Source: Candidatus Aminicenantota bacterium (GTDB lineage: Bacteria; Acidobacteriota; Aminicenantia; Aminicenantales; Aminicenantaceae). From it: a DNA stretch of 64,000 bases. The stretch is taken from NCBI GenBank assembly GCA_016783445.1, contig JADHWO010000005.1, positions 1 to 64,000 on the forward strand, given 5' to 3'. The position numbers were made by a program, and so were the translations under genes. This document shows positions 1 through 64,000 of this stretch, piece after piece. Under the pieces are notes generated by a model. It did no database searches and was not told the origin of the DNA. It saw nothing but the letters and a program-made list of their open reading frames with translations. Every line of letters begins with the position of its first letter. Within the stretch, counting starts at the first letter, position 1.

Positions 1-1
1 C

Positions 2-682
2 ATCAAGAGATTTGACGGTGAAGAAGAATTACTTGAACTTAAAGATGAGAAGATAACCGACATCCCTATGTCGGCAAGACAGAAATTTCTTATTACAATT
101 TCCAATCCCAACCTGGCGTACATTCTCCTTATGCTGGGTTTACTCGGCCTTTATTTTGAGTTCTCGAATCCAGGTGCAATCTTACCCGGCGTTTTAGGCG
201 GGATATTCCTTCTTTTAGCCATTTTTTCTTTCCAGATTTTACCCATTAATTATGTTGGCTTGATATTAATTTTGTTAGCAATCGGATTATTTATCCTAGA
301 AATAAAAATCCAGAGTTATGGAGTATTAACTGCAGGAGGATTAACAGCCATGGTTATCGGCTCGATTATGCTCATCGATGCTCCTATTCCAGAACTACGG
401 CCAAGCTTGAAGTTCATCATCCCCGTGACCCTAGGCCTTTCTCTGATCTTCATTTTTCTTATTGTTATCGCCATTCGAGCTCATATGAATAAAGTCCACA
501 CCGGCAAAGAAGGCCTTGTTGGAGAAATTGGTGAAGTCCGGAGTAAGCTTGACCCAGAAGGCAAGGTTTTTGTCCACGGTGAATTATGGGATGCAGAAGC
601 TACTGAGAAAATACCAAAGGGCACTAAGGTCAAAGTCACTGAGGTGATGAAGAACTTGAAGATAAAGGTCACTAAACCCTGA
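2..682 (+). CDS. NfeD-like membrane protein, C-terminal part (5' end lies outside the window)
   Basis: Frame stays open from base 2 through the listed ATG at 68; several TM segments followed by a C-terminal OB-like segment (GKEGLVGEIGEVRSKLDPEGKVFVHGELWDAEA) typical of NfeD; SPFH gene follows. Confidence 0.85.
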   Translation: MKRFDGEEELLELKDEKITDIPMSARQKFLITISNPNLAYILLMLGLLGLYFEFSNPGAILPGVLGGIFLLLAIFSFQILPINYVGLILILLAIGLFILEIKIQSYGVLTAGGLTAMVIGSIMLIDAPIPELRPSLKFIIPVTLGLSLIFIFLIVIAIRAHMNKVHTGKEGLVGEIGEVRSKLDPEGKVFVHGELWDAEATEKIPKGTKVKVTEVMKNLKIKVTKP

Positions 683-866
683 AACAAACAGGAATAGCCA
701 TCGTTTTTTTTTAGCAAAAAGGAAGAGATATAGGCTTTAAAATAACTTAGAGTCAGGAATTATATAAAAGAGGCAAATTTCTGAGGTATAATCCAGGGAA
801 ATAAGCCTTTAACATGTATAAATTTAAAAGACCATAAAGGTCAATTTTAACCTTAGGAGGTAAAAA

Positions 867-1640
867 ATGCTGACTTGGCCGATTATCGTTATATCCTTTA
901 TTGTTATTTACCTTTTGAATTCGATCAAAATTTTAAGGGAATACGAAAGAGGAGTGATATTTCGATTGGGGCGGGTTCTTTCCAAACCAAAAGGACCAGG
1001 ACTTATCTTTGTCTTCCCTCCAATCGATCGTATGGTAAGAGTAAGTCTTCGAATAGTCGTAATGGACATTCCCCCTCAGGATGTTATCACAAAAGACAAC
1101 GTTTCGGTAAAAGTTAATGCTGTTGTATACTTCCGCGTTATGGAGCCACAAAGGGCCATTATTGAAGTCCAGGATTATCTTTTTGCCACCTCTCAGCTTG
1201 CTCAGACAACTCTGCGGAGTGTATTAGGAGTGGTTGAACTGGACGACCTTCTCTCTGAGAGAGAAAAACTCAATGCACAGCTCCAGGAAATTATTGATAA
1301 ACACACAGACCCGTGGGGAATCAAGGTTCAACTTGTAGAAATGAAACATGTCGACTTACCTGACAATATGGTTAGAGCTATTGCCAAACAGGCTGAGGCA
1401 GAAAGAGAAAAAAGAGCTAAAATCATCCATGCTGAGGGTGAATTCCAAGCCGCTGGCAATCTGATCAAGGCTGCCGATATTATTTCAACCAATCCCCAGG
1501 CTCTCCAACTCAGGTTTTTAGGTACGCTCACAGAGGTCGCAACAGAGAAAAATTCGACTATTATCTTCCCGCTTCCCATCGAGTTGTTTAAAGCCTTCTT
1601 CCCCGTAGAGAAAGAGAAAAAAGACAGCAGTGAAAAATAG
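867..1640 (+). CDS. SPFH/band-7 domain protein (slipin/stomatin-like)
   Basis: One N-terminal [53 protein letters not shown]; paired with NfeD. Confidence 0.93.
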
Positions 1641-2163
1641 AGATTATAGGGAGATTCAGCTCTCCAGTTCCCAGCTTGCTTTTATGTTCCTTGGGATTTT
1701 GGTCCTGGGAGTAGTCATCTTTCTTCTAGGTGTATCAGTCGGCAAAAAACAGGCTCAAATCATAGGAGGTGCGGAAATAGCCACTCCAGCAGAGATTGAA
1801 CAGGTCAAAAAGGAAACCACCGTTCCCCCTGGAGAAAAAAAAGACTCTATCAGGCAAGAATTAGCCTCTCACCAGAAAGCTAAAAGCAAAACACAAAAGA
1901 AGACTCCTCAAGCTAAGAAAAGGAACCTTTATTATATCCAGGTTGGAGCCTTCAACATAAAAGATGCAGCCCTCGCCTATGCAGATGGATTTAAGAAAAA
2001 AGGCTATCCTTCTCTTGTGCTGGAACCATTTCCAACGGATAGGCCAAACCAGGTCTTCCGTGTGAGAATCGGGGGCTATGAGACTAGGGAAAAAGCTGAA
2101 GAAGTCTTATCCCGTTTACAATCAGAATCAACAAAGAAGCTCGATTACTATATTACTATGTAG
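1630..2163 (+). CDS. SPOR-domain membrane protein
   Basis: N-terminal TM, charged linker, C-terminal [30 protein letters not shown]...[21 protein letters not shown]. Confidence 0.85.
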
Positions 2164-2252
2164 TCAAGACATAAAAGCCAGGCTTTGGAAACCGTCTCTT
2201 ACATCTCCGTCAGGAAACAGGAAGAAAAAGAACTCCTATAGGTATATACAAC

Positions 2253-3782
2253 TTGAAAATCAAAAAATATGATATCCTGCTTGCCTTATTGAGTGGAGCC
2301 CTTACAGCTCTTTCTCTTCCCAAGTTCAACCTTTCTTTCTTTGTTTGGATTTCCATCATTCCCCTTATTTTCATCATCCGGAATAAGAACCCTAAACAAT
2401 CCTTCCTTCTGGGGCTTATTGCTGGAATCTCTTACAATGCTATCCTGATTTACTGGGTTCCTTCAGTCCCAGCCCATTATGGCAATATGTCCTTAGTAAT
2501 AAGCTTAATTATATATGTCTTATTTATTCTTTTTCTGGCTCTTTACTGGGCATTTTTCTGCCTGGTGTGGACAAAAATCTATTTATCCTTTCCAAGGTTA
2601 ATTTTTCTCCTATGTCCTTTTATCTGGATTTCTTTCGAATATATCCTCACTCATTTTCTCACTGGATTTCCCTGGGGGCTTGTCGGCACAAGCCAGTACT
2701 CAAATATTTACTTTATCCAGCTTGCTTCTATTACCGGAGTCTATGGTCTTTCCTTTATTATTATTCTCTTTCAAAGCCTGTTTGTTTACTCCATGATTTA
2801 CAGAAAAAAGGAGCCATTCCTTTTTGTCCTAGCTTTTGTGTTGCTTATTCATATAGGTGGTTTCCTGAGTGTAAAAAAATCCCCTTCTCAAAAAGATTCT
2901 TTTACGGCTTCTGTCATCCAGGGCAACGTCTCCTCAGATATTTACTGGGACCAGATATCCGTCCAGGAGACATGGAATCTTTTCGACCAACACCTTGAAC
3001 TGAGCCACCAGGCATATGAAGCAGGCTCCGGCCTGATTATTTGGCCTGAATTCTCCGTTCCTCTCTGTTTCAGCTGCTCCTATAAACTTGCTCAGGATTT
3101 TAAAGAAAAGCTCTACCAGTTCGTTCAGGAAACAGGCTGCACTCTTCTCCTCGGAACCAACGAGACCACAGGACCTCCCGGGGAAAAAAACTATCACAAC
3201 ACAGCATTATGTCTAAGCCCGGATCTCTCCACAAGTTTATACTATAAAATACATCTTGTTCCCTTCGGCGAATACACTCCGTACAAAAAGATCTTTTTCT
3301 TCATCGAAAAAATGACCCACGCTATCGGAGAGATCTCACCCGGAACTCAACACACCCTCCACAGCTATAAAAATATCAAATTTGCCTCCCCTATATGTTA
3401 TGAAATCATCTTTCCTAACCTTGTCCGAAAATTTGTTAAAAAAGGAGCAAATTTTCTGGTTACAATCACCAATGACGGCTGGTACGGAAAAAGTTCTGCT
3501 CCATATCAGCATTTTTCAATTGCTGTTTTAAGAGCTGTGGAAAACAGGCGTTATCTTCTGAGGGCAGCTACAACAGGTATAAGCGGTATCATCGACCCTT
3601 ATGGCCGCATTCTCTCCAAATCAGAGCTTATGACCAGTACATTTCTTACAGAGAGAATCACTCCTTCCCCAACCCTCACTTTTTATACAAAATTTGGTGA
3701 TATTCTTCCTATAGGAAGCTTGACTTTAGCAGCCATCTTCCTTATTCTGGCACTAAAAAAGAGAAAATATGAAAAAAAATGA
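2253..3782 (+). CDS. lnt: Apolipoprotein N-acyltransferase
   Basis: Polytopic N-terminus plus nitrilase-like domain (IIWPEFSVP, LVPFGEYTPYKK, PICYEIIFPNLVR, ITNDGWYGKSSAPYQHFSIAVLRAVENRR). Confidence 0.93.
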   Translation: MKIKKYDILLALLSGALTALSLPKFNLSFFVWISIIPLIFIIRNKNPKQSFLLGLIAGISYNAILIYWVPSVPAHYGNMSLVISLIIYVLFILFLALYWAFFCLVWTKIYLSFPRLIFLLCPFIWISFEYILTHFLTGFPWGLVGTSQYSNIYFIQLASITGVYGLSFIIILFQSLFVYSMIYRKKEPFLFVLAFVLLIHIGGFLSVKKSPSQKDSFTASVIQGNVSSDIYWDQISVQETWNLFDQHLELSHQAYEAGSGLIIWPEFSVPLCFSCSYKLAQDFKEKLYQFVQETGCTLLLGTNETTGPPGEKNYHNTALCLSPDLSTSLYYKIHLVPFGEYTPYKKIFFFIEKMTHAIGEISPGTQHTLHSYKNIKFASPICYEIIFPNLVRKFVKKGANFLVTITNDGWYGKSSAPYQHFSIAVLRAVENRRYLLRAATTGISGIIDPYGRILSKSELMTSTFLTERITPSPTLTFYTKFGDILPIGSLTLAAIFLILALKKRKYEKK

Positions 3783-4906
3783 GTCTACTTCAAAGGCAAC
3801 TCGTTCCGAATTTCTGAGCAAGCTTAAAGAATACATCTCAAAGTTTGAAGAACTTAGAGGTTTTCTTTGACATCAGCCAAAAAAAAGCTGAAATCGAATC
3901 CATAAACAAAGAGTTTTCCACTCCTGAGATCTGGAAAAATCATAAAAAATCTCAGTCCCTTTCACAAAACAAAAAAAGATTAGAAAAAGACGTGCAGCTT
4001 TACTCCATGTTAAACGAGAAAAAAGAAGAGCTTGAGGTCCTGGCTGAGCTTTCAGAGGAAGGGGAAAATGTTGATGAGGACCTTAAGAAAAGTCTGGCCT
4101 CTTTTGAAAAAGAACTGGCTGAGGCAGAGCTTCAAATGCTCTTCTCTGAGAAAGATGATGGCCGAAATGCCATACTAACAATCCACCCTGGAGCTGGCGG
4201 TACTGAATCCCAGGACTGGGCTCAAATACTCCTCAGAATGTATTTAAGGTATGGAGAGAGGAAAGGCTTTAAAACCACAATCCTCGATTTTCTCTCTGGA
4301 GAAGAAGCAGGACTAAAAAGCGTAACTGTTCGAGTAGAAGGTGATTATGCATATGGCAATCTAAGCCAGGAGTCAGGAGTCCACCGCCTCGTCAGAATTT
4401 CACCCTTTGATGCCAACAAAAGACGTCACACCTCCTTTGCTGCTGTTTTTATCTATCCTGAAGTTGAAGGAGACATCGAGATCGAAATCAATCCAGAAGA
4501 CCTTCGAATTGACACATATCGTTCCTCTGGCAAAGGAGGACAACACGTCAATGTTACTGATTCTGCTGTAAGGATAACCCACATTCCTACAGGCATTGTC
4601 GTTCAATGCCAGAACGAAAGATCTCAGCACAAAAATAAGGCCAGTGCTATGAAAGTTCTCAAGGCTAGACTCTATGAGCTTGAGAAAAAAGCAAAACAAA
4701 AAAAGCTGGAAAAGCTGGAGGATGCAAAATCAGACATTGCCTGGGGAAGCCAAATCCGTTCATACGTACTCCATCCTTACCGGATGATTAAGGATTTACG
4801 AACAAATGTCGAAATCGGTGATGTTGAAAGAGTCCTGGATGGAGATATTGATGAATTTATCAAATCCAGCCTGCTTTTACGAAAGGGCACAGAAAAGGAA
4901 AAGTAA
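3769..4906 (+). CDS. prfB: Peptide chain release factor 2, expressed by +1 programmed frameshift at 3865-3870
   Basis: GGQHVNVTDSAVRITHIPTG catalytic region. Zero-frame ORF from ATG 3769 ends ...EELRGFL at CTT TGA, followed by C; reading continues +1 as DISQKKAEIES. Confidence 0.93.
3853..3871 (+). promoter_or_regulatory. prfB frameshift signal (AGAGGTTTTCTTTGAC)
   Basis: Aligns base for base with the known RF2 signal AGGGGGTATCTTTGAC: SD-like purine run, CTT slippery codon, TGA stop followed by C. Confidence 0.88.
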
Positions 4907-5017
4907 TAATGTGTCCTGTTTTATTAACTCCATAAAGAGCTCCGTGTGAATGTTGTAATAATTGAAGAACTAAACAGCTCAAAAAAAACCTAAGACACTG
5001 AGGTATAAAAATGCAGA

Positions 5018-5806
5018 TTAATCTATTTTATTTTTTGCCTTTTCCCAAATCTTATCCATTTCTTCAAGGCTAGCCTGGCCGAGTTCTTTTCCCTCTTCTT
5101 CTAATTTTTTCTCTATGAATTTAAACCTTTTGATAAATTTAGCATTGGCCTGTCTTAGAGCAATCTCGGGATTTACTCCGAGAAGGCGGGAAACATTTGC
5201 CATTGAAAAGAAAATATCTCCTACTTCTTCGGAAATCTTTTCCTTTTTTTGTGCTTTTAAAGCTTTTTCTAATTCGGATACCTCCTCCTTAATTTTCTGA
5301 AGAGCATCAAAAGGCTGCTTCCAGTCAAAACCAGAAGAGGAAACACGAAGCCCGATTTGAAAGGCTTCCATAAGGGAGGGAAAACATTTTGTCATGCCGT
5401 CAAAAAGTGACTTTCTCTTTTTTTCCACTTTTTTTTGCTTATTCCACTCGTCTAAAACCTTCTTTGAAGTCCTGAAACGTTTTTGAGCAAAAACATGGGG
5501 GTGCCGACGAATCATCTTTTTATTAATTCCATCCAGAACATCATAAATGGAGAATTTTTTATCTTCTTTAAAAATCCTGGCTAAAAAAACAACCTCCATC
5601 AGCACATCACCCAGCTCCTCTGCCAGTGACTCGGTATTTTTTGCGCAAATTGCATCCACAGCTTCATAGACTTCTTCTAAAAAATAATTAGTTATTGAAT
5701 TGACATCCTGTTCTCTATCCCAGGGACATCCTCCTTCACCTCGGAGAGCGTCTAAAATTTCCACCAATTTTCCAAATTTTTTCCCGGCTTTCTCAGCATT
5801 TTTCAT
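5018..5806 (-). CDS. mazG: Nucleoside triphosphate pyrophosphohydrolase, MazG family
   Basis: GGCPWDREQDVNSITNYFLEEVYEAVDAI, ELGDVLMEVVFLA, and a second EEVGDIFFSMANVSRLLG module. Confidence 0.92.
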   Translation of the reverse strand: MKNAEKAGKKFGKLVEILDALRGEGGCPWDREQDVNSITNYFLEEVYEAVDAICAKNTESLAEELGDVLMEVVFLARIFKEDKKFSIYDVLDGINKKMIRRHPHVFAQKRFRTSKKVLDEWNKQKKVEKKRKSLFDGMTKCFPSLMEAFQIGLRVSSSGFDWKQPFDALQKIKEEVSELEKALKAQKKEKISEEVGDIFFSMANVSRLLGVNPEIALRQANAKFIKRFKFIEKKLEEEGKELGQASLEEMDKIWEKAKNKID

Positions 5807-5939
5807 ATTCTTCTCTCCCTTGAATTATTCCAGAGAATATTGTAATATTTTTAATCGACTTATTAGAATATTTTATACCTGAATAAAATTCAATCCCGGA
5901 TAGTTCCTAAATATTTTTTCTGAAAAAGAGGACAAAAAA

Positions 5940-6266
5940 ATGCCAGAAAAAGAAAAAAACAAGAAAAGCCAGACAAAAAAAGAACCGCCAGAAGAAAAGA
6001 AAGGAATTATTCCTCCTCTTGATTTTAGTTCTCTCGTCCTCCCTTTTTACACTCAAGCTTTGATAAAGCTGGGCTTGGTAAAAGACCCTCTTACCGATAA
6101 AGAGAACGAAGACCTGGAATTAGTCAAACGATTGATCGACTTACTTGATCTTTTAAAAGAGAGGACAAAAGGAAATCTTAAGCCAGAAGAGGAAAAATTT
6201 TTAGACGCCTGCCTTCATCAGATCAGATTGGCCTATATGGAGAAAACAAAAACAATCAACTTGTGA
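5940..6266 (+). CDS. DUF1844-like small protein
   Basis: DFSSLVLPFYTQALIKLGL...DLELVKRLIDLLDLLKERTKGNLKPEEEKFLDACLHQIRLAYM pattern. Confidence 0.75.
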   Translation: MPEKEKNKKSQTKKEPPEEKKGIIPPLDFSSLVLPFYTQALIKLGLVKDPLTDKENEDLELVKRLIDLLDLLKERTKGNLKPEEEKFLDACLHQIRLAYMEKTKTINL

Positions 6267-6270
6267 CCTT

Positions 6271-7191
6271 ATGGAAGTCATTAACGGTTTTAAAAAACTT
6301 CCTCAAATTTCTAATTTTTCGATTATTACAATAGGAAATTTTGACGGCATCCACCTGGGCCATCAAAAAATTTTGGACTTTCTTGCAGAAAAAGCCAAAA
6401 AATATTCTCTCCTATCTCTGATTCTGACATTTTCTCCTCATCCAGAAAAAATTCTTGGAAAAAAAAGAACAAAAATGATTCAAACTCTCGATCAGAGAGT
6501 AAAAGAGCTTAATAAATATAATATTAAGGCTTGTTTAATTGTACCTTTTGATGACAAATTTTCAAGCCTTTCAAGTCAGGATTTTATTCAACAAATCGTT
6601 TTAAATACCCTTAAAGCAAAAATGGTTATTGTTGGAGAAAATTTTCACTTCGGGAAAAACCGTGAAGGGGATATTTCACAACTCCACCGGCTGGCTTCAC
6701 AATTTAACTTCCAGGTTTTTTCTATCCCTTCTGTGACTATAGAAGGGAAAACCGTAAGCAGCAGCCTTGTCCGAAGTTTTCTCCGTGAAGGAAAAATAGA
6801 AAAAGTTTATACTTTATTGGGAAGGTCTTATGAAATAGAAGGTAAAGTAATAAGAGGAAAATCCAGGGGAAAAGCCCTGGGTTTCCCCACCGCAAACATC
6901 GAGACAGAAAACGAAATCGTCCCCCCAGGAGTATTTATTACAACAGCCTGGTTAAAGTCAAAAAAATTCCACTCGATGACCAATGTAGGAATCCGTCCCA
7001 CGTTTAACCAGCAAGAAACAAATATCGAATCCTATATTATAAACTTCAACAAGAATCTCTACGGAGAGAAAATTAGAATCAATTTTATAAAAAAAATAAG
7101 AGACGAAATAAAGTTCAAAACTTCAGAGGACCTCTCCAGGCAGATTAAGAAGGATCTGGAAACTACAAAACTCTATTTTAAATTAAAGTAG
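6271..7191 (+). CDS. ribF: Bifunctional riboflavin kinase/FAD synthetase
   Basis: TIGNFDGIHLGHQKIL, GENFHFGKNREGD, SSSLVRSFLREGKIE, RGKALGFPTANI, MTNVGIRPTF. Confidence 0.94.
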   Translation: MEVINGFKKLPQISNFSIITIGNFDGIHLGHQKILDFLAEKAKKYSLLSLILTFSPHPEKILGKKRTKMIQTLDQRVKELNKYNIKACLIVPFDDKFSSLSSQDFIQQIVLNTLKAKMVIVGENFHFGKNREGDISQLHRLASQFNFQVFSIPSVTIEGKTVSSSLVRSFLREGKIEKVYTLLGRSYEIEGKVIRGKSRGKALGFPTANIETENEIVPPGVFITTAWLKSKKFHSMTNVGIRPTFNQQETNIESYIINFNKNLYGEKIRINFIKKIRDEIKFKTSEDLSRQIKKDLETTKLYFKLK

Positions 7192-7193
7192 TA

Positions 7194-7547
7194 GGTTCTC
7201 TTCCATTTTGTGTGGGTATTAATCAGTAAGTGTTCGTGAATGGTCTCGCTCCCGTTCAGATTTTTCACGCCATCCCTTCTTCATCTATTCAACGCATAAA
7301 CGAAGGGCAGTGGGTGAAAAAAACCGTTTGAAGGCTGAGTGGGCACGGTTCCTCTCCATAATGGAGAGGAGAGCGAAGCCTGAAATCGAGCAGCTTTTGA
7401 CTCGCTGGGGCAAAAGTTGCGTGTTTTCTGAATCCACTGGCCTGAGTTCAAACATACTCGCCGCCCGACTCCGTCGGGTCTCCTCGAAGCGCGATTCAGG
7501 GAGGCTAAATCTTCAAGGGTCGCTTCATCCATCCCCGAACACTTTCT
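7194..7547 (+). mobile_element. MITE-like interspersed repeat, copy A (right outer end missing or diverged)
   Basis: Shares long near-identical sequence with 13410-13734 (inverted) and 52711-52978. Inner inverted repeats AGTAAGTGTTCGTGAATGG (7225-7243) and CCATCCCCGAACACTTTCT (7529-7547); left outer TIR GGTTCTCTTCCATTTTGTGTGGG at 7194. Confidence 0.75.
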
Positions 7548-7658
7548 GATTATTTCTTCTTCTTGACTTTTTCCCTCAGATATTGCATTTTCTTATGGAA
7601 AGAATTACGTTTGCTTAAGAAAAGGAATAAAGGTTTGTTTTAAACCAGGAGTCGCCTT

Positions 7659-8213
7659 ATGGAAGAAAAAATTAAAGCCAGGATAATGGATTCCCGGAAG
7701 ATAAGAAGATCTATCCTGCGAATGACCACTGAAATCATTGAACGCAACCGAAATTTAAAAAATTTGGTTATTGTTGGAATAAGAACAAGAGGAATCTACC
7801 TGGGAAAAAGAATATCAAAACTGATTAAGGAATTAGAAAAGATAGAAATTCCTGTAGGGGTTTTAGATATAACACTCTACCGTGACGATTTCTCTGAGTT
7901 AGAAGCTCAACATATGGTAAAAAAGACAGAAATAAATTTCTCAGTGGCAAAAAAAGATGTTCTTCTTGTTGATGATGTCCTCTTTACCGGAAGAACTATA
8001 CGCGCAGCCATGGATAGCCTGATTGACCTGGGACGTCCTAAAACAATTCAGCTTCTTGTCCTCATCGACCGTGGCCATCGAGAATTACCTATCAGGGCTG
8101 ACTATGTGGGAAAATTTCTTCCGACTTCAAAACGAGAAATTGTGCAAGTCAAGTTAAAAGAAATCGATAGTGAGGATGAAGTCCTCATTACTGAGCCGCC
8201 TGGAATTAAATAG
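7659..8213 (+). CDS. pyrR: Bifunctional pyr operon regulator/uracil phosphoribosyltransferase
   Basis: [67 protein letters not shown]. Confidence 0.95.
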
Positions 8214-8223
8214 GAGAAGAGAC

Positions 8224-9162
8224 TTGGCATTCAAACATAAACATCTTCTCGGTATCCAGGGCTTAACATCTTCAGAGATTGTGTCCGTTCTGGATACTGC
8301 AGAATCTTTTTACGAAGTTTCAACCCGGGAAGTAAAAAAAGTCCCCACATTAAGAGGAAAAACTATAATCAATCTCTTTTATGAACCAAGCACCCGGACA
8401 CGGAGTTCTTTCGAACTGGCAGCAAAAAGATTAAGCGCAGACATTGTCAACTTTAATAAACAAACCAGCTCCGTCATTAAAGGGGAAAGTTTCAAGGACA
8501 CCATCTTGAATCTCGAAGCCATGAATCCTGATGCCATCATCATCAGACATTCTGCTTCTGGTATTCCTTACTTCGCTACTACTTTCTGCCAGCACCGAAT
8601 CATTAATGCAGGGGATGGATCTCACGAACATCCAACTCAAGCACTTCTTGATGCCTTTACAATAAGACAAGAAAAAAAGAATTTTAAAGATCTAAAGGTC
8701 ATCATCGTCGGAGATATCATTCACAGTCGCGTCGCGCGATCCAACATATTTCTTCTCAATAAGATGGGAGCAAAAGTTGTTCTTGTTGGCCCCCCAGCTC
8801 TTCTTCCTGTAGAATTTAAAAATTTTGGAGTGGAGATTGACTTCAATCTCGATAGAGCCATTCAAGGAGCCGACGTGGTCATGATGTTAAGGATCCAGCT
8901 GGAAAGACAGGCAGCAAATTTTTTCCCATCTATTCGAGAATACAGAAACCTTTACAGCTTAACGGAAAAAAGATTTCGAAAAGCAAAAAAGAATGCCATA
9001 ATCATGCATCCTGGCCCTATAAACAGGGGTGTAGAAATCTCGACTGATATGGCTGATTCTGCAAAATCCGTCATTCTCAAACAGGTTGAAAATGGTATTG
9101 CAGTCAGAATGGCTGTTCTCTACCTTTTGTTAGGAGGAAAAAAACGTGAGGCTATTGATTAA
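8224..9162 (+). CDS. pyrB: Aspartate carbamoyltransferase catalytic subunit (start more likely TTG 8224 than the track start 8170)
   Basis: [54 protein letters not shown]. The track start at 8170 lies inside pyrR. Confidence 0.93.
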
Positions 9163-10429
9163 GAATGGAAGAGTAATTGATCCTTCTTCAAAAACAGACG
9201 ACACATTGGACCTTTTGATAGAAAGAGGAAAAATTGTTGACATAAAAACAAAAATTGAAAGCAAAGGAGTAAAAGTTATTGATGCTTCAAGATTAGTTGT
9301 TGCTCCAGGATTTATCGATATGCATGTCCATCTGAGAGAACCTGGCCAGGAAGATAAGGAAACCTTATTCACTGGCGCTCTCGCTGCAGCCAAAGGAGGA
9401 TTCACTTCCATTGCTTGCATGCCCAATACAAACCCTGTTAATGACAATCGTGGTGTGACCGAATATATTCTTTCTGAAACAAAGAAAAACTCTGTAGTGA
9501 ATGTTTTTCCCATAGCATCTATTACCCGAGGGCAAAATGGTGCAGAATTAACAGACATGGCTGATCTGGCCGAGGCTGGAGCTATCGCTTTTTCTGACGA
9601 CGGCCTCCCTATAGAAGATAGCCAGGTTATGCGGCGTGCTCTGGAATATTCAAAAATATTAAAAACTTTGATCATCAACCACTGCGAAGATAAAAATTTA
9701 AGCGGTGAAGGAGTCATGCATGAGGGGTATTATTCCTATCTCTTTGGCCTTAAAGGGATTCCCGCATCCTCAGAGGAAACAATGATTGCCCGGGATATAA
9801 TCCTTGCCAAAAAGGTTGGAACACCCATACATATCGCCCATTTGAGTGTAAAAGGAGCAGTAGACATTATAAAAGAAGCAAAGAAAAAAAAGGTAATGGT
9901 TACAACAGAAGTGACTCCCCATCATCTTTTCCTAACAGACTCGCTCCTTGAAAATTACGACACAAACCTGAAGGTCAACCCTCCTATTAGAAGCGAAGAA
10001 GACGCCCAAGCTTTAATCCAGGCTGTGAAGGATGGAGTCATAGATGTTTTTGCATCAGACCATGCTCCTCATACTATAGATGAGAAAGATGTTGAATTTG
10101 ACAAAGCCCCCTTCGGAATAAATGGGCTGGAAACTGCAGTCTCTCTCTTCCTTGATAAACTTGTGAACAAGAATGTCATTTCACTGCGAAAATTTGTTGG
10201 TATGATATCCACAACTCCAGCTGCAATCCTGGGACTGGAAAATAAAGGCAAAATCTGTGTAGGGGCTGATGCGGATCTCACAATATTAAACCTAAAAAAA
10301 GAAATCGTTGTTGATGTTAATACTTTTAAATCTAAAAGCAGAAATAATCCTTTCCATGGCTGGAAATTGAGAGGGGCTCCGGTTAAAACAATCGTGGGAG
10401 GAAAAATCGTCTATACTTCATCTTCTTAA
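9146..10429 (+). CDS. pyrC: Dihydroorotase
   Basis: [56 protein letters not shown]. Confidence 0.95.
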
Positions 10430-10478
10430 AAAAAACTTCAAATAGAAGCTGAATCAGCAGAAAAAAACAATTCTTTTT

Positions 10479-11225
10479 ATGAAAATAAACATCCCACAAC
10501 TCGAAAAAAAGATAGGCTACACATTTAAAAACAAGAATCTCCTGCTCCAGGCTCTAATTCACAGTTCTTACGCCTATGAGAACCAACAAAGTGTGGATTC
10601 AGACAATGAGACTTTAGAATTCTTAGGAGATTCAGTTCTTGGGCTCATTATTGCTGACTACCTCTGGTCCAGTTATCCTGATTTATCCGAAGGAGAGCTG
10701 TCCAAACTTAAGTCTTCAGCAGCAAACACATTTTCCCTTTTCTCATTCAGTAAAAAAATAAAACTTGATAAAATTATACTCCTGGGTAAAGGTGAAGAAA
10801 AAAGCGGAGGGAGGAAAAAAAAGACCATCTTAGCCGGAACCTTTGAGGCAATAGTGGCAGCCATCTATTTAGACAGCGGGCTTGAAGAGGCTAGAAATTT
10901 CCTTCTCAGTTTTCTCAAATCTCTATTCAGTAAAATCAAAGCTCCTGTCTATTCAGTTAACAACTACAAATCAGCTCTTCAAGAATACCTCCAAAAGGAG
11001 GACCTCCCTGCTCCTGTTTATAAAACTATCACAACCTCAGGCCCTGACCACAAGAAAAGCTTTACTGTTGAAGTTTTGTTCGAAAATAAATCTTTGGCAA
11101 AGGCAAAAGGTAATACTATAAAAAATGCTGAACAAAAAGCCGCTCAAAAAGCCCTCAAAAGCTTTCTGGGGAAAAAAATAAAGGCATTAACTTCTGATAC
11201 ATTCCTCCAGAAGAAAAAAACATGA
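10479..11225 (+). CDS. rnc: Ribonuclease III
   Basis: NETLEFLGDSVLGLIIADYLW, GTFEAIVAAIYLDSG, C-terminal dsRBD. Confidence 0.94.
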   Translation: MKINIPQLEKKIGYTFKNKNLLLQALIHSSYAYENQQSVDSDNETLEFLGDSVLGLIIADYLWSSYPDLSEGELSKLKSSAANTFSLFSFSKKIKLDKIILLGKGEEKSGGRKKKTILAGTFEAIVAAIYLDSGLEEARNFLLSFLKSLFSKIKAPVYSVNNYKSALQEYLQKEDLPAPVYKTITTSGPDHKKSFTVEVLFENKSLAKAKGNTIKNAEQKAAQKALKSFLGKKIKALTSDTFLQKKKT

Positions 11226-11560
11226 TTGAATCTTATACTTTTGGACGTATGGAAGTTAATGGCCACACATACACCTCTGACCTGATCCTTTATCCGGACA
11301 AGGTCCAGGACTCTTGGTGGCGAGAAACAGGTCACAGGCTCAGCCTCAAAGACATAAAGGATGTACTCAAAGAGGAACCTGAAGTTATCATAATCGGCAC
11401 CGGCTTCACCGGATTAATGAAAGTGGAGGAAGAAGTAAAACAGTATGCTCAAGATAATAGGATAGTCCTCGTTATAAAAAAAACAAAAAAGGCAGTTCAA
11501 AATTTTAACGAAATCGCTACTAAGAAAAAGACAGTTGGTGCCTTCCACTTGACTTGCTAA
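11222..11560 (+). CDS. Mth938-like domain protein
   Basis: YTFGRMEVNGHTYTSDLILYPDKVQDSWWRETGHRL, VIIIGTGFTGLMKV, GAFHLTC. Confidence 0.8.
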   Translation: MIESYTFGRMEVNGHTYTSDLILYPDKVQDSWWRETGHRLSLKDIKDVLKEEPEVIIIGTGFTGLMKVEEEVKQYAQDNRIVLVIKKTKKAVQNFNEIATKKKTVGAFHLTC

Positions 11561-11604
11561 AAAGATACCTTATTTTTTTAATTGTATTATTTCTCCCTGG
11601 TTAA

Positions 11605-12255
11605 ATGGCTAAATGCTCAAAATGTAATGAAAGAAAAGGAAAGCGGCACTGTGCTGCTTTGGGAGATTATTTATGCAGCCTCTGCTGCGGCAAACTAAGG
11701 GAGAAAGAAATTCACTGCCCTCAAGACTGCACTTTTTTAGAGCAACACAGACCATATCAGGAAAAACGTATTATAGACAAAAAACAAGATTCTTTTTCAA
11801 GAAAGAGATCTCCTGATGAAGATATTTTAAAAGACGAGAGGATGGCCTGGCTCGCTTTACACATAGAAGCACCCTTAAAGGAGTACGGCAAAAAGAAAAA
11901 GTCTTTAACTGATAAAGAAGCTCTTTTATCCCTGGAGTATGCTAAAGAAAAAATAAAAAAGGGAAAAGGGCTTATTATCACTCCTGATGAAAAGAGTAAG
12001 CCAAAAAATGAAATCGGAGAAGTTATTTACCAGAGTATTGATAAATGCCGGTACGAAAAAAAGATAATACTACCGGGAGAAATAGGGACTTACAAGAAGG
12101 AAGAAAAAATTCAATGCCTGGAGAGGATTATTCTCTCTGTAAAATTCCTGGCTAGGGAAGACTTCGAAGGCAGAAAATATATCGAGCAGGTTATTAAGCG
12201 TTTTTCTCAAATAGAAGAGTTATCCCGCCAGAAGAAAATTAATCACATTTCTTGA
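11605..12255 (+). CDS. Hypothetical protein with Cys-rich, probably zinc-binding N-terminus
   Basis: CSKCNERKGKRHCAALGDYLCSLCCGKLREKEIHCPQDC followed by a charged region. Confidence 0.6.
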   Translation: MAKCSKCNERKGKRHCAALGDYLCSLCCGKLREKEIHCPQDCTFLEQHRPYQEKRIIDKKQDSFSRKRSPDEDILKDERMAWLALHIEAPLKEYGKKKKSLTDKEALLSLEYAKEKIKKGKGLIITPDEKSKPKNEIGEVIYQSIDKCRYEKKIILPGEIGTYKKEEKIQCLERIILSVKFLAREDFEGRKYIEQVIKRFSQIEELSRQKKINHIS

Positions 12256-12266
12256 TTGCTGCTCTC

Positions 12267-13289
12267 CTAACCCTTGCTCATAAGCTCTCCCATAAAATTA
12301 AGGGAAGGGATGTTACTGCAGACAATTTTTATGATGGCTGCTGTGGGAACAGATAAGATCATACCAGGAATTCCCCACAACCATCCCCAGAAAAACAGGA
12401 AAAAAAGAACCACAAGTGTACTTAAACCCAGGCTCTGCCCCATTACTCTTGGTTCAATAAAGTTACCCAATGTCATCTGGATTGAGCCCAGTATGATAAA
12501 AATCCAGAATGCTGGCCAGAGCGTCTCAAATTGAAAAACTGCAATAGCCACTGGCAGGGCAGTCGCTATTATGGATCCAATGTTAGGAATATAATTCAGG
12601 ATAAATGTAAAAAAGCCAAAAACAATAGCAAAATCTACTCCAAAAATCAATAGCACAACCGTTGCAAAAACTCCGGTTGAAAAGCTGACTGCTGTTTTTA
12701 TAGCAAGGTACTTCTGAATTTGATTATCGATTTTCTCAATAACATCAATAATTTGAGAGGCTCTCCCACTGTTAAAAGAATTTTTTACTTTTACTTTAAT
12801 ATTCCCCCGTCCAGCCAGAATAAAAATTAGAAAAATGAAGACCAGAAAAAGATTGGACATAAAAGTGAAAAAAGGCCCAAGCGAGGAAAGAAACAATCCT
12901 CCAATTCTATTTATGTCAAGTTGTCCTACCCAATCTTCAGGCTCCCATTCAGGAAGAGCAAGCTTAATTTTTTCTTGAACCGAAGTTATAATCGAGCTGA
13001 TTTTTTTTCCGTATTCTGGAAATTCAGAGGCAAAAGACTTACCGCTGGAGTAAAAAAGAATCCCTAAGAGGTATATGATAAAAAAAGCAAGTATAACAAT
13101 AAATAAAATAGAAACAGCCCTTGGGATTTTTTTTCGGGTTAAAAAATCCAATATCGGAGAGAGAATAAAGGAAAGAAAAACGGCTAAAAAAAAGGGAAAA
13201 AGAACAGGCTTTGCCAACCGTAATACTACCCCTACGATAAAAATAACCATAATCACAAGGCAGGCAACAATAACTTTATTCCCTTTCAT
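12267..13289 (-). CDS. AI-2E family transporter
   Basis: Polytopic; LNYIPNIGSIIATALPVAIAVFQF and VMGQSLGLSTLVVLFFLFFWGWLWGIPGMILSVP motifs. Confidence 0.88.
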   Translation of the reverse strand: MKGNKVIVACLVIMVIFIVGVVLRLAKPVLFPFFLAVFLSFILSPILDFLTRKKIPRAVSILFIVILAFFIIYLLGILFYSSGKSFASEFPEYGKKISSIITSVQEKIKLALPEWEPEDWVGQLDINRIGGLFLSSLGPFFTFMSNLFLVFIFLIFILAGRGNIKVKVKNSFNSGRASQIIDVIEKIDNQIQKYLAIKTAVSFSTGVFATVVLLIFGVDFAIVFGFFTFILNYIPNIGSIIATALPVAIAVFQFETLWPAFWIFIILGSIQMTLGNFIEPRVMGQSLGLSTLVVLFFLFFWGWLWGIPGMILSVPTAAIIKIVCSNIPSLNFMGELMSKG

Positions 13290-13409
13290 CCGATACTCTT
13301 CAGCGTTTAATTCCCAATTATTATAGTCTATTTCAAATTATAATCAAAACAATTCATTTTATAAAGTAAGTAACTTTTTTGCCGTGATGAAGGACTGATC
13401 AATCACATT

Positions 13410-13734
13410 ATAAGGGTATTTGGGGATGGATGAAGCGACTTTGAAGATTTAGCCTTCCTGAATCGCTATTTGAGGGAATCCGGCGTAGCCGGACACCGAG
13501 TATGTTTAAACTCAGGCCAGTGGATTCAGAAAACACGCAACTTTTGCCCCAGCGAGTCAAAAGCTGCTCGATTTCAGGCTTCGCTCTCCTCTCCATCATG
13601 AAGAGGAACCATGCCCGCTTTGCCTTCAAACGGTTTTTCTCACCCACTGCCCTTCGTTTATGCTTTGAATAGAATGATGAAGGAATGGCGTTAAAAATCT
13701 GAACGGAAGCTCAGACATTCCCAAATACCCTTAT
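13410..13734 (-). mobile_element. MITE-like interspersed repeat, copy B (inverted relative to A and C)
   Basis: Near-identical core to copy A on the opposite strand; inverted ends ATAAGGGTATTTGGGGATG (13410-13428) and CATTCCCAAATACCCTTAT (13716-13734). Confidence 0.75.
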
Positions 13735-13861
13735 TAATCCACCACGGGAAAAAAGATGCTTCATTTTCCAAACGTTAATACATAAATGGTTCCCTTTTAA
13801 GCCATTTAATCCAGAAGGATTATTATAAAATATTTCTATTGATAAAAAGTTTATCCCAATA

Positions 13862-14851
13862 CTACTTTTTTAAAGAACCGACCAGTTTTCCAAAATACCT
13901 CTCTCCGACTTCTTCAAATCCATCTTTAATTTTCATGACCCCGCATAAATAATTCTCAACTCTAGTCATATATATATTGTGATAGTATCGGTCTTTAATG
14001 CGATATCCCAAGGAAATTTTCTGGACGTTCTGTTTGCCTTTCTTCTCAAGATATCGTTCCAACATATTCTTGGCATCTTCCGCGTTCTCTCCTTTTATGA
14101 AAAAACAGTCAAACTCAAGGTCTAAAAGCTTATAATTTGCAAGGTATCCATCATGTAGAAAACTGTAGCCCATAAAATTACGCAGGAAAAACTTCTCGCT
14201 GTTTTGAATGAGCCCTTCATCAGGAAAAAGCTTAAGGAGAGGTGGGAGTTGACCCTTAAACTTGACTTTTTTTGCAACTTCTTGAGAAAAAAGCTTCAGC
14301 AGCTTATCGGATTCCTCACCACAGTCAAAACAGAGAAGTTTAATGTAGTATTTCCCCACGATAAAATTTAGAGTCCCCTCTTCCAGATAACCCTGATTAC
14401 CTAAAGAGATAAATTGGGACTCAGGAAAACGCTCTGCACTGTAGATTCCAAAGGAATTTATCTCATTTCCCATATCATAGATTTCAAGGCTTAGAGAGGG
14501 CTCGCTCTCTTCTTTATTATATAAACCAACGATCAATTCCTTAAAATCATAAGCCAGGTAAATCTCAGCAGCACCATTGATATATTCATAAAGTGTTCCA
14601 GGGACATAATTCTGAGGTGCTTCAGAGAACTTCCAAGAGCCAAGCTTTGGCAAAAGAGCACGAAGAGAAGAAACTTCCTCTTTATCGAACAGAGCTCCTT
14701 TCATGCTGGAAACTGAAAAAAATAAAATAAAACAAAAGAAAACCTTTAAATATCTTTTTGGCCTTAAAATATTCATCTTTAATACTCCATTAATCTTAAT
14801 CGACTTTTTAATATAAGATGAAAAATATTTTTTGACAAGGTTTTCTTTCAC
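13862..14851 (-). CDS. Secreted DUF6599-like protein
   Basis: Hydrophobic N-terminal segment; YEYINGAAEIYLAYDFKEL...LEIYDMGNEINSFGIYSAER. Confidence 0.55.
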   Translation of the reverse strand: MKENLVKKYFSSYIKKSIKINGVLKMNILRPKRYLKVFFCFILFFSVSSMKGALFDKEEVSSLRALLPKLGSWKFSEAPQNYVPGTLYEYINGAAEIYLAYDFKELIVGLYNKEESEPSLSLEIYDMGNEINSFGIYSAERFPESQFISLGNQGYLEEGTLNFIVGKYYIKLLCFDCGEESDKLLKLFSQEVAKKVKFKGQLPPLLKLFPDEGLIQNSEKFFLRNFMGYSFLHDGYLANYKLLDLEFDCFFIKGENAEDAKNMLERYLEKKGKQNVQKISLGYRIKDRYYHNIYMTRVENYLCGVMKIKDGFEEVGERYFGKLVGSLKK

Positions 14852-15007
14852 TCTCTTCTTGTTTTAGATACTGAGCTTAATCTTTTCTGACAAAATCTCT
14901 CCAGAGGAAAATTGTTAACAACAATAACATGAAACAGGCATCTATAATCACCTGTTTTTTCCTGTCTGCCTCTGTTGACATCATTTTGAAAGTGGAGTAT
15001 TTTTATT

Positions 15008-15904
15008 ATGATGGTTTCAAAAGTTGTTCTAATCAGAGGAAAAGCAGTCTTTTCACGAGATGGGGATATCGATCAAAGAATACTTACTGACATGTTCAAC
15101 AAGGGAATCCAGATATTAATGGGTCAGCAAAATCTGAAAGATAGTCTTAGCCTCCTTTTCAATAGCAATAACAAGGTAGGGATAAAAATTAACACCATAG
15201 GCGGTAAAAAGCTTTCCACCCGCCCGGAAGTCTCCTTTTCACTGGCAAAAGCGCTTTTAACAGCAGGAATCCAGCAAGAAAATATAATCATCTGGGACCG
15301 AACCAACCGCGAATTGAGAGATGCAGAATACAGGCTAAACCTCAACCAAAGCGGTTTTAAGGTTCTTGGCACTGACACACAAGGAGTAGGCTATGATTCG
15401 GAACTGACATCTCACCTGAATATTGGAAGTCTTTTCTCCAAGATTCAATCAAAGATGATCACAACTTCCATAAGCCTTGCAATCTTAAAAGACCACGGTA
15501 TGGCAGGAGTAACAGCAGGAATGAAAAATTACTTTGGAGCCATTCATAATCCCAACAAATACCATGATACTAACTGTAATCCATTTGTAGCTGAACTTTT
15601 CGAAACAAAACCAATTAAAAACAAGCATAAACTCACTGTGCTGGACAGCCTTGTTGTTCAATATCATCGAGGACCTTCCTACCATGCTAGGTGGGCAAAA
15701 AAATACAAAGCTCTTATTTTTTGTCTGGACCCTGTGGCGGCTGACTTTATTGGGTGGCAGATCATAAAAAAACTCAGAGCCGAGAAGGGGCTTCCTTCAT
15801 TAAGAGAAGAAAAAAGAGAGCCTGCTTACCTGAAGACTGCTGAAAAAATGGGACTAGGGAAAGCCAATCATAAAGAGATAAAAATAATCGAAGAGGAATT
15901 ATGA
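15008..15904 (+). CDS. DUF362-like protein
   Basis: KVGIKINTIGGKKLSTRPEVSFSLAKALLTAGIQQENIIIWDRTNRELRDA; LKDHGMAGVTAGMKNYFGAIHNP. Confidence 0.75.
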   Translation: MMVSKVVLIRGKAVFSRDGDIDQRILTDMFNKGIQILMGQQNLKDSLSLLFNSNNKVGIKINTIGGKKLSTRPEVSFSLAKALLTAGIQQENIIIWDRTNRELRDAEYRLNLNQSGFKVLGTDTQGVGYDSELTSHLNIGSLFSKIQSKMITTSISLAILKDHGMAGVTAGMKNYFGAIHNPNKYHDTNCNPFVAELFETKPIKNKHKLTVLDSLVVQYHRGPSYHARWAKKYKALIFCLDPVAADFIGWQIIKKLRAEKGLPSLREEKREPAYLKTAEKMGLGKANHKEIKIIEEEL

Positions 15905-17034
15905 AAAGAAGACAGTTTTTCAAAACAGCAGGAGGAGCCACGCTTTTAACAGGGGCAGGCTTGATGAACAAAACGCCTACACTCCTAATGGACCTTTATG
16001 CTTTTGGTGAAGAAGCAAATATCTCAAAAGTTGAAGCGCGATACTATAAAAAACATCCTGACAGGGAGATAGAATGCCTTCTCTGCCCCCGCTACTGCAA
16101 ACTGGGAGATAAAGAAAGAGGCTACTGCGGAGTCAGGGAAAATATTGGCGGCACTTATTATACGCTCGTCTACGGAAAAGTTTGTGCAATTCACGTAGAC
16201 CCTATTGAAAAAAAACCTCTGTTTCATTACCTGCCTAAAAGCAGTGCCCTATCAATAGCTACAGCAGGTTGTAATGTGAACTGCAAATTCTGCCAGAACT
16301 GGGAAATATCTCAAGTTAGGGCTGAACAGGTCTATAACTATGACCTCCCTCCTCATTCAGTCGTGGAAAATGCCCAGAAGTACGACTGCCCTGTAATTGC
16401 CTATACATACACAGAGCCTGTTGTCTTTTATGAATACATGTACGACACGTCTATAGAAGCCCGTAAAAAGGGGATCAGGAATGTTGTCATCACCGGTGGA
16501 TACATCAATCCAGAGCCACTTGAGGAACTGATAAAAGTTGTAGATGGAATTAAAGTGGATCTAAAAGCATTCTCCCAGGAGTTTTATACTTCATATGTCA
16601 AAGGAAAATTAAAACCAGTTCTTGAAGCTATAAAAATTATATCTAAGAGTAATGTCTGGCTGGAAATTGTCTATCTTGTTATCCCAACGCTTAATGATGG
16701 CACTGAAAAAATCCGAGAGATGTGCCAGTGGATTTTAAAAGAGATCGGACCTGATGTTCCTCTACACTTTGCCCGGTTCCATCCCATGTATCTTGTAAAA
16801 AACCTCCCCCCCACTCCGTTATCAACTCTTGAAAGAGTTTATAAAATTGCTCAAAAAGAAGGGCTTCATTACGTGTATATTGGGAACGTTCCCGGACACC
16901 GGGCAGAAAACACATACTGCCCTCAGTGTAAAAAAATCATCATCCAGAGGTCTGGCTACCAGATAAAAAATATCAATCTTACAGGAGGAAGATGCAAATT
17001 CTGTAACAACCTCATTCCAGGAATCTGGAGTTGA
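15901..17034 (+). CDS. AmmeMemoRadiSam-type radical SAM protein with Tat-like N-terminus
   Basis: CNVNCKFCQNWEIS (CX3CX2C), LCPRYCKLGDKERGYCGVRENIGG; N-terminus MKRRQFFKTAGGATLLTGAGL; C-terminal CPQC...CKFC. Confidence 0.85.
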   Translation: MKRRQFFKTAGGATLLTGAGLMNKTPTLLMDLYAFGEEANISKVEARYYKKHPDREIECLLCPRYCKLGDKERGYCGVRENIGGTYYTLVYGKVCAIHVDPIEKKPLFHYLPKSSALSIATAGCNVNCKFCQNWEISQVRAEQVYNYDLPPHSVVENAQKYDCPVIAYTYTEPVVFYEYMYDTSIEARKKGIRNVVITGGYINPEPLEELIKVVDGIKVDLKAFSQEFYTSYVKGKLKPVLEAIKIISKSNVWLEIVYLVIPTLNDGTEKIREMCQWILKEIGPDVPLHFARFHPMYLVKNLPPTPLSTLERVYKIAQKEGLHYVYIGNVPGHRAENTYCPQCKKIIIQRSGYQIKNINLTGGRCKFCNNLIPGIWS

Positions 17035-19166
17035 TAAACTTTCTTCCGCCTTTTCTTTTAGGTTTCCTGGCACTATCCTTTCAAATTTTTTTATTGAGAG
17101 AATTCTCCGTTCATTTCTACGGAAACGAAATTACTTTTGGATTTATCCTTGCTGCCTGGCTATTGTGGGGTGGCTTGGGAAGCATCTCAGCCTCCAAATT
17201 AAAATTTCATCTCTCACGATTTCCCCAAACATACTATGCTGTAATTCTATTCCTTCCTCTCTGCCTGATCGGACTCAGGTTCTCGCGATTTATCTACAAA
17301 ACACTCCCAGGGGAAATCACCGGGATTTTACCGATGTTAATTTCTTCTCTGGTTATTTCTTTTTTTATAAGCTTTCCCCTGGGAATTCTTTTTGTCTTAA
17401 ATGTTTTTTTCCTGAAAGGTGATCTTTTTAAGGTTTACCTTCTGGAATCTCTGGGAGCTTCCACAGCAGGATTAGCCGTCTACTTTTTCCTCATACCTGC
17501 TTTCTCCAACTGGTTGGGAGTTTCTATTGTCGGAGTTTCTGTTTCTCTTCTGGTGTTTTTTTCATTTGGAGAAAAAAAACAAATTTATCTCTTATCTATT
17601 ATCCTCATTTTCCTAACCGCTTTTGCCTTATTTGACTTTCCCAGCCAAAAAATATACTGGAAGCCTTTTTTTCTTGTCAGGAGTCAAGACAGCATCTACG
17701 GGAAGCTGCAGGTTATCCAAACCGAGGAGCAGATTTCTCTCTATAACAACAGTTTTCTGGATTATTCTTTTCCAAATCTAGCTGCCTCTGAGGAATCTGT
17801 CCACTTTACTCTTCTCCAGAATCCAGAAGCAAAAAATGTTCTGTTGATTGGCGGAGGAGCAGGTGGAAGTTTAAGGCAGATTCTGAAGTATCCTCAGGTT
17901 GAAGTGGATTATGTCGAGTTAGACCCGGAAATCATTCGACTCTCACTCGAATTTTTGCCTGAGAGTGAGCAAAGGATACTAAAAGACAAACGGGTCCACA
18001 TATTCTATCAGGATGGAAGAGCCTTTCTTAACAAATCTCAGAATAAATACGACATGATTATCCTTAACCTACCCGAACCGGCAACAGCGCAGATAAACCG
18101 TTTCTATACAAGAGAATTTTTCCTTGAAGCCAGAGAAAAGTTAGGCGAACAAGGCATCTTTTCTTTTCGGATCCCTTCAGCAGAAAATTATATAAGCTTT
18201 GAACTTCAAAACTTCCTTGCCTCGCTGTACTACACCCTCAAAGAAGTGTTCCCTGTTGTTGAAATTGTTCCAGGGAACACAAACATTTTCCTGGCTTCAT
18301 CTCTTCCATTAACCATAGAATTTGAAAAGCTTTGCAAAAAAATCAAGGACTTAAACCTCCAGAATACTTATGTCAGCCCCCATATTCTAATTTCTCGCCT
18401 TAATCCGCAAAGAATCAAACTAATCAAAGAAAAGATATACACTGGAAAAAAAACGATTAACCTGGACTTTTCACCTATTGCCTATTTCTATAATTCCGTA
18501 CTGTGGAGTACACAGTTTAAAGGTTTAGAGAGGAAAATATTTACTTTTTTTTCAAAACTGCACAGCTTTTGGCTTTTAGACTTACCTTTGATTCTTTTTC
18601 TTTCCCTTCTTCTTATCTTGTGGCTGAAACAAAAGAAATCCACTTTTTTCCTTGTCCCTCTGGCAGTAATGGGTTTTACCACAATCGTTGTTGAAATCAT
18701 CATGATTATCGCCTTTCAAACTCTTTATGGATATGTTTACCGCAGAATTGCTCTCCTCCTCACATCCTTTATGATTGGCCTATTTTTAGGCGCTCTTCGA
18801 GGCAAAAAAAGAAAACGAATTGGTTTAGTGCATCTGCTCTTTATCCAATTTGGTTTTCTACTCCTAATACTCCTGCTCCACATTTTTTTGGAGAAAAATA
18901 CTCCTGAACTTTTTTTCTTAATATTTCTTCTTACCCTCGGCTTTCTTGGAGGAGATATGTTTGTTGTTTCAAATCATCTTTTTCTAAAAGAGAGGAAAAA
19001 CTATGGCCTTGGCTATGGCTTAGATCTATTAGGTTCTTTCTTTGGTGCACTTGCTGTCTCCTCTCTTCTCATCCCTCTTGTAGGACTCCCTCTGCTTCTC
19101 AAATATCTTTTGCTCCTTAATTCCTTTTGTTTCATTTTTCTCTTCGGAGGAATGAGAAAATTATAA
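17031..19166 (+). CDS. Polytopic membrane protein with internal spermidine-synthase-like domain
   Basis: N-terminal TM block, NVLLIGGGAGGSLRQILKYPQVEVDYVELDPEIIRLS...KDKRVHIFYQDGRAFL, then a C-terminal TM block. Confidence 0.8.
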   Translation: MINFLPPFLLGFLALSFQIFLLREFSVHFYGNEITFGFILAAWLLWGGLGSISASKLKFHLSRFPQTYYAVILFLPLCLIGLRFSRFIYKTLPGEITGILPMLISSLVISFFISFPLGILFVLNVFFLKGDLFKVYLLESLGASTAGLAVYFFLIPAFSNWLGVSIVGVSVSLLVFFSFGEKKQIYLLSIILIFLTAFALFDFPSQKIYWKPFFLVRSQDSIYGKLQVIQTEEQISLYNNSFLDYSFPNLAASEESVHFTLLQNPEAKNVLLIGGGAGGSLRQILKYPQVEVDYVELDPEIIRLSLEFLPESEQRILKDKRVHIFYQDGRAFLNKSQNKYDMIILNLPEPATAQINRFYTREFFLEAREKLGEQGIFSFRIPSAENYISFELQNFLASLYYTLKEVFPVVEIVPGNTNIFLASSLPLTIEFEKLCKKIKDLNLQNTYVSPHILISRLNPQRIKLIKEKIYTGKKTINLDFSPIAYFYNSVLWSTQFKGLERKIFTFFSKLHSFWLLDLPLILFLSLLLILWLKQKKSTFFLVPLAVMGFTTIVVEIIMIIAFQTLYGYVYRRIALLLTSFMIGLFLGALRGKKRKRIGLVHLLFIQFGFLLLILLLHIFLEKNTPELFFLIFLLTLGFLGGDMFVVSNHLFLKERKNYGLGYGLDLLGSFFGALAVSSLLIPLVGLPLLLKYLLLLNSFCFIFLFGGMRKL

Positions 19167-19183
19167 ATTTTTATCATATTTTC

Positions 19184-19269
19184 TTGACAGAAATTTTGAA
19201 TTATGTTCTACTATAAATTAACCCTTTCATACACTTATCCTATAGTACCTATAGGAAATAGGATCCTAT
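19184..19269 (+). promoter_or_regulatory. Candidate promoter plus double palindromic operator upstream of the hdr-kor-flx-frd gene set
   Basis: TTGACA at 19184-19189 with only a weak -10 candidate (TACTAT 19209-19214, 19-bp spacing). TCCTATAG-TAC-CTATAGGA at 19238-19256 and palindrome ATAGGATCCTAT at 19258-19269. Confidence 0.45.
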
Positions 19270-19290
19270 AATTTGAATAAGGAAACTCTG

Positions 19291-19698
19291 ATGAGAATCA
19301 ACCTCTCAAAAAGAAATATCAAAGATCCCTTTGTAGTTAAAGTGGAAGAATTAAGCGGCCAGAATCTCCTTGCTTGCTATCAATGCGGCAAGTGTTCGGC
19401 TGGATGCCCTGCAGTCTCTGAAATGGACATCCTTCCCAATCAAATCATCCGTTACGCCCAGCTCGGTTTAAAGAATGAACTCCTGCAATCAAAATCAATC
19501 TGGATCTGCGCTTCCTGTTTTACCTGTAACGCGCGCTGCCCAAAAGGTATTAATATCGCTGAAATTATCGAAGCCATAAGACAGATTTTACTGCGCAAAA
19601 GAGAAGACCATGTTAATTTAAATAAACTCTCAGACGCAGAAAAAGGAGATGTTCCTCCGATAGCTATCATCAGCAATCTGAGGAAATTTACATCTTAA
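19291..19698 (+). CDS. hdrC: Heterodisulfide-reductase subunit C-like 4Fe-4S protein
   Basis: CYQCGKCSAGCPAV and CASCFTCNARCPKGINIAEIIEAIR. ATG 19291 has SD AAGGA; track start TTG 19273 is less likely. Confidence 0.85.
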   Translation: MRINLSKRNIKDPFVVKVEELSGQNLLACYQCGKCSAGCPAVSEMDILPNQIIRYAQLGLKNELLQSKSIWICASCFTCNARCPKGINIAEIIEAIRQILLRKREDHVNLNKLSDAEKGDVPPIAIISNLRKFTS

Positions 19699-19750
19699 AT
19701 CTAAACTATGATAAATAATCACTTTAATATTAATTATATAGGGAATTTTA

Positions 19751-20629
19751 ATGAAAATAAGTTATTATCCTGGTTGTACTCTGAAAAACAATGCTAAAAA
19801 TTTTGAAGACTCAACCTTATGTTCCTTAAAAAAACTTGGGATTGAAGTTGAAGAACTTCCACGATGGAACTGTTGTGGAACAGTATTCTCTCTGGCTACT
19901 GATGATTTGATTCATCACGTAGCTCCTATAAGAAATCTCATCCGAACCAAAGAGTCCAATTCAGAAAAAATTATGACTCTTTGCGCCATGTGTTTTAATA
20001 CCTTAAAAAGAGCAAACGAAAGGGTTAAAGCCGATCCAGAGAGCCTGGAAAAAATCAATGATTTTATGTATCTCGAGAAAATCAACTATGAAGGCGATGT
20101 TAAGGTTCTCCACCTCTTGGAGATACTTAGAGATGAAGTAAAATTCGAGAATATTGCCAAAAAAGTGGTTAAACCTTTAAAAAATTTAAAAGTTGCTAAC
20201 TATTACGGATGTCTCCTGGTACGTCCAAAAGAGATTGGCTTAGATGACGTTGAAAATCCGACAATCCTGGAAAATCTCACGACTGTTTTAGGTGCAGATC
20301 CTGCAGATTTTCCGTTCAAAACCGAATGCTGTGCATCGTATCAAACAGTCGACAAGCCTGAAATTGTGGCTGAAAGAGCTTTCCAAATCCTAACATCAGC
20401 TCAATCACAGGGCGCTGATGTTGTTGCTGTAAGCTGCCCGCTTTGCGCTTTTAATCTTGACCATAGACAGAAAGAAACTGTTAAAAAATATCCTGAATTC
20501 AAAAATATCCCTATTCTCTATTTTTCCCAGATTTTAGCTATTGCATTGAGCTGCCCTGAGGAATCTCTAAGATTTGACCTTCATTTTGTAGATCCAAAAC
20601 CAATTTTAAAAGAAAAAGGACTAATCTGA
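19751..20629 (+). CDS. hdrB: Heterodisulfide-reductase subunit B-like protein with two CCG-type modules
   Basis: YYPGC...WNCCGT...LCAMC and YYGC...ECCAS...CPLC. Confidence 0.9.
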   Translation: MKISYYPGCTLKNNAKNFEDSTLCSLKKLGIEVEELPRWNCCGTVFSLATDDLIHHVAPIRNLIRTKESNSEKIMTLCAMCFNTLKRANERVKADPESLEKINDFMYLEKINYEGDVKVLHLLEILRDEVKFENIAKKVVKPLKNLKVANYYGCLLVRPKEIGLDDVENPTILENLTTVLGADPADFPFKTECCASYQTVDKPEIVAERAFQILTSAQSQGADVVAVSCPLCAFNLDHRQKETVKKYPEFKNIPILYFSQILAIALSCPEESLRFDLHFVDPKPILKEKGLI

Positions 20630-20636
20630 GGAACAA

Positions 20637-20912
20637 ATGACACGTTTTGGCGACTTAAAACCAAAAAAGGGCAAAATCCATATTGAAAAAGACCTGTGCA
20701 AAGGATGTGGATTCTGCGTGGAATACTGCCCCAAAGATGTCCTTGAACTCTCAGAAGAATTTAATGTTAAAGGGTATCATCCCCCCGTAGTTAAGAATGA
20801 GGATGATTGCCTTTACTGCCAACTTTGCGAGACAATTTGCCCCGAATTTGCTATATTTGTTACCCAAAAAAAAGAGGAGGAAGAAGGTGAAAAAGGTGAA
20901 AGCAGACCCTAA
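20637..20912 (+). CDS. korD: 2-oxoacid:ferredoxin oxidoreductase delta (2x4Fe-4S) subunit
   Basis: DLCKGCGFCVEYCPKDVLELS and DDCLYCQLCETICPEFAIFV; next to the alpha subunit. Confidence 0.85.
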   Translation: MTRFGDLKPKKGKIHIEKDLCKGCGFCVEYCPKDVLELSEEFNVKGYHPPVVKNEDDCLYCQLCETICPEFAIFVTQKKEEEEGEKGESRP

Positions 20913-22053
20913 AGGAGTTTTAACCGGATCCCATTATTTGGACGGAGATTATGCTCTTGCAGAAGGAGCTCTGGCGGCTGGATGCCGATTCTTCGCGGGC
21001 TATCCTATCACTCCTTCCACAGAAACCGCTGAAAGATTCTCAGAAAGAATTCCCTCTGTAGGAGGAGTTTTTATCCAGATGGAAGACGAGCTCGCTTCTA
21101 TTTCAGCCCTGATTGGAGCTGTCTGGGGAGGAAAAAAAGTAATGACTGTGACCTCCGGCCCGGGCTTTTCTTTGATGATGGAGAATATCGGATTAGCCTG
21201 CATGATGGAGACTCCTCTTGTGATCGCAAATGTTCAAAGAGGAGGACCTTCGACAGGGCTTCCAACTTTAACAGGACAACAGGATATGATGCAGGCCAGA
21301 TGGGGTTCGCACGGAGATTACGAAATCATTGCTCTTTCCCCTGACTCTCCTCAGGAGTGTTTTGACCTTACGATCGAAGCTTTCAATTTATCTGAAACAT
21401 TCCGTGTTCCTACCTTTGTTATGACAGATGAGTGTGTGGGCCACATGCATGAGAAAGTTGTCATCCCTCCAGCTGACAAGATCGAACTGGTTGAAAGAAA
21501 ATGGTACAAAGGCCCTAAAGATAAATATCTTCCTTACAAACTTGATAAAGATCAAATCCCATTTATGATCAAAGCGGGTGATGACTATCGATTTCACACA
21601 ACAGGATTAACGCACGATGAACGCGGCTATCCCGTTATTAATGCCGAATGCCAGGATGTCTGTGTCCGTCATCTTGTGGATAAAATTACTACAAATGCGG
21701 ATAAAATCATTAGAACCGAAGAAGAGGAGATAGATACCGCGGAAATCATAGTCATTTCTTACGGAATAACTTCAAGGGTCACAACAAAAGCTGTACAGCA
21801 AGCCAGAAAAGCCGGCATAAAAGTTGGGACTATCAGGCTTATCACTGTCTGGCCCTTCCCAGAGAAGCGAATTAAAGAGCTTGCGAAAAAAGTCAAAGCA
21901 TTTGTTGTTCCTGAAATCAATTACGGCCAAATTGTCTTGGAAGTTGAGCGATGCGCTGGAGGTCAAGCCCCGGCTATTCTCGTCCCCCACTGCGGGGGGG
22001 GGGTCCACGATCCAGATGATATCTTCAGCGCAATCAAGGAGGCTGCAAAATGA
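20887..22053 (+). CDS. korA: 2-oxoacid:ferredoxin oxidoreductase alpha subunit (KorA-like)
   Basis: GCRFFAGYPITPSTETAERF, FIQMEDELASISALIGAVWGGKKVMTVTSGPGFSLMMENIG. Likely start GTG 20887, not 20797. Confidence 0.9.
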   Translation: MKKVKADPKGVLTGSHYLDGDYALAEGALAAGCRFFAGYPITPSTETAERFSERIPSVGGVFIQMEDELASISALIGAVWGGKKVMTVTSGPGFSLMMENIGLACMMETPLVIANVQRGGPSTGLPTLTGQQDMMQARWGSHGDYEIIALSPDSPQECFDLTIEAFNLSETFRVPTFVMTDECVGHMHEKVVIPPADKIELVERKWYKGPKDKYLPYKLDKDQIPFMIKAGDDYRFHTTGLTHDERGYPVINAECQDVCVRHLVDKITTNADKIIRTEEEEIDTAEIIVISYGITSRVTTKAVQQARKAGIKVGTIRLITVWPFPEKRIKELAKKVKAFVVPEINYGQIVLEVERCAGGQAPAILVPHCGGGVHDPDDIFSAIKEAAK

Positions 22054-22922
22054 AGGAAGAAGATCATATCGAGGAAAAAAATCCGATCGAAACTTTGCTG
22101 AGAATGGACAGAATCCCCCACATCTGGTGCCCTGGCTGTGGAATTGGAATTGTAGTCACTTCTTTTGCTGAAGCTCTGCGCAAAAGCGAAATCGACCTGG
22201 ATAAGGTTGCCGTTGTTTCCGGAATCGGGTGTACAGGAAGAGTAGCTGGATATATTAAGCTGGATTCTTTCCACACAACTCATGGACGAGCTGTTCCCTT
22301 TGCCACTGGTTTAAAACTTGCAAATCCTGAATTAAAAGTTATTGTATTCAGCGGCGACGGAGACATTGCTGGCATCGGAGGTAACCACTTCATCCATGCA
22401 GCAAGACGCAATATGGATATTATGGTCATCTGTGTTAATAACTTCAACTATGCCATGACAGGGGGCCAGGTTGCCGCAACAACACCAACAGGTGCCAATG
22501 CCTCCACAGCCCCTTATGGCAATTTTGAATATCCTTTCAGCCTTCCTTATCTTGCTGAAGCCAGTGGAGCAACGTATGTCGCCCGCTGGACAGCTCTTCA
22601 TCTCAGGAGGGTGACCAAATCCATCCAGGAGGCTCTCACTAAGAGAGGATTTTCTTTTATAGAAGTCATAACCCCCTGTGTAACTCTTTACGCACGCAGG
22701 AATCGTCTCGGGGATGGTCTGAACCTTTTGAAATATTATTATGAAAAATCCGAAATCCAGCATGGCGCAGACACCCGAACCCTTGATATCAGTTACCAGG
22801 GAAAACTCATAGTAGGAAAGTTTGTCGATAAAGAAAAGCCAACTTTTCTCGACTGCATGAATGAACATCTCGCCAAAAAGTTAGGCGACAAATACCAACC
22901 ATACGGAGTAAACAATGGCTGA
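22050..22922 (+). CDS. korB: 2-oxoacid:ferredoxin oxidoreductase beta (TPP) subunit
   Basis: IWCPGCGIGIVVTSFAEAL, HTTHGRAVPFATGLKLANPELKVIVFSGDGDIAGIGGNHFIHAARRN, NNFNYAMTGGQ. Confidence 0.93.
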   Translation: MKEEDHIEEKNPIETLLRMDRIPHIWCPGCGIGIVVTSFAEALRKSEIDLDKVAVVSGIGCTGRVAGYIKLDSFHTTHGRAVPFATGLKLANPELKVIVFSGDGDIAGIGGNHFIHAARRNMDIMVICVNNFNYAMTGGQVAATTPTGANASTAPYGNFEYPFSLPYLAEASGATYVARWTALHLRRVTKSIQEALTKRGFSFIEVITPCVTLYARRNRLGDGLNLLKYYYEKSEIQHGADTRTLDISYQGKLIVGKFVDKEKPTFLDCMNEHLAKKLGDKYQPYGVNNG

Positions 22923-23481
22923 GATTAGATTTTCTGGTTTTGGGGGTCAAGGGATTATCCGGTGTGGCCTTATCTCAGGCAAAGCCCTTGCCCTTTATGA
23001 TAATAAACATGCAACAATGACCCAGAGTTTTGGCCCTGAGGCCCGAGGGAGCGCCTGCAGCTCTCAACTCGTTGTTTCTGAAGACCGAGTCCTCTATCCT
23101 TACATCTCAATTCCGGAAATCCTCATTTCCATGTCACAGGAAGCCTATGACAAATACGAGCCGGAATTAAGAGACGATGGAATTTTAATCATTGACAAAG
23201 ATCTTGTAAAGGCTAAACCTCCTCGGGGCAAAATCAAAACTTATGCCATCCCTTCCACAAGGTTTGCTGAAGAGTTAGGAAACCGTATCATTGCAAACCT
23301 GGTCATGCTGGGATTCTTCTCAGCAATAACCAAAATTGCTTCCCCAGAGGCTATGAAAAAAGCACTCCCAGGTTTAGTCCCTGGAAGATTTCTTGAGCTC
23401 AACATCAAGGCTTTTGATAAAGGATATGAATACGGCAAAGAAATATTAAAAAAAGAGAAAAAAACAAAAAGCAAAAAATAA
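22915..23481 (+). CDS. korC: 2-oxoacid:ferredoxin oxidoreductase gamma subunit
   Basis: IRFSGFGGQGIIRCGLISGKALALYDNKHATMTQSFGPEARGSACSSQLVVS. Confidence 0.92.
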   Translation: MAEIRFSGFGGQGIIRCGLISGKALALYDNKHATMTQSFGPEARGSACSSQLVVSEDRVLYPYISIPEILISMSQEAYDKYEPELRDDGILIIDKDLVKAKPPRGKIKTYAIPSTRFAEELGNRIIANLVMLGFFSAITKIASPEAMKKALPGLVPGRFLELNIKAFDKGYEYGKEILKKEKKTKSKK

Positions 23482-23494
23482 AAAGGTAAAAAAA

Positions 23495-25441
23495 ATGAAG
23501 CGAACCGGTGTTTTTATCTGTCACTGCGGTATAAACATCGCGGGGACAGTGGATGTGAAAAAAGTTGCCAAGGAGCTTTCTAATCACACAGGAGTCGTTC
23601 ACTCAGAAGAATACATATACATGTGTTCTGACCCGGGTCAGAACCTTATTATAGAAGCCATAAAGGAAAATCAACTGGACAGCGTGGTCGTCGCCTGTTG
23701 TTCTCCGACTCTCCATGAAACAACTTTCAGAAACACCGTCAAGTCAGCCGGAATTAATCCGTTCCAGTGTGAGATCGCAAATATCCGGGAACAATGCAGC
23801 TGGGTTCATAAAGACATGGAAAAGGCAACAGAAAAAGCAATAAAACTTACAAAAAGTGCAGTAGAGAGAGTTCACAGAAATGAATCTCTGGATCCGATAA
23901 GCATCCCTGTCACCCGGAGAGCGCTGGTGGTTGGTGGAGGGATAGCAGGAATCCAGTCAGCTTTAGATTTAGCCAACAGCGGTTATGAAGTAATCCTAGT
24001 AGAAAGGTCTCCTTCAATTGGAGGCCATATGATCCAGCTTTCTGAAACCTTCCCTACCCTGGACTGTTCCCAGTGTATTCTGACACCAAAAATGGTTGAA
24101 GTCTCCAAACATCCTAAGATCAAACTTTTAACCTACAGCGAAATTCAAGATATTTCTGGATATGTTGGAAACTTTAAGGTCAAAATCCTTAAAAAACCCA
24201 CTTATGTTGATCCGGATAAATGTACTCTCTGCGACGAATGCACCAAGGTCTGCCCTGTGGTTGTGCCTAACGAATTTGATCTGGGTTTAACTGGACGGCG
24301 CGCTGTCTACATGCCTTTCCCTCAAGCTATTCCTGCTACTTATACTCTGGACATAAAATCTTGCCCGGGCCTCCTGCCTATTGCCTGCGGCAAATGTGCG
24401 GATGTCTGTGAACCAGAAGCTATTGATTACGATATGAAACCAGAGATTGTCGAAGAAGAGGTCGGAGCGATCATTGTTGCCACTGGATTTGACCTTTATG
24501 ACAAAGAATTAATGGCCGAATACGGGCATGGAAAATATGCGGATGTTCTGGATGGTCTTCAGTTTGAAAGGTTATGTTCTGCCTCAGGCCCAACAACGGG
24601 AAAAATTCTCAGGCCTTCAGACCACAAAGAACCAAAAGAGGTTGTCTTTATACAATGTGTTGGCTCTCGTGATCCTGAACTTCACTGCGCTTATTGCTCA
24701 AAAATATGCTGCATGTACACAGCCAAACACGCCATGCTCTACAAACATCATGTTCCTGACGGGCAGGCTTATATTTTCTATATTGATATCAGGTCTGGAG
24801 GAAAAGGCTACGAGGAATTTGTCCAGAGAGCTGTCGAAGAGGATGGTGCTCTTTATCTTCGAGGAAAGGTTTCAAAAATATTTGAAGACAAAGGCAAAAT
24901 CAAAGTCTGGGGTGTTGATACACTCTCTGGAAAAGATATTGAGATTGATGCAGATATGGTCGTCCTGGCGACAGCAATGCGACCGTCTGAAGGAGCTGAA
25001 GAGCTTGCCAAAAAACTTAAAATCGCTTTGGATAAAGACGGTTTTCTCTCAGAAGCCCATCCAAAACTCAGGCCTGTTGAGAGCGTTACTCCCGGGATGT
25101 TCCTTGCAGGAGCCGCTCAAGCCCCAAAAGACATTCCAGAAGCCGTAGCTCAAGCAAGCGGTGCTGCTGCTAAAGCCATTGCCATTTTATCCCAGGAAAG
25201 ACTTTTCCATGCTCCTACAGTAGCCAAGGTTAATGTTAATCTCTGTACAGGCTGCGGAATGTGCGTTCATGTCTGTCCATATGATTCTCTCTCCCTTAAG
25301 GATGGTAAAGCAGAAGTGAACGAAGTCCTCTGTGAAGGATGCGGAACATGCTCTGCAACCTGCTTAAGGGCAGCCATAGAGGTAAAAAATCTTACTCCTT
25401 TACAGGTTAATGAAATGATAGGAGCGTCCCTCGGAGGCTGA
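23495..25441 (+). CDS. hdrA: HdrA-like FAD/iron-sulfur protein
   Basis: GVFICHCGINIAGTVDV, VVGGGIAGIQSALDLANSGYEVILVERSPSIGGHM, FPTLDCSQCILTPKM, IQCVGSRDP, C-terminal CTGCGMCVHVCP and CEGCGTCSATC. Confidence 0.95.
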   Translation: MKRTGVFICHCGINIAGTVDVKKVAKELSNHTGVVHSEEYIYMCSDPGQNLIIEAIKENQLDSVVVACCSPTLHETTFRNTVKSAGINPFQCEIANIREQCSWVHKDMEKATEKAIKLTKSAVERVHRNESLDPISIPVTRRALVVGGGIAGIQSALDLANSGYEVILVERSPSIGGHMIQLSETFPTLDCSQCILTPKMVEVSKHPKIKLLTYSEIQDISGYVGNFKVKILKKPTYVDPDKCTLCDECTKVCPVVVPNEFDLGLTGRRAVYMPFPQAIPATYTLDIKSCPGLLPIACGKCADVCEPEAIDYDMKPEIVEEEVGAIIVATGFDLYDKELMAEYGHGKYADVLDGLQFERLCSASGPTTGKILRPSDHKEPKEVVFIQCVGSRDPELHCAYCSKICCMYTAKHAMLYKHHVPDGQAYIFYIDIRSGGKGYEEFVQRAVEEDGALYLRGKVSKIFEDKGKIKVWGVDTLSGKDIEIDADMVVLATAMRPSEGAEELAKKLKIALDKDGFLSEAHPKLRPVESVTPGMFLAGAAQAPKDIPEAVAQASGAAAKAIAILSQERLFHAPTVAKVNVNLCTGCGMCVHVCPYDSLSLKDGKAEVNEVLCEGCGTCSATCLRAAIEVKNLTPLQVNEMIGASLGG

Positions 25442-25443
25442 AA

Positions 25444-25866
25444 ATGGCAGAAGAATTTGAGCCAAAAATAGTTGCGTTTCTTTGTAAATGGTGCTCCTCG
25501 GCAGGAAGCGACCTGGCCGGAGTTTCCCGGATGGAATATCCCTATAATGTCGTCCCGATCACTGTCATGTGCTCGGGGAGTATTTCCCCCCTTTACATTC
25601 TGTCTGCCTTCAGCAGAGGAGCTGATGGAGTTCTGGTCTCCGGATGCCATCCCGGTGACTGTCATTATATAAAAGGTAATTTTTATGCTCGCCGGAGAAT
25701 TGCGCTAATAAACAAACTTTTGGATTTTATAGGTCTTGAACCCCAGCGCTTCCAGATGTCCTGGGTTTCTGCGGCTGAAGGGACAAAATACACAGAAATC
25801 ATCAAAGATTTTGTCAAAGAACTCAAACCTCTTGGGCCTCAAACAAAATTGGGGAGAGACCTCTAA
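25444..25866 (+). CDS. MvhD/FlxD-like hydrogenase iron-sulfur subunit
   Basis: KIVAFLCKWCSSAGSDLAGVSR...VMCSGSISPLYILSAFSRGADGVLVSGCHPGDCHYIKGN. Confidence 0.92.
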   Translation: MAEEFEPKIVAFLCKWCSSAGSDLAGVSRMEYPYNVVPITVMCSGSISPLYILSAFSRGADGVLVSGCHPGDCHYIKGNFYARRRIALINKLLDFIGLEPQRFQMSWVSAAEGTKYTEIIKDFVKELKPLGPQTKLGRDL

Positions 25867-26897
25867 TGGTAAGCCTCGAAGACCTCAAAAAAGAAGCTAA
25901 ACAAATATTAAAGGAAAATAAAGTCAAATACATCATCGGCTATAAAAAAAGCACCAACGGCCTGATGCCTGTCCCTGCCTTTATAAAAGAGCCTGAAGAA
26001 GTTGAGAAACTCGTCTGGGATCCAACATGCGTGTTTAACCTTACCCGTTATCTTGTTGATGAAAAAAGAAGGAAAACCAAGGAAAAGGAACCGGATGAAA
26101 GACCGGTGGGACTTGTGGTTAAAGGATGCGACAGCCGAGCCATTAATATATTGCTTCAGGAAAAATTCATAAACCGGGAGGATGTATACCTTCTAGGAGT
26201 TTCCTGTGAAAACACCGGAGTTCTTGACGAGAAAAAACTGACAAAAAAAATAAAAGGCGAAAAAGTTAAAAAAGTTGAATTTGACGAAAAGGATAATTTT
26301 ATAATTACCACTCAGGAAGGAAAAACCAAAATCCCTGCCAAAGAGATACTTGCAAACAGATGCCTTGAATGCAAGGCAAATTTTCCTGTTATTTATGATG
26401 TTCTTCTTGGAGAAAAAGCAAAACGGAGCATAGATAATCCTTTTGAATCTATAGAAAAAATTGAGTCCTTATCTACGGAAGAACGATGGACATTCTGGAA
26501 AAAGCAGCTCGATAAATGCATCCGCTGCTATGCCTGCCGCTCTGTATGCCCGATGTGCTACTGCGACGAATGCGTCGCAGATACAATAAGCTTTGCTGTA
26601 ACTGCTGACACAACCGCAGAGGAAAAGGCACAAAAAATCAAATGGGTGGAAAAATCGCCTGTCTCTTCAGAAAATTTTATCTACCATATGGTTAGAGCCA
26701 TTCATCTTGCTGGCCGCTGTATTGACTGCGGAGAATGCGAACGAGCCTGTCCTCTGGATATCCCTCTCCGGTTCTTGAATAGAAAATTAGAAAAAGAGGC
26801 CAAGGAACTTTTTGGCTTTGAAGCTGGCTTTGACCCAGACCAACCTTCTTTAATTTCTTGCTTTAAAGATGAAGACCCGGAAGATTTTATCAGGTGA
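25866..26897 (+). CDS. FlxC-like 4Fe-4S protein with FrhB-like N-terminus
   Basis: GLVVKGCDSRAINILLQE, CIRCYACRSVCPMCYCDEC, CIDCGECERACPLDIPLRFLNRKLEKE. Confidence 0.75.
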   Translation: MVSLEDLKKEAKQILKENKVKYIIGYKKSTNGLMPVPAFIKEPEEVEKLVWDPTCVFNLTRYLVDEKRRKTKEKEPDERPVGLVVKGCDSRAINILLQEKFINREDVYLLGVSCENTGVLDEKKLTKKIKGEKVKKVEFDEKDNFIITTQEGKTKIPAKEILANRCLECKANFPVIYDVLLGEKAKRSIDNPFESIEKIESLSTEERWTFWKKQLDKCIRCYACRSVCPMCYCDECVADTISFAVTADTTAEEKAQKIKWVEKSPVSSENFIYHMVRAIHLAGRCIDCGECERACPLDIPLRFLNRKLEKEAKELFGFEAGFDPDQPSLISCFKDEDPEDFIR

Positions 26898-26901
26898 GAC
26901 G

Positions 26902-27942
26902 ATGCAAAAGGTACTGACAAAAAAATCCCTCCCACAATGGGTGAAGAAGCTTTTGTCTTATACAATATATACTCCGGTTGAGGAAGACGATCACTGGAAC
27001 TTTGTTGCCACCGATAATCCAGAGGATATAAACCTGGATTATCCCCTCACCACCCTCTCTCCAAAAAAAATTATCTTTCCCCAGAGAGAGATCTTTTTAG
27101 AATTTTGCGATTCAACCGAAGGAAACCCTGAAGTCAAAGAGGTTCTCCCTGCAGAAAAGTCAGCGGTTATCTTTGGTGTGAGACCGTGTGATGCAAAAGC
27201 TCTTACTTTTACAGATAAAGTCTTTGGCGGCGATTTTAAAGATATCTACTACTGGAAAAGAAGAAATCAAACAACACTGGTTGGAATCTCTTGTAATACC
27301 CCTCCTTACACGAATTGCTTCTGTGTCTCCGTTAATGGCTCTCCATATTCCAAGGAGGGCCTGGATATTTTATTGACGGATTTGGGTGATAAATATTTTG
27401 TCGAAACCTATACAAAAAAGGGAGAGAAGCTCCTCAATCTCGCAAAGGGCCTATTTAAGAGCCCAACAGCTAAGGACAAGAAGGATTTAGAAAAAATCCG
27501 GATAGACTCCAAGAAAAAAATCAAACGGCAAATTAAAAACATAAAAAAAATTCCGCCCAAACTTAAAGAAATGTTCGATTCGCCATTCTGGGACGAAGAA
27601 TCTATGAGCTGCCTGCGATGCGGTATTTGCACTTATCTCTGCCCAACATGTCATTGCTTTGATATAAATGACGAAATTACCTCTTCCTCTCCAATCAAAG
27701 GGAAAAGGATAAGGACATGGGATACCTGTCAGTTCCCAGATTTCACCATGCATTCTTCAGGGCACAATCCCAGGCCGGACAAAGCCTCCCGTTTGCGCCA
27801 GAGAATCCTTCATAAATTTTTATATTTTGTCGACAGGTACCAGAATTATCAATGTACAGGCTGTGGAAGATGTATTTCGTTATGTCCGGTAGGCATAGAT
27901 CTTTTAGAAGTTCTCGATAAGGTGAGAGATTATGGATCCTAA
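26902..27942 (+). CDS. FlxB/AsrA-like 4Fe-4S protein
   Basis: SAVIFGVRPCDAKALTFTDKVF, CLRCGICTYLCPTCHCFD, CTGCGRCISLCPVGIDLLEVL. ATG 26902 preferred over track start 26869. Confidence 0.78.
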   Translation: MQKVLTKKSLPQWVKKLLSYTIYTPVEEDDHWNFVATDNPEDINLDYPLTTLSPKKIIFPQREIFLEFCDSTEGNPEVKEVLPAEKSAVIFGVRPCDAKALTFTDKVFGGDFKDIYYWKRRNQTTLVGISCNTPPYTNCFCVSVNGSPYSKEGLDILLTDLGDKYFVETYTKKGEKLLNLAKGLFKSPTAKDKKDLEKIRIDSKKKIKRQIKNIKKIPPKLKEMFDSPFWDEESMSCLRCGICTYLCPTCHCFDINDEITSSSPIKGKRIRTWDTCQFPDFTMHSSGHNPRPDKASRLRQRILHKFLYFVDRYQNYQCTGCGRCISLCPVGIDLLEVLDKVRDYGS

Positions 27943-28756
27943 TACATATATTCCAAAACTGGCCAAAATAACCCATATCAAGGAAGAAGTCGGCGGCGCC
28001 AGGCCCATCAAAACATTTCGGACTCAATTTTTTGAGAATAATAATTTTTCATTTAAATGCGGACAGTGTGCTATGCTCTCTGTGTTTGGAAAAGGGGAAT
28101 CGATGATTTCTATCTCATCTACCCCGCTTATTAAAGACTACCTTCAATTCAGCATCTTAAAAATGGGAAGGGTTACATCGTCCCTCCACGAAAAACAAGT
28201 CGAGGATATTATTGGAATCAGGGGACCTTACGGAAATGGTTTCCCTGTAGAGAAGTGGAAAAGAAAAAACCTTATCTTTATCGGCGGGGGGATTGGCTTA
28301 GCTCCAATCTGGTCTGTCCTCAACACAGCGCTGGGTAAAAGAGAAGATTATGGAGACCTCACACTGATATACGGAGCCAGAACTTCTAAAGACCTGGTTT
28401 TCAAAGAAGAGCTGGAAGAACTTAGAAAAAAAATGACAGTCCATCTTTCCGTGGATGTTGAGGAGCCTGACTGGAAAGAATTCGTCGGGTTTGTTCCTCA
28501 GAATGTTCTGGATAAAAAGCCCTCTCCCAAAAATGCTATAGCTGTCACATGTGGTCCTCCTATCATGATCAAATTTGTCATTAAAGCTCTTGAAGACCTC
28601 GGATTTAAGGATGAACAGATTTATACTACTGTTGAGAACAAGATGAAATGCGGTGTCGGGAAATGCGGAAAATGTAACATAGGCATACACTATGTATGTC
28701 AAGATGGTCCTGTCTATTCATGGGCCGAACTAAAAAAACTGCCCCAGGAATATTAA
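27932..28756 (+). CDS. FlxA/AsrB-like FAD/NAD(P)-binding oxidoreductase
   Basis: GIRGPYGNGFPVE, LIFIGGGIGLAPIWSVLN, VTCGPPIMIKFV, C-terminal KCGVGKCGKCNIG 2Fe-2S motif. Confidence 0.85.
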   Translation: MDPNTYIPKLAKITHIKEEVGGARPIKTFRTQFFENNNFSFKCGQCAMLSVFGKGESMISISSTPLIKDYLQFSILKMGRVTSSLHEKQVEDIIGIRGPYGNGFPVEKWKRKNLIFIGGGIGLAPIWSVLNTALGKREDYGDLTLIYGARTSKDLVFKEELEELRKKMTVHLSVDVEEPDWKEFVGFVPQNVLDKKPSPKNAIAVTCGPPIMIKFVIKALEDLGFKDEQIYTTVENKMKCGVGKCGKCNIGIHYVCQDGPVYSWAELKKLPQEY

Positions 28757-28771
28757 TAAGGAGATATCTCG

Positions 28772-29500
28772 ATGGCAACAAAAAAACCAGCCAAAAAGAA
28801 GCCCGCAAAACAAACCAAAGCCAAAGCCACTGAAAAAACTGCAACTGTATTCATCATGGGAAAAGCCCATAAAGTGCCTGCTGATGCAACAATAATGGGC
28901 GCTATAGAGTATGCTGGCTATCAGATAAAAAGAGGCGCAGGATGCCGCGAAGGCTTCTGTGGAGCCTGTGCCACTGTGTATCGTCTGCCTGGTGATTACA
29001 AAATTTATACCGGACTTGCCTGTACAACGCTCGTTGAAGAAGGGATGTGGCTTTCTCAGCTTCCTGCTATCCCTGACCAAAAACCTATTTACAACCTCAA
29101 CAAGCTGGAGCCAAATGTCTCGACTTTTCAAAAGCTTTTTCCTGAACTTTTCCGGTGTGTTGCTTGCAACACCTGCACCAAGGCCTGCCCTCAAGATTTA
29201 GAGGTTATGGACTATATCCAGGCTGCCATAAGAGGAGACATTGAAAAGGTCATGGACCTTTCTTTTGACTGCCTTAGCTGTGGTCTATGCGCCATCCGGT
29301 GCCCGGCAGAAATTGTTCAATACAACGTTGGACTACTCGCAAAAAGACTATACGGAAAATACCTGTCTAAGGAAAGTAAACAACTAAAAAAGAGGATAAA
29401 AGAGGTTAAAAGACATAAATACGATAAAGAATACAAAGAATTCAAAAAAATGAAAAAAGAAGAATTAAAAAAGAAATACTATGAAAGAGACCTCGAATAA
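28772..29500 (+). CDS. Fumarate reductase/succinate dehydrogenase iron-sulfur-like subunit: 2Fe-2S domain plus HdrC-like 2x4Fe-4S
   Basis: CREGFCGACATVYRL...C followed by CVACNTCTKACP and CLSCGLCAIRCP. Confidence 0.78.
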   Translation: MATKKPAKKKPAKQTKAKATEKTATVFIMGKAHKVPADATIMGAIEYAGYQIKRGAGCREGFCGACATVYRLPGDYKIYTGLACTTLVEEGMWLSQLPAIPDQKPIYNLNKLEPNVSTFQKLFPELFRCVACNTCTKACPQDLEVMDYIQAAIRGDIEKVMDLSFDCLSCGLCAIRCPAEIVQYNVGLLAKRLYGKYLSKESKQLKKRIKEVKRHKYDKEYKEFKKMKKEELKKKYYERDLE

Positions 29501-29568
29501 AAAAAGGATTAATCATAAAGAAACATGATAAATAAAAGTGTTGCTCGTAATATAATAAGGAGAGTCAG

Positions 29569-31236
29569 ATGTACCCAGAAAGTATGAGACCATCACTCGA
29601 AAAAGTTATTCAAACCCGGAATAAAAGGTTTGAGCTCGCTAAGTCAGGAAAACCTGTTTTCCCTCCCATGAGCGCAGAAGAAAGGGAGGAAGTTCTTAAT
29701 GAATTTCATCCCGACTATAAGCCTGATTCAAGGCGCAAAATCCGTTTAGGTCCGAATAAAGGAGAAAACCTTACTACAGAAGTGACAGACATGCTGGAAT
29801 CCCATTCAAGAATTAAACCTGAACTCTTCGATTTAACCCGTCCTGACTATGAGACAGACATCTTGATAATTGGTGGAGGCGGTGCAGGTTGTGCAGCAGC
29901 TATCATTGCCATGGAAAATGGAGCAAAATCAATCATTTCCACTAAACTGCGCCTTGGTGATGCCAATTCCATGATGTCACAGGGAGGTATGCAGGCAGCC
30001 GTTCCTGAGAAAGACTCCCCTGCTTGTCACTATTTGGATGCTATTGGCGGGGGTCACTTTGACAATAAACCCGATCTTGTTCGTGCCCTCACTGAAGATG
30101 GCCCTGATGTTGTCAAGTGGTTAGAAGACTTGGGTGTCGTCTGGGATAAACTGGAAGACGGCTCATTACAAGTCCTTCATGGAGGAGGGACATCAAGAAA
30201 AAGAATGCATTCCTGCAGGGATTATACAGGTGCAATTATAATGCGGACGTTAATGGATAAAGTAAGAAATAATCCTGACAAAATCAGCATACTCGAATTT
30301 ATGCCTATAGTCGAACTCATCCTGGACAACAAGGGTCGATGTGCAGGAGGAGTCCTTTATAATCTTGAAACAGAAGAATATTTTACTGTTAAAGCCAGAG
30401 CAACAATTATCGCTACAGGAGGATACGGGCGATTACACATAAGAGGATATGACACAACAAATCATTACGGTGCCACCGGCGACGGCCTCGTTATTGCCTA
30501 TCGTGCCGGTGCAAAGCTCCTTTTTATGGATTCTGTTCAATATCATCCTACTGGTTCTGTCTTCCCTGAACAGATTGCAGGATTCCTGATTACTGAAAAG
30601 ATAAGAGGAGCTGGCGGGCAGCCTCTCAATAAACAAGGAAAACTTTTTGTCTTTCCTCGTGAGCCAAGGGATGTTGAGAGTTCAGCCTTCATCAAAGAAT
30701 GTCTTGAGAGACATAACGGCATCAAAACCCCCAGCGGCCGCCTTGGAGTTTGGCTTGATTCTCCCCTTATTGAAATGATTCAGGGAGAAGGCTACATCAA
30801 CAAGCAATTTCCTGCCATGCATCGCCAATTTATCCGCTACGGAATCGACATAACTAAAGAACCCATGCTTGTCTATCCTTCCCTTCACTACCAGAACGGC
30901 GGTGTAGAGATAAACGAAAAATGTGAAACCAACATTCCTGGACTGTATGTGGCTGGAGAAGCTTCAGGCGGAGTGCACGGTCGTAATCGGCTTATGGGAA
31001 ATTCTGTTCTGGATTATAATGTTTTTGGACGTCGTGCCGGAATATATGCTGCTCAACATACCAAGTCTGCTAAGCTCGGAACATTAACATTAGAACATAT
31101 CCGAAATTTTGAGAATGAATTAAAAAAAGCAAGAGTTAAAACAGACCTCATTACACCTATCCTGCTGCCTTCATATACCCCAGAAGATGTTAGAAAGCGC
31201 CAAGTGACTGCTCACTATGAAGGAACACTACGGTAG
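29569..31236 (+). CDS. Fumarate reductase/succinate dehydrogenase flavoprotein-like subunit
   Basis: ILIIGGGGAGCAAAIIAMENGA, MMSQGGMQAAV, QYHPTGSVFPEQIAGFLITEKIRGAGGQPLNKQG, HYQNGGVEINE, YVAGEASGGVHGRNRLMGNSVLDYNVFGRRAG. Confidence 0.88.
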   Translation: MYPESMRPSLEKVIQTRNKRFELAKSGKPVFPPMSAEEREEVLNEFHPDYKPDSRRKIRLGPNKGENLTTEVTDMLESHSRIKPELFDLTRPDYETDILIIGGGGAGCAAAIIAMENGAKSIISTKLRLGDANSMMSQGGMQAAVPEKDSPACHYLDAIGGGHFDNKPDLVRALTEDGPDVVKWLEDLGVVWDKLEDGSLQVLHGGGTSRKRMHSCRDYTGAIIMRTLMDKVRNNPDKISILEFMPIVELILDNKGRCAGGVLYNLETEEYFTVKARATIIATGGYGRLHIRGYDTTNHYGATGDGLVIAYRAGAKLLFMDSVQYHPTGSVFPEQIAGFLITEKIRGAGGQPLNKQGKLFVFPREPRDVESSAFIKECLERHNGIKTPSGRLGVWLDSPLIEMIQGEGYINKQFPAMHRQFIRYGIDITKEPMLVYPSLHYQNGGVEINEKCETNIPGLYVAGEASGGVHGRNRLMGNSVLDYNVFGRRAGIYAAQHTKSAKLGTLTLEHIRNFENELKKARVKTDLITPILLPSYTPEDVRKRQVTAHYEGTLR

Positions 31237-31313
31237 CCAGCACTTTTCCGAAACGCCCAGCCTGACCAATACTATTATCTACTTTCACCCATAAGAAATG
31301 CTTGCATTTTCTT

Positions 31314-31341
31314 TTGACTTTTTGAACAAATTTGATATAGT
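31314..31341 (+). promoter_or_regulatory. Candidate sigma70-type promoter upstream of PilZ gene
   Basis: TTGACT (31314-31319), 16-bp spacer, TATAGT (31336-31341). Confidence 0.55.
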
Positions 31342-31517
31342 GTAAACGCGATTTATATTAAGGGTGAGGGTGTTTTTCACTTCTGCTCATGGAAAGACAA
31401 CATATTTTCTTAGAGGTACATTCACAAGAAACAGAAAATAAAGAGGGCGAGAATTTAAGCCTCATTTTCCCACAGCTCAATTTTAACGCTGTTGAGAAAT
31501 TAAAAAGGAGGCCATGA

Positions 31518-31961
31518 ATGGAATATAAGGGGCAAGAAAGAAGAGAATGTAACCGGTTTAAGATTCCCGGCGCAGCAGTAAACTACTCGTTAAAAAAGAG
31601 TTCCTCCTCAACAAAAAAAGAGAACGAAGAAACGAATTGGGAAGAAGAATTTTGTCCTGTTCTAGACATGAGTTGCGGGGGACTCAGATTTCAGGCAAAA
31701 AAGCCTCTTGAAATTAATTCTGAGATGACAGTGAAAATATCCATTCCTGGCGAACACCTCCCTCTAACCCTTAATGGACAGGTTCGATGGCTGTCTTATG
31801 ATAATGATAAAAATATTTATCAAGTCGGGATCGGATTTAATCCTTATGGAGAAAAAGAAGGCCAGAATTATCCCGGTCTTATGGTAAAAATCCTTGCGTT
31901 AGAACAAAAATTTTCAACTCCAGGCAAATCTGATACTGAGAAATTTGAAATCGAAGGCTGA
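31518..31961 (+). CDS. PilZ-domain protein (putative c-di-GMP binding)
   Basis: ERRECNRFKIPG, VLDMSCGGLRFQAKKPLEINSEMTVKISIPG, NGQVRWLSYD...YQVGIGF. Confidence 0.82.
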   Translation: MEYKGQERRECNRFKIPGAAVNYSLKKSSSSTKKENEETNWEEEFCPVLDMSCGGLRFQAKKPLEINSEMTVKISIPGEHLPLTLNGQVRWLSYDNDKNIYQVGIGFNPYGEKEGQNYPGLMVKILALEQKFSTPGKSDTEKFEIEG

Positions 31962-32086
31962 CAGTTAATCAGCAGTCCTGCCTAAGATCTTAAACACTAA
32001 GCTCGCAGATAAACTTCTTCAAACCAATACACTTTCGGGATTCTTTGCCTATTCGGCAGTGAAAGACAGACTATTATTGTGGATTA

Positions 32087-34165
32087 TTAATCAGTTTGAT
32101 TTTCGCCTTCTACAACTACCTTCGAGTAATCTGCGACTTGACTTAAAAGCTTGCTAATAGCCTGGAGGAGAGCAAGCCGATTTCTCCTGATTCTCTTCTC
32201 ATCAGTCATCACAAGCACATTGTCAAAAAAACTATTTATTGACGATTTTATCCTGAAAATAATTCTTTGAGCCTGGGAAAAATCCCCCTTGGAAATCAAA
32301 GGAAGAACATTATTGTTTATAATACTATAAGTTGTATAAAGTTCCCTTTCTTCTTTTTCAACCAGCAGTTCTGAATTAATTTTATATAAAGGTTGGTCCC
32401 GCAGAATATTGTTTACTCTCTTGTAGATGAGTATTAAAGGTTCAAAATGCGCGCTTTCCTTAAGGTTATCCAGCGCCTTCACCCTGAGGGAAGAATAATA
32501 GATGTTATCAATACCCGTTGAAATGGCAGCATTGATCAAGTCGTAACGATATCCCTGCCTCTCATAAATGTAACGAAGCCGGTTTAAAAAGAATTCCAAA
32601 CAATAACTTTTAACTAAATCAACTGGCTCCCGAAGCTTCTCTCCGTAAACTGCCAGCACTTTATCTAAAAGACGCGAAAAAGAGAAGTGAAGTTTTTTAT
32701 CAAGGATTATTTTGCAAATACCATGAGCATTTCGACGTAAACCAAAGGGATCTTTAGAACTTGTCACTTTAACACCGACTCCTATTACACCTACAATAGA
32801 GTCCAGTTTATCAGCTATTGACAGAATGGACCCGGATATTAAGGACGGAGATTCATCATCAAGGCTTAAGGGTAAATAATGTTCATAGACTGCTTTCCAA
32901 ACCGGAACAGGATGCCCTTCTCCCCTGGCATAAAGCCCTCCTACTTTTCCCTGTAAAGAGGGAAACTCTCTTACCATCTCTGTAAGTAAATCAACCTTTG
33001 ATATTTCTGCTGCTTGAATAACCTGTTTTTTTATCTTTTTAGCATCGATTTTGTCAGCCAGGTAAGAAACGATTTTCTTAAGTCTCTGGGATTTATCTTC
33101 ATAGCTCCCCAGCTTCTCCTGAAAGATAATTTTGTCCAGGCCTTTCGCTCTTTTTTTTAAGGTAATTATTTGATCTTGTTTCCAGAAAAATTTGGCATCC
33201 TCCAGCCGGGCTTTAAGCACCCGCTCGTTCCCTTTTCTAATAAGTCCCTTAGGGTCCTGATAAGCGTCTGCCACTCCTAAAAATTTTGGCATTTGCTTTC
33301 TGTCTTTAACAATAGAGAACACTTTCTGGCCTTCTCTCATGGCCGTACTAAGGATTTCCAGAGGTAATTCCAGGTAATCTTCCGGAAAAGAGCCTAGAAA
33401 AACATAAGGACATTCAACGTCATAGACAAGTTTCTCAAAGAGGTCCTCATCCGGATGTCGTTTAGCCTCAAGAGGAGCTAATTCTCTTTCCATCTGATTT
33501 AAAATCACCTTTCGTCTCTTTTCCTGATCGATGACGACATACATTTCTTCAAGGGCAGCTTTATACTCGCAGAACGATTTCACTCTGATTTTTTTGGGGA
33601 AATATATCTTATGACCTGTAGTTGAATCCCCTGCCAAAACTCCGTTGACTGAAAAAGAAAGCGGTTTCCCGTCAAAACAACAGAGAATATTCTTTATAGG
33701 GCGGGAAAACCTAAATGAACTTTCCCCCCATCTCATCATTTTCGGAAAGGAAAGGGAAGAAATAATTTGAGGAAGAATTTTAGAGAGAATATTTTGAGTG
33801 GGTTTTCCTTTTTCGACTTTTCTTAATCCCAGATACTCTCCTCGTTCAGTTTTTAAAATCTCAAGCTCGCTGGTTTTTACTCTCTGAGACTTAGCAAATC
33901 CCTTCGCTGCAGGTGATGGAGACCCATCTGCTCCATAGGCAACAGCTTTAGGTGGGCCGACAATTCTCTCTTCTCTGTCCTTTTGAGCTGCAGCAAATTC
34001 GCCAACAACAATCAATCGACGGCAGGTTCCATAGGTCTCAATTTTCTTTGCATCAACATCCTGAGCAGAAAGTTCTTCTTTAAATTTTTCCTTCAGCTGC
34101 AGAAGAGCTGTCTTCACATGTGTGGGAGGCATCTCTTCGGAGTTTATTTCCAAGATAAATTCCAT
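32087..34165 (-). CDS. glyS: Glycyl-tRNA synthetase beta subunit
   Basis: FILEINSEEMPPTHVKTALLQLKEKF, GPPKAVAYGADGSPSPAAKGFAKSQ, KMMRWGESSFRFSRPIKNILCC. Confidence 0.95.
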   Translation of the reverse strand: MEFILEINSEEMPPTHVKTALLQLKEKFKEELSAQDVDAKKIETYGTCRRLIVVGEFAAAQKDREERIVGPPKAVAYGADGSPSPAAKGFAKSQRVKTSELEILKTERGEYLGLRKVEKGKPTQNILSKILPQIISSLSFPKMMRWGESSFRFSRPIKNILCCFDGKPLSFSVNGVLAGDSTTGHKIYFPKKIRVKSFCEYKAALEEMYVVIDQEKRRKVILNQMERELAPLEAKRHPDEDLFEKLVYDVECPYVFLGSFPEDYLELPLEILSTAMREGQKVFSIVKDRKQMPKFLGVADAYQDPKGLIRKGNERVLKARLEDAKFFWKQDQIITLKKRAKGLDKIIFQEKLGSYEDKSQRLKKIVSYLADKIDAKKIKKQVIQAAEISKVDLLTEMVREFPSLQGKVGGLYARGEGHPVPVWKAVYEHYLPLSLDDESPSLISGSILSIADKLDSIVGVIGVGVKVTSSKDPFGLRRNAHGICKIILDKKLHFSFSRLLDKVLAVYGEKLREPVDLVKSYCLEFFLNRLRYIYERQGYRYDLINAAISTGIDNIYYSSLRVKALDNLKESAHFEPLILIYKRVNNILRDQPLYKINSELLVEKEERELYTTYSIINNNVLPLISKGDFSQAQRIIFRIKSSINSFFDNVLVMTDEKRIRRNRLALLQAISKLLSQVADYSKVVVEGENQTD

Positions 34166-35013
34166 CAGGATGAATCCTCTCTGGCTGTGTATTTTTGGGC
34201 GATCTGACTGGCCATGCTTCTTATCTGGGCAATCATCTTGACTCTCTCCGTAACACTTATTGCCCCTCTGGAATCAAGAAGATTAAAGTAATGTGAACAC
34301 TTCAAGCACATATCATATGCTGGAAGAAGCAAACCTTTATCGACAAGCTGTTGGGCTTCTTCCTCATTCGAAAGGAATGAAGCCCTGAGCCTCTTTATAT
34401 TTGCATGGTTAAAATTATATTCTGAGAATTCTTTCTCCTCAGAAAATCTTAAATCCTTATAGTTGACATCTTCTGACCAGTTGAGGTCATAGATGTTATC
34501 TTTCTCTTCAAGAAACATTTCTAACCTCTCCAGACCGTATGTTAATTCAACCGGCACAGGAGACAGGTCAATCCCACCAGCCTGCTGGAAATAAGTGAAT
34601 TGAGTGATTTCCAGCCCATCCAGTAAGACCTGCCAGCCTACACCCCAGGCTCCAATAGAGGGAGACTCCCAATCATCTTCGTCAAAACGAATATCATGCT
34701 CCTGTAGTTTGATACCCAATGAAGCAAGACTCTTAATATAGATCTGCTGAATATCCAGAGGGGATGGCTTTAATATAACCTGGTACTGGAAATGCTTCTG
34801 GACTCTGTGAGGATTTTCTCCATATCGACCATCTGTTGGCCTTCTTGATGGTTGAACATAAGCAACCTTCCATGGCCTTTTATCAAGAACTCTGAAAAAC
34901 GTATCAGGAGTCATTGTCCCCGCACCAACCTCAAGGTCATAAGGTTGGGCAAGATAGCATCCCTGGTCTGCCCAGAACTTCTGGAGATTCATGATAAGGT
35001 TTTGTAAACTCAT
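34165..35013 (-). CDS. glyQ: Glycyl-tRNA synthetase alpha subunit (start at 35013 preferred; the track's 35049 start lies in a repeat)
   Basis: LQKFWADQGCYLAQPYDLEVGAGTMTPDTFFRVLDKRPWKVAYVQPSRRPTDGRYGENPHR. Confidence 0.95.
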   Translation of the reverse strand: MSLQNLIMNLQKFWADQGCYLAQPYDLEVGAGTMTPDTFFRVLDKRPWKVAYVQPSRRPTDGRYGENPHRVQKHFQYQVILKPSPLDIQQIYIKSLASLGIKLQEHDIRFDEDDWESPSIGAWGVGWQVLLDGLEITQFTYFQQAGGIDLSPVPVELTYGLERLEMFLEEKDNIYDLNWSEDVNYKDLRFSEEKEFSEYNFNHANIKRLRASFLSNEEEAQQLVDKGLLLPAYDMCLKCSHYFNLLDSRGAISVTERVKMIAQIRSMASQIAQKYTAREDSS

Positions 35014-35023
35014 TTTATAATCT

Positions 35024-35121
35024 GTAGGGGTTTGATTTATCAAACTCACCTTCTAGTCTGTAGGGGTTTGATTTATCAAACCCATCTTTCATAATTTGTA
35101 GGGGCTTGATTCATCAAGCCC
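35024..35121. repeat. Cluster of three 24-bp palindromic repeats
   Basis: GTAGGGGTTTGATTTATCAAACTC (35024-35047), GTAGGGGTTTGATTTATCAAACCC (35060-35083), GTAGGGGCTTGATTCATCAAGCCC (35098-35121). Confidence 0.9.
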
Positions 35122-35145
35122 GTCTCCATTTATTTGACTGCGCAT

Positions 35146-36594
35146 TTATTTTTTCTCGACCCATCTCAAAACAGGAGAACGCGCAGCGCTTGTCTCGTCC
35201 AAACGTCTAACATAGGAAGAGTGCGGAGCAGACTTTACAATCTCAGGATTCTCCTTTGCTTCCTTTGAAATTTGTTTCATAGCATCAATAAAAAGATCTA
35301 GGTCTCTCTTGCTTTCAGTCTCAGTTGGCTCAGTCATCAAAGCTCCCTGAACAATCAAAGGAAAAGACATTGTTGGAGGATGTACTCCAAAATCAATAAG
35401 CCTTTTGGCTATATCAATATTCTGCACACCATGTTTTTTCTGAAATTTATCTGAAAAAACACACTCATGAAGAGTTGGTGTAGTATATTTCAGAAAATAA
35501 TCTTTCTCAAGACTCTTGCGAACATAATTAGAATTCAAAACTGCAATCTCTGACACTTCCTTTAATCCCCTCGGTCCTAAGGATAATATATAAACCATGG
35601 CTTTTACAACAACTAAAAAATTCCCAAAGAAGCTCCGGACTCTTCCGATACTTTTTGGACGGTCAAAATCGAGAATATATTTATCCTCACTCTTTTTTAT
35701 AGTTGGGAGAGGAAGATATGGCTCCAATTCGCGCTTCACTCCAACCGGACCAGAGCCAGGGCCACCACCACCGTGAGGTGTGGAAAAAGTTTTATGCAGA
35801 TTCAGATGGATCACATCAACATCCATATCTCCAGGCCTGCAGATCCCAACTAAGGCGTTCATGTTGGCTCCATCCATATAGACAAAGCCTCCTTTGGCAT
35901 GGACGATTTCGGATATTTTTTTTATATCAGCTTCAAAAACTCCTAATGTATTTGGATTCGTAATCATCAATGCAGCTACATCTTCTGTCATATTCTGTTC
36001 AAGACTCGAAATATCTATTGTTCCCTTCTCATTGGACTCTATTTCTTGAATATTATAACCGCAGATATGAGCGCTTGAAGGATTGGTCCCATGGGCCGAA
36101 TCCGGAATAAGCACAATCTTTCTCGGGTTCCCCCTTTCTTCAAGATAAGCACGGATAAGCATCATTCCAACCAGCTCACCCTGAGCGCCTGCTGCAGGTA
36201 AAAAACTAAAGGCATCCATCCCTGTTATTTCATTCATAAGCTCTTCTGTTGTTTTTAGAATTCCGAGATTCCCCTGCACTAAATCAAAAGGAGCATAAGG
36301 ATGCGAAAGGACAAATTCTGAGATAGCTGCTATTTTTTCATTTATCTTGGGATTGTATTTCATAGTGCAAGAGCCCAAAGGATAAAATCCTTCATCAACA
36401 CAGTAATTTGCCTTAGAAAGCCGGGTAAAATGCCTGATTATCTCTACTTCTGAGACCTGAGGGAAACCTTCTATGTTTTCTCTTACAGGGAGGCCTTGAA
36501 GAATATCTTCTCTGGAAGGGACATCAAGCTCGGGCAGCGAAAAAGCCCTCTTCCCTTTCCCGCTTATCTCAAATATTAAAGGTTCACGAATCAT
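35146..36594 (-). CDS. gcvPB: Glycine dehydrogenase (decarboxylating) subunit 2
   Basis: FYPLGSCTMKYNPKINE, IPDSAHGTNPSSAHICGY, MDGANMNALVGICRPGDMDVDVIHLNLHKTFSTPHGGGGPGSGPVGV. Confidence 0.96.
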   Translation of the reverse strand: MIREPLIFEISGKGKRAFSLPELDVPSREDILQGLPVRENIEGFPQVSEVEIIRHFTRLSKANYCVDEGFYPLGSCTMKYNPKINEKIAAISEFVLSHPYAPFDLVQGNLGILKTTEELMNEITGMDAFSFLPAAGAQGELVGMMLIRAYLEERGNPRKIVLIPDSAHGTNPSSAHICGYNIQEIESNEKGTIDISSLEQNMTEDVAALMITNPNTLGVFEADIKKISEIVHAKGGFVYMDGANMNALVGICRPGDMDVDVIHLNLHKTFSTPHGGGGPGSGPVGVKRELEPYLPLPTIKKSEDKYILDFDRPKSIGRVRSFFGNFLVVVKAMVYILSLGPRGLKEVSEIAVLNSNYVRKSLEKDYFLKYTTPTLHECVFSDKFQKKHGVQNIDIAKRLIDFGVHPPTMSFPLIVQGALMTEPTETESKRDLDLFIDAMKQISKEAKENPEIVKSAPHSSYVRRLDETSAARSPVLRWVEKK

Positions 36595-36595
36595 T

Positions 36596-37945
36596 TTACT
36601 CTTTTAACGCCTCTTCCAGACTCTTTACGAGCCTATCGATCTCTTCTCTTTTAAACATTTCAGTCACACACAAAAGAGAACAATTCTCTAGCTCTGGATA
36701 GAATTCACGAAGGTACAAGCCACCAAGAATCCCCTTTTCCCTGAGAGAGCTCTCAACTTTGGGCAAGCTTCCCGAAAACTCGATAACAAACTCATTAAAA
36801 AAATTGCCATGGAATTTGCGTTTTATTCCCTCCACCTGGGTTAGTTTTTCCAGGGCATAATTGGCCTTCTGAATATTCTGCCAGGCAAGCTCTTTTAATC
36901 CATCCAGGCCAAGAGTCTCAAGGAAAATGGTAGCTCTCAGCGCACATAAGGCTTGGTTAGTGCATATGTTTGAAGTTGCCCGTTCCCGTCTTATATGTTG
37001 TTCCCGGGTAGATAAAGTAAGAACAAATCCTCTTTTTCCATCCACATCCTTTGTCTCACCAGCAATGCGGCCCGGGAACTGGCGAATAAACTCCTTTAAG
37101 CAAGCCATAAAGCCCAAATAGGGTCCACCAAAGCTTAGCGGGATGCCAAAAGACTGGCCTTCCCCGGTTACTATATCAGCCCCCAGCTTACCCGGAGCTT
37201 CCAGTAGCCCAAGGGAAACAGGCTCTGTAACCACAACTACGGATAAAGCCTTAGTAGAGTGAGCCAGGTCAGAAATCTTTTTTATATCTTCAACAACTCC
37301 TAAAAAATTGGGTGACTGACAGACAACAGCTGACGTTCCTTCATCCATCTTACTGCTCAGACTTTCGAAATCTATCTCTCCTGTTTCTGAAAATCCGAAC
37401 TCTTCAATCTTTATATCAAGATTTCTTACGTAAGTCTTAATGGTTTTCCTGTATTGAGGGTGTAGAGTTTTGGCTATCAAGACATTGGATTTTTGTTTCA
37501 AGCGATGGGCCATCAGCACTGCCTCAGCCGCTGCAGAAGCCCCGTCATAAAGAGAAGCATTTGCCACATCCATGCCTGTCAATAAACAGATGAGAGTCTG
37601 AAATTCAAAAATAGCCTGAAGGGTTCCCTGACTGACCTCAGGCTGGTAGGGAGTATAGGGAGTAACAAATTCTCCTCTTGAGCTTAAATAATCTACAACA
37701 TAGGGAATCACATGGGGATAAGCTCCTGCTCCTAAAAATGAAAGGAATTCTGAATACTTATTCTGTTTTGCAATTTTCTCAAAATGATGAATCAGTTCAA
37801 TCTCAGTTAAAGCAGAAGGAACTTTAAGCTCTCTTTTTAACTTCATTCCTTCCGGTATTGTGCGAAAAAGCTCCTCCATAGAAGAGATGCCCACACGTGA
37901 CATCATCTCTTTTTTGTCTTTATCACTCAGAGAAGTATAACTCAC
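36596..37945 (-). CDS. gcvPA: Glycine dehydrogenase (decarboxylating) subunit 1
   Basis: FLGAGAYPHVIPYVVDYLSSRGEFVTPYTPYQPEVSQGTLQAIFEFQTLICLLTGMDVANASLYDGASA. Confidence 0.96.
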   Translation of the reverse strand: MSYTSLSDKDKKEMMSRVGISSMEELFRTIPEGMKLKRELKVPSALTEIELIHHFEKIAKQNKYSEFLSFLGAGAYPHVIPYVVDYLSSRGEFVTPYTPYQPEVSQGTLQAIFEFQTLICLLTGMDVANASLYDGASAAAEAVLMAHRLKQKSNVLIAKTLHPQYRKTIKTYVRNLDIKIEEFGFSETGEIDFESLSSKMDEGTSAVVCQSPNFLGVVEDIKKISDLAHSTKALSVVVVTEPVSLGLLEAPGKLGADIVTGEGQSFGIPLSFGGPYLGFMACLKEFIRQFPGRIAGETKDVDGKRGFVLTLSTREQHIRRERATSNICTNQALCALRATIFLETLGLDGLKELAWQNIQKANYALEKLTQVEGIKRKFHGNFFNEFVIEFSGSLPKVESSLREKGILGGLYLREFYPELENCSLLCVTEMFKREEIDRLVKSLEEALKE

Positions 37946-37992
37946 TGTGTAATTATTCCTTATTCCAAATCAATTCAATTGAGTCAAACAGA

Positions 37993-38379
37993 TTACTCTT
38001 CGATTCCTTCTAAAAATTTCTCATAATCATCCGCTGACATTAACTTTTCAAACTCAGTCTCATCTCCTATCTTGAGACGTATAAACCAGCCTTTCCCATG
38101 GGGATCTTGATTGACAAGCTCGGGGGAATCATTTAAATCAGTGTTCACTTCAATAACTTCTCCGGAAACTGGAGAGTAAATATCAGAAACGGCCTTAACA
38201 GATTCAATAACGCCTATAGACTGATGAAATTCCAATTGAGTTCCGACTTTCGGCATCTCAACATAAACTACATCTCCAAGCTGTTTTTGAGCAAAATCTG
38301 TAATCCCAACCGTTGCTTTATCCTCCTTCACCTGAATCCACTCATGGTCTTTTGTGTAGTAAAAATCATCCGGATACAT
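37993..38379 (-). CDS. gcvH: Glycine cleavage system H protein
   Basis: YTKDHEWIQV, VGITDFAQKQLGDVVYVEMPKVG, GVIESVKAVSDIYSPVSGEV (lipoyl Lys). Confidence 0.96.
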   Translation of the reverse strand: MYPDDFYYTKDHEWIQVKEDKATVGITDFAQKQLGDVVYVEMPKVGTQLEFHQSIGVIESVKAVSDIYSPVSGEVIEVNTDLNDSPELVNQDPHGKGWFIRLKIGDETEFEKLMSADDYEKFLEGIEE

Positions 38380-38397
38380 ATCTTGCCTCCAATTATT

Positions 38398-38491
38398 ATA
38401 GGGACTTGATTGATCAAATCCGCCATCTAATTTGTAGGGGTTTGACTTATTAAACCCGTATTAATGTGCAGGGGCTTGATTTATCAATCCC
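38398..38491. repeat. Second cluster of three 24-bp palindromic repeats
   Basis: ATAGGGACTTGATTGATCAAATCC (38398-38421), GTAGGGGTTTGACTTATTAAACCC (38434-38457), GCAGGGGCTTGATTTATCAATCCC (38468-38491). Confidence 0.88.
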
Positions 38492-38650
38492 ATTATTACG
38501 TGGCTACTTTTCAATATAACATGATTATTTGTCAAAACAAGTTGTGAGATTGCCGCGTTCCATCTTGTCACTCGTTATGACATTCAACTAATGCTCCTCG
38601 CCATGATATTTTTTCATCTTGTCTTTCTATTATTTTGAACTAATTGAGTT

Positions 38651-39739
38651 TTATTCTCCTCTCTTATAAAAAGGCGTAGGAACAACTCGGGCTTTGGCCC
38701 TTTTGCCTCTAATTCCAATCTCAAATTCTGACCCAACTTCAATATATTCAATGGGAAGATAGGTTAGCCCGATACTCTTTTCTAAAGAAGGAGAAAAAGT
38801 ACCTGAAGTTACTTCAGATACTTCGCTATTTTCTATAAAGACAGGATAATGAGGTCGGGCTATACCTCTCTCTATAATCTCAAATCCAACAATTTTTCTC
38901 TTTATACCCTCTTCTTTCTGCTGAAGAAGAGCTTCCCGCCCTAAAAACTCTCCTTTTTCAAACTTCACAAGCCAACCCAGACCTGCTTCCAGGACTGTAG
39001 TTGTCTCATCAATATCATTTCCATAAAGCATAAGTCTGGCTTCTAAACGGAGCGTATCACGAGCGCCCAATCCCACGGGAAGAAGCCCATAGTTTTTTCC
39101 TCTTTCCAAAATGGTTTCCCAAATTTTTTCAGGCTGGGAAGAAAGAGTATAGATCTCAGCTCCATCCTCTCCTGTATAACCTGTGCGTGAGACCAGTACT
39201 TCCTCTCCCTCTATTTTACCCCAACCTGACCCGAATGGACTCATCTCCTTTAAATTAATTTCAATTAGTGGCTGAAGAATTTCCAGAGCTCTGGGACCCT
39301 GAATAGCAAGCTGGGTATAGTCTTCACTCTTGTTTTCCACCTCAACATCAAATCCTTCTCTATGAATAAAAATCCACTCAAAATCCTTATCAGAATTAGA
39401 AGCATTAACCACCAGCAGATATCTCTCAGGATTCAAACAGTAGACCAAAAGGTCATCAATAAAAGTTCCCTGAGGTGTTGTTAAAGCTGAATACTGCGCT
39501 TTTTTCGGCGTCAAACGAGCAGCATCATTGGGAGTCAAATACTGTATAAAATCTAGAGCTTGTCTTCCCCGAATGAGGATTTCTCCCATGTGACTTACAT
39601 CAAAAAGCCCGGCTTTCTCGCGGACAGCCAAATGCTCATTTATAATACCGCTAAACTCGACCGGCATCTCCCAGTCGAAAAATTCAATCATTTTACCACC
39701 AAGTTTTTTGTGGGAGGAATTAAGGCGAGTTTTTTTCAC
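38651..39739 (-). CDS. gcvT: Aminomethyltransferase (glycine cleavage T protein)
   Basis: GLFDVSHMGEILIRG, DFIQYLTPNDAARL, YTGEDGAEIY, LGARDTLRLEARLMLYGNDIDE. Confidence 0.95.
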   Translation of the reverse strand: MKKTRLNSSHKKLGGKMIEFFDWEMPVEFSGIINEHLAVREKAGLFDVSHMGEILIRGRQALDFIQYLTPNDAARLTPKKAQYSALTTPQGTFIDDLLVYCLNPERYLLVVNASNSDKDFEWIFIHREGFDVEVENKSEDYTQLAIQGPRALEILQPLIEINLKEMSPFGSGWGKIEGEEVLVSRTGYTGEDGAEIYTLSSQPEKIWETILERGKNYGLLPVGLGARDTLRLEARLMLYGNDIDETTTVLEAGLGWLVKFEKGEFLGREALLQQKEEGIKRKIVGFEIIERGIARPHYPVFIENSEVSEVTSGTFSPSLEKSIGLTYLPIEYIEVGSEFEIGIRGKRAKARVVPTPFYKRGE

Positions 39740-39771
39740 TATCTTTCTTCTTTGAAATTAATTTACTACCA

Positions 39772-39902
39772 TATAATTTTTCCTGATGCAAGAAAAATCG
39801 TCTGAAGCCTTGTTCATACATACAAATCTGCTATAATTAAAAACCAATCATGCTTAAATTAAAAACTTTCTTAAAAGAAAAAATATATAAGAGCTTAAAA
39901 AA
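39772..39902. repeat. 131-bp perfect direct repeat, left copy (argS promoter and 5' codons)
   Basis: Base-for-base identical to 50648-50778 at constant offset 10,876. Confidence 0.95.
39810..39837 (+). promoter_or_regulatory. Duplicated argS promoter, left copy, positioned to drive the island's first gene
   Basis: TTGTTC, 16-bp spacer, TATAAT inside the direct repeat. Confidence 0.6.
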
Positions 39903-39915
39903 TATTCTTTTTTGA
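39850..39915 (+). pseudogene. argS 5' remnant (MLKLKTFLKEKIYKSLKNILF then stop)
   Basis: First 17 codons identical to argS at 50726; diverges at the repeat end and stops at TGA 39913, overlapping the ATPase ORF's TTG start. Confidence 0.85.
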
Positions 39916-41402
39916 GCGAAAATTATATGGAAATTAAAGAAAGAAAAGAATTAGAAGTTGTTGTCGATAAAAGACATGTTGTTTCTATTGGCGAACGCCT
40001 CTATACAGAAAGCGTTGAGCTACTCAGAGAACTTGTCAACAATGCCTATGATGCAGATGCAACTAAAGTCTATGTTGACATTACACCAGAAAGTATAGTT
40101 ATCAAAGATAACGGTTCAGGTATGGATATTGATGGATTAAAACAATATTTCATCATTGGTTCTGATGAAAAAGTCATCCATTCTCGCTCTCCAAAATTCG
40201 GAAGAGCCAGAATAGGACAATTTGGTATCGGAAAATTTGCCTCTCTGGCTGCTGCTTCTCGTTTTGAGGTAATCACTCAAAATAAAAATTTTGCTGCACG
40301 AGTTGTTTTTGACAAAAAAGCCTGGGAGAAAGCCAAAGGCAGATGGTATCTTCCACTAGAAATTCTTGAACCTGAGCTTAAAAGAGGAGACGGGACGACT
40401 GTCATTCTTTCTGAACTTTCTAAATCATTTGCTACTGATGAAGTCGAAAAAAAATTGATAGAAGGCGCTCCTCTTAAAGCCCCTGATTTCACCGTTTATT
40501 TGAATAATCGTCGTCTCCTGCCAAGAAGCCTAATTGGACAGAGAATCCCTGTTTTAGAAGGTTGTAAATACGGTCTTGTATCAGGTGAGGTTGTTATAAC
40601 TCCCAGCTCAATGGCTTCATTAAAAGATCTGGGAATAGATATTAAAGTGAAAGGGGCAACCATAAAAAGGGATCTCTTCGGAATGGAAACTTGGGGAAAG
40701 ATTGTAGCCAGAATAAGAGGAGAAATTGGTGTAGATTTTCTTCCCATTACAAGCGACCGCTCCAACTTCGTTACTGATTCAGACGAATACCAAGAATTCC
40801 TTAAAATTATGAAAAAGATTATAGATATTATTAAAAAAACTTTAGGAAAGGAAGCAGACCGTAGAGAAGACCAAAGAGCCAGCCGCGCAGTTAAAGAAGC
40901 CTTAGACAGAATCCATAAATCTCTTGCTAAAAATCCAGAATTATCTCCCTTTGGCCCGATTCCTTATGGCGATGAAGAAAGCGTTGGCAGTGGAGCCGTG
41001 GCTGAAAGCACAAAGAGAAAAGGTGAAAATGAATCTGAACTCAGACCGATAATGGAAGGGGTCAAAAAGAAGCCGAAAATAAAAAAGAAACGCCATCCTC
41101 TTGTAAAGAGAATTACTCCTAATGCCATTGTTCGCAGGATGAGGATGGGAGACAGTAGTGTCTCTGTTTGCCTTGATTTTTTTGGTGAATCAGGGCCTGA
41201 ATGTTTTTCAGAAGGCAATATTATCTACATCAACCGCGACCATCCTTTATTCAAAAGAGAATCCCGAAAAGCTGTTACTTACACAATGTACATAGCTCGT
41301 CTTTTAACTCAAGAGATTTCCCTAATGAAAGAAACTCGAAGCCCTCGCCTTGCTTTCAGCCGCCAGAGCAAACTCCTTAAAGACGCTTTTGCTGAAGAAT
41401 AA
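39912..41402 (+). CDS. GHKL (HSP90/MORC-like) ATPase domain protein
   Basis: ELVNNAYDADATKVYV (N box), KDNGSGMDIDGL (G1), GQFGIGKFASLAAASRFEV (G2). Start may be TTG 39912 or ATG 39927. Confidence 0.82.
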   Translation: MSENYMEIKERKELEVVVDKRHVVSIGERLYTESVELLRELVNNAYDADATKVYVDITPESIVIKDNGSGMDIDGLKQYFIIGSDEKVIHSRSPKFGRARIGQFGIGKFASLAAASRFEVITQNKNFAARVVFDKKAWEKAKGRWYLPLEILEPELKRGDGTTVILSELSKSFATDEVEKKLIEGAPLKAPDFTVYLNNRRLLPRSLIGQRIPVLEGCKYGLVSGEVVITPSSMASLKDLGIDIKVKGATIKRDLFGMETWGKIVARIRGEIGVDFLPITSDRSNFVTDSDEYQEFLKIMKKIIDIIKKTLGKEADRREDQRASRAVKEALDRIHKSLAKNPELSPFGPIPYGDEESVGSGAVAESTKRKGENESELRPIMEGVKKKPKIKKKRHPLVKRITPNAIVRRMRMGDSSVSVCLDFFGESGPECFSEGNIIYINRDHPLFKRESRKAVTYTMYIARLLTQEISLMKETRSPRLAFSRQSKLLKDAFAEE

Positions 41403-41416
41403 GAAGTGAAATGATA

Positions 41417-42139
41417 TTAAAGCTTAAAAATACCGGTATTATTTTTCAACCAATCTCTTCGCTTTTGATAATCGGGTAGTGCAATAGAAACAAGCTTCCA
41501 AAAATCAGCGGAGTGATTTTTAATCTTTAAATGGCACAGCTCATGTACAACTATATAATCGACTATGGAAATCGGAGCCATTGAAATCCGCCAGTTAAAT
41601 CTTAATGTGCCATCTTTCGAACAGCTTGCCCAGCGCTTTTTCTGATCTTTTATTATTACCTCTTTTGGAAACAAATCCATCAGCTTACAATAGCGGTTCA
41701 CTCTTTGTTTTACAATCTTAAAAGCCCCTGCGATATACCACTTTGTCAAAACTTCTCTAATTATTTCCTTTCTTTTGTTTGAATCCAGATTTCGATCGAC
41801 AGATACGAATATCCTTCTCCCAAACAATTTCGGGACTCTCGAATTTTCTTCCTCCACTATTTTTAATCGGTACCTTCGGCCCAGCAATAAAATTTGCTCT
41901 CCACTTACAAACTCTCTTTCAGGAAAAAGCATAACCAATCTTTTGAAATGTTCTTGTTTAGCCATAATCCATCTGGCTTTCTTTTCTACGAATGTCCTGA
42001 TTTTTTCACGGCTCAAATGACCTGGAGCCAGCACAATAACCTGGGAAGCAGGAGTTACATTGATTGCCAGAGTTTTTTTGCGATTCCCCCTTTTTATTGT
42101 GTATGTTATGCGTCTGTTGCCAAAGGTAATATGGTCCAT
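41417..42139 (-). CDS. YgjP-like (DUF45) zinc metallopeptidase
   Basis: VDYIVVHELCHLKIKNHSADFWKLV (HExxH), KKRWASCSKDGTLRFNWRISMAP. Confidence 0.9.
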   Translation of the reverse strand: MDHITFGNRRITYTIKRGNRKKTLAINVTPASQVIVLAPGHLSREKIRTFVEKKARWIMAKQEHFKRLVMLFPEREFVSGEQILLLGRRYRLKIVEEENSRVPKLFGRRIFVSVDRNLDSNKRKEIIREVLTKWYIAGAFKIVKQRVNRYCKLMDLFPKEVIIKDQKKRWASCSKDGTLRFNWRISMAPISIVDYIVVHELCHLKIKNHSADFWKLVSIALPDYQKRRDWLKNNTGIFKL

Positions 42140-42140
42140 T

Positions 42141-45100
42141 CTAATCCTTAAGTCTTGCTCTTGCTAATTCCATAATTTCCCGTGTGAAAAAATCCAGCTT
42201 GCGGTCATGAAAACCAATTTCTCTCAAACGGTCTTTTATCTCTCTTCGCATCTCTTTTTGAATATCTTCTTTCTCACACCAGTCAATAACTCTTTTGTTT
42301 TTTATTATTTCAACAATCTCCTTGGTCAAAAGACATCTTTTCTCATCCTTTTCACCAAAAAGTTCATCCCTAAAGGATTCCAATAATCCATAAAAAGCAA
42401 ATTCATCAAGCGTTAATCCTTTCTCTTTAGCAAGAACTTCTCTCCCTTTTTCTTGCTTGCTGAGTATAACCAGGTCTTTAAGCAATTCTGCCTCATCCTT
42501 TCTCCTCTGGCTGTCTTCTTCAATAATTGCCTCGAGTTTCTCCTCTAAGGATTCGTAAAAGTGTGGATCTTCTCCAACTTTTGAATGAATCGTTTCACGT
42601 ATCGCCTGTTCAATATGGCTCGCTTTAGCCCTCGTACTCACCTTAATATCCAGTTTTTCTTCAAAATCAGGAGCTGTTATCTCTATAGGTTCCAGGATTT
42701 TTTCAATTCCAGTATCAACAATGTGAGCATGTATGAGTTTTTCAACCTTTCGGCTGCAATTTTCAAGACTCAATCTTTCATCACGATAAAGATTTCTCGC
42801 TCCTTCGCGGACCATCCCCAGAAATTTGAAATCATCCATAAAAGGCTCAACAGTAGGATCAGGCATTAGCATATCCATGCTCTTCGCAAATTCCCGGAAT
42901 AAAACCTCAAATTTAGACCTTACATCTTCAGGTTTAAGGATTTCGAGACAATGCTGGAGTACTTCCGCAGGATTCGCCTCCTGGTCAACAGTTTTGAATA
43001 ATTGCATGGCTTTTTGATGAGTCTCTTCCAATGAGGAAATTTCTCTATGCCAGTCATCCACGCTGAATAAACCAACAAGGTCTTCACTGTCAAAAATCGC
43101 CAAAGCTTTTGCCAGGTCCTTTCCAACACCCACATAATCAACGACCAGCCCGAAATTTTTCCTTGGATAAGGCCTGTTTGTTCTGGCAACAGCCTGAAGC
43201 AGAGTATGTTCTTTCAATCTCTGGTCAAGATACATAACCTGCTCAATGGGTGCATCAAATCCTGTCAGTAACTTATCACAGACTATTAGAAACTTAAGCG
43301 GATTTGATGGATTGAGAAACACATCTTTTCCCGTAATCCGGTCTTCTTCCTGGGCTGTACGGCGGTATTTATCCTTCCATTCTTTAGGATCATCATTATT
43401 AACAGTCATGACAACTGTAGACCAGGAAGGATCGATAAGCCTATCCAGCGCCTTCTTATACATGTCCGCTGTTTTTCTTTCTGAAGCCACAATTTGGGCT
43501 TTGAATCCATTGGGCTCAATTTTCTCCCCATAATGATTCACGATATCTATGGCAATTCGCTCTATTCTCCGCGGAGCGCTTAAGATAGTATCAACTGTTG
43601 CATACCGCCTTTTTATTTCAGCCAGTTCCTTTGTAGTTTTTTCTGGAAAAAGCTCTTTGAGCAGCCTGTCAATCGAAGCTCCCACCACCTGAAGATTGGC
43701 AAGCCGGCTTTCATATTTAATCGGAACAGTGGCTTCATCCTCCAGGGATTGTCGCATATCATACCTGTCCAGATATTTTTTACCGGGAGGACTGAAATGC
43801 CGGTAAGTGTTCCTGTCTCTTTTATCAAGCGGAGTTCCGGTAAAAGCAAAAAAACTTGCATTGGGAAAGGCCTTTCTTAAGTTCAGAGCGTAAAAGCCAT
43901 ACTGTGTTCTATGCGCCTCGTCCGTCAGAATGATTATGTTTTCAGCCTCGGATAAAGGTTTTGCAAGAAGCTTGCGGAATTTCTGAACGGTCGTCATAAC
44001 TGTAATTCCAATTCCAACGGTCAGCAGGCCGAAGAGTTCTGGGTGAGCCATCATCTCAGCCTGTATAGGATTGGGGAAACCGCAGTTTATAAAAGTTTCA
44101 TTTATCTGGCGGTTCAATTTCTTCCTGTCTGTGACAATAAGAATGATGGGGTTTTTTAATTTCTCCTGCTCTCTTCTTAATTCCAATGCAGAAAAAAGCA
44201 TAATCAGAGACTTGCCCGATCCCTGCCAGTGCCATATGATCCCTCTTTTATCAGGTCCGCTTTTTACACATCTAACGATTTTATTAACTGCGGAATACTG
44301 CTGATAACGGCATATTTTTTTTACGACTTTGTGCTCTTCCTTGCTGTAGTCAAAAACAATAAAATTTTGAATAATATCCAGTAGATTTGGCTTTCTTAAA
44401 AGCCCGGCAAGCAAGACTTCCTGCATAGGGGGATGATCGATAATATCTTCTTCATCAATCAACCCCATCTCCAGCATCTCTTTAACTGAGAGATGTTCAG
44501 CCATGTTGGGAAACTTGTTATTACCGGGATCCTTCCACTCATGATAATGTCCTGCTGATACATCAATGCATCCATATTTGGCTCCAAAAAGATTGCAGTC
44601 GATGATAATCTCGTTTGTTCGAAATAGCTGAGGGATTTCTTCCTGGTAGCGGATGAGTTGTTCCTGGGCTTTTAGAACACCGGTTCGTTTCGCGACCTGG
44701 CTTTTACATTCAATAACAACCAAGGGAAGACCGTTTATAAAAATAACAATATCCGGCCTGTCTGTCGTTTTATGCTTTCTGACCCAGAATTGATTAACCA
44801 CTAAGAACTCGTTATTCTCGATGTTTTCAAAATCTATGAAATTGACAGTTTGTTTTTGCCGTCTAGCACCAATGTCCTGGTCAACGGAAATGCCGGAAAT
44901 AATACAGTTGTGAAAAATTCGGTTAGCTTCAAGCGTGTTTTCAGCTTGAATATGCGTGATTCTCTGGATGGCTTTTATTATAGAATCCTCTGTAAGATGA
45001 GGATTAATTTTAGCCAATGCCTTTTTGAGACGTTCCTCTAAAATGACATCTCTTCGGGATTTTCGCTCGCAATCATCTTTAAGATCAGGGTCAAACTGGT

Positions 45101-45191
45101 CCCCATGGATATATTTGTATCCAAGACGCCTTAGCTGCTCAATGGCGGGCTTTTCGGATAATGTGTCTTCGTTGAATTTTTCCCCTGACAT
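42141..45191 (-). CDS. hsdR: Type I restriction endonuclease R subunit
   Basis: LPLVVIECKSQ nuclease motif; IWHWQGSGKSLIMLFSA (Walker A variant); DEAHRTQYG; TGTPLDKRDRNT; LLTGFDAPIEQVMYLDQRLKEHTLLQAVARTNR. Confidence 0.95.
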   Translation of the reverse strand: MSGEKFNEDTLSEKPAIEQLRRLGYKYIHGDQFDPDLKDDCERKSRRDVILEERLKKALAKINPHLTEDSIIKAIQRITHIQAENTLEANRIFHNCIISGISVDQDIGARRQKQTVNFIDFENIENNEFLVVNQFWVRKHKTTDRPDIVIFINGLPLVVIECKSQVAKRTGVLKAQEQLIRYQEEIPQLFRTNEIIIDCNLFGAKYGCIDVSAGHYHEWKDPGNNKFPNMAEHLSVKEMLEMGLIDEEDIIDHPPMQEVLLAGLLRKPNLLDIIQNFIVFDYSKEEHKVVKKICRYQQYSAVNKIVRCVKSGPDKRGIIWHWQGSGKSLIMLFSALELRREQEKLKNPIILIVTDRKKLNRQINETFINCGFPNPIQAEMMAHPELFGLLTVGIGITVMTTVQKFRKLLAKPLSEAENIIILTDEAHRTQYGFYALNLRKAFPNASFFAFTGTPLDKRDRNTYRHFSPPGKKYLDRYDMRQSLEDEATVPIKYESRLANLQVVGASIDRLLKELFPEKTTKELAEIKRRYATVDTILSAPRRIERIAIDIVNHYGEKIEPNGFKAQIVASERKTADMYKKALDRLIDPSWSTVVMTVNNDDPKEWKDKYRRTAQEEDRITGKDVFLNPSNPLKFLIVCDKLLTGFDAPIEQVMYLDQRLKEHTLLQAVARTNRPYPRKNFGLVVDYVGVGKDLAKALAIFDSEDLVGLFSVDDWHREISSLEETHQKAMQLFKTVDQEANPAEVLQHCLEILKPEDVRSKFEVLFREFAKSMDMLMPDPTVEPFMDDFKFLGMVREGARNLYRDERLSLENCSRKVEKLIHAHIVDTGIEKILEPIEITAPDFEEKLDIKVSTRAKASHIEQAIRETIHSKVGEDPHFYESLEEKLEAIIEEDSQRRKDEAELLKDLVILSKQEKGREVLAKEKGLTLDEFAFYGLLESFRDELFGEKDEKRCLLTKEIVEIIKNKRVIDWCEKEDIQKEMRREIKDRLREIGFHDRKLDFFTREIMELARARLKD

Positions 45192-45204
45192 TCAACCAGT
45201 CCCT

Positions 45205-46506
45205 TTATATTTTTACCCTGATTTTACCAGTTAACAAAACCTGCATCAAACCTTTCTTTATATTCTCTATTTTTTCTTTTTGCACTATTTCCTTCTCTAC
45301 TTCTTCATCCACAGATTTTAATATCTCTGCAATCTTTTTTTGTTCGGGAAGAGTTGGGAGTGGAACCTTTATTCTTGAAAGTGATGACGCATTAACTCCC
45401 CCCTGGGCACTACCCCCAATCTTCTCCTCTATTTGTTTCCAGTAAATAAAAGAATTAAAAACAAGGTAAAGAAAATTTGGGTTTATTCTTTCTTTGGTTA
45501 CTACTCTAATAAGATAGGACGCAAAGACCGCTTCTGGACATTTTTTTATAATGTAACTTTTTCCTGTAGTTGCACCTGTTCTTGCAAATAAAATATCTCC
45601 TGACTTAAGAATGTATTTCTCTTTTATTGAATTCGGACAATTACAAAATGGAACACTTTCCCAGTTCACTCTTCCATCGTGAATATCTGATATTCGTAAA
45701 AATTTCGGTCCAATTGGCTTTTCAGTCGCACTCTCAGTATAACCATATTCAGGCCTTTCACATACATCTTCAACTTTATCAACTTCCCAATCTACAGGAA
45801 TTTCGCCTATTTCTGTATTTTTGAATTTTTTATGTCCTATTCCGTGAGTAAGCAATTCCTGCATCAGGCCTTTTTTAAGCATCTTTGTTTTTCCAATGAT
45901 CTCTTGCTTTTTGTCAATTGCTTCATCGACAGATAATAAAATTTCCGCAATCCTTTTTTGTTCAGGTAGAGGAGGAATAGGAATTTTCAATTCTCGTATA
46001 TTCTTTTTCGATACTTCATTAAAAGTACTACCGCTTCCGAGTCTTTGAATTTCTTTGCGCATATATTTAATTCTATAAAACACAAACCAATTGTAGATTT
46101 CATCCCTACAAATCAAACTCGCAAAACCCTGATTTGTTGCCATCGGTTTTGAATTTATTGCACATTCTCCTATAGTTGCTCGGCTTGTTAGAAGAATACT
46201 ACCAACAGGCAAAATTCTAGCTGCACAATTTGACAATCCTTTCTCAGTAATAGCTTTCTCTGTATCAGAAATAATATTTCCTTTGAGTTTGGTTATATCG
46301 GTGGGGATTGCCCAATGAATATCACCGTTCCAAAATTCCTTTACAATAGTAGAAGGAGTACTTCCCCCTACAACTTCACAAGTATCCCTAATTTTTGCTA
46401 CTTCCCAATCTACAGGAATTTTACCTATTTCTGTTTTTTTGAATTTATATTCGGTTCGTAGACTCTCTACCCGTCCCATCTTTTTCTCTCTATTTCTCTC
46501 CACCAA
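45205..46506 (-). CDS. hsdS: Type I restriction-modification specificity subunit
   Basis: Two target-recognition halves, each opening with TEIG(K/E)IPVDWEV and closing with PLPTLPEQKKIAEIL / PIPPLPEQKRIAEIL. Confidence 0.94.
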   Translation of the reverse strand: MVERNREKKMGRVESLRTEYKFKKTEIGKIPVDWEVAKIRDTCEVVGGSTPSTIVKEFWNGDIHWAIPTDITKLKGNIISDTEKAITEKGLSNCAARILPVGSILLTSRATIGECAINSKPMATNQGFASLICRDEIYNWFVFYRIKYMRKEIQRLGSGSTFNEVSKKNIRELKIPIPPLPEQKRIAEILLSVDEAIDKKQEIIGKTKMLKKGLMQELLTHGIGHKKFKNTEIGEIPVDWEVDKVEDVCERPEYGYTESATEKPIGPKFLRISDIHDGRVNWESVPFCNCPNSIKEKYILKSGDILFARTGATTGKSYIIKKCPEAVFASYLIRVVTKERINPNFLYLVFNSFIYWKQIEEKIGGSAQGGVNASSLSRIKVPLPTLPEQKKIAEILKSVDEEVEKEIVQKEKIENIKKGLMQVLLTGKIRVKI

Positions 46507-47536
46507 TTCTTAACACTTTAGCAATAAATTTCTGGAATTCCTCTTCATACATATCTGGGCTTATTCCTTCACCTGGTACAGCAGGCAAATCCAGACCACT
46601 CTTTGAAAATTCAAGGCTTATAGTTTCCATAGCTTCGCGCAGCTTAGAACTTCGCAGATAATCTGAAACAACTTGTTCAACTTCATTTAGGATATCCCTG
46701 ACTTTATTCAATGCAGAAAACAGCGAAATCCAATCAAGCCACACAGGCAATTTTTGTTCATCTGAGTCCGCTCCTAAAAGAAACTCTCCCCATTTTTTTT
46801 GAGATAGCCAGTATTCGATTTTTCGCTTCCCTTTGATTCTGGTCATTACTAATCCAGAATCTGAAAGCTCAATTAAGGCATCCTGCACAGCCCTTACAGA
46901 AATTCCGATTGCGTCAGCCACTTCAGCAGGATGGCCAGCTTCATGAGTAAGAAGATAAAGGATGCATTCTGAGCGGGAACCTATCCCAAAAAGGGCCCTA
47001 AGTAAAAACCGCATATTGTTTCTTGCTGCAACAGATACAGGCCTTGACATTTTTCGTAATGAAAAATTTTCCCGTAAGAATCCATACTTATTAAATGGTT
47101 CTGATATTTCTCCAGGTCTGGGGAAAAGCTCTCCTTCCCTGGTAGTAAACAGCATTTCTTCCTTAACTCTTGAATCAGATGCTTTCAATCCAGCTAATGC
47201 CTGCCATTTTCTTCTGTAGGACTTGGCCTCCTGGGATAAAAAATAAGCAACCGCACTCATCAGACGTTGTGTTTTCTCATCTTTACTTTTTACTATCCCC
47301 CGAAGGCGCTGAATATCTATCCATCTTCCATTAACCACCAGCCAATCCAAAATCTCATCAAAAAGACGGGGCTCATATCTACTTATTTCAATCGAGAATA
47401 GGAGAAGAGCTTCAGGATCGATAACCCATTCGTCCTCAGATCTTGCACCACCGGCAACTCCCAAAGAAGACCACTGCCTCCAAAGAAAATTTAAAATATT
47501 CTCTAAGAAAAAATGCTTAAATTCTTTCTGCGACAT
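46490..47536 (-). CDS. Winged-HTH-containing protein embedded in the hsd operon
   Basis: SECILYLLTHEAGHPAEVADAIGISVRAVQDALIELSDSGLVMTRIKGKRKIEYWL. Confidence 0.6.
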   Translation of the reverse strand: MSQKEFKHFFLENILNFLWRQWSSLGVAGGARSEDEWVIDPEALLLFSIEISRYEPRLFDEILDWLVVNGRWIDIQRLRGIVKSKDEKTQRLMSAVAYFLSQEAKSYRRKWQALAGLKASDSRVKEEMLFTTREGELFPRPGEISEPFNKYGFLRENFSLRKMSRPVSVAARNNMRFLLRALFGIGSRSECILYLLTHEAGHPAEVADAIGISVRAVQDALIELSDSGLVMTRIKGKRKIEYWLSQKKWGEFLLGADSDEQKLPVWLDWISLFSALNKVRDILNEVEQVVSDYLRSSKLREAMETISLEFSKSGLDLPAVPGEGISPDMYEEEFQKFIAKVLRIGGEK

Positions 47537-48119
47537 CTTTATATCCTATTTTTGAAAGGAACTCCTTAAGGACTTCTTTATACGGATCCGAAGGATCATG
47601 GGTCATGCTCCAGCGTGCTGCATCTTCCAGTTCTTGTGCTGAAGGTTGTAGGCTCATTAAGTCGTCAAAATGGACATCAGGCCGGCCTCGATCAACGGCG
47701 GCAAAAAGCTTAAAATGAATCTGGTCATAGCGGCCTAGAAAATGAATGATAAGACTTCTTCCATAAATACGGGTCTCTACTCTCTTCATAAGTCCCTCAG
47801 GCAAGCCAAAATCTAAAACCGATGCATGGTCTGTGTTAAGCCAATTCTCCGGCAGATTAAAATCTCTCTGCACTCTTTTGGCTGCTGCCATAATTGCAGG
47901 ATTTAGAGGACTCACTTTTGTTAATAAAGCCGCACCATTTTTATCTCTCTCAACAAACGCAACAACATCCATATCTTTAGTAATACGCTGGACACAGCCG
48001 ATCACGTTTAAAGCAGCACCTCCACATACAACCATTTCAATTCGTCCTGTTCCCTCTACATCAAGCTGTTCAGAAAGTGCCATCAGAACAGTTTCTATTT
48101 CTTTTTTCCCTTTAAACAT
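47517..48119 (-). CDS. Nucleotidyltransferase-like protein (DUF6036-like) embedded in the hsd operon
   Basis: MVVCGGAALNVIGCVQRITKDMDVVAFVER: GG(A)AL...TKDMDV nucleotidyltransferase-type motif. Confidence 0.65.
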   Translation of the reverse strand: MFKGKKEIETVLMALSEQLDVEGTGRIEMVVCGGAALNVIGCVQRITKDMDVVAFVERDKNGAALLTKVSPLNPAIMAAAKRVQRDFNLPENWLNTDHASVLDFGLPEGLMKRVETRIYGRSLIIHFLGRYDQIHFKLFAAVDRGRPDVHFDDLMSLQPSAQELEDAARWSMTHDPSDPYKEVLKEFLSKIGYKDVAERI

Positions 48120-48121
48120 GG

Positions 48122-49609
48122 TTATGCCTTAAAATTTAGCTCTCTCAAATAATTAAGAACTTTATCCTCTGTTTTCTTGAATCCTTTCTTTAACTCATTC
48201 AATTCATTTATGGTTTTCTGGATATCGATTTTTTCCTCTTCTTCTGTAGTATCAATATAACGGGTTATATTAAGATTGAAATCATTTTGCTGAATTTCAT
48301 TCACAGATACAGGACGACAATATTTCTCAATCGTCTGGTATTCTCTGAATGCTAAGACCATCTTTTCAATATCTTCATCCCGTAATTTATTCTGCTTCTT
48401 CCCTTCTTGATAATCACCAGCACCATAAAGAAAGAACACTTTTCCTTTTCTTTCTTTGGACTTATTTTTATTCAAGATGAACAAGCAGGCTGGAATGCCA
48501 GTTCCATAAAACAATTTTGGCGGCAATCCTATAATAGCTTCAAGCATATCTTCTCCGATTATCCCTCTTCTTATTCTCTCTTCTGCTCCTCCTCGGAACA
48601 ATGCGCCATGCGGTAGAACAACTCCGACTTTTCCGTTTGCATGGATAGTAGCAAGCATGTGCTGGACAAAGGCAAAATCGGCATATCCTTTCGGAGGAAT
48701 GCCGAACCGGAATCTACTATAAGGGTCATTCTGAGCATTTTCATATCCCCAATTCTTTAAAGAAAAGGGTGGATTAGCAATGACAGTATCAAATTGCATC
48801 AATTTCCCATGAGATAGCAATTGAGGATCCCGTAAAGTATCGCATCTTTTGATTTGAGCGCTTTTTAAGCCGTGAAGGAGCAGATTCATCTTACAAATCG
48901 CCCATGTTCCTACATTTATTTCATGCCCATAAAGCGAAATATTTTTAGGATTTTGTTTGTTTTCTTTTAAATACTGAACAGATTGAATCAACATGCCGCC
49001 TGAGCCGCAGGCAGGATCACAGATTCTCATCCCCTCTTTTGGATCTAAAATTTTAACTAATAACTCGACAACCTCCTTAGGCGTATAAAATTCTCCTCCT
49101 TTTTTCCCGGCACTTGAAGCGAATTGAGCTATAAGATATTCATAGGCATCACCCAGGATATCCGGCTTTTCTAAATCCCTATTGCCCAGTCTGATTTTAG
49201 AGAAATGGTTAATCAATTGAGAAAGAATATGATCAGGCAATCTGTCTTTATCATTAAAATCAACAGCAGACAGCACCCCTTCTAAACTTTCTGGATTTTC
49301 TTCTTCCAATAAGTCGTTGGCCTTGTTAATAGCCTCACCAATATTATGTGTTAATGATTTGAGATGATTCCATGCAGCTTTTTTTGGGACAAAAAAATCG
49401 TGATAATCCCGATCTTCATATGCAATCTTCTTATCGCCGGTTTCTCTTACTATTTTCTCCGCTTCCTCTTTAAAAACATCGGAGATTCTTTTCAAGAAAA
49501 GAAGGCCAAAAATATAATTCTTATAGTCTGCTGCATCAATATGGCCTCTTAAAATATCCGCAGATTTCCAAAGATGGGTTTTTAATACTTCCAAATTAAG
49601 TTTTTCCAT
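48122..49609 (-). CDS. hsdM: Type I restriction-modification methyltransferase subunit
   Basis: KGGEFYTPKEVVELLVKILDPKEGMRICDPACGSGGMLI; VIANPPFSLKNWG (NPPF). Confidence 0.96.
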   Translation of the reverse strand: MEKLNLEVLKTHLWKSADILRGHIDAADYKNYIFGLLFLKRISDVFKEEAEKIVRETGDKKIAYEDRDYHDFFVPKKAAWNHLKSLTHNIGEAINKANDLLEEENPESLEGVLSAVDFNDKDRLPDHILSQLINHFSKIRLGNRDLEKPDILGDAYEYLIAQFASSAGKKGGEFYTPKEVVELLVKILDPKEGMRICDPACGSGGMLIQSVQYLKENKQNPKNISLYGHEINVGTWAICKMNLLLHGLKSAQIKRCDTLRDPQLLSHGKLMQFDTVIANPPFSLKNWGYENAQNDPYSRFRFGIPPKGYADFAFVQHMLATIHANGKVGVVLPHGALFRGGAEERIRRGIIGEDMLEAIIGLPPKLFYGTGIPACLFILNKNKSKERKGKVFFLYGAGDYQEGKKQNKLRDEDIEKMVLAFREYQTIEKYCRPVSVNEIQQNDFNLNITRYIDTTEEEEKIDIQKTINELNELKKGFKKTEDKVLNYLRELNFKA

Positions 49610-49659
49610 AACCTCAAACCTTTTTGATACTATTCAGCTTATTTATTAAACTCTGTGAA

Positions 49660-49688
49660 AGAATATATAATAAATATATAATTGTCAA
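49660..49688 (-). promoter_or_regulatory. Candidate promoter of the hsdM operon
   Basis: On the minus strand TTGACA (49688-49683), 17-bp spacer, TATTCT (49665-49660). Confidence 0.5.
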
Positions 49689-49753
49689 GTATTTTATTTA
49701 AATTTATAGTTTATCTACAATTATTATAGAGTTAAACTACATAAATTATGAAA

Positions 49754-50464
49754 TTAAACTGTGTCAAATAACCCTTTGCTTTTCAAGCTGATATGTCCTT
49801 GAGAAGTAATTACAATGTGATCTAAGGGAGTTATGTCAACGGCTTTGCATGCTGAAATAAGCCTCTTGGTTATATCAATATCAAACTGGCTTGGTTTCCT
49901 GCTTCCAGAAGGATGATTATGTACAAAAATGACTGCAGTCGCATCTTTATTTATTGCGCTTTTTATTACTTCTCTGGGATAAATGGGAGCTTGATCTACA
50001 GTACCTCTGACAATAGTTTCAACTTCCAAGATTCTATTAGATCTGTCCAAATAAACAACTTTGAAAAACTCTTCTTTTAGATCTCTCATAGATAAAGAAA
50101 GATAATCCAGAACATCTTTATCATTTTCTATATATTCCTTCCCTGCTATCTTTTCTTTAAGCTGACGTTTAGTGATTTCTATGGCAGCCAAAAGCTGAGC
50201 TATTTTTGCACAACCTAAACCTTTAATTTTCTCCAGATCTGATTTTTTTGCACTCAGCAATCCTCTCAGGCCCCCAAAATACTCTATCAGGTCTCTTGCT
50301 AAGGATACTGCATCTTTTCCTTTTGTGCCGGAACACAATAAAATCGCAATCAATCCGGCATCAGAAACATAATCAGGGCCTTTCTCTAAAAACAATTCTC
50401 TCGGCCTCTCATATTTCGGCCAAAATTTTATAGATCTCATTTTCTTTTCCTTTTCGGTAATCAT
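49754..50464 (-). CDS. radC: RadC-family JAB/MPN domain protein
   Basis: KFWPKYERPRELFLEKGPDYVSDAGLIAILLCSG; VIFVHNHPSGSRKPSQFDIDITKRL. Confidence 0.94.
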   Translation of the reverse strand: MITEKEKKMRSIKFWPKYERPRELFLEKGPDYVSDAGLIAILLCSGTKGKDAVSLARDLIEYFGGLRGLLSAKKSDLEKIKGLGCAKIAQLLAAIEITKRQLKEKIAGKEYIENDKDVLDYLSLSMRDLKEEFFKVVYLDRSNRILEVETIVRGTVDQAPIYPREVIKSAINKDATAVIFVHNHPSGSRKPSQFDIDITKRLISACKAVDITPLDHIVITSQGHISLKSKGLFDTV

Positions 50465-50647
50465 TATTTACTCTTCAAGAATGACGCCAAAATATAAATA
50501 AATTCTCTTAGGTTTTGAATTGTCCTGTTTTTAATTAGTTCCATATAAGTCTGGAGCATTCAATTGAAATTTTAAATTTAAATAAATTTTGGCGTCGCAC
50601 GCTGCCAGGTATTCAGAAAAGATATTTTTTTCAGAGTGCTACTTCAT

Positions 50648-50778
50648 TATAATTTTTCCTGATGCAAGAAAAATCGTCTGAAGCCTTGTTCATACATACA
50701 AATCTGCTATAATTAAAAACCAATCATGCTTAAATTAAAAACTTTCTTAAAAGAAAAAATATATAAGAGCTTAAAAAA
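50648..50778. repeat. 131-bp perfect direct repeat, right copy (native argS promoter and start)
   Basis: Identical to 39772-39902. Confidence 0.95.
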
Positions 50779-52663
50779 ACAATATCCTATTGAGCCATCA
50801 GAGCTTGGAATAAGCTACACTCCCCAGCAAAAAATGGGCGACCTGGCCCTGACTTTTCCTTTCCAGCTGGCAAAAAAAATGAAGAGGCAACCAAGGGAAC
50901 TTGCCCTGGAAATTTTTCCACATCTTTCCTCCATTGAGGGAGTAAAAAAAGTAGAAACAGCCGGGCCAGGTTATATCAACCTCTTTCTGGACAGAGATAA
51001 ATTCTTTTCTAACCAGCTTCATTCAATCGACCAGGCTTCTCTCTCCGCTGAAGAGAAAAAAATCATTATTGAACATACTAATATCAATCCTAACAAAGCT
51101 GCACACATAGGCCACCTCAGAAATGCCTGCCTCGGAGATACTCTTGGGCGCTGTCTGAAATATAAAGGAGAGAACGTCGAAATCCAGAATTACATAGATG
51201 ACACCGGGGTTCAGGTGGCGGATGTTATTTTTGGCTTTTTGGAAATGGAGAAAAAAAGCCTATCTCAGATTAAGGAAATCAAAGAAAAATTTGATTATTA
51301 CTGCTGGGACCTTTATGCAAGCGTCTCTTCCTACCTGGAGAGCCACCCCCAGGCAGAGAAAAGAAAATCAGAAATTCTGAAAAACATCGAAGAGCGGAAA
51401 AATCCTGAATTTGAAATAGCAAATTTTATATCCCGCCAGATTATCAAGGCTCATCTCCAGACCATGCGAAGAATCGGAGTCAGTTATGACCTGCTTCCCT
51501 GCGAAAGCAGCATTCTCCATCTTAAGTTCTGGGAGAAAGCCTTCTCACTTTTAAAAGAGAAAAAAGCTATTTTCCTAGCAGAAGATGGAGTAAACAAAGG
51601 CTGCTGGGTGATGGAGCCTGAGACTGAGTCAGAAAAGGAAAAAATTATAGTCCGATCTGACGGGACTGTCACATATGTTGGAAAGGATATTGCCTATCAA
51701 CTCTGGAAATTTGGACTATTGGAAAAAGATTTCTACTATGAACCATTTCTCAAAGAAGACAGTAAAACCATCTGGATAACTTCCTCCGCATCAAAGCAAA
51801 AATCTCCCCCATTTGGAAACGGAAGCCAGGTTTATAATGTCATAGATACGAGGCAGGCTTATCTGCAGAAAATTGTCGTTCAGGGCCTCAGATCCCTGAA
51901 ATTTCTTGCCGAGGCCGAAAAATCCATCCATTTCTCTTACGAGATGGTAGGCCTTTCTCCAAAAAGCCTAAAGGAGCTTAATCTAAGTCTCTCAGAAGAA
52001 GATAAAAAAAAGAACTTCCTTGAAGTCTCAGGGAGAAAAGGTTTGGGAGTAAAAGCAGATGATCTGCTGGACAGGCTCGAAGAAAAGGCTCTTGCTGAAG
52101 TGGAAAAAAGAAATCCTCAACTCCCCTCAAAGCTGAAAAAGGAAACTGCTCATAAGATCGCCTGTGGAGCACTCCGCTACTTCATGCTCAAATTCGCCCG
52201 AAATTCCCTTATCGTTTTTGATTTTGAAGAAGCCCTTAGCTTTGAGGGAGAAACCGGCCCTTATCTCCAGTATACCCTGGTCCGGATTAACAGCATCTTC
52301 CGCAAACTTGAAGAAAGAGAAGGCTTTAAAGAAAAGGATATTCAGGCACTTCTTTCTTCAGGAGAAATTGTTTTAGATGTGCTTTCTGAATCCGAGCAAG
52401 CCGATTTCTGGGACCTTGTTCTCTCTGCATCACAGTGTGAGGAAGAAGTCCTCCACTCTATCCGCTCTCTGGAATTCTCACACCTGGCTAAATTCTCTTT
52501 TAACCTCTGCCAGAAGTTTAACGCGTACTATCATCTTTACTCAATTCTGGCAGAAAAAAATAAAGAAGTGAAAAAGATCCGCATTCTAACCATTTATTAC
52601 ATCAAAGAAGTTCTAAAGCGCGCCCTCTCTCTTATGGGAATCCCGCAACCAGAATTGATGTAA
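50726..52663 (+). CDS. argS: Arginyl-tRNA synthetase
   Basis: EHTNINPNKAAHIGHLRNACLGDTLGR (HIGH region), IQNYIDDTGVQVADV, C-terminal DALR-type helical region. Confidence 0.96.
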   Translation: MLKLKTFLKEKIYKSLKKQYPIEPSELGISYTPQQKMGDLALTFPFQLAKKMKRQPRELALEIFPHLSSIEGVKKVETAGPGYINLFLDRDKFFSNQLHSIDQASLSAEEKKIIIEHTNINPNKAAHIGHLRNACLGDTLGRCLKYKGENVEIQNYIDDTGVQVADVIFGFLEMEKKSLSQIKEIKEKFDYYCWDLYASVSSYLESHPQAEKRKSEILKNIEERKNPEFEIANFISRQIIKAHLQTMRRIGVSYDLLPCESSILHLKFWEKAFSLLKEKKAIFLAEDGVNKGCWVMEPETESEKEKIIVRSDGTVTYVGKDIAYQLWKFGLLEKDFYYEPFLKEDSKTIWITSSASKQKSPPFGNGSQVYNVIDTRQAYLQKIVVQGLRSLKFLAEAEKSIHFSYEMVGLSPKSLKELNLSLSEEDKKKNFLEVSGRKGLGVKADDLLDRLEEKALAEVEKRNPQLPSKLKKETAHKIACGALRYFMLKFARNSLIVFDFEEALSFEGETGPYLQYTLVRINSIFRKLEEREGFKEKDIQALLSSGEIVLDVLSESEQADFWDLVLSASQCEEEVLHSIRSLEFSHLAKFSFNLCQKFNAYYHLYSILAEKNKEVKKIRILTIYYIKEVLKRALSLMGIPQPELM

Positions 52664-52710
52664 AAGAGTTAGTATTAAATGAAGCAGATTACGCAGGGAT
52701 TTGATTTATT

Positions 52711-52978
52711 GGTTATCTTCCATTTTGTGCGGGTAATAAAAAGAAAGTATTCGGGGACGGTCTCGCTCCCGTTCAGATTTTTTACGCCATCCCTTCATCG
52801 CTCTTCTCGGCGGCTGCGTAACTCGCTCCGCTCAAACATACTCGCCGCCCGACTCTGTCGGATTTCCTCGAAGAGCAATTCAGGGAGGCTAAATCTTCAA
52901 AGGTCGCTTCATCCATCCCCGAACACTTTCTATTAATCTATCAAGACATGTTTTGCCCACACAAAATGGAAAAAAACC
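52711..52978 (+). mobile_element. MITE-like repeat, copy C: complete, with 23-bp outer TIRs and 8-bp target duplication
   Basis: TIRs GGTTATCTTCCATTTTGTGCGGG (52711-52733) and CCCACACAAAATGGAAAAAAACC (52956-52978), 20/23 match; flanking GATTTATT at 52703-52710 and 52979-52986. Confidence 0.85.
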
Positions 52979-53033
52979 GATTTATTAAACCCATAAGGAA
53001 TAACCTAAAAGAAAAACAGGAGGACATAAAAAA

Positions 53034-53960
53034 ATGATTGAAGTTGAACTCCTAACAAAAAAATTTGGCGATATCGAAGCGATTAAGGATTTGAGTTTTA
53101 AAGTTGAAGAAGGAAAGATATGGGGACTCCTCGGGCCAAACGCTGCTGGCAAAACAACAACCATGAGAATCCTCACTGGTTACATTCCTGCCACTGAGGG
53201 AAAAGCCTCTATAGCTGATTATGATGTTTTTGAACAGCCTAATGCAGCCAAAAAAATTACTGGTTATCTCCCTGAAGTTCTTCCCCTCTACCCCGAAATG
53301 ACAGTTTATTCCTTTTTGAACTTCGTCTCAGAAATCAAACAAATCCCCTCCTCTCAAAAAAAAGAGGCTGTTGACAAAGCCATAAAAATAAGCGGGCTGG
53401 AGTCAGTTAGAAGGAGACTCATCAAGAATATCTCAAGAGGATTCAAACAGAGGGTAGGCATTGCTCAGGCTTTAATCCATGACCCTCAAGTTCTTGTCCT
53501 GGACGAGCCAACCATCGGCCTTGACCCAGCTCAGATTATAGAAATAAGACAACTCATAAAATCCTTAAAGGGAGAACGCACAATCCTCATTTCAACTCAT
53601 ATCCTTGCTGAAGTGACTCAGACGTGTGATGGAGCTGTCATCATCAACGAAGGCATCCTAATGGCTTCAGGTTCTCTGGAAGATCTCACAGCTTCCTTCA
53701 AGAAAAAGGAAGGTGTTATCATCAAGCTCAAAAATAGCGGAAAAGATACACAATCACTCCTTCATAATATTCAGGGAGTTGATAAAGTTTTCCGGGAAGA
53801 AAATGAGTTTAAAATAGAATGGTCTAAAGGAAAAGATTTGAGGGAAAACATCACAAAGTTCACTGTGGAAAAAGAATTGGGTCTTATCGAAATGAGGCCC
53901 CTCAGCATGAACATCGAAGACCTCTATCTCAAGATTATCTCAGGAGGTGTCGAGCAATGA
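53034..53960 (+). CDS. ABC transporter ATP-binding protein (GldA-like)
   Basis: GLLGPNAAGKTTTMRILTGY, LVLDEPTIGLDPAQIIEIR, ISTHILAEVTQTCD. Confidence 0.93.
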   Translation: MIEVELLTKKFGDIEAIKDLSFKVEEGKIWGLLGPNAAGKTTTMRILTGYIPATEGKASIADYDVFEQPNAAKKITGYLPEVLPLYPEMTVYSFLNFVSEIKQIPSSQKKEAVDKAIKISGLESVRRRLIKNISRGFKQRVGIAQALIHDPQVLVLDEPTIGLDPAQIIEIRQLIKSLKGERTILISTHILAEVTQTCDGAVIINEGILMASGSLEDLTASFKKKEGVIIKLKNSGKDTQSLLHNIQGVDKVFREENEFKIEWSKGKDLRENITKFTVEKELGLIEMRPLSMNIEDLYLKIISGGVEQ

Positions 53961-54724
53961 AAAACATTTGGGCTATTTGCAAAAAAGAAATTAAAACTTA
54001 CTTCACTTCCCCCATTGCCTATGCGGCTATAGCTGTTTTTCTGGTTCTGGTGGGATTTTTCTTTTACAGTCTTATCTTGTGGTTTAATTCCCAGTCTCTT
54101 CAAATGGCGAGATATCCTGGCTACCTTCAACAGATTAATATCAATCAGATGGTCTACTCTCCCCTCTTTCACAACATCAGCATTATCCTTTTGCTCATGA
54201 TCCCTCTTCTCACTATGCGCCTTTTTTCCGAAGAGAAAAAAATCAAAACAGATGAGCTACTCTACACCAGCCCTATCTCTATAAACCAGATCATACTGGG
54301 TAAATATTTTGCTTCCCTTTTTGTCCTCCTGGTGATGCTATTCCTGACCGGAATCCTTTCGATCTTTACCTTTGTCTATGGTAATCCGGAGTTAGTTCCT
54401 GTCCTGACCGGCTATCTCGGCTTATTCCTTTTGGGAGCGGCCTTTACTGCTCTGGGCATCTTTTTCTCTTCCCTGACCGAAAACCAGATAGTTTCCGCCA
54501 TCCTGACTTTTGGCGCCCTTCTTCTCTTCTGGGTTCTAAGCTGGGCTTCCTCCTCTGCAGGGGGGACGTTTAAAGATGTACTCAATTACCTCTCTTTTTT
54601 TCAGCACTTCGATAATATGACAAAAGGGATTCTGGACACTACAGATCTTGTCTATTACCTCAGCTTCATTACTTTTGGTCTATTTCTTACCCATTCTGTT
54701 ATTCAAACACGAAGGTGGAGGTAA
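53957..54724 (+). CDS. ABC-2 type permease (GldF-like)
   Basis: Six-TM-like pattern; LLTMRLFSEEKKIKTDELLYTSPISINQIILGKYFASL. Confidence 0.88.
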   Translation: MKNIWAICKKEIKTYFTSPIAYAAIAVFLVLVGFFFYSLILWFNSQSLQMARYPGYLQQININQMVYSPLFHNISIILLLMIPLLTMRLFSEEKKIKTDELLYTSPISINQIILGKYFASLFVLLVMLFLTGILSIFTFVYGNPELVPVLTGYLGLFLLGAAFTALGIFFSSLTENQIVSAILTFGALLLFWVLSWASSSAGGTFKDVLNYLSFFQHFDNMTKGILDTTDLVYYLSFITFGLFLTHSVIQTRRWR

Positions 54725-54726
54725 AA

Positions 54727-56346
54727 ATGGAAAAATTCAGGCAATATTTGAATTACATTGCAATAGTCCTCATACTCTTATCACTGGGTTCCCTTTTAAT
54801 ATGGCCCTATAAGAAAATAATTGCCCTTCTTTTAGGACTGGTTGGAGCCGCTGCATTAGTAACATACATTTTCCTCAATCTTCCGGCTCTCAAAAAAGGC
54901 TTTAAACGAAAATCCTTCATCTACTCCAGTAACTCGATTGTTATTGTTGCTCTTGTTCTTACCATTCTGTTTGTCATCAACTCTTTTTTCGCCAGACATC
55001 ACCACAGGTTTGATTTTACCGAAACAAAGCTTCACAGTCTCTCGGATCAATCCGTGCAGGTTTTAAAAAACCTGAAAAAGGATATTAATATCAAGAGTTT
55101 TTTCCGTGAGGGAAATTTTAACCGGGCAAAAATGGAAAACCTGCTGAAGATCTACAATTATCATTCGAAAAATATAAAGTATGAATTTATCGATCCAGAT
55201 AAAAATCCGGGAATGGTCAAAAGGTATGACATAACAGAAGACGGAACAACAATCTTTGAAAGCGGGGATAAAGATAGCCGCATCACATCTACCAGTGAAG
55301 AAGATATGACTAACGCTATCGTCAAAATCTCAAGGGAGAAGAAAAAAGCCATCTATTTCCTCGAGGGCCACGGAGAAGTAAGCATTGAAGTTAGCGAAGA
55401 AAGGGGCTTTTCTATAGCCAAAGAAGAACTTGAAAAACTCGCTTATGAGGTCAAAAAACTCACCTTAGCTTTATCAGCTACTTTCCCTGAAGATTGCTCA
55501 CTCCTGGTTATCGGCGGAGCTGAAAAGGACCTTCTTCCCAATGAACTTGAGACCATCAGAAATTATATAAGTAAGGGAGGAAAGGTCTTTTTTATGGTTG
55601 ACCCTGAAAATGCTCCGGGTTTTAAATCGTTCCTCGTTGAATACGGGATTAAACTCGAAGATGACCTGATAGTGGATACTGTATCGCGTCTTATGGGAGG
55701 AGACTATTTTATGCCTTTTGTGAGCGAATACGAACTACATGATATTACAAAAAAATTCCGCTATGCGACCTTCTTTCCATTTGCACGCTCAGTAAATACA
55801 GCCGAAGAGAAACCAGAAGGAATCTCGGTTTCTATCCTGGCAAAAACAAGTCCTAATTCCTGGTCAGAAAGGCAGCTCACAGAAGGGGAAGTAACTTTTA
55901 ATAAAGACAAGGATGTCGCCGGACCCGTCTCTATCGCGGCGGTTTTAACCGTCAAACAGAAGGAAGAAGCTGTAGAAGACAAACCGGTAGAAGTCAAAGA
56001 GAAAGACATCACACCAGCAGAAGGAAATAGAAAAGAAGAAAAAGAAGAGGGAGGAAAAGAAAGCAAAGTGAATCCGGAAGCACGCCTGGCTGTATTCGGT
56101 GATTCAGATTTTGCCACAAACAGATATTATAATCTCTCAGGAAACGGGAATTTTTTTCTGAATACAGTCAACTGGCTGACTGAAGAGGCAGACCTTATTT
56201 CCATACAGCTAAAAACATCTTCCCCCAGAACGATCCATCTGTCCGCTACTCAGGGAAGGGTACTCTTTTTTGTTTCTGTCATTTTTCTGCCTCTCGTGGT
56301 AGTTGTTACAGGAATTTCAGTGTGGGTGAGGAGACGTTCCCTATGA
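54727..56346 (+). CDS. GldG-like ABC-type uncharacterised transport auxiliary protein
   Basis: N- and C-terminal TMs; RHHHRFDFTETKLHSLSDQSVQVLKNLKKDINIKSF, IYFLEGHGEVS. Track start 54715 also possible. Confidence 0.85.
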   Translation: MEKFRQYLNYIAIVLILLSLGSLLIWPYKKIIALLLGLVGAAALVTYIFLNLPALKKGFKRKSFIYSSNSIVIVALVLTILFVINSFFARHHHRFDFTETKLHSLSDQSVQVLKNLKKDINIKSFFREGNFNRAKMENLLKIYNYHSKNIKYEFIDPDKNPGMVKRYDITEDGTTIFESGDKDSRITSTSEEDMTNAIVKISREKKKAIYFLEGHGEVSIEVSEERGFSIAKEELEKLAYEVKKLTLALSATFPEDCSLLVIGGAEKDLLPNELETIRNYISKGGKVFFMVDPENAPGFKSFLVEYGIKLEDDLIVDTVSRLMGGDYFMPFVSEYELHDITKKFRYATFFPFARSVNTAEEKPEGISVSILAKTSPNSWSERQLTEGEVTFNKDKDVAGPVSIAAVLTVKQKEEAVEDKPVEVKEKDITPAEGNRKEEKEEGGKESKVNPEARLAVFGDSDFATNRYYNLSGNGNFFLNTVNWLTEEADLISIQLKTSSPRTIHLSATQGRVLFFVSVIFLPLVVVVTGISVWVRRRSL

Positions 56347-57713
56347 AATTCAAAACCACTATCATTCTGGCTGTGATTCTTATCATTCTCCTTGCTTTTG
56401 TGTTTATATTTGAGTCCAAAGATGAGGGCGAAAACGAAAAAGAAGGAAAATTAGTTGCTCTTTCCTCGGATGACATACAAAAAATTACCCTCCAAAGAGA
56501 GGATAAAACCATCTCTTTTGAGAAAACAGAAAAGGATGAATGGCTCATCACCCAGCCCCTTGAAGCAAAGGCAGACAAATATGAAGTTGACCGCCTTGCT
56601 AGTGATTTCTCGGATTTACAGATCGAGAGAGTAGTGGAAGAGGAGCCTGAGGAGTTAAAAAAATATGAAATTCCTCAAAAAGAAATCAGCCTCTGGTTAA
56701 AAGACAAAAATAAGCCAGTAAAAATCCTCGTGGGCATGGAAAATCCACTGGATAAAACCTTCTTTGCAAAGAGAGATGATGAAACAAGAGTAGTCCTCAT
56801 CTCCAGCCAACTTAAAGACTTGATGGAGAAAAGCCTGTTTGATTTCCGCCAGAAGGATATCTTCAGATTTGAAACAGATGAAGTGAAGAGTGTAAAACTG
56901 AAAGCAAAAAAAATCTTTTGGGAAGCGACAAAGAAAGAAGAGGAATGGTTTTTAGAAAAACCTGTTAAATCACTAGCCAATACAAGCAAAATCGACAATT
57001 TACTTACTTCACTTAGCAACCTTAAAGCAAAAGAATTCGTTTCAGAAAAAAAGAATAAAGATGAAATAAAAAAATACAGTCTGGAGAATCCTGATTATAA
57101 AATTACTCTATTTATGCCTCTGGTAAATCAGGAGCTGACATTTTCTCTTCATAAAGAGGAAGAAAAACTTTATGCCACCACTTCCCTATCCTCAAAAATT
57201 ATTGAGGTGGAAGATGCCCTGCTCTCTGATTTAGAAAAAGAGGCAGAGGAATTAAGGGAAAAAGAAGTTGCCAATTTTTACAGCTGGGAGGTAAACCGCC
57301 TGCACATTAAGAAAGGAGATATTAATTGGACATTTGTAAAAGACGAGGAAGACAACTGGAGTTTTGAATCCCCAGATGAAGGCGAAGCAGACAAGAACAA
57401 GATCCAGACATTTATCCGGAAAATCGAAAGCCTTGAAGCCGAAGAATTCATCGACCCTCCATTAAGCTTAAAAGATCATGGGCTGGACAGCCCTCAAGGT
57501 GAAGTTAAAATCTGGTGGAAGGGAGATGAAGAAAAGGTCCAGGAGACCACAATTCTTATCGGCTATGAAGACAAGGAAGCAAAAAAGGTCGTTGTGAAAA
57601 ACACACGATTTAATTATCTTTTCAGGGTGGATAAAGCTTTTCTTGAGGAGTTTCCCAAAGAAACCAAAGACTGGAAGCCAGAGGAAAAAGAAGAAGAAAA
57701 GGAAAAACAGTAA
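56343..57713 (+). CDS. DUF4340-like membrane-anchored protein
   Basis: N-terminal TM; repeated ITLQREDKTISFEKTEKDEWLITQPLEAKADKYEVDRL-type modules; follows gldG-like gene. Confidence 0.8.
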   Translation: MKFKTTIILAVILIILLAFVFIFESKDEGENEKEGKLVALSSDDIQKITLQREDKTISFEKTEKDEWLITQPLEAKADKYEVDRLASDFSDLQIERVVEEEPEELKKYEIPQKEISLWLKDKNKPVKILVGMENPLDKTFFAKRDDETRVVLISSQLKDLMEKSLFDFRQKDIFRFETDEVKSVKLKAKKIFWEATKKEEEWFLEKPVKSLANTSKIDNLLTSLSNLKAKEFVSEKKNKDEIKKYSLENPDYKITLFMPLVNQELTFSLHKEEEKLYATTSLSSKIIEVEDALLSDLEKEAEELREKEVANFYSWEVNRLHIKKGDINWTFVKDEEDNWSFESPDEGEADKNKIQTFIRKIESLEAEEFIDPPLSLKDHGLDSPQGEVKIWWKGDEEKVQETTILIGYEDKEAKKVVVKNTRFNYLFRVDKAFLEEFPKETKDWKPEEKEEEKEKQ

Positions 57714-57949
57714 GGCTTTTTTCTAATAACATCAAATACTCAGCATATTAATCCTTTACACTTTTAAAACCGAGTGTTTCAATTAATAATGTCAAATGTT
57801 GAGACGCGACCCCTTACTCGAATATTCTGTGAGGCCTCTCAAATCCTAGGGAGGAGGGAAAAACCTTGAAACTCACCTCTCAAATCCTCCCAACAGAGTA
57901 TTGACGATTAAATGTTTCATTGCAACCATATTGACATAAAAGATTTTAT

Positions 57950-57978
57950 TTGACATCCGATACTTTTCGTATAATAAT
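57950..57978 (+). promoter_or_regulatory. Candidate promoter upstream of the 1694-aa gene
   Basis: TTGACA (57950-57955), 17-bp spacer, AATAAT (57973-57978). Confidence 0.4.
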
Positions 57979-58204
57979 TTTCTTGTGGGGAAAAGGAGTA
58001 ACATAAGATAAATCGAAAAAATTCTCAAATTAACGAAAGGAATTCTCTTCAATCCTTAAAATTGAGAGAGACATTCCGCTCCAAAAACAGCATAAAGTCT
58101 ATTTCTCCTGCCCTCCAAAAGATTTTAATTCCTCTGGAAATATTACGTTTTTCCAGGGAAATTAATCACTAAACTAAAAAAATGTCTATAAATAGGAGGG
58201 GAAA

Positions 58205-61200
58205 ATGCCAAAGCATAAATTAGGTTTTATTCTGCTGTTTGTTGTCGCATTTCTGATAGCAACAGGGATTCCGATAATATCACATAACTCAGGTCAAAAC
58301 GGAGACTTGTTTCAAACCTTAATCGCAGGCCGAAACGTGAACATGGTCAGTGACGATCCTTATCTCCAAAGGCAGAACGAGCCATCTCTCGCCGTATCCA
58401 CACTCAACTCCCGGCATCTCCTGGCTGGAGCGAACGACTACCTTCTAATTGATAAGGCTGGAAATACGACAGAAGAGGTGACAATCGATGCATGGCTGGG
58501 CGTTTACAAATCTTATGACGGAGGCCAGTCCTGGGAAAGCGACCTTGTCCCTGGATATAGCATAGAACATGACTCACCCCTTGCAGGCCTGGAAGCAGCC
58601 GCAGACCCCACGATCCGGGCCGGAATTAACGGGTGGTTCTACTACAGCGGCATCGCTTTTGAAAGAGCACGTAATGGGAAGAGCGTTGTTTTTGTCGCCA
58701 GGTATAGAGATAACGGCAGCAGTATAGATTATGTTGATACAACGGTCATTGATGAAGGGACCAGCGGGCAGTTCCAGGACAAGCCATGGATCGGCACAGA
58801 CAAAGATAATCGTGTATATATTATCTACAGCATGTTTCTTGGCGAGATCGACCAAAACATCCACACCAAAATCCTGATCGCACGGTCGGAAAACGGCGGT
58901 GATACATGGGGGAGCCCCTCCAAACTCAGTGAAAGCCACCAAAAAAACCAGGGTACAACTTTTGCCGTCGACCCAAACAACGGTACAATCTATGTGGCCT
59001 GGAGGCGGTTTCCTGCACCAAACGTTACCCACGCCATTCTTATCGCCAAATCTGATGATCATGGAAGAACATTCACCAAAGCTCAAGAAGTAGCAACTAT
59101 CGACTATGAATTCGACCAGCCAACCATGGGCTCCCAGTTCGGTGCATCACAGTTTCGCACAAATGCCTATCCGACTATAACAATAGATGAAGACTCACGT
59201 ATCTATCTGGCATGGACTCAGCGCATCTCGGAACTTGGTGATGCGAGGATTGTTATCACTTCCCTCGCCGGAAGCGATTGGGGAAGCAGTTGGTCATCAG
59301 CTGAGACCGTCGAACCTCTTTCTATTGATGATCCACGGCAGGATGGGGAGCTGAACATGCCCTGCCACCAGCTCATGCCTACCATAACCTATGGGGCGGG
59401 TAAGCTAATGCTCGCCTGGTACGACACACGGTTCTCCGCACGCCGTTATGATGAATTCGGTGCGCTACGCCCGAATGCGCCAAGTTCCTCCCCATGGATC
59501 AGAGACGGTGAAACGCCTTATCGGGAAACCGTAGATGTCCGCCTGGCACAAGCAGATCCCGGTCCCTCACCCAACTTCGGCGAATCCATTCAGGTTTCCC
59601 GCTATCTCTGGGTTCTTGAAGATGATCCTGATAACTCTGAAGGAGAGCCGATGTATAGATTGCGGCAGGGACAATTCAACCCACCGAACTACAAGATGTT
59701 CAGCGGCGGGACAGTTCCCTTCCATGGTGATTATATTGATATCGCCCACTCTCCTGACGACCCGTTTACCTTTTATGTAACCTGGACCGACAACCGCGAT
59801 GTCAAGCCCCCCGGTGATGATGGATTTTGGGGAGACTATACACCCCCTGAGAAGTTTATTCCCGGGAACGATTGTATATCCAATCCCAATACCCATCTTG
59901 TCGGCATGCGGAACCAGAACATCTACTGCTCCCGCATCACAAGGGGCATCGAGATAGGAACTCTGAACAACAACCAGGCTCCGGGGAACAACTCGTTCGT
60001 CATCTTCGTCAATAACCTATTGAATCCGCCCGATCCGGCTGACCCTTATGCCAGCTTGACGTTCGAACTGTCCATCCTTTATTCAGCAACAGCTTCTTTC
60101 TCCCCTGAAGAGACCTTGACCGATATTTTTGTGTCAGTTCCATATTATTCCTCCATCGTACGCCAGGTCTTCGTAAGTGGGTCTGCAGGAGACTCCGTTA
60201 TAGTCAGAGTGTGGAATGAAGAAACAGGATTTGATGATGAGATTTATTTAAACCTCATAGCTGGGGGCATTCCCAGCGGTTCAGCAAGCCTCGTTCTTGA
60301 CGGAACAACCAAGATCGATTGGAGCGATCCCGAACTCATCGCTACGCTCAATCCCAATATCACCAATCCAAATATCGATAATCCGAACATCACCAATCCC
60401 AACATCACGAACCCCAATATCACTAATCCGAACATCACGAACCCCAATATTACCAATCCCAATATCACTAACCCGAACATCACCAATCCCAATATCACCA
60501 ATCCCAATATCGATAACCCGAACATCACTAACCCCAATATCACTAACCCCAATATCGATAACCCGAACATCACGAATCCCAATATCACCAATCCCAATAT
60601 CACGAATCCCAATATCACCAACATTCCGCCCTCGGGGACGAAAATCGCTGACAAGGTGTGGAGCGTGCACAATGAAGGAGATGCTTTTTCGGCCTACACC
60701 TTCAAAGGTATTGCGGGAGACACGCTTCCAGATGATGAATTTATCTTCACTCAGCTTCTGATTTACAAGGTTCACTATACACACTCGACGAACGGCTGTT
60801 ATCTGATGACAGAGGCCCATCACGAGCTTCTTGTTAATATTGTAAGTCCATTTATAACCACAGACACAACTAACCTAAATATAAATAAGTTTCTCGGCGA
60901 TCCGGAGGCATGGAATTCGGATATTAACAACACCACATTTTCCCTTGCGCCGGGTGAATACGCTGTCCTTATCCTGCGGGTTATCGACACCAAACCGAAC
61001 AGAGAGAATCAGAGTGTCACCACCTCAGGAACCAGGGAACTCAGTTCCCTCGATCCCGCACAAATCACTTATGACGAGGCGGGCAGTGTGGTCGTCTCAC
61101 ACACGTCTACAGAGTCTACCCCTGTTGGTTCGGCATCGCTCTTTATTTTGCCTGACCCCCTGCCTTCGGGCGTAAGAGCAGGCGAGGTATTTCCTCCTAC

Positions 61201-63289
61201 CTCTCTGAGAGCGATCGGCGGGACCCTGGCAGAAGGGGCTGACTACTCCTGGACTCTAATAAGCGGTGCAATACCTGAGGATATGACTCTTATTGGAAAC
61301 TTCCTCTCCGGAACACCGAGAAGAATCGGTCCTTTCTCTTTCACTATAGAAGTCAGAGATGATGATCCGGAGCACAGCGATACACATACCTTCTCAGGTG
61401 TGATTCTCCCTCCATATCCCCTTATATTGAACATAACGACACAGGAAGGGTATGATTTGGGAACGGAGACAGGATATTATGAAAATAAAGTATCCTTTAC
61501 ACCAAGTGACGGTGTGGCTCCTTATACTTGGTCTTTCACTGGTGCTCCTTTCCTAAGCCTGATTCCTAGATTCGGTGGAAATCCAGGCGAGATGCAGCTC
61601 GTCGGTACACTCGAGGCGGGAGAATGGGACATCACCGTTAAGGTCACCGATGACAGGCTTCCCTTGGATGTGGATGCGTTCGCAACACAATCCTTTAAAC
61701 TGTGTGTCGAGCCCCTGCCATTAGAAATCAACCTGCCGAATGCAACTGATCTGGAGTGGTCATTGGGCACTTCCCACAGCGTCCAGATCTCGGTCAGCAA
61801 CGCAAAGTTGCAGCCTATATGGACTGTAAACGGCCTTCCTGACGGATTCAGTATGGATATAACCGGCTCTCCGATTGAATTAACGGGATTGCCGGTCTTC
61901 GATCCAGCTAAGGACTACCCCGCAACTTACACGGTGACGGTAGAGGTCACTGATCCGTTTACATGGTGCGGCTTAGGGCCGAGAACAGAATCCGCAACCT
62001 TTAACATTATTATTAAACCGAAATCTCCTGAGTGGGTGTTTGAAGAAACCACAGGCGGAGTGGCCACAGCTGTCACAGCTGATCCGGGTGGAAACGCCTA
62101 TGTTACCGGCTATACGGGCACTGAGGGAAACAGGGATTATTTCACTGTTATGTATAACACGGAAGGTGCCAGACAGTGGAGTGTGCTATATAATGGTTCA
62201 GCCAACGGAGACGATGTCCCCACAGCTATCTCTGCGGATGCAACAGGCGTTTACGTGACCGGTTTTAGCGAAGGGACCACATCCGGCAAGGATATCTTTA
62301 CCGTGAAATACAACCCGAACGGAAGCCAGGCATGGGAGGCCCGGTATGACGGTCCGTCTCACATGGGAGACGAACCTAACGCCATTACGCTCGACGGGGC
62401 TAATGTCTATGTAGCAGGATTCGTACACAGAGGAAATAAGACGGCGCACAAAGACTACACTATCATCAAATATGGCAAGGACACCGGAAGTGAGGTCTGG
62501 GACGCCAGATATGACTCCCGCAGGAACGGAATGGACGAGGCAACGGCTATTGCTGTTGACACCCAGGGGAATGTCTATGTCACAGGAAAGAGCCAGGAAA
62601 GCTCCAACACTGGAGAGCCGAAGAGTTTTGACTATCTGACGCTCAAGTACAACCGCTCAGGCCGCCTACAATGGGAAGTCCGTGACAACGGAAGCTTCTT
62701 TGGTGATGATGAGCCAACGGCCATCGCTGTCGACGAGTCCGGGTATATCTATGTAACAGGGCAGGAGAATATTGGAGCAAACGACACCAACTTCTACACG
62801 GTCAAGTATAATTCCGAGGGGCAACCTGTCTGGAGTGCTGGTCAAAGCTATGGAGGGCCTGGAGAAGATAGAGCCCTTGATGTAGCTTTTGATGATGAGG
62901 GCAATGTATATGTGACCGGAAAGTTCATGGGAACAGAAGGCTATGATTACGCAACAATTAAGTACCTCTCAGCTGGTGGAACCCCATCATGGACTGAAGT
63001 TTATGCCAGCGGAAATGAAGACGATATGCCCGTTGGTCTGGCGCTCAGCTTGGAAAGCGGTACAGGATTCGTCTTTGTGGCCGGATTCAAGACCACTCAG
63101 AGTAACGGAAAGGATTTCTTCAGCATCAAGTACAATGCATCAGATGGGAGTATAGCCTGGATAGCCCAGTATAACAGCGGATCAAGCACAGATGATGAAG
63201 CCACGGCCATGTTTATGAACGAAACGGGTCTTTATGTGACCGGGTTCAGCCCGAACGGCTTTCTCACAGTGAAGTACACAAAGCAGTAA
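58205..63289 (+). CDS. Large secreted multidomain protein: signal segment, Asp-box (sialidase-like) region, NPNI[T/D] repeats, putative Ig-like domains, SBBP-like beta-propeller repeats
   Basis: Hydrophobic N-terminus; SYDGGQSWES, SENGGDTWGS, SDDHGRTFTK; 18 pentapeptides; repeated GN(V/A)YVTG...D(Y/F)xTxKYN...G blocks in the last ~420 aa; SD AGGAGG. Confidence 0.88.
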   Translation: MPKHKLGFILLFVVAFLIATGIPIISHNSGQNGDLFQTLIAGRNVNMVSDDPYLQRQNEPSLAVSTLNSRHLLAGANDYLLIDKAGNTTEEVTIDAWLGVYKSYDGGQSWESDLVPGYSIEHDSPLAGLEAAADPTIRAGINGWFYYSGIAFERARNGKSVVFVARYRDNGSSIDYVDTTVIDEGTSGQFQDKPWIGTDKDNRVYIIYSMFLGEIDQNIHTKILIARSENGGDTWGSPSKLSESHQKNQGTTFAVDPNNGTIYVAWRRFPAPNVTHAILIAKSDDHGRTFTKAQEVATIDYEFDQPTMGSQFGASQFRTNAYPTITIDEDSRIYLAWTQRISELGDARIVITSLAGSDWGSSWSSAETVEPLSIDDPRQDGELNMPCHQLMPTITYGAGKLMLAWYDTRFSARRYDEFGALRPNAPSSSPWIRDGETPYRETVDVRLAQADPGPSPNFGESIQVSRYLWVLEDDPDNSEGEPMYRLRQGQFNPPNYKMFSGGTVPFHGDYIDIAHSPDDPFTFYVTWTDNRDVKPPGDDGFWGDYTPPEKFIPGNDCISNPNTHLVGMRNQNIYCSRITRGIEIGTLNNNQAPGNNSFVIFVNNLLNPPDPADPYASLTFELSILYSATASFSPEETLTDIFVSVPYYSSIVRQVFVSGSAGDSVIVRVWNEETGFDDEIYLNLIAGGIPSGSASLVLDGTTKIDWSDPELIATLNPNITNPNIDNPNITNPNITNPNITNPNITNPNITNPNITNPNITNPNITNPNIDNPNITNPNITNPNIDNPNITNPNITNPNITNPNITNIPPSGTKIADKVWSVHNEGDAFSAYTFKGIAGDTLPDDEFIFTQLLIYKVHYTHSTNGCYLMTEAHHELLVNIVSPFITTDTTNLNINKFLGDPEAWNSDINNTTFSLAPGEYAVLILRVIDTKPNRENQSVTTSGTRELSSLDPAQITYDEAGSVVVSHTSTESTPVGSASLFILPDPLPSGVRAGEVFPPTSLRAIGGTLAEGADYSWTLISGAIPEDMTLIGNFLSGTPRRIGPFSFTIEVRDDDPEHSDTHTFSGVILPPYPLILNITTQEGYDLGTETGYYENKVSFTPSDGVAPYTWSFTGAPFLSLIPRFGGNPGEMQLVGTLEAGEWDITVKVTDDRLPLDVDAFATQSFKLCVEPLPLEINLPNATDLEWSLGTSHSVQISVSNAKLQPIWTVNGLPDGFSMDITGSPIELTGLPVFDPAKDYPATYTVTVEVTDPFTWCGLGPRTESATFNIIIKPKSPEWVFEETTGGVATAVTADPGGNAYVTGYTGTEGNRDYFTVMYNTEGARQWSVLYNGSANGDDVPTAISADATGVYVTGFSEGTTSGKDIFTVKYNPNGSQAWEARYDGPSHMGDEPNAITLDGANVYVAGFVHRGNKTAHKDYTIIKYGKDTGSEVWDARYDSRRNGMDEATAIAVDTQGNVYVTGKSQESSNTGEPKSFDYLTLKYNRSGRLQWEVRDNGSFFGDDEPTAIAVDESGYIYVTGQENIGANDTNFYTVKYNSEGQPVWSAGQSYGGPGEDRALDVAFDDEGNVYVTGKFMGTEGYDYATIKYLSAGGTPSWTEVYASGNEDDMPVGLALSLESGTGFVFVAGFKTTQSNGKDFFSIKYNASDGSIAWIAQYNSGSSTDDEATAMFMNETGLYVTGFSPNGFLTVKYTKQ
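60350..60619 (+). repeat. In-frame 15-bp tandem repeat x18 encoding NPNI[T/D]
   Basis: 270 bp = 18 exact 15-bp units; 15 end in T and 3 in D (units 2, 11, 14). Confidence 0.96.
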
Positions 63290-63325
63290 TACGTACGGAA
63301 TACTTTTAATATTTAGTAAAAAAAT

Positions 63326-63997
63326 TCAGAAAGAAATTAATCGTTTGCGGGCATCCTGAACCATCGGATCCCCCTCATCCTTTTCTTTGATTTCTAGGAA
63401 TTTCTTGTAAGATTTGGAAGCAGCGTTGCTGCCCAAACCCTCCTGAGCCCGCCCGAGGCAGTAGTAGACCGGGGGCAGATAGAAATAGGATGGCATATCA
63501 TGAAAAAACAGCGCAGCAGCTTCCCCACGCCGTTTCAGGCATATATCAAATTCTGAATGAGCCTCAGCAAAAGCTTCTACCCTGAGGTATGCCCGTCCTT
63601 GGGCAAAATGTCCAAACCATGTATCCAATAAACTCTTTGCTTCATTAAATAGCCTGATAGCTCCACTCGTTTCACCTTTTTCTAAAAGTATCTCTCCCTG
63701 AATTATCTTTCCATATGCCTGAGGCTCTGGGTAAAGGCTCTCATTAAGTTCTGCCGCGAGCACATCTGCTTTATCCAGCAATCCAGCACGGATATAGATC
63801 TGTGCGGCTGGGAAAAGAACATCTACTTCTCTACTTATAGCAATTGCCTTGTCGGCAGCATCAATCGCACGGGATTTCTGTCCAAGAAGAAGAAATGGAT
63901 GAGCAAGCATGGTCCATTTAATAGCAGCGAGGTCTTTCCGGCCGTTTTCGAGATCAGCTTTAATTCCACTCTCGAGGATCTTTGTAGCATCATTCAA
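63326..63997 (-). CDS. TPR-repeat protein, C-terminal fragment (5' end may lie beyond the window)
   Basis: Helical repeats such as KSRAIDAADKAIAISREVDVLFPAAQIYIRAGLLDKADVLAAEL and ALFFHDMPSYFYLPPVYYCLGRAQEGLG. Confidence 0.7.
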   Translation of the reverse strand: MNDATKILESGIKADLENGRKDLAAIKWTMLAHPFLLLGQKSRAIDAADKAIAISREVDVLFPAAQIYIRAGLLDKADVLAAELNESLYPEPQAYGKIIQGEILLEKGETSGAIRLFNEAKSLLDTWFGHFAQGRAYLRVEAFAEAHSEFDICLKRRGEAAALFFHDMPSYFYLPPVYYCLGRAQEGLGSNAASKSYKKFLEIKEKDEGDPMVQDARKRLISF

Positions 63998-64000
63998 ACG

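What the first reader, a model, noticed from the sequence alone, without database searches (positions are those of the whole stretch)
52703..52986. MITE-like element inserted into a palindromic repeat with an 8-bp target duplication
Element 52711-52978 has 23-bp outer inverted repeats (20/23) and is flanked by GATTTATT on both sides. Removing it and one GATTTATT restores GCAGGGATTTGATTTATTAAACCC, exactly the 24-bp palindromic repeat family found at 35.0 and 38.4 kb. This is direct evidence of transposition-style insertion and gives relative ages: the palindromic repeat was there first.
Basis: seen in the sequence. Interest (0 to 1): 0.7.

Follow-up and report, generated by a model that had tools for sequence, protein, structure and literature searches.

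The report
ISL3-type MITE inside a REP palindrome
A 268-base jumping element without its own genes sits exactly in the middle of an older palindromic repeat in an uncultured bacterium; the genome still carries an intact ISL3-type insertion sequence with matching ends that probably moves it, both favour these palindromes as landing sites, and the element's interior is a shared folded module also found between the ends of unrelated small elements.

Summary
Element 52711-52978 has 20/23 inverted ends and an exact 8-bp duplication, and removing it restores a palindromic repeat. The own genome (2.89 Mb, Candidatus Aminicenantes by inference) holds 23 copies with both ends; 12 have a perfect 8-bp duplication. 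An intact partner is present: a 1329-bp ISL3-family insertion sequence with perfect 23-bp ends of the same sequence, a full transposase and the same kind of target site (joined from two contigs overlapping by 139 bp). Eight of 24 insertions (nine with one decayed site) lie exactly on the axis of a GTAG-type REP palindrome that makes up about 0.1% of the genome. Four genomes of a related genus have intact REPs and no element in the same argS-ABC gap. New beyond it: REP targeting by an ISL3-type element (not among the families in the 2006 survey of REP-targeting IS), and a ~190-bp interior with a covarying branched fold, seen only in this bacterial order, that also occurs between two other sets of ends in this genome. 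An RNA role for that module is possible but unproven: a strand-neutral test was not significant.

The parts
52711..52978 (.). 268-bp MITE
   Evidence: 23 two-ended copies in own genome (14 of 266-269 bp, 9 of 391-538 bp); no transposase gene
52711..52733 (+). left terminal inverted repeat
   Evidence: 20/23 match to right end; same sequence type as the ends of the 1329-bp ISL3-family IS
52956..52978 (-). right terminal inverted repeat
52703..52710 (.). 8-bp target duplication GATTTATT, left copy
52979..52986 (.). 8-bp target duplication GATTTATT, right copy
52693..52710 (+). left part of the interrupted GTAG-type REP palindrome (tag here GCAG)
52979..52992 (+). right part of the interrupted REP palindrome
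52745..52932 (-). interior module shared with MITEs that have unrelated ends; imperfect palindrome with branched fold
52772..52907 (-). part of the module matched by covariance model R1 (163.6 bits; this copy is in the model)
35024..35121 (+). three uninterrupted REP palindromes of the same family
38398..38491 (+). three more REP palindromes of the same family
7194..7552 (+). copy with the same left end and a longer interior, right end missing
13366..13763 (.). MITE with different ends (AAGTAACTTTTTTGCCGTGATG / AAGCATCTTTTTTCCCGTGGTG) around the same interior module
50726..52663 (+). argS (arginyl-tRNA synthetase) upstream of the insertion
   Evidence: named from the protein sequence; orthologues used for the empty-site test
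53034..53960 (+). ABC-transporter ATPase gene downstream of the insertion
   Evidence: found near argS in 18 of 30 loci examined, own genome included

Best explanation
The element is a non-autonomous MITE mobilised in trans by an ISL3-family DDE transposase. The transposase recognises the 23-bp ends, inserts with an 8-bp staggered cut, and favours the symmetric AT-rich centre (GATNNATC) of the GTAG-type REP palindromes of this genome. Here it cut the REP between argS and an ABC-transporter gene, duplicating GATTTATT; the REP was older. Shown by sequence: the ends, the duplications, the intact partner IS, the target register and the gaps without element in relatives. Inferred: that this transposase did the moving, and that it reads the palindrome rather than only the central octamer. 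The MITE is not a deleted copy of the IS found; they share only about 26-30 bp at the ends. It is a pair of ISL3-type ends around a ~190-bp folded module that also occurs with other end sets.
For: 23 MITEs plus one IS: 13 of 24 with perfect 8-bp duplications, 6 more with one mismatch. Partner IS: 1329 bp, perfect 23-bp ends, duplication GATAAATC, inside a REP; transposase with Zn-ribbon, HTH and DDE domains of ISL3 and an NCBIfam ISL3 equivalog hit at 347 bits against a cut-off of 180. Two relatives carry complete 1328-bp elements on single contigs with 22/22 ends and exact 8-bp duplications; in one of them (G002) two of the six end copies away from the IS carry the IS's own variant base. REP targeting: eight insertions at 0-2 mismatches to the REP consensus and one decayed case, all with the duplication centred on the axis, against about 159 REPs in 2.89 Mb; binomial P for 9 of 24 is 6e-33, or 6e-24 if only a tenth of the genome is open to insertion. 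Four genomes of one related genus have 2-4 REPs and no element in the same gap.
Against: Transposition was not observed. The IS is joined across two contigs by a 139-bp overlap, and because the target is a repeated palindrome its matching duplication is weaker evidence of one site than usual. Fifteen of 24 insertions are not in REPs, so the preference is not absolute, and preference for the octamer alone plus loss of insertions from genes could explain part of it. The gaps without element are from another genus where REP number and order differ, so base-for-base orthology of the interrupted REP is not certain.
Confidence: 0.9

Rival explanations
1. REP targeting is only apparent: the transposase prefers an AT-rich symmetric octamer, and insertions in intergenic REPs survive because they are harmless.
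For: Non-REP duplications are also AT-rich and loosely symmetric (GTTATAAC, AGTTAACT, ACTTTATT).
Against: Of 8 insertions with a GATNNATC-type duplication 7 are in REPs, while 4 of 15 such octamers in the window are (small numbers); all REP insertions share one register.
Confidence: 0.3
2. The MITE is mobilised by a single-strand Y1 (IS200/RAYT-type) transposase, the kind thought to move REPs, and not by ISL3.
For: The genome has GTAG-type REPs and one Y1 transposase.
Against: Y1 transposases make no target duplication (established knowledge); here 8-bp duplications and ISL3-matching ends are found. The one Y1 gene lies beside a different hairpin.
Confidence: 0.02
3. The interior is plain MITE hairpin filler. 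Its compensatory changes come from template-switch correction of quasi-palindromes, and its spread between end sets from recombination between copies, without any RNA role.
For: Orientation to neighbouring genes is not that of a co-transcribed element (14 of 41 upstream and 23 of 41 downstream genes on the RNA strand). With a structure chosen without G-U pairs the excess of G-U over A-C is only 41:28 cells, 17 v 7 columns, p = 0.06-0.11. No Rfam match.
Against: The fold is branched, with a side hairpin (CCGAC..GTCGG); 97.9% of cells are paired and 83 cells changed on both sides against 23 in shuffles; many unpaired columns are invariant; 54 of 58 copies fold better on the same strand, though they share ancestry.
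Confidence: 0.6

Closest known systems
187-nt MITE of Microcystis aeruginosa PCC 7806, likely mobilised by an ISL3-family transposase (PMC11448079)
   Same: Non-coding, stem-loop forming, 8-nt duplications, ends matching a resident ISL3-family IS
   Different: There the shared ends are 9 nt (GGCTCTTCG) and no REP targeting appears in the passages read; here the ends are 23 bp and the interior is shared with MITEs that have other ends
Insertion sequences that target REP elements (Tobes and Pareja 2006, PMC1525189), e.g. ISRm22
   Same: Insertion at a fixed point of REP palindromes; ISRm22 inserts at the palindromy axis
   Different: Families named there are IS3, IS110, IS4, IS256 and IS5; ISL3 does not occur in the text. 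Here a minority of the copies are in REPs, not all
GTAG-tagged REPs (2013, PMC3733652)
   Same: 20-40 bp palindromes tagged GTAG at one end, many copies, often clustered
   Different: That survey lists Proteobacteria, Cyanobacteria, Chloroflexi and PVC bacteria for GTAG repeats; no REP-flanked RAYT gene was found here in a 90% complete assembly

Membership tests
MITE | short, non-coding, terminal inverted repeats | tested here: met
   268 bp, 20/23 ends, no transposase gene
MITE | multiple dispersed copies with target duplications | tested here: met
   23 two-ended copies, 12 with exact 8-bp duplications, 6 with one mismatch
MITE | ends shared with an autonomous element | tested here: met
   1329-bp IS with the same 23-bp ends
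ISL3 family (partner IS) | ISL3-type DDE transposase | tested here: met
   PF01610, PF13542, PF14690 and NF033550 above cut-offs
ISL3 family (partner IS) | 8-bp target duplication and ends beginning GG | tested here: met
ISL3 family (partner IS) | active transposition | not testable with these tools
   needs an assay
GTAG-type REP (the target) | short palindrome with GTAG tag in high copy | tested here: met
   about 159 palindromes genome-wide; the tag was read only in individual copies, GTAG in most, GCAG at this one
GTAG-type REP (the target) | RAYT transposase gene flanked by the REPs | tested here: not met
   one Y1 gene only, with a different hairpin beside it; assembly 90% complete, and such genes can be missing in REP-bearing species (PMC3733652)
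Known structured RNA (Rfam), for the interior | match to an Rfam model | tested here: not met
   no match to the module at E up to 1

The most novel reading that the evidence does not exclude
The interior module is a structured RNA (or single-stranded DNA) element confined to the order of Aminicenantes to which this genome belongs. It spreads by hitch-hiking between the ends of unrelated insertion sequences, so that one folded cargo is served by several transposase families.
Probability: 0.3. Interest if true: 0.7.

Novelty: new variant of a known kind. Interest (0 to 1): 0.5.

Why it matters
It adds ISL3 to the transposase families seen to land in REP palindromes, with the partner IS, the target register and element-free gaps in relatives all in hand. 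The exchangeable folded interior raises a testable question about how MITEs arise: here not by deletion inside the resident IS, but with the ends of different IS around one shared module.

Tried and rejected
Internal-deletion origin of the MITE from the resident IS: rejected, they share only the outer 26-30 bp. Rfam identity for the interior: none. Presence in phage or plasmid records by blastn, or of an exact 30-base motif in viral contigs: none. Wider phylum: model R1 matched 6 of 199 sampled genomes, all in the own order (strict filters, so weak matches may be lost). Elements with the same ends in Auribacterota and Tritonobacter MAGs gave no match to the interior model. A partner IS for the second end set was looked for in one batch of loci: no transposase was recognised in the two loci searched for ORFs, and three others align to one of them over a 200-bp MITE; the search was not exhaustive. 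The G-U excess first seen (145:33 cells) was partly circular because the structure had been fitted on that strand; the strand-neutral count is weak.

Full report
Observation. It is the only place in the window with an exact 8-bp duplication bordering inverted ends of 17/23 or better at 150-500 bp; 30 shuffled windows gave none. The restored palindrome differs at 3-6 of 24 bases from the six copies at 35.0 and 38.4 kb: same family, not identical.

Copies. A search of the window's own assembly (2.89 Mb, 153 contigs) returned many places. In the fetched loci I found 23 copies with both ends, 14 of 266-269 bp and 9 of 391-538 bp. Counting the IS below, 13 of 24 insertions have a perfect 8-bp duplication and six more have one mismatch; the other five have two to four.

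Partner. The genome has one detected ISL3-type transposase gene, at the start of contig C25. The left part of the same element is at the start of contig C19; the two overlap by 139 identical bases. Joined, they give a 1329-bp IS with perfect 23-bp ends GGTTCTCTTCCATTTTGTGTGGG, a transposase with all three ISL3 Pfam domains and an NCBIfam ISL3 equivalog match, and GATAAATC on both sides, inside a REP. In two relatives complete 1328-bp elements on single contigs have 22/22 ends and exact 8-bp duplications. Their ends carry one base change; in one of the two genomes (G002) two of the six end copies away from the IS carry the same change and four do not. The MITE shares only its outer 26-30 bp with the IS, so it is not a deletion derivative of the IS found.

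Target. Eight of the 24 insertions match the REP consensus at 0-2 mismatches when the duplication is placed on the palindrome axis, and a ninth is a decayed case. The pattern search gave about 159 such palindromes in the genome (each is seen on both strands). With 159 axis positions in 2.89 Mb the binomial probability of nine in 24 is 6e-33, and 6e-24 if only a tenth of the genome is open to insertion. The remaining 15 duplications are AT-rich and many are loosely symmetric. Whether the transposase reads the palindrome or mainly the octamer is open: seven of eight insertions with a GATNNATC-type duplication are in REPs, against 4 of 15 such octamers in the window.

Order of events. I could read the gap between argS and the ABC gene in 17 relatives. 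In four genomes of one genus (G004, G022, G036, G248) it holds two to four REPs (consensus at up to four mismatches) and no MITE; in the 13 others no REP was found.

Organism. Records with the same ends in the named collection are mostly Candidatus Aminicenantes, with some Auribacterota and one Tritonobacter. One of them (L061, HyVt-373) shares element and flanks with relative G004 (L091), which is in the same family as the window's genome. The assignment to Aminicenantes is an inference from this.

Interior. The ~190-bp interior (52745-52932) is found elsewhere between other ends: in this genome between GGAAGCATCTTTTTTNCCGTGATG-type ends with 9-bp duplications (TGGTAACTT exact at one copy, others with mismatches), one of these at 13366-13763 of the window, and once between GGCACCTATACAAATT / GGCTCTTATTCCATTT ends with an exact 8-bp duplication. 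In relatives further candidate ends were listed that I did not verify copy by copy. A longer form of the interior occurs with both main end types in the window (7.2 and 13.4 kb). Aligned copies support a branched fold on the minus strand: 97.9% of cells paired, 83 cells changed on both sides against 23 in shuffles, and far fewer when partners are slid. Related sequences can beat shuffles without selection, and quasi-palindrome correction can create paired changes. The strand preference was strong in the fitted structure (145:33) but only 41:28 in a strand-neutral one (p = 0.06-0.11). I therefore treat an RNA role as possible, not shown. The covariance model found matches in 6 of 199 sampled genomes of the phylum, all in the own order.

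Comparison. An ISL3-mobilised MITE is known from Microcystis. REP-targeting IS are known from IS3, IS110, IS4, IS256 and IS5. A search for papers holding both ISL3 and the REP term found three; in the two that I checked the REP term occurs only in the reference lists and is not linked to ISL3. The finding is thus a well-supported new variant of a known kind, within the limits of a library that lacks most subscription journals.

Noticed in passing
window 13366-13763: A MITE with different ends and a candidate 9-bp duplication (two mismatches) carries the long form of the same interior module as the element in the finding.
   Followed up: partly
window 7194-7552: A copy with an intact left ISL3-type end and the long form of the interior lacks its right end.
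   Followed up: partly
L160 200-399 (G000 C99), with copies in L161, L163, L165, L166: A 200-bp MITE with GGAAGCATCTTTATTTCCGTGATA-type ends and 9-bp duplication ACTAAAATG (read by eye in L160) has an interior that shares short stretches with the long form of the module; no partner IS was found.
   Followed up: partly
L149 (G000 C51:6904-7263): The only Y1 (IS200-type) transposase found lies beside a CCCCGCAGCAGAGCTGCGAGG hairpin, not beside the GTAG-type REPs, so the mobiliser of the REPs is not identified.
   Followed up: partly
L033-L034, L037-L040, L049, L058-L059: Auribacterota and Tritonobacter MAGs carry the same ISL3-type ends; where a second end is close by the elements are about 99-270 bp and do not match the interior model, which would fit transfer of such an IS between phyla.
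   Followed up: no
L129-L130, L132, L143-L144, L148 (relatives G003, G016, G027): In these copies the apical GCGNAGC loop of the module is replaced by a CCCACGGACGGG stretch that could form its own hairpin, as if one hairpin substituted for another.
   Followed up: no
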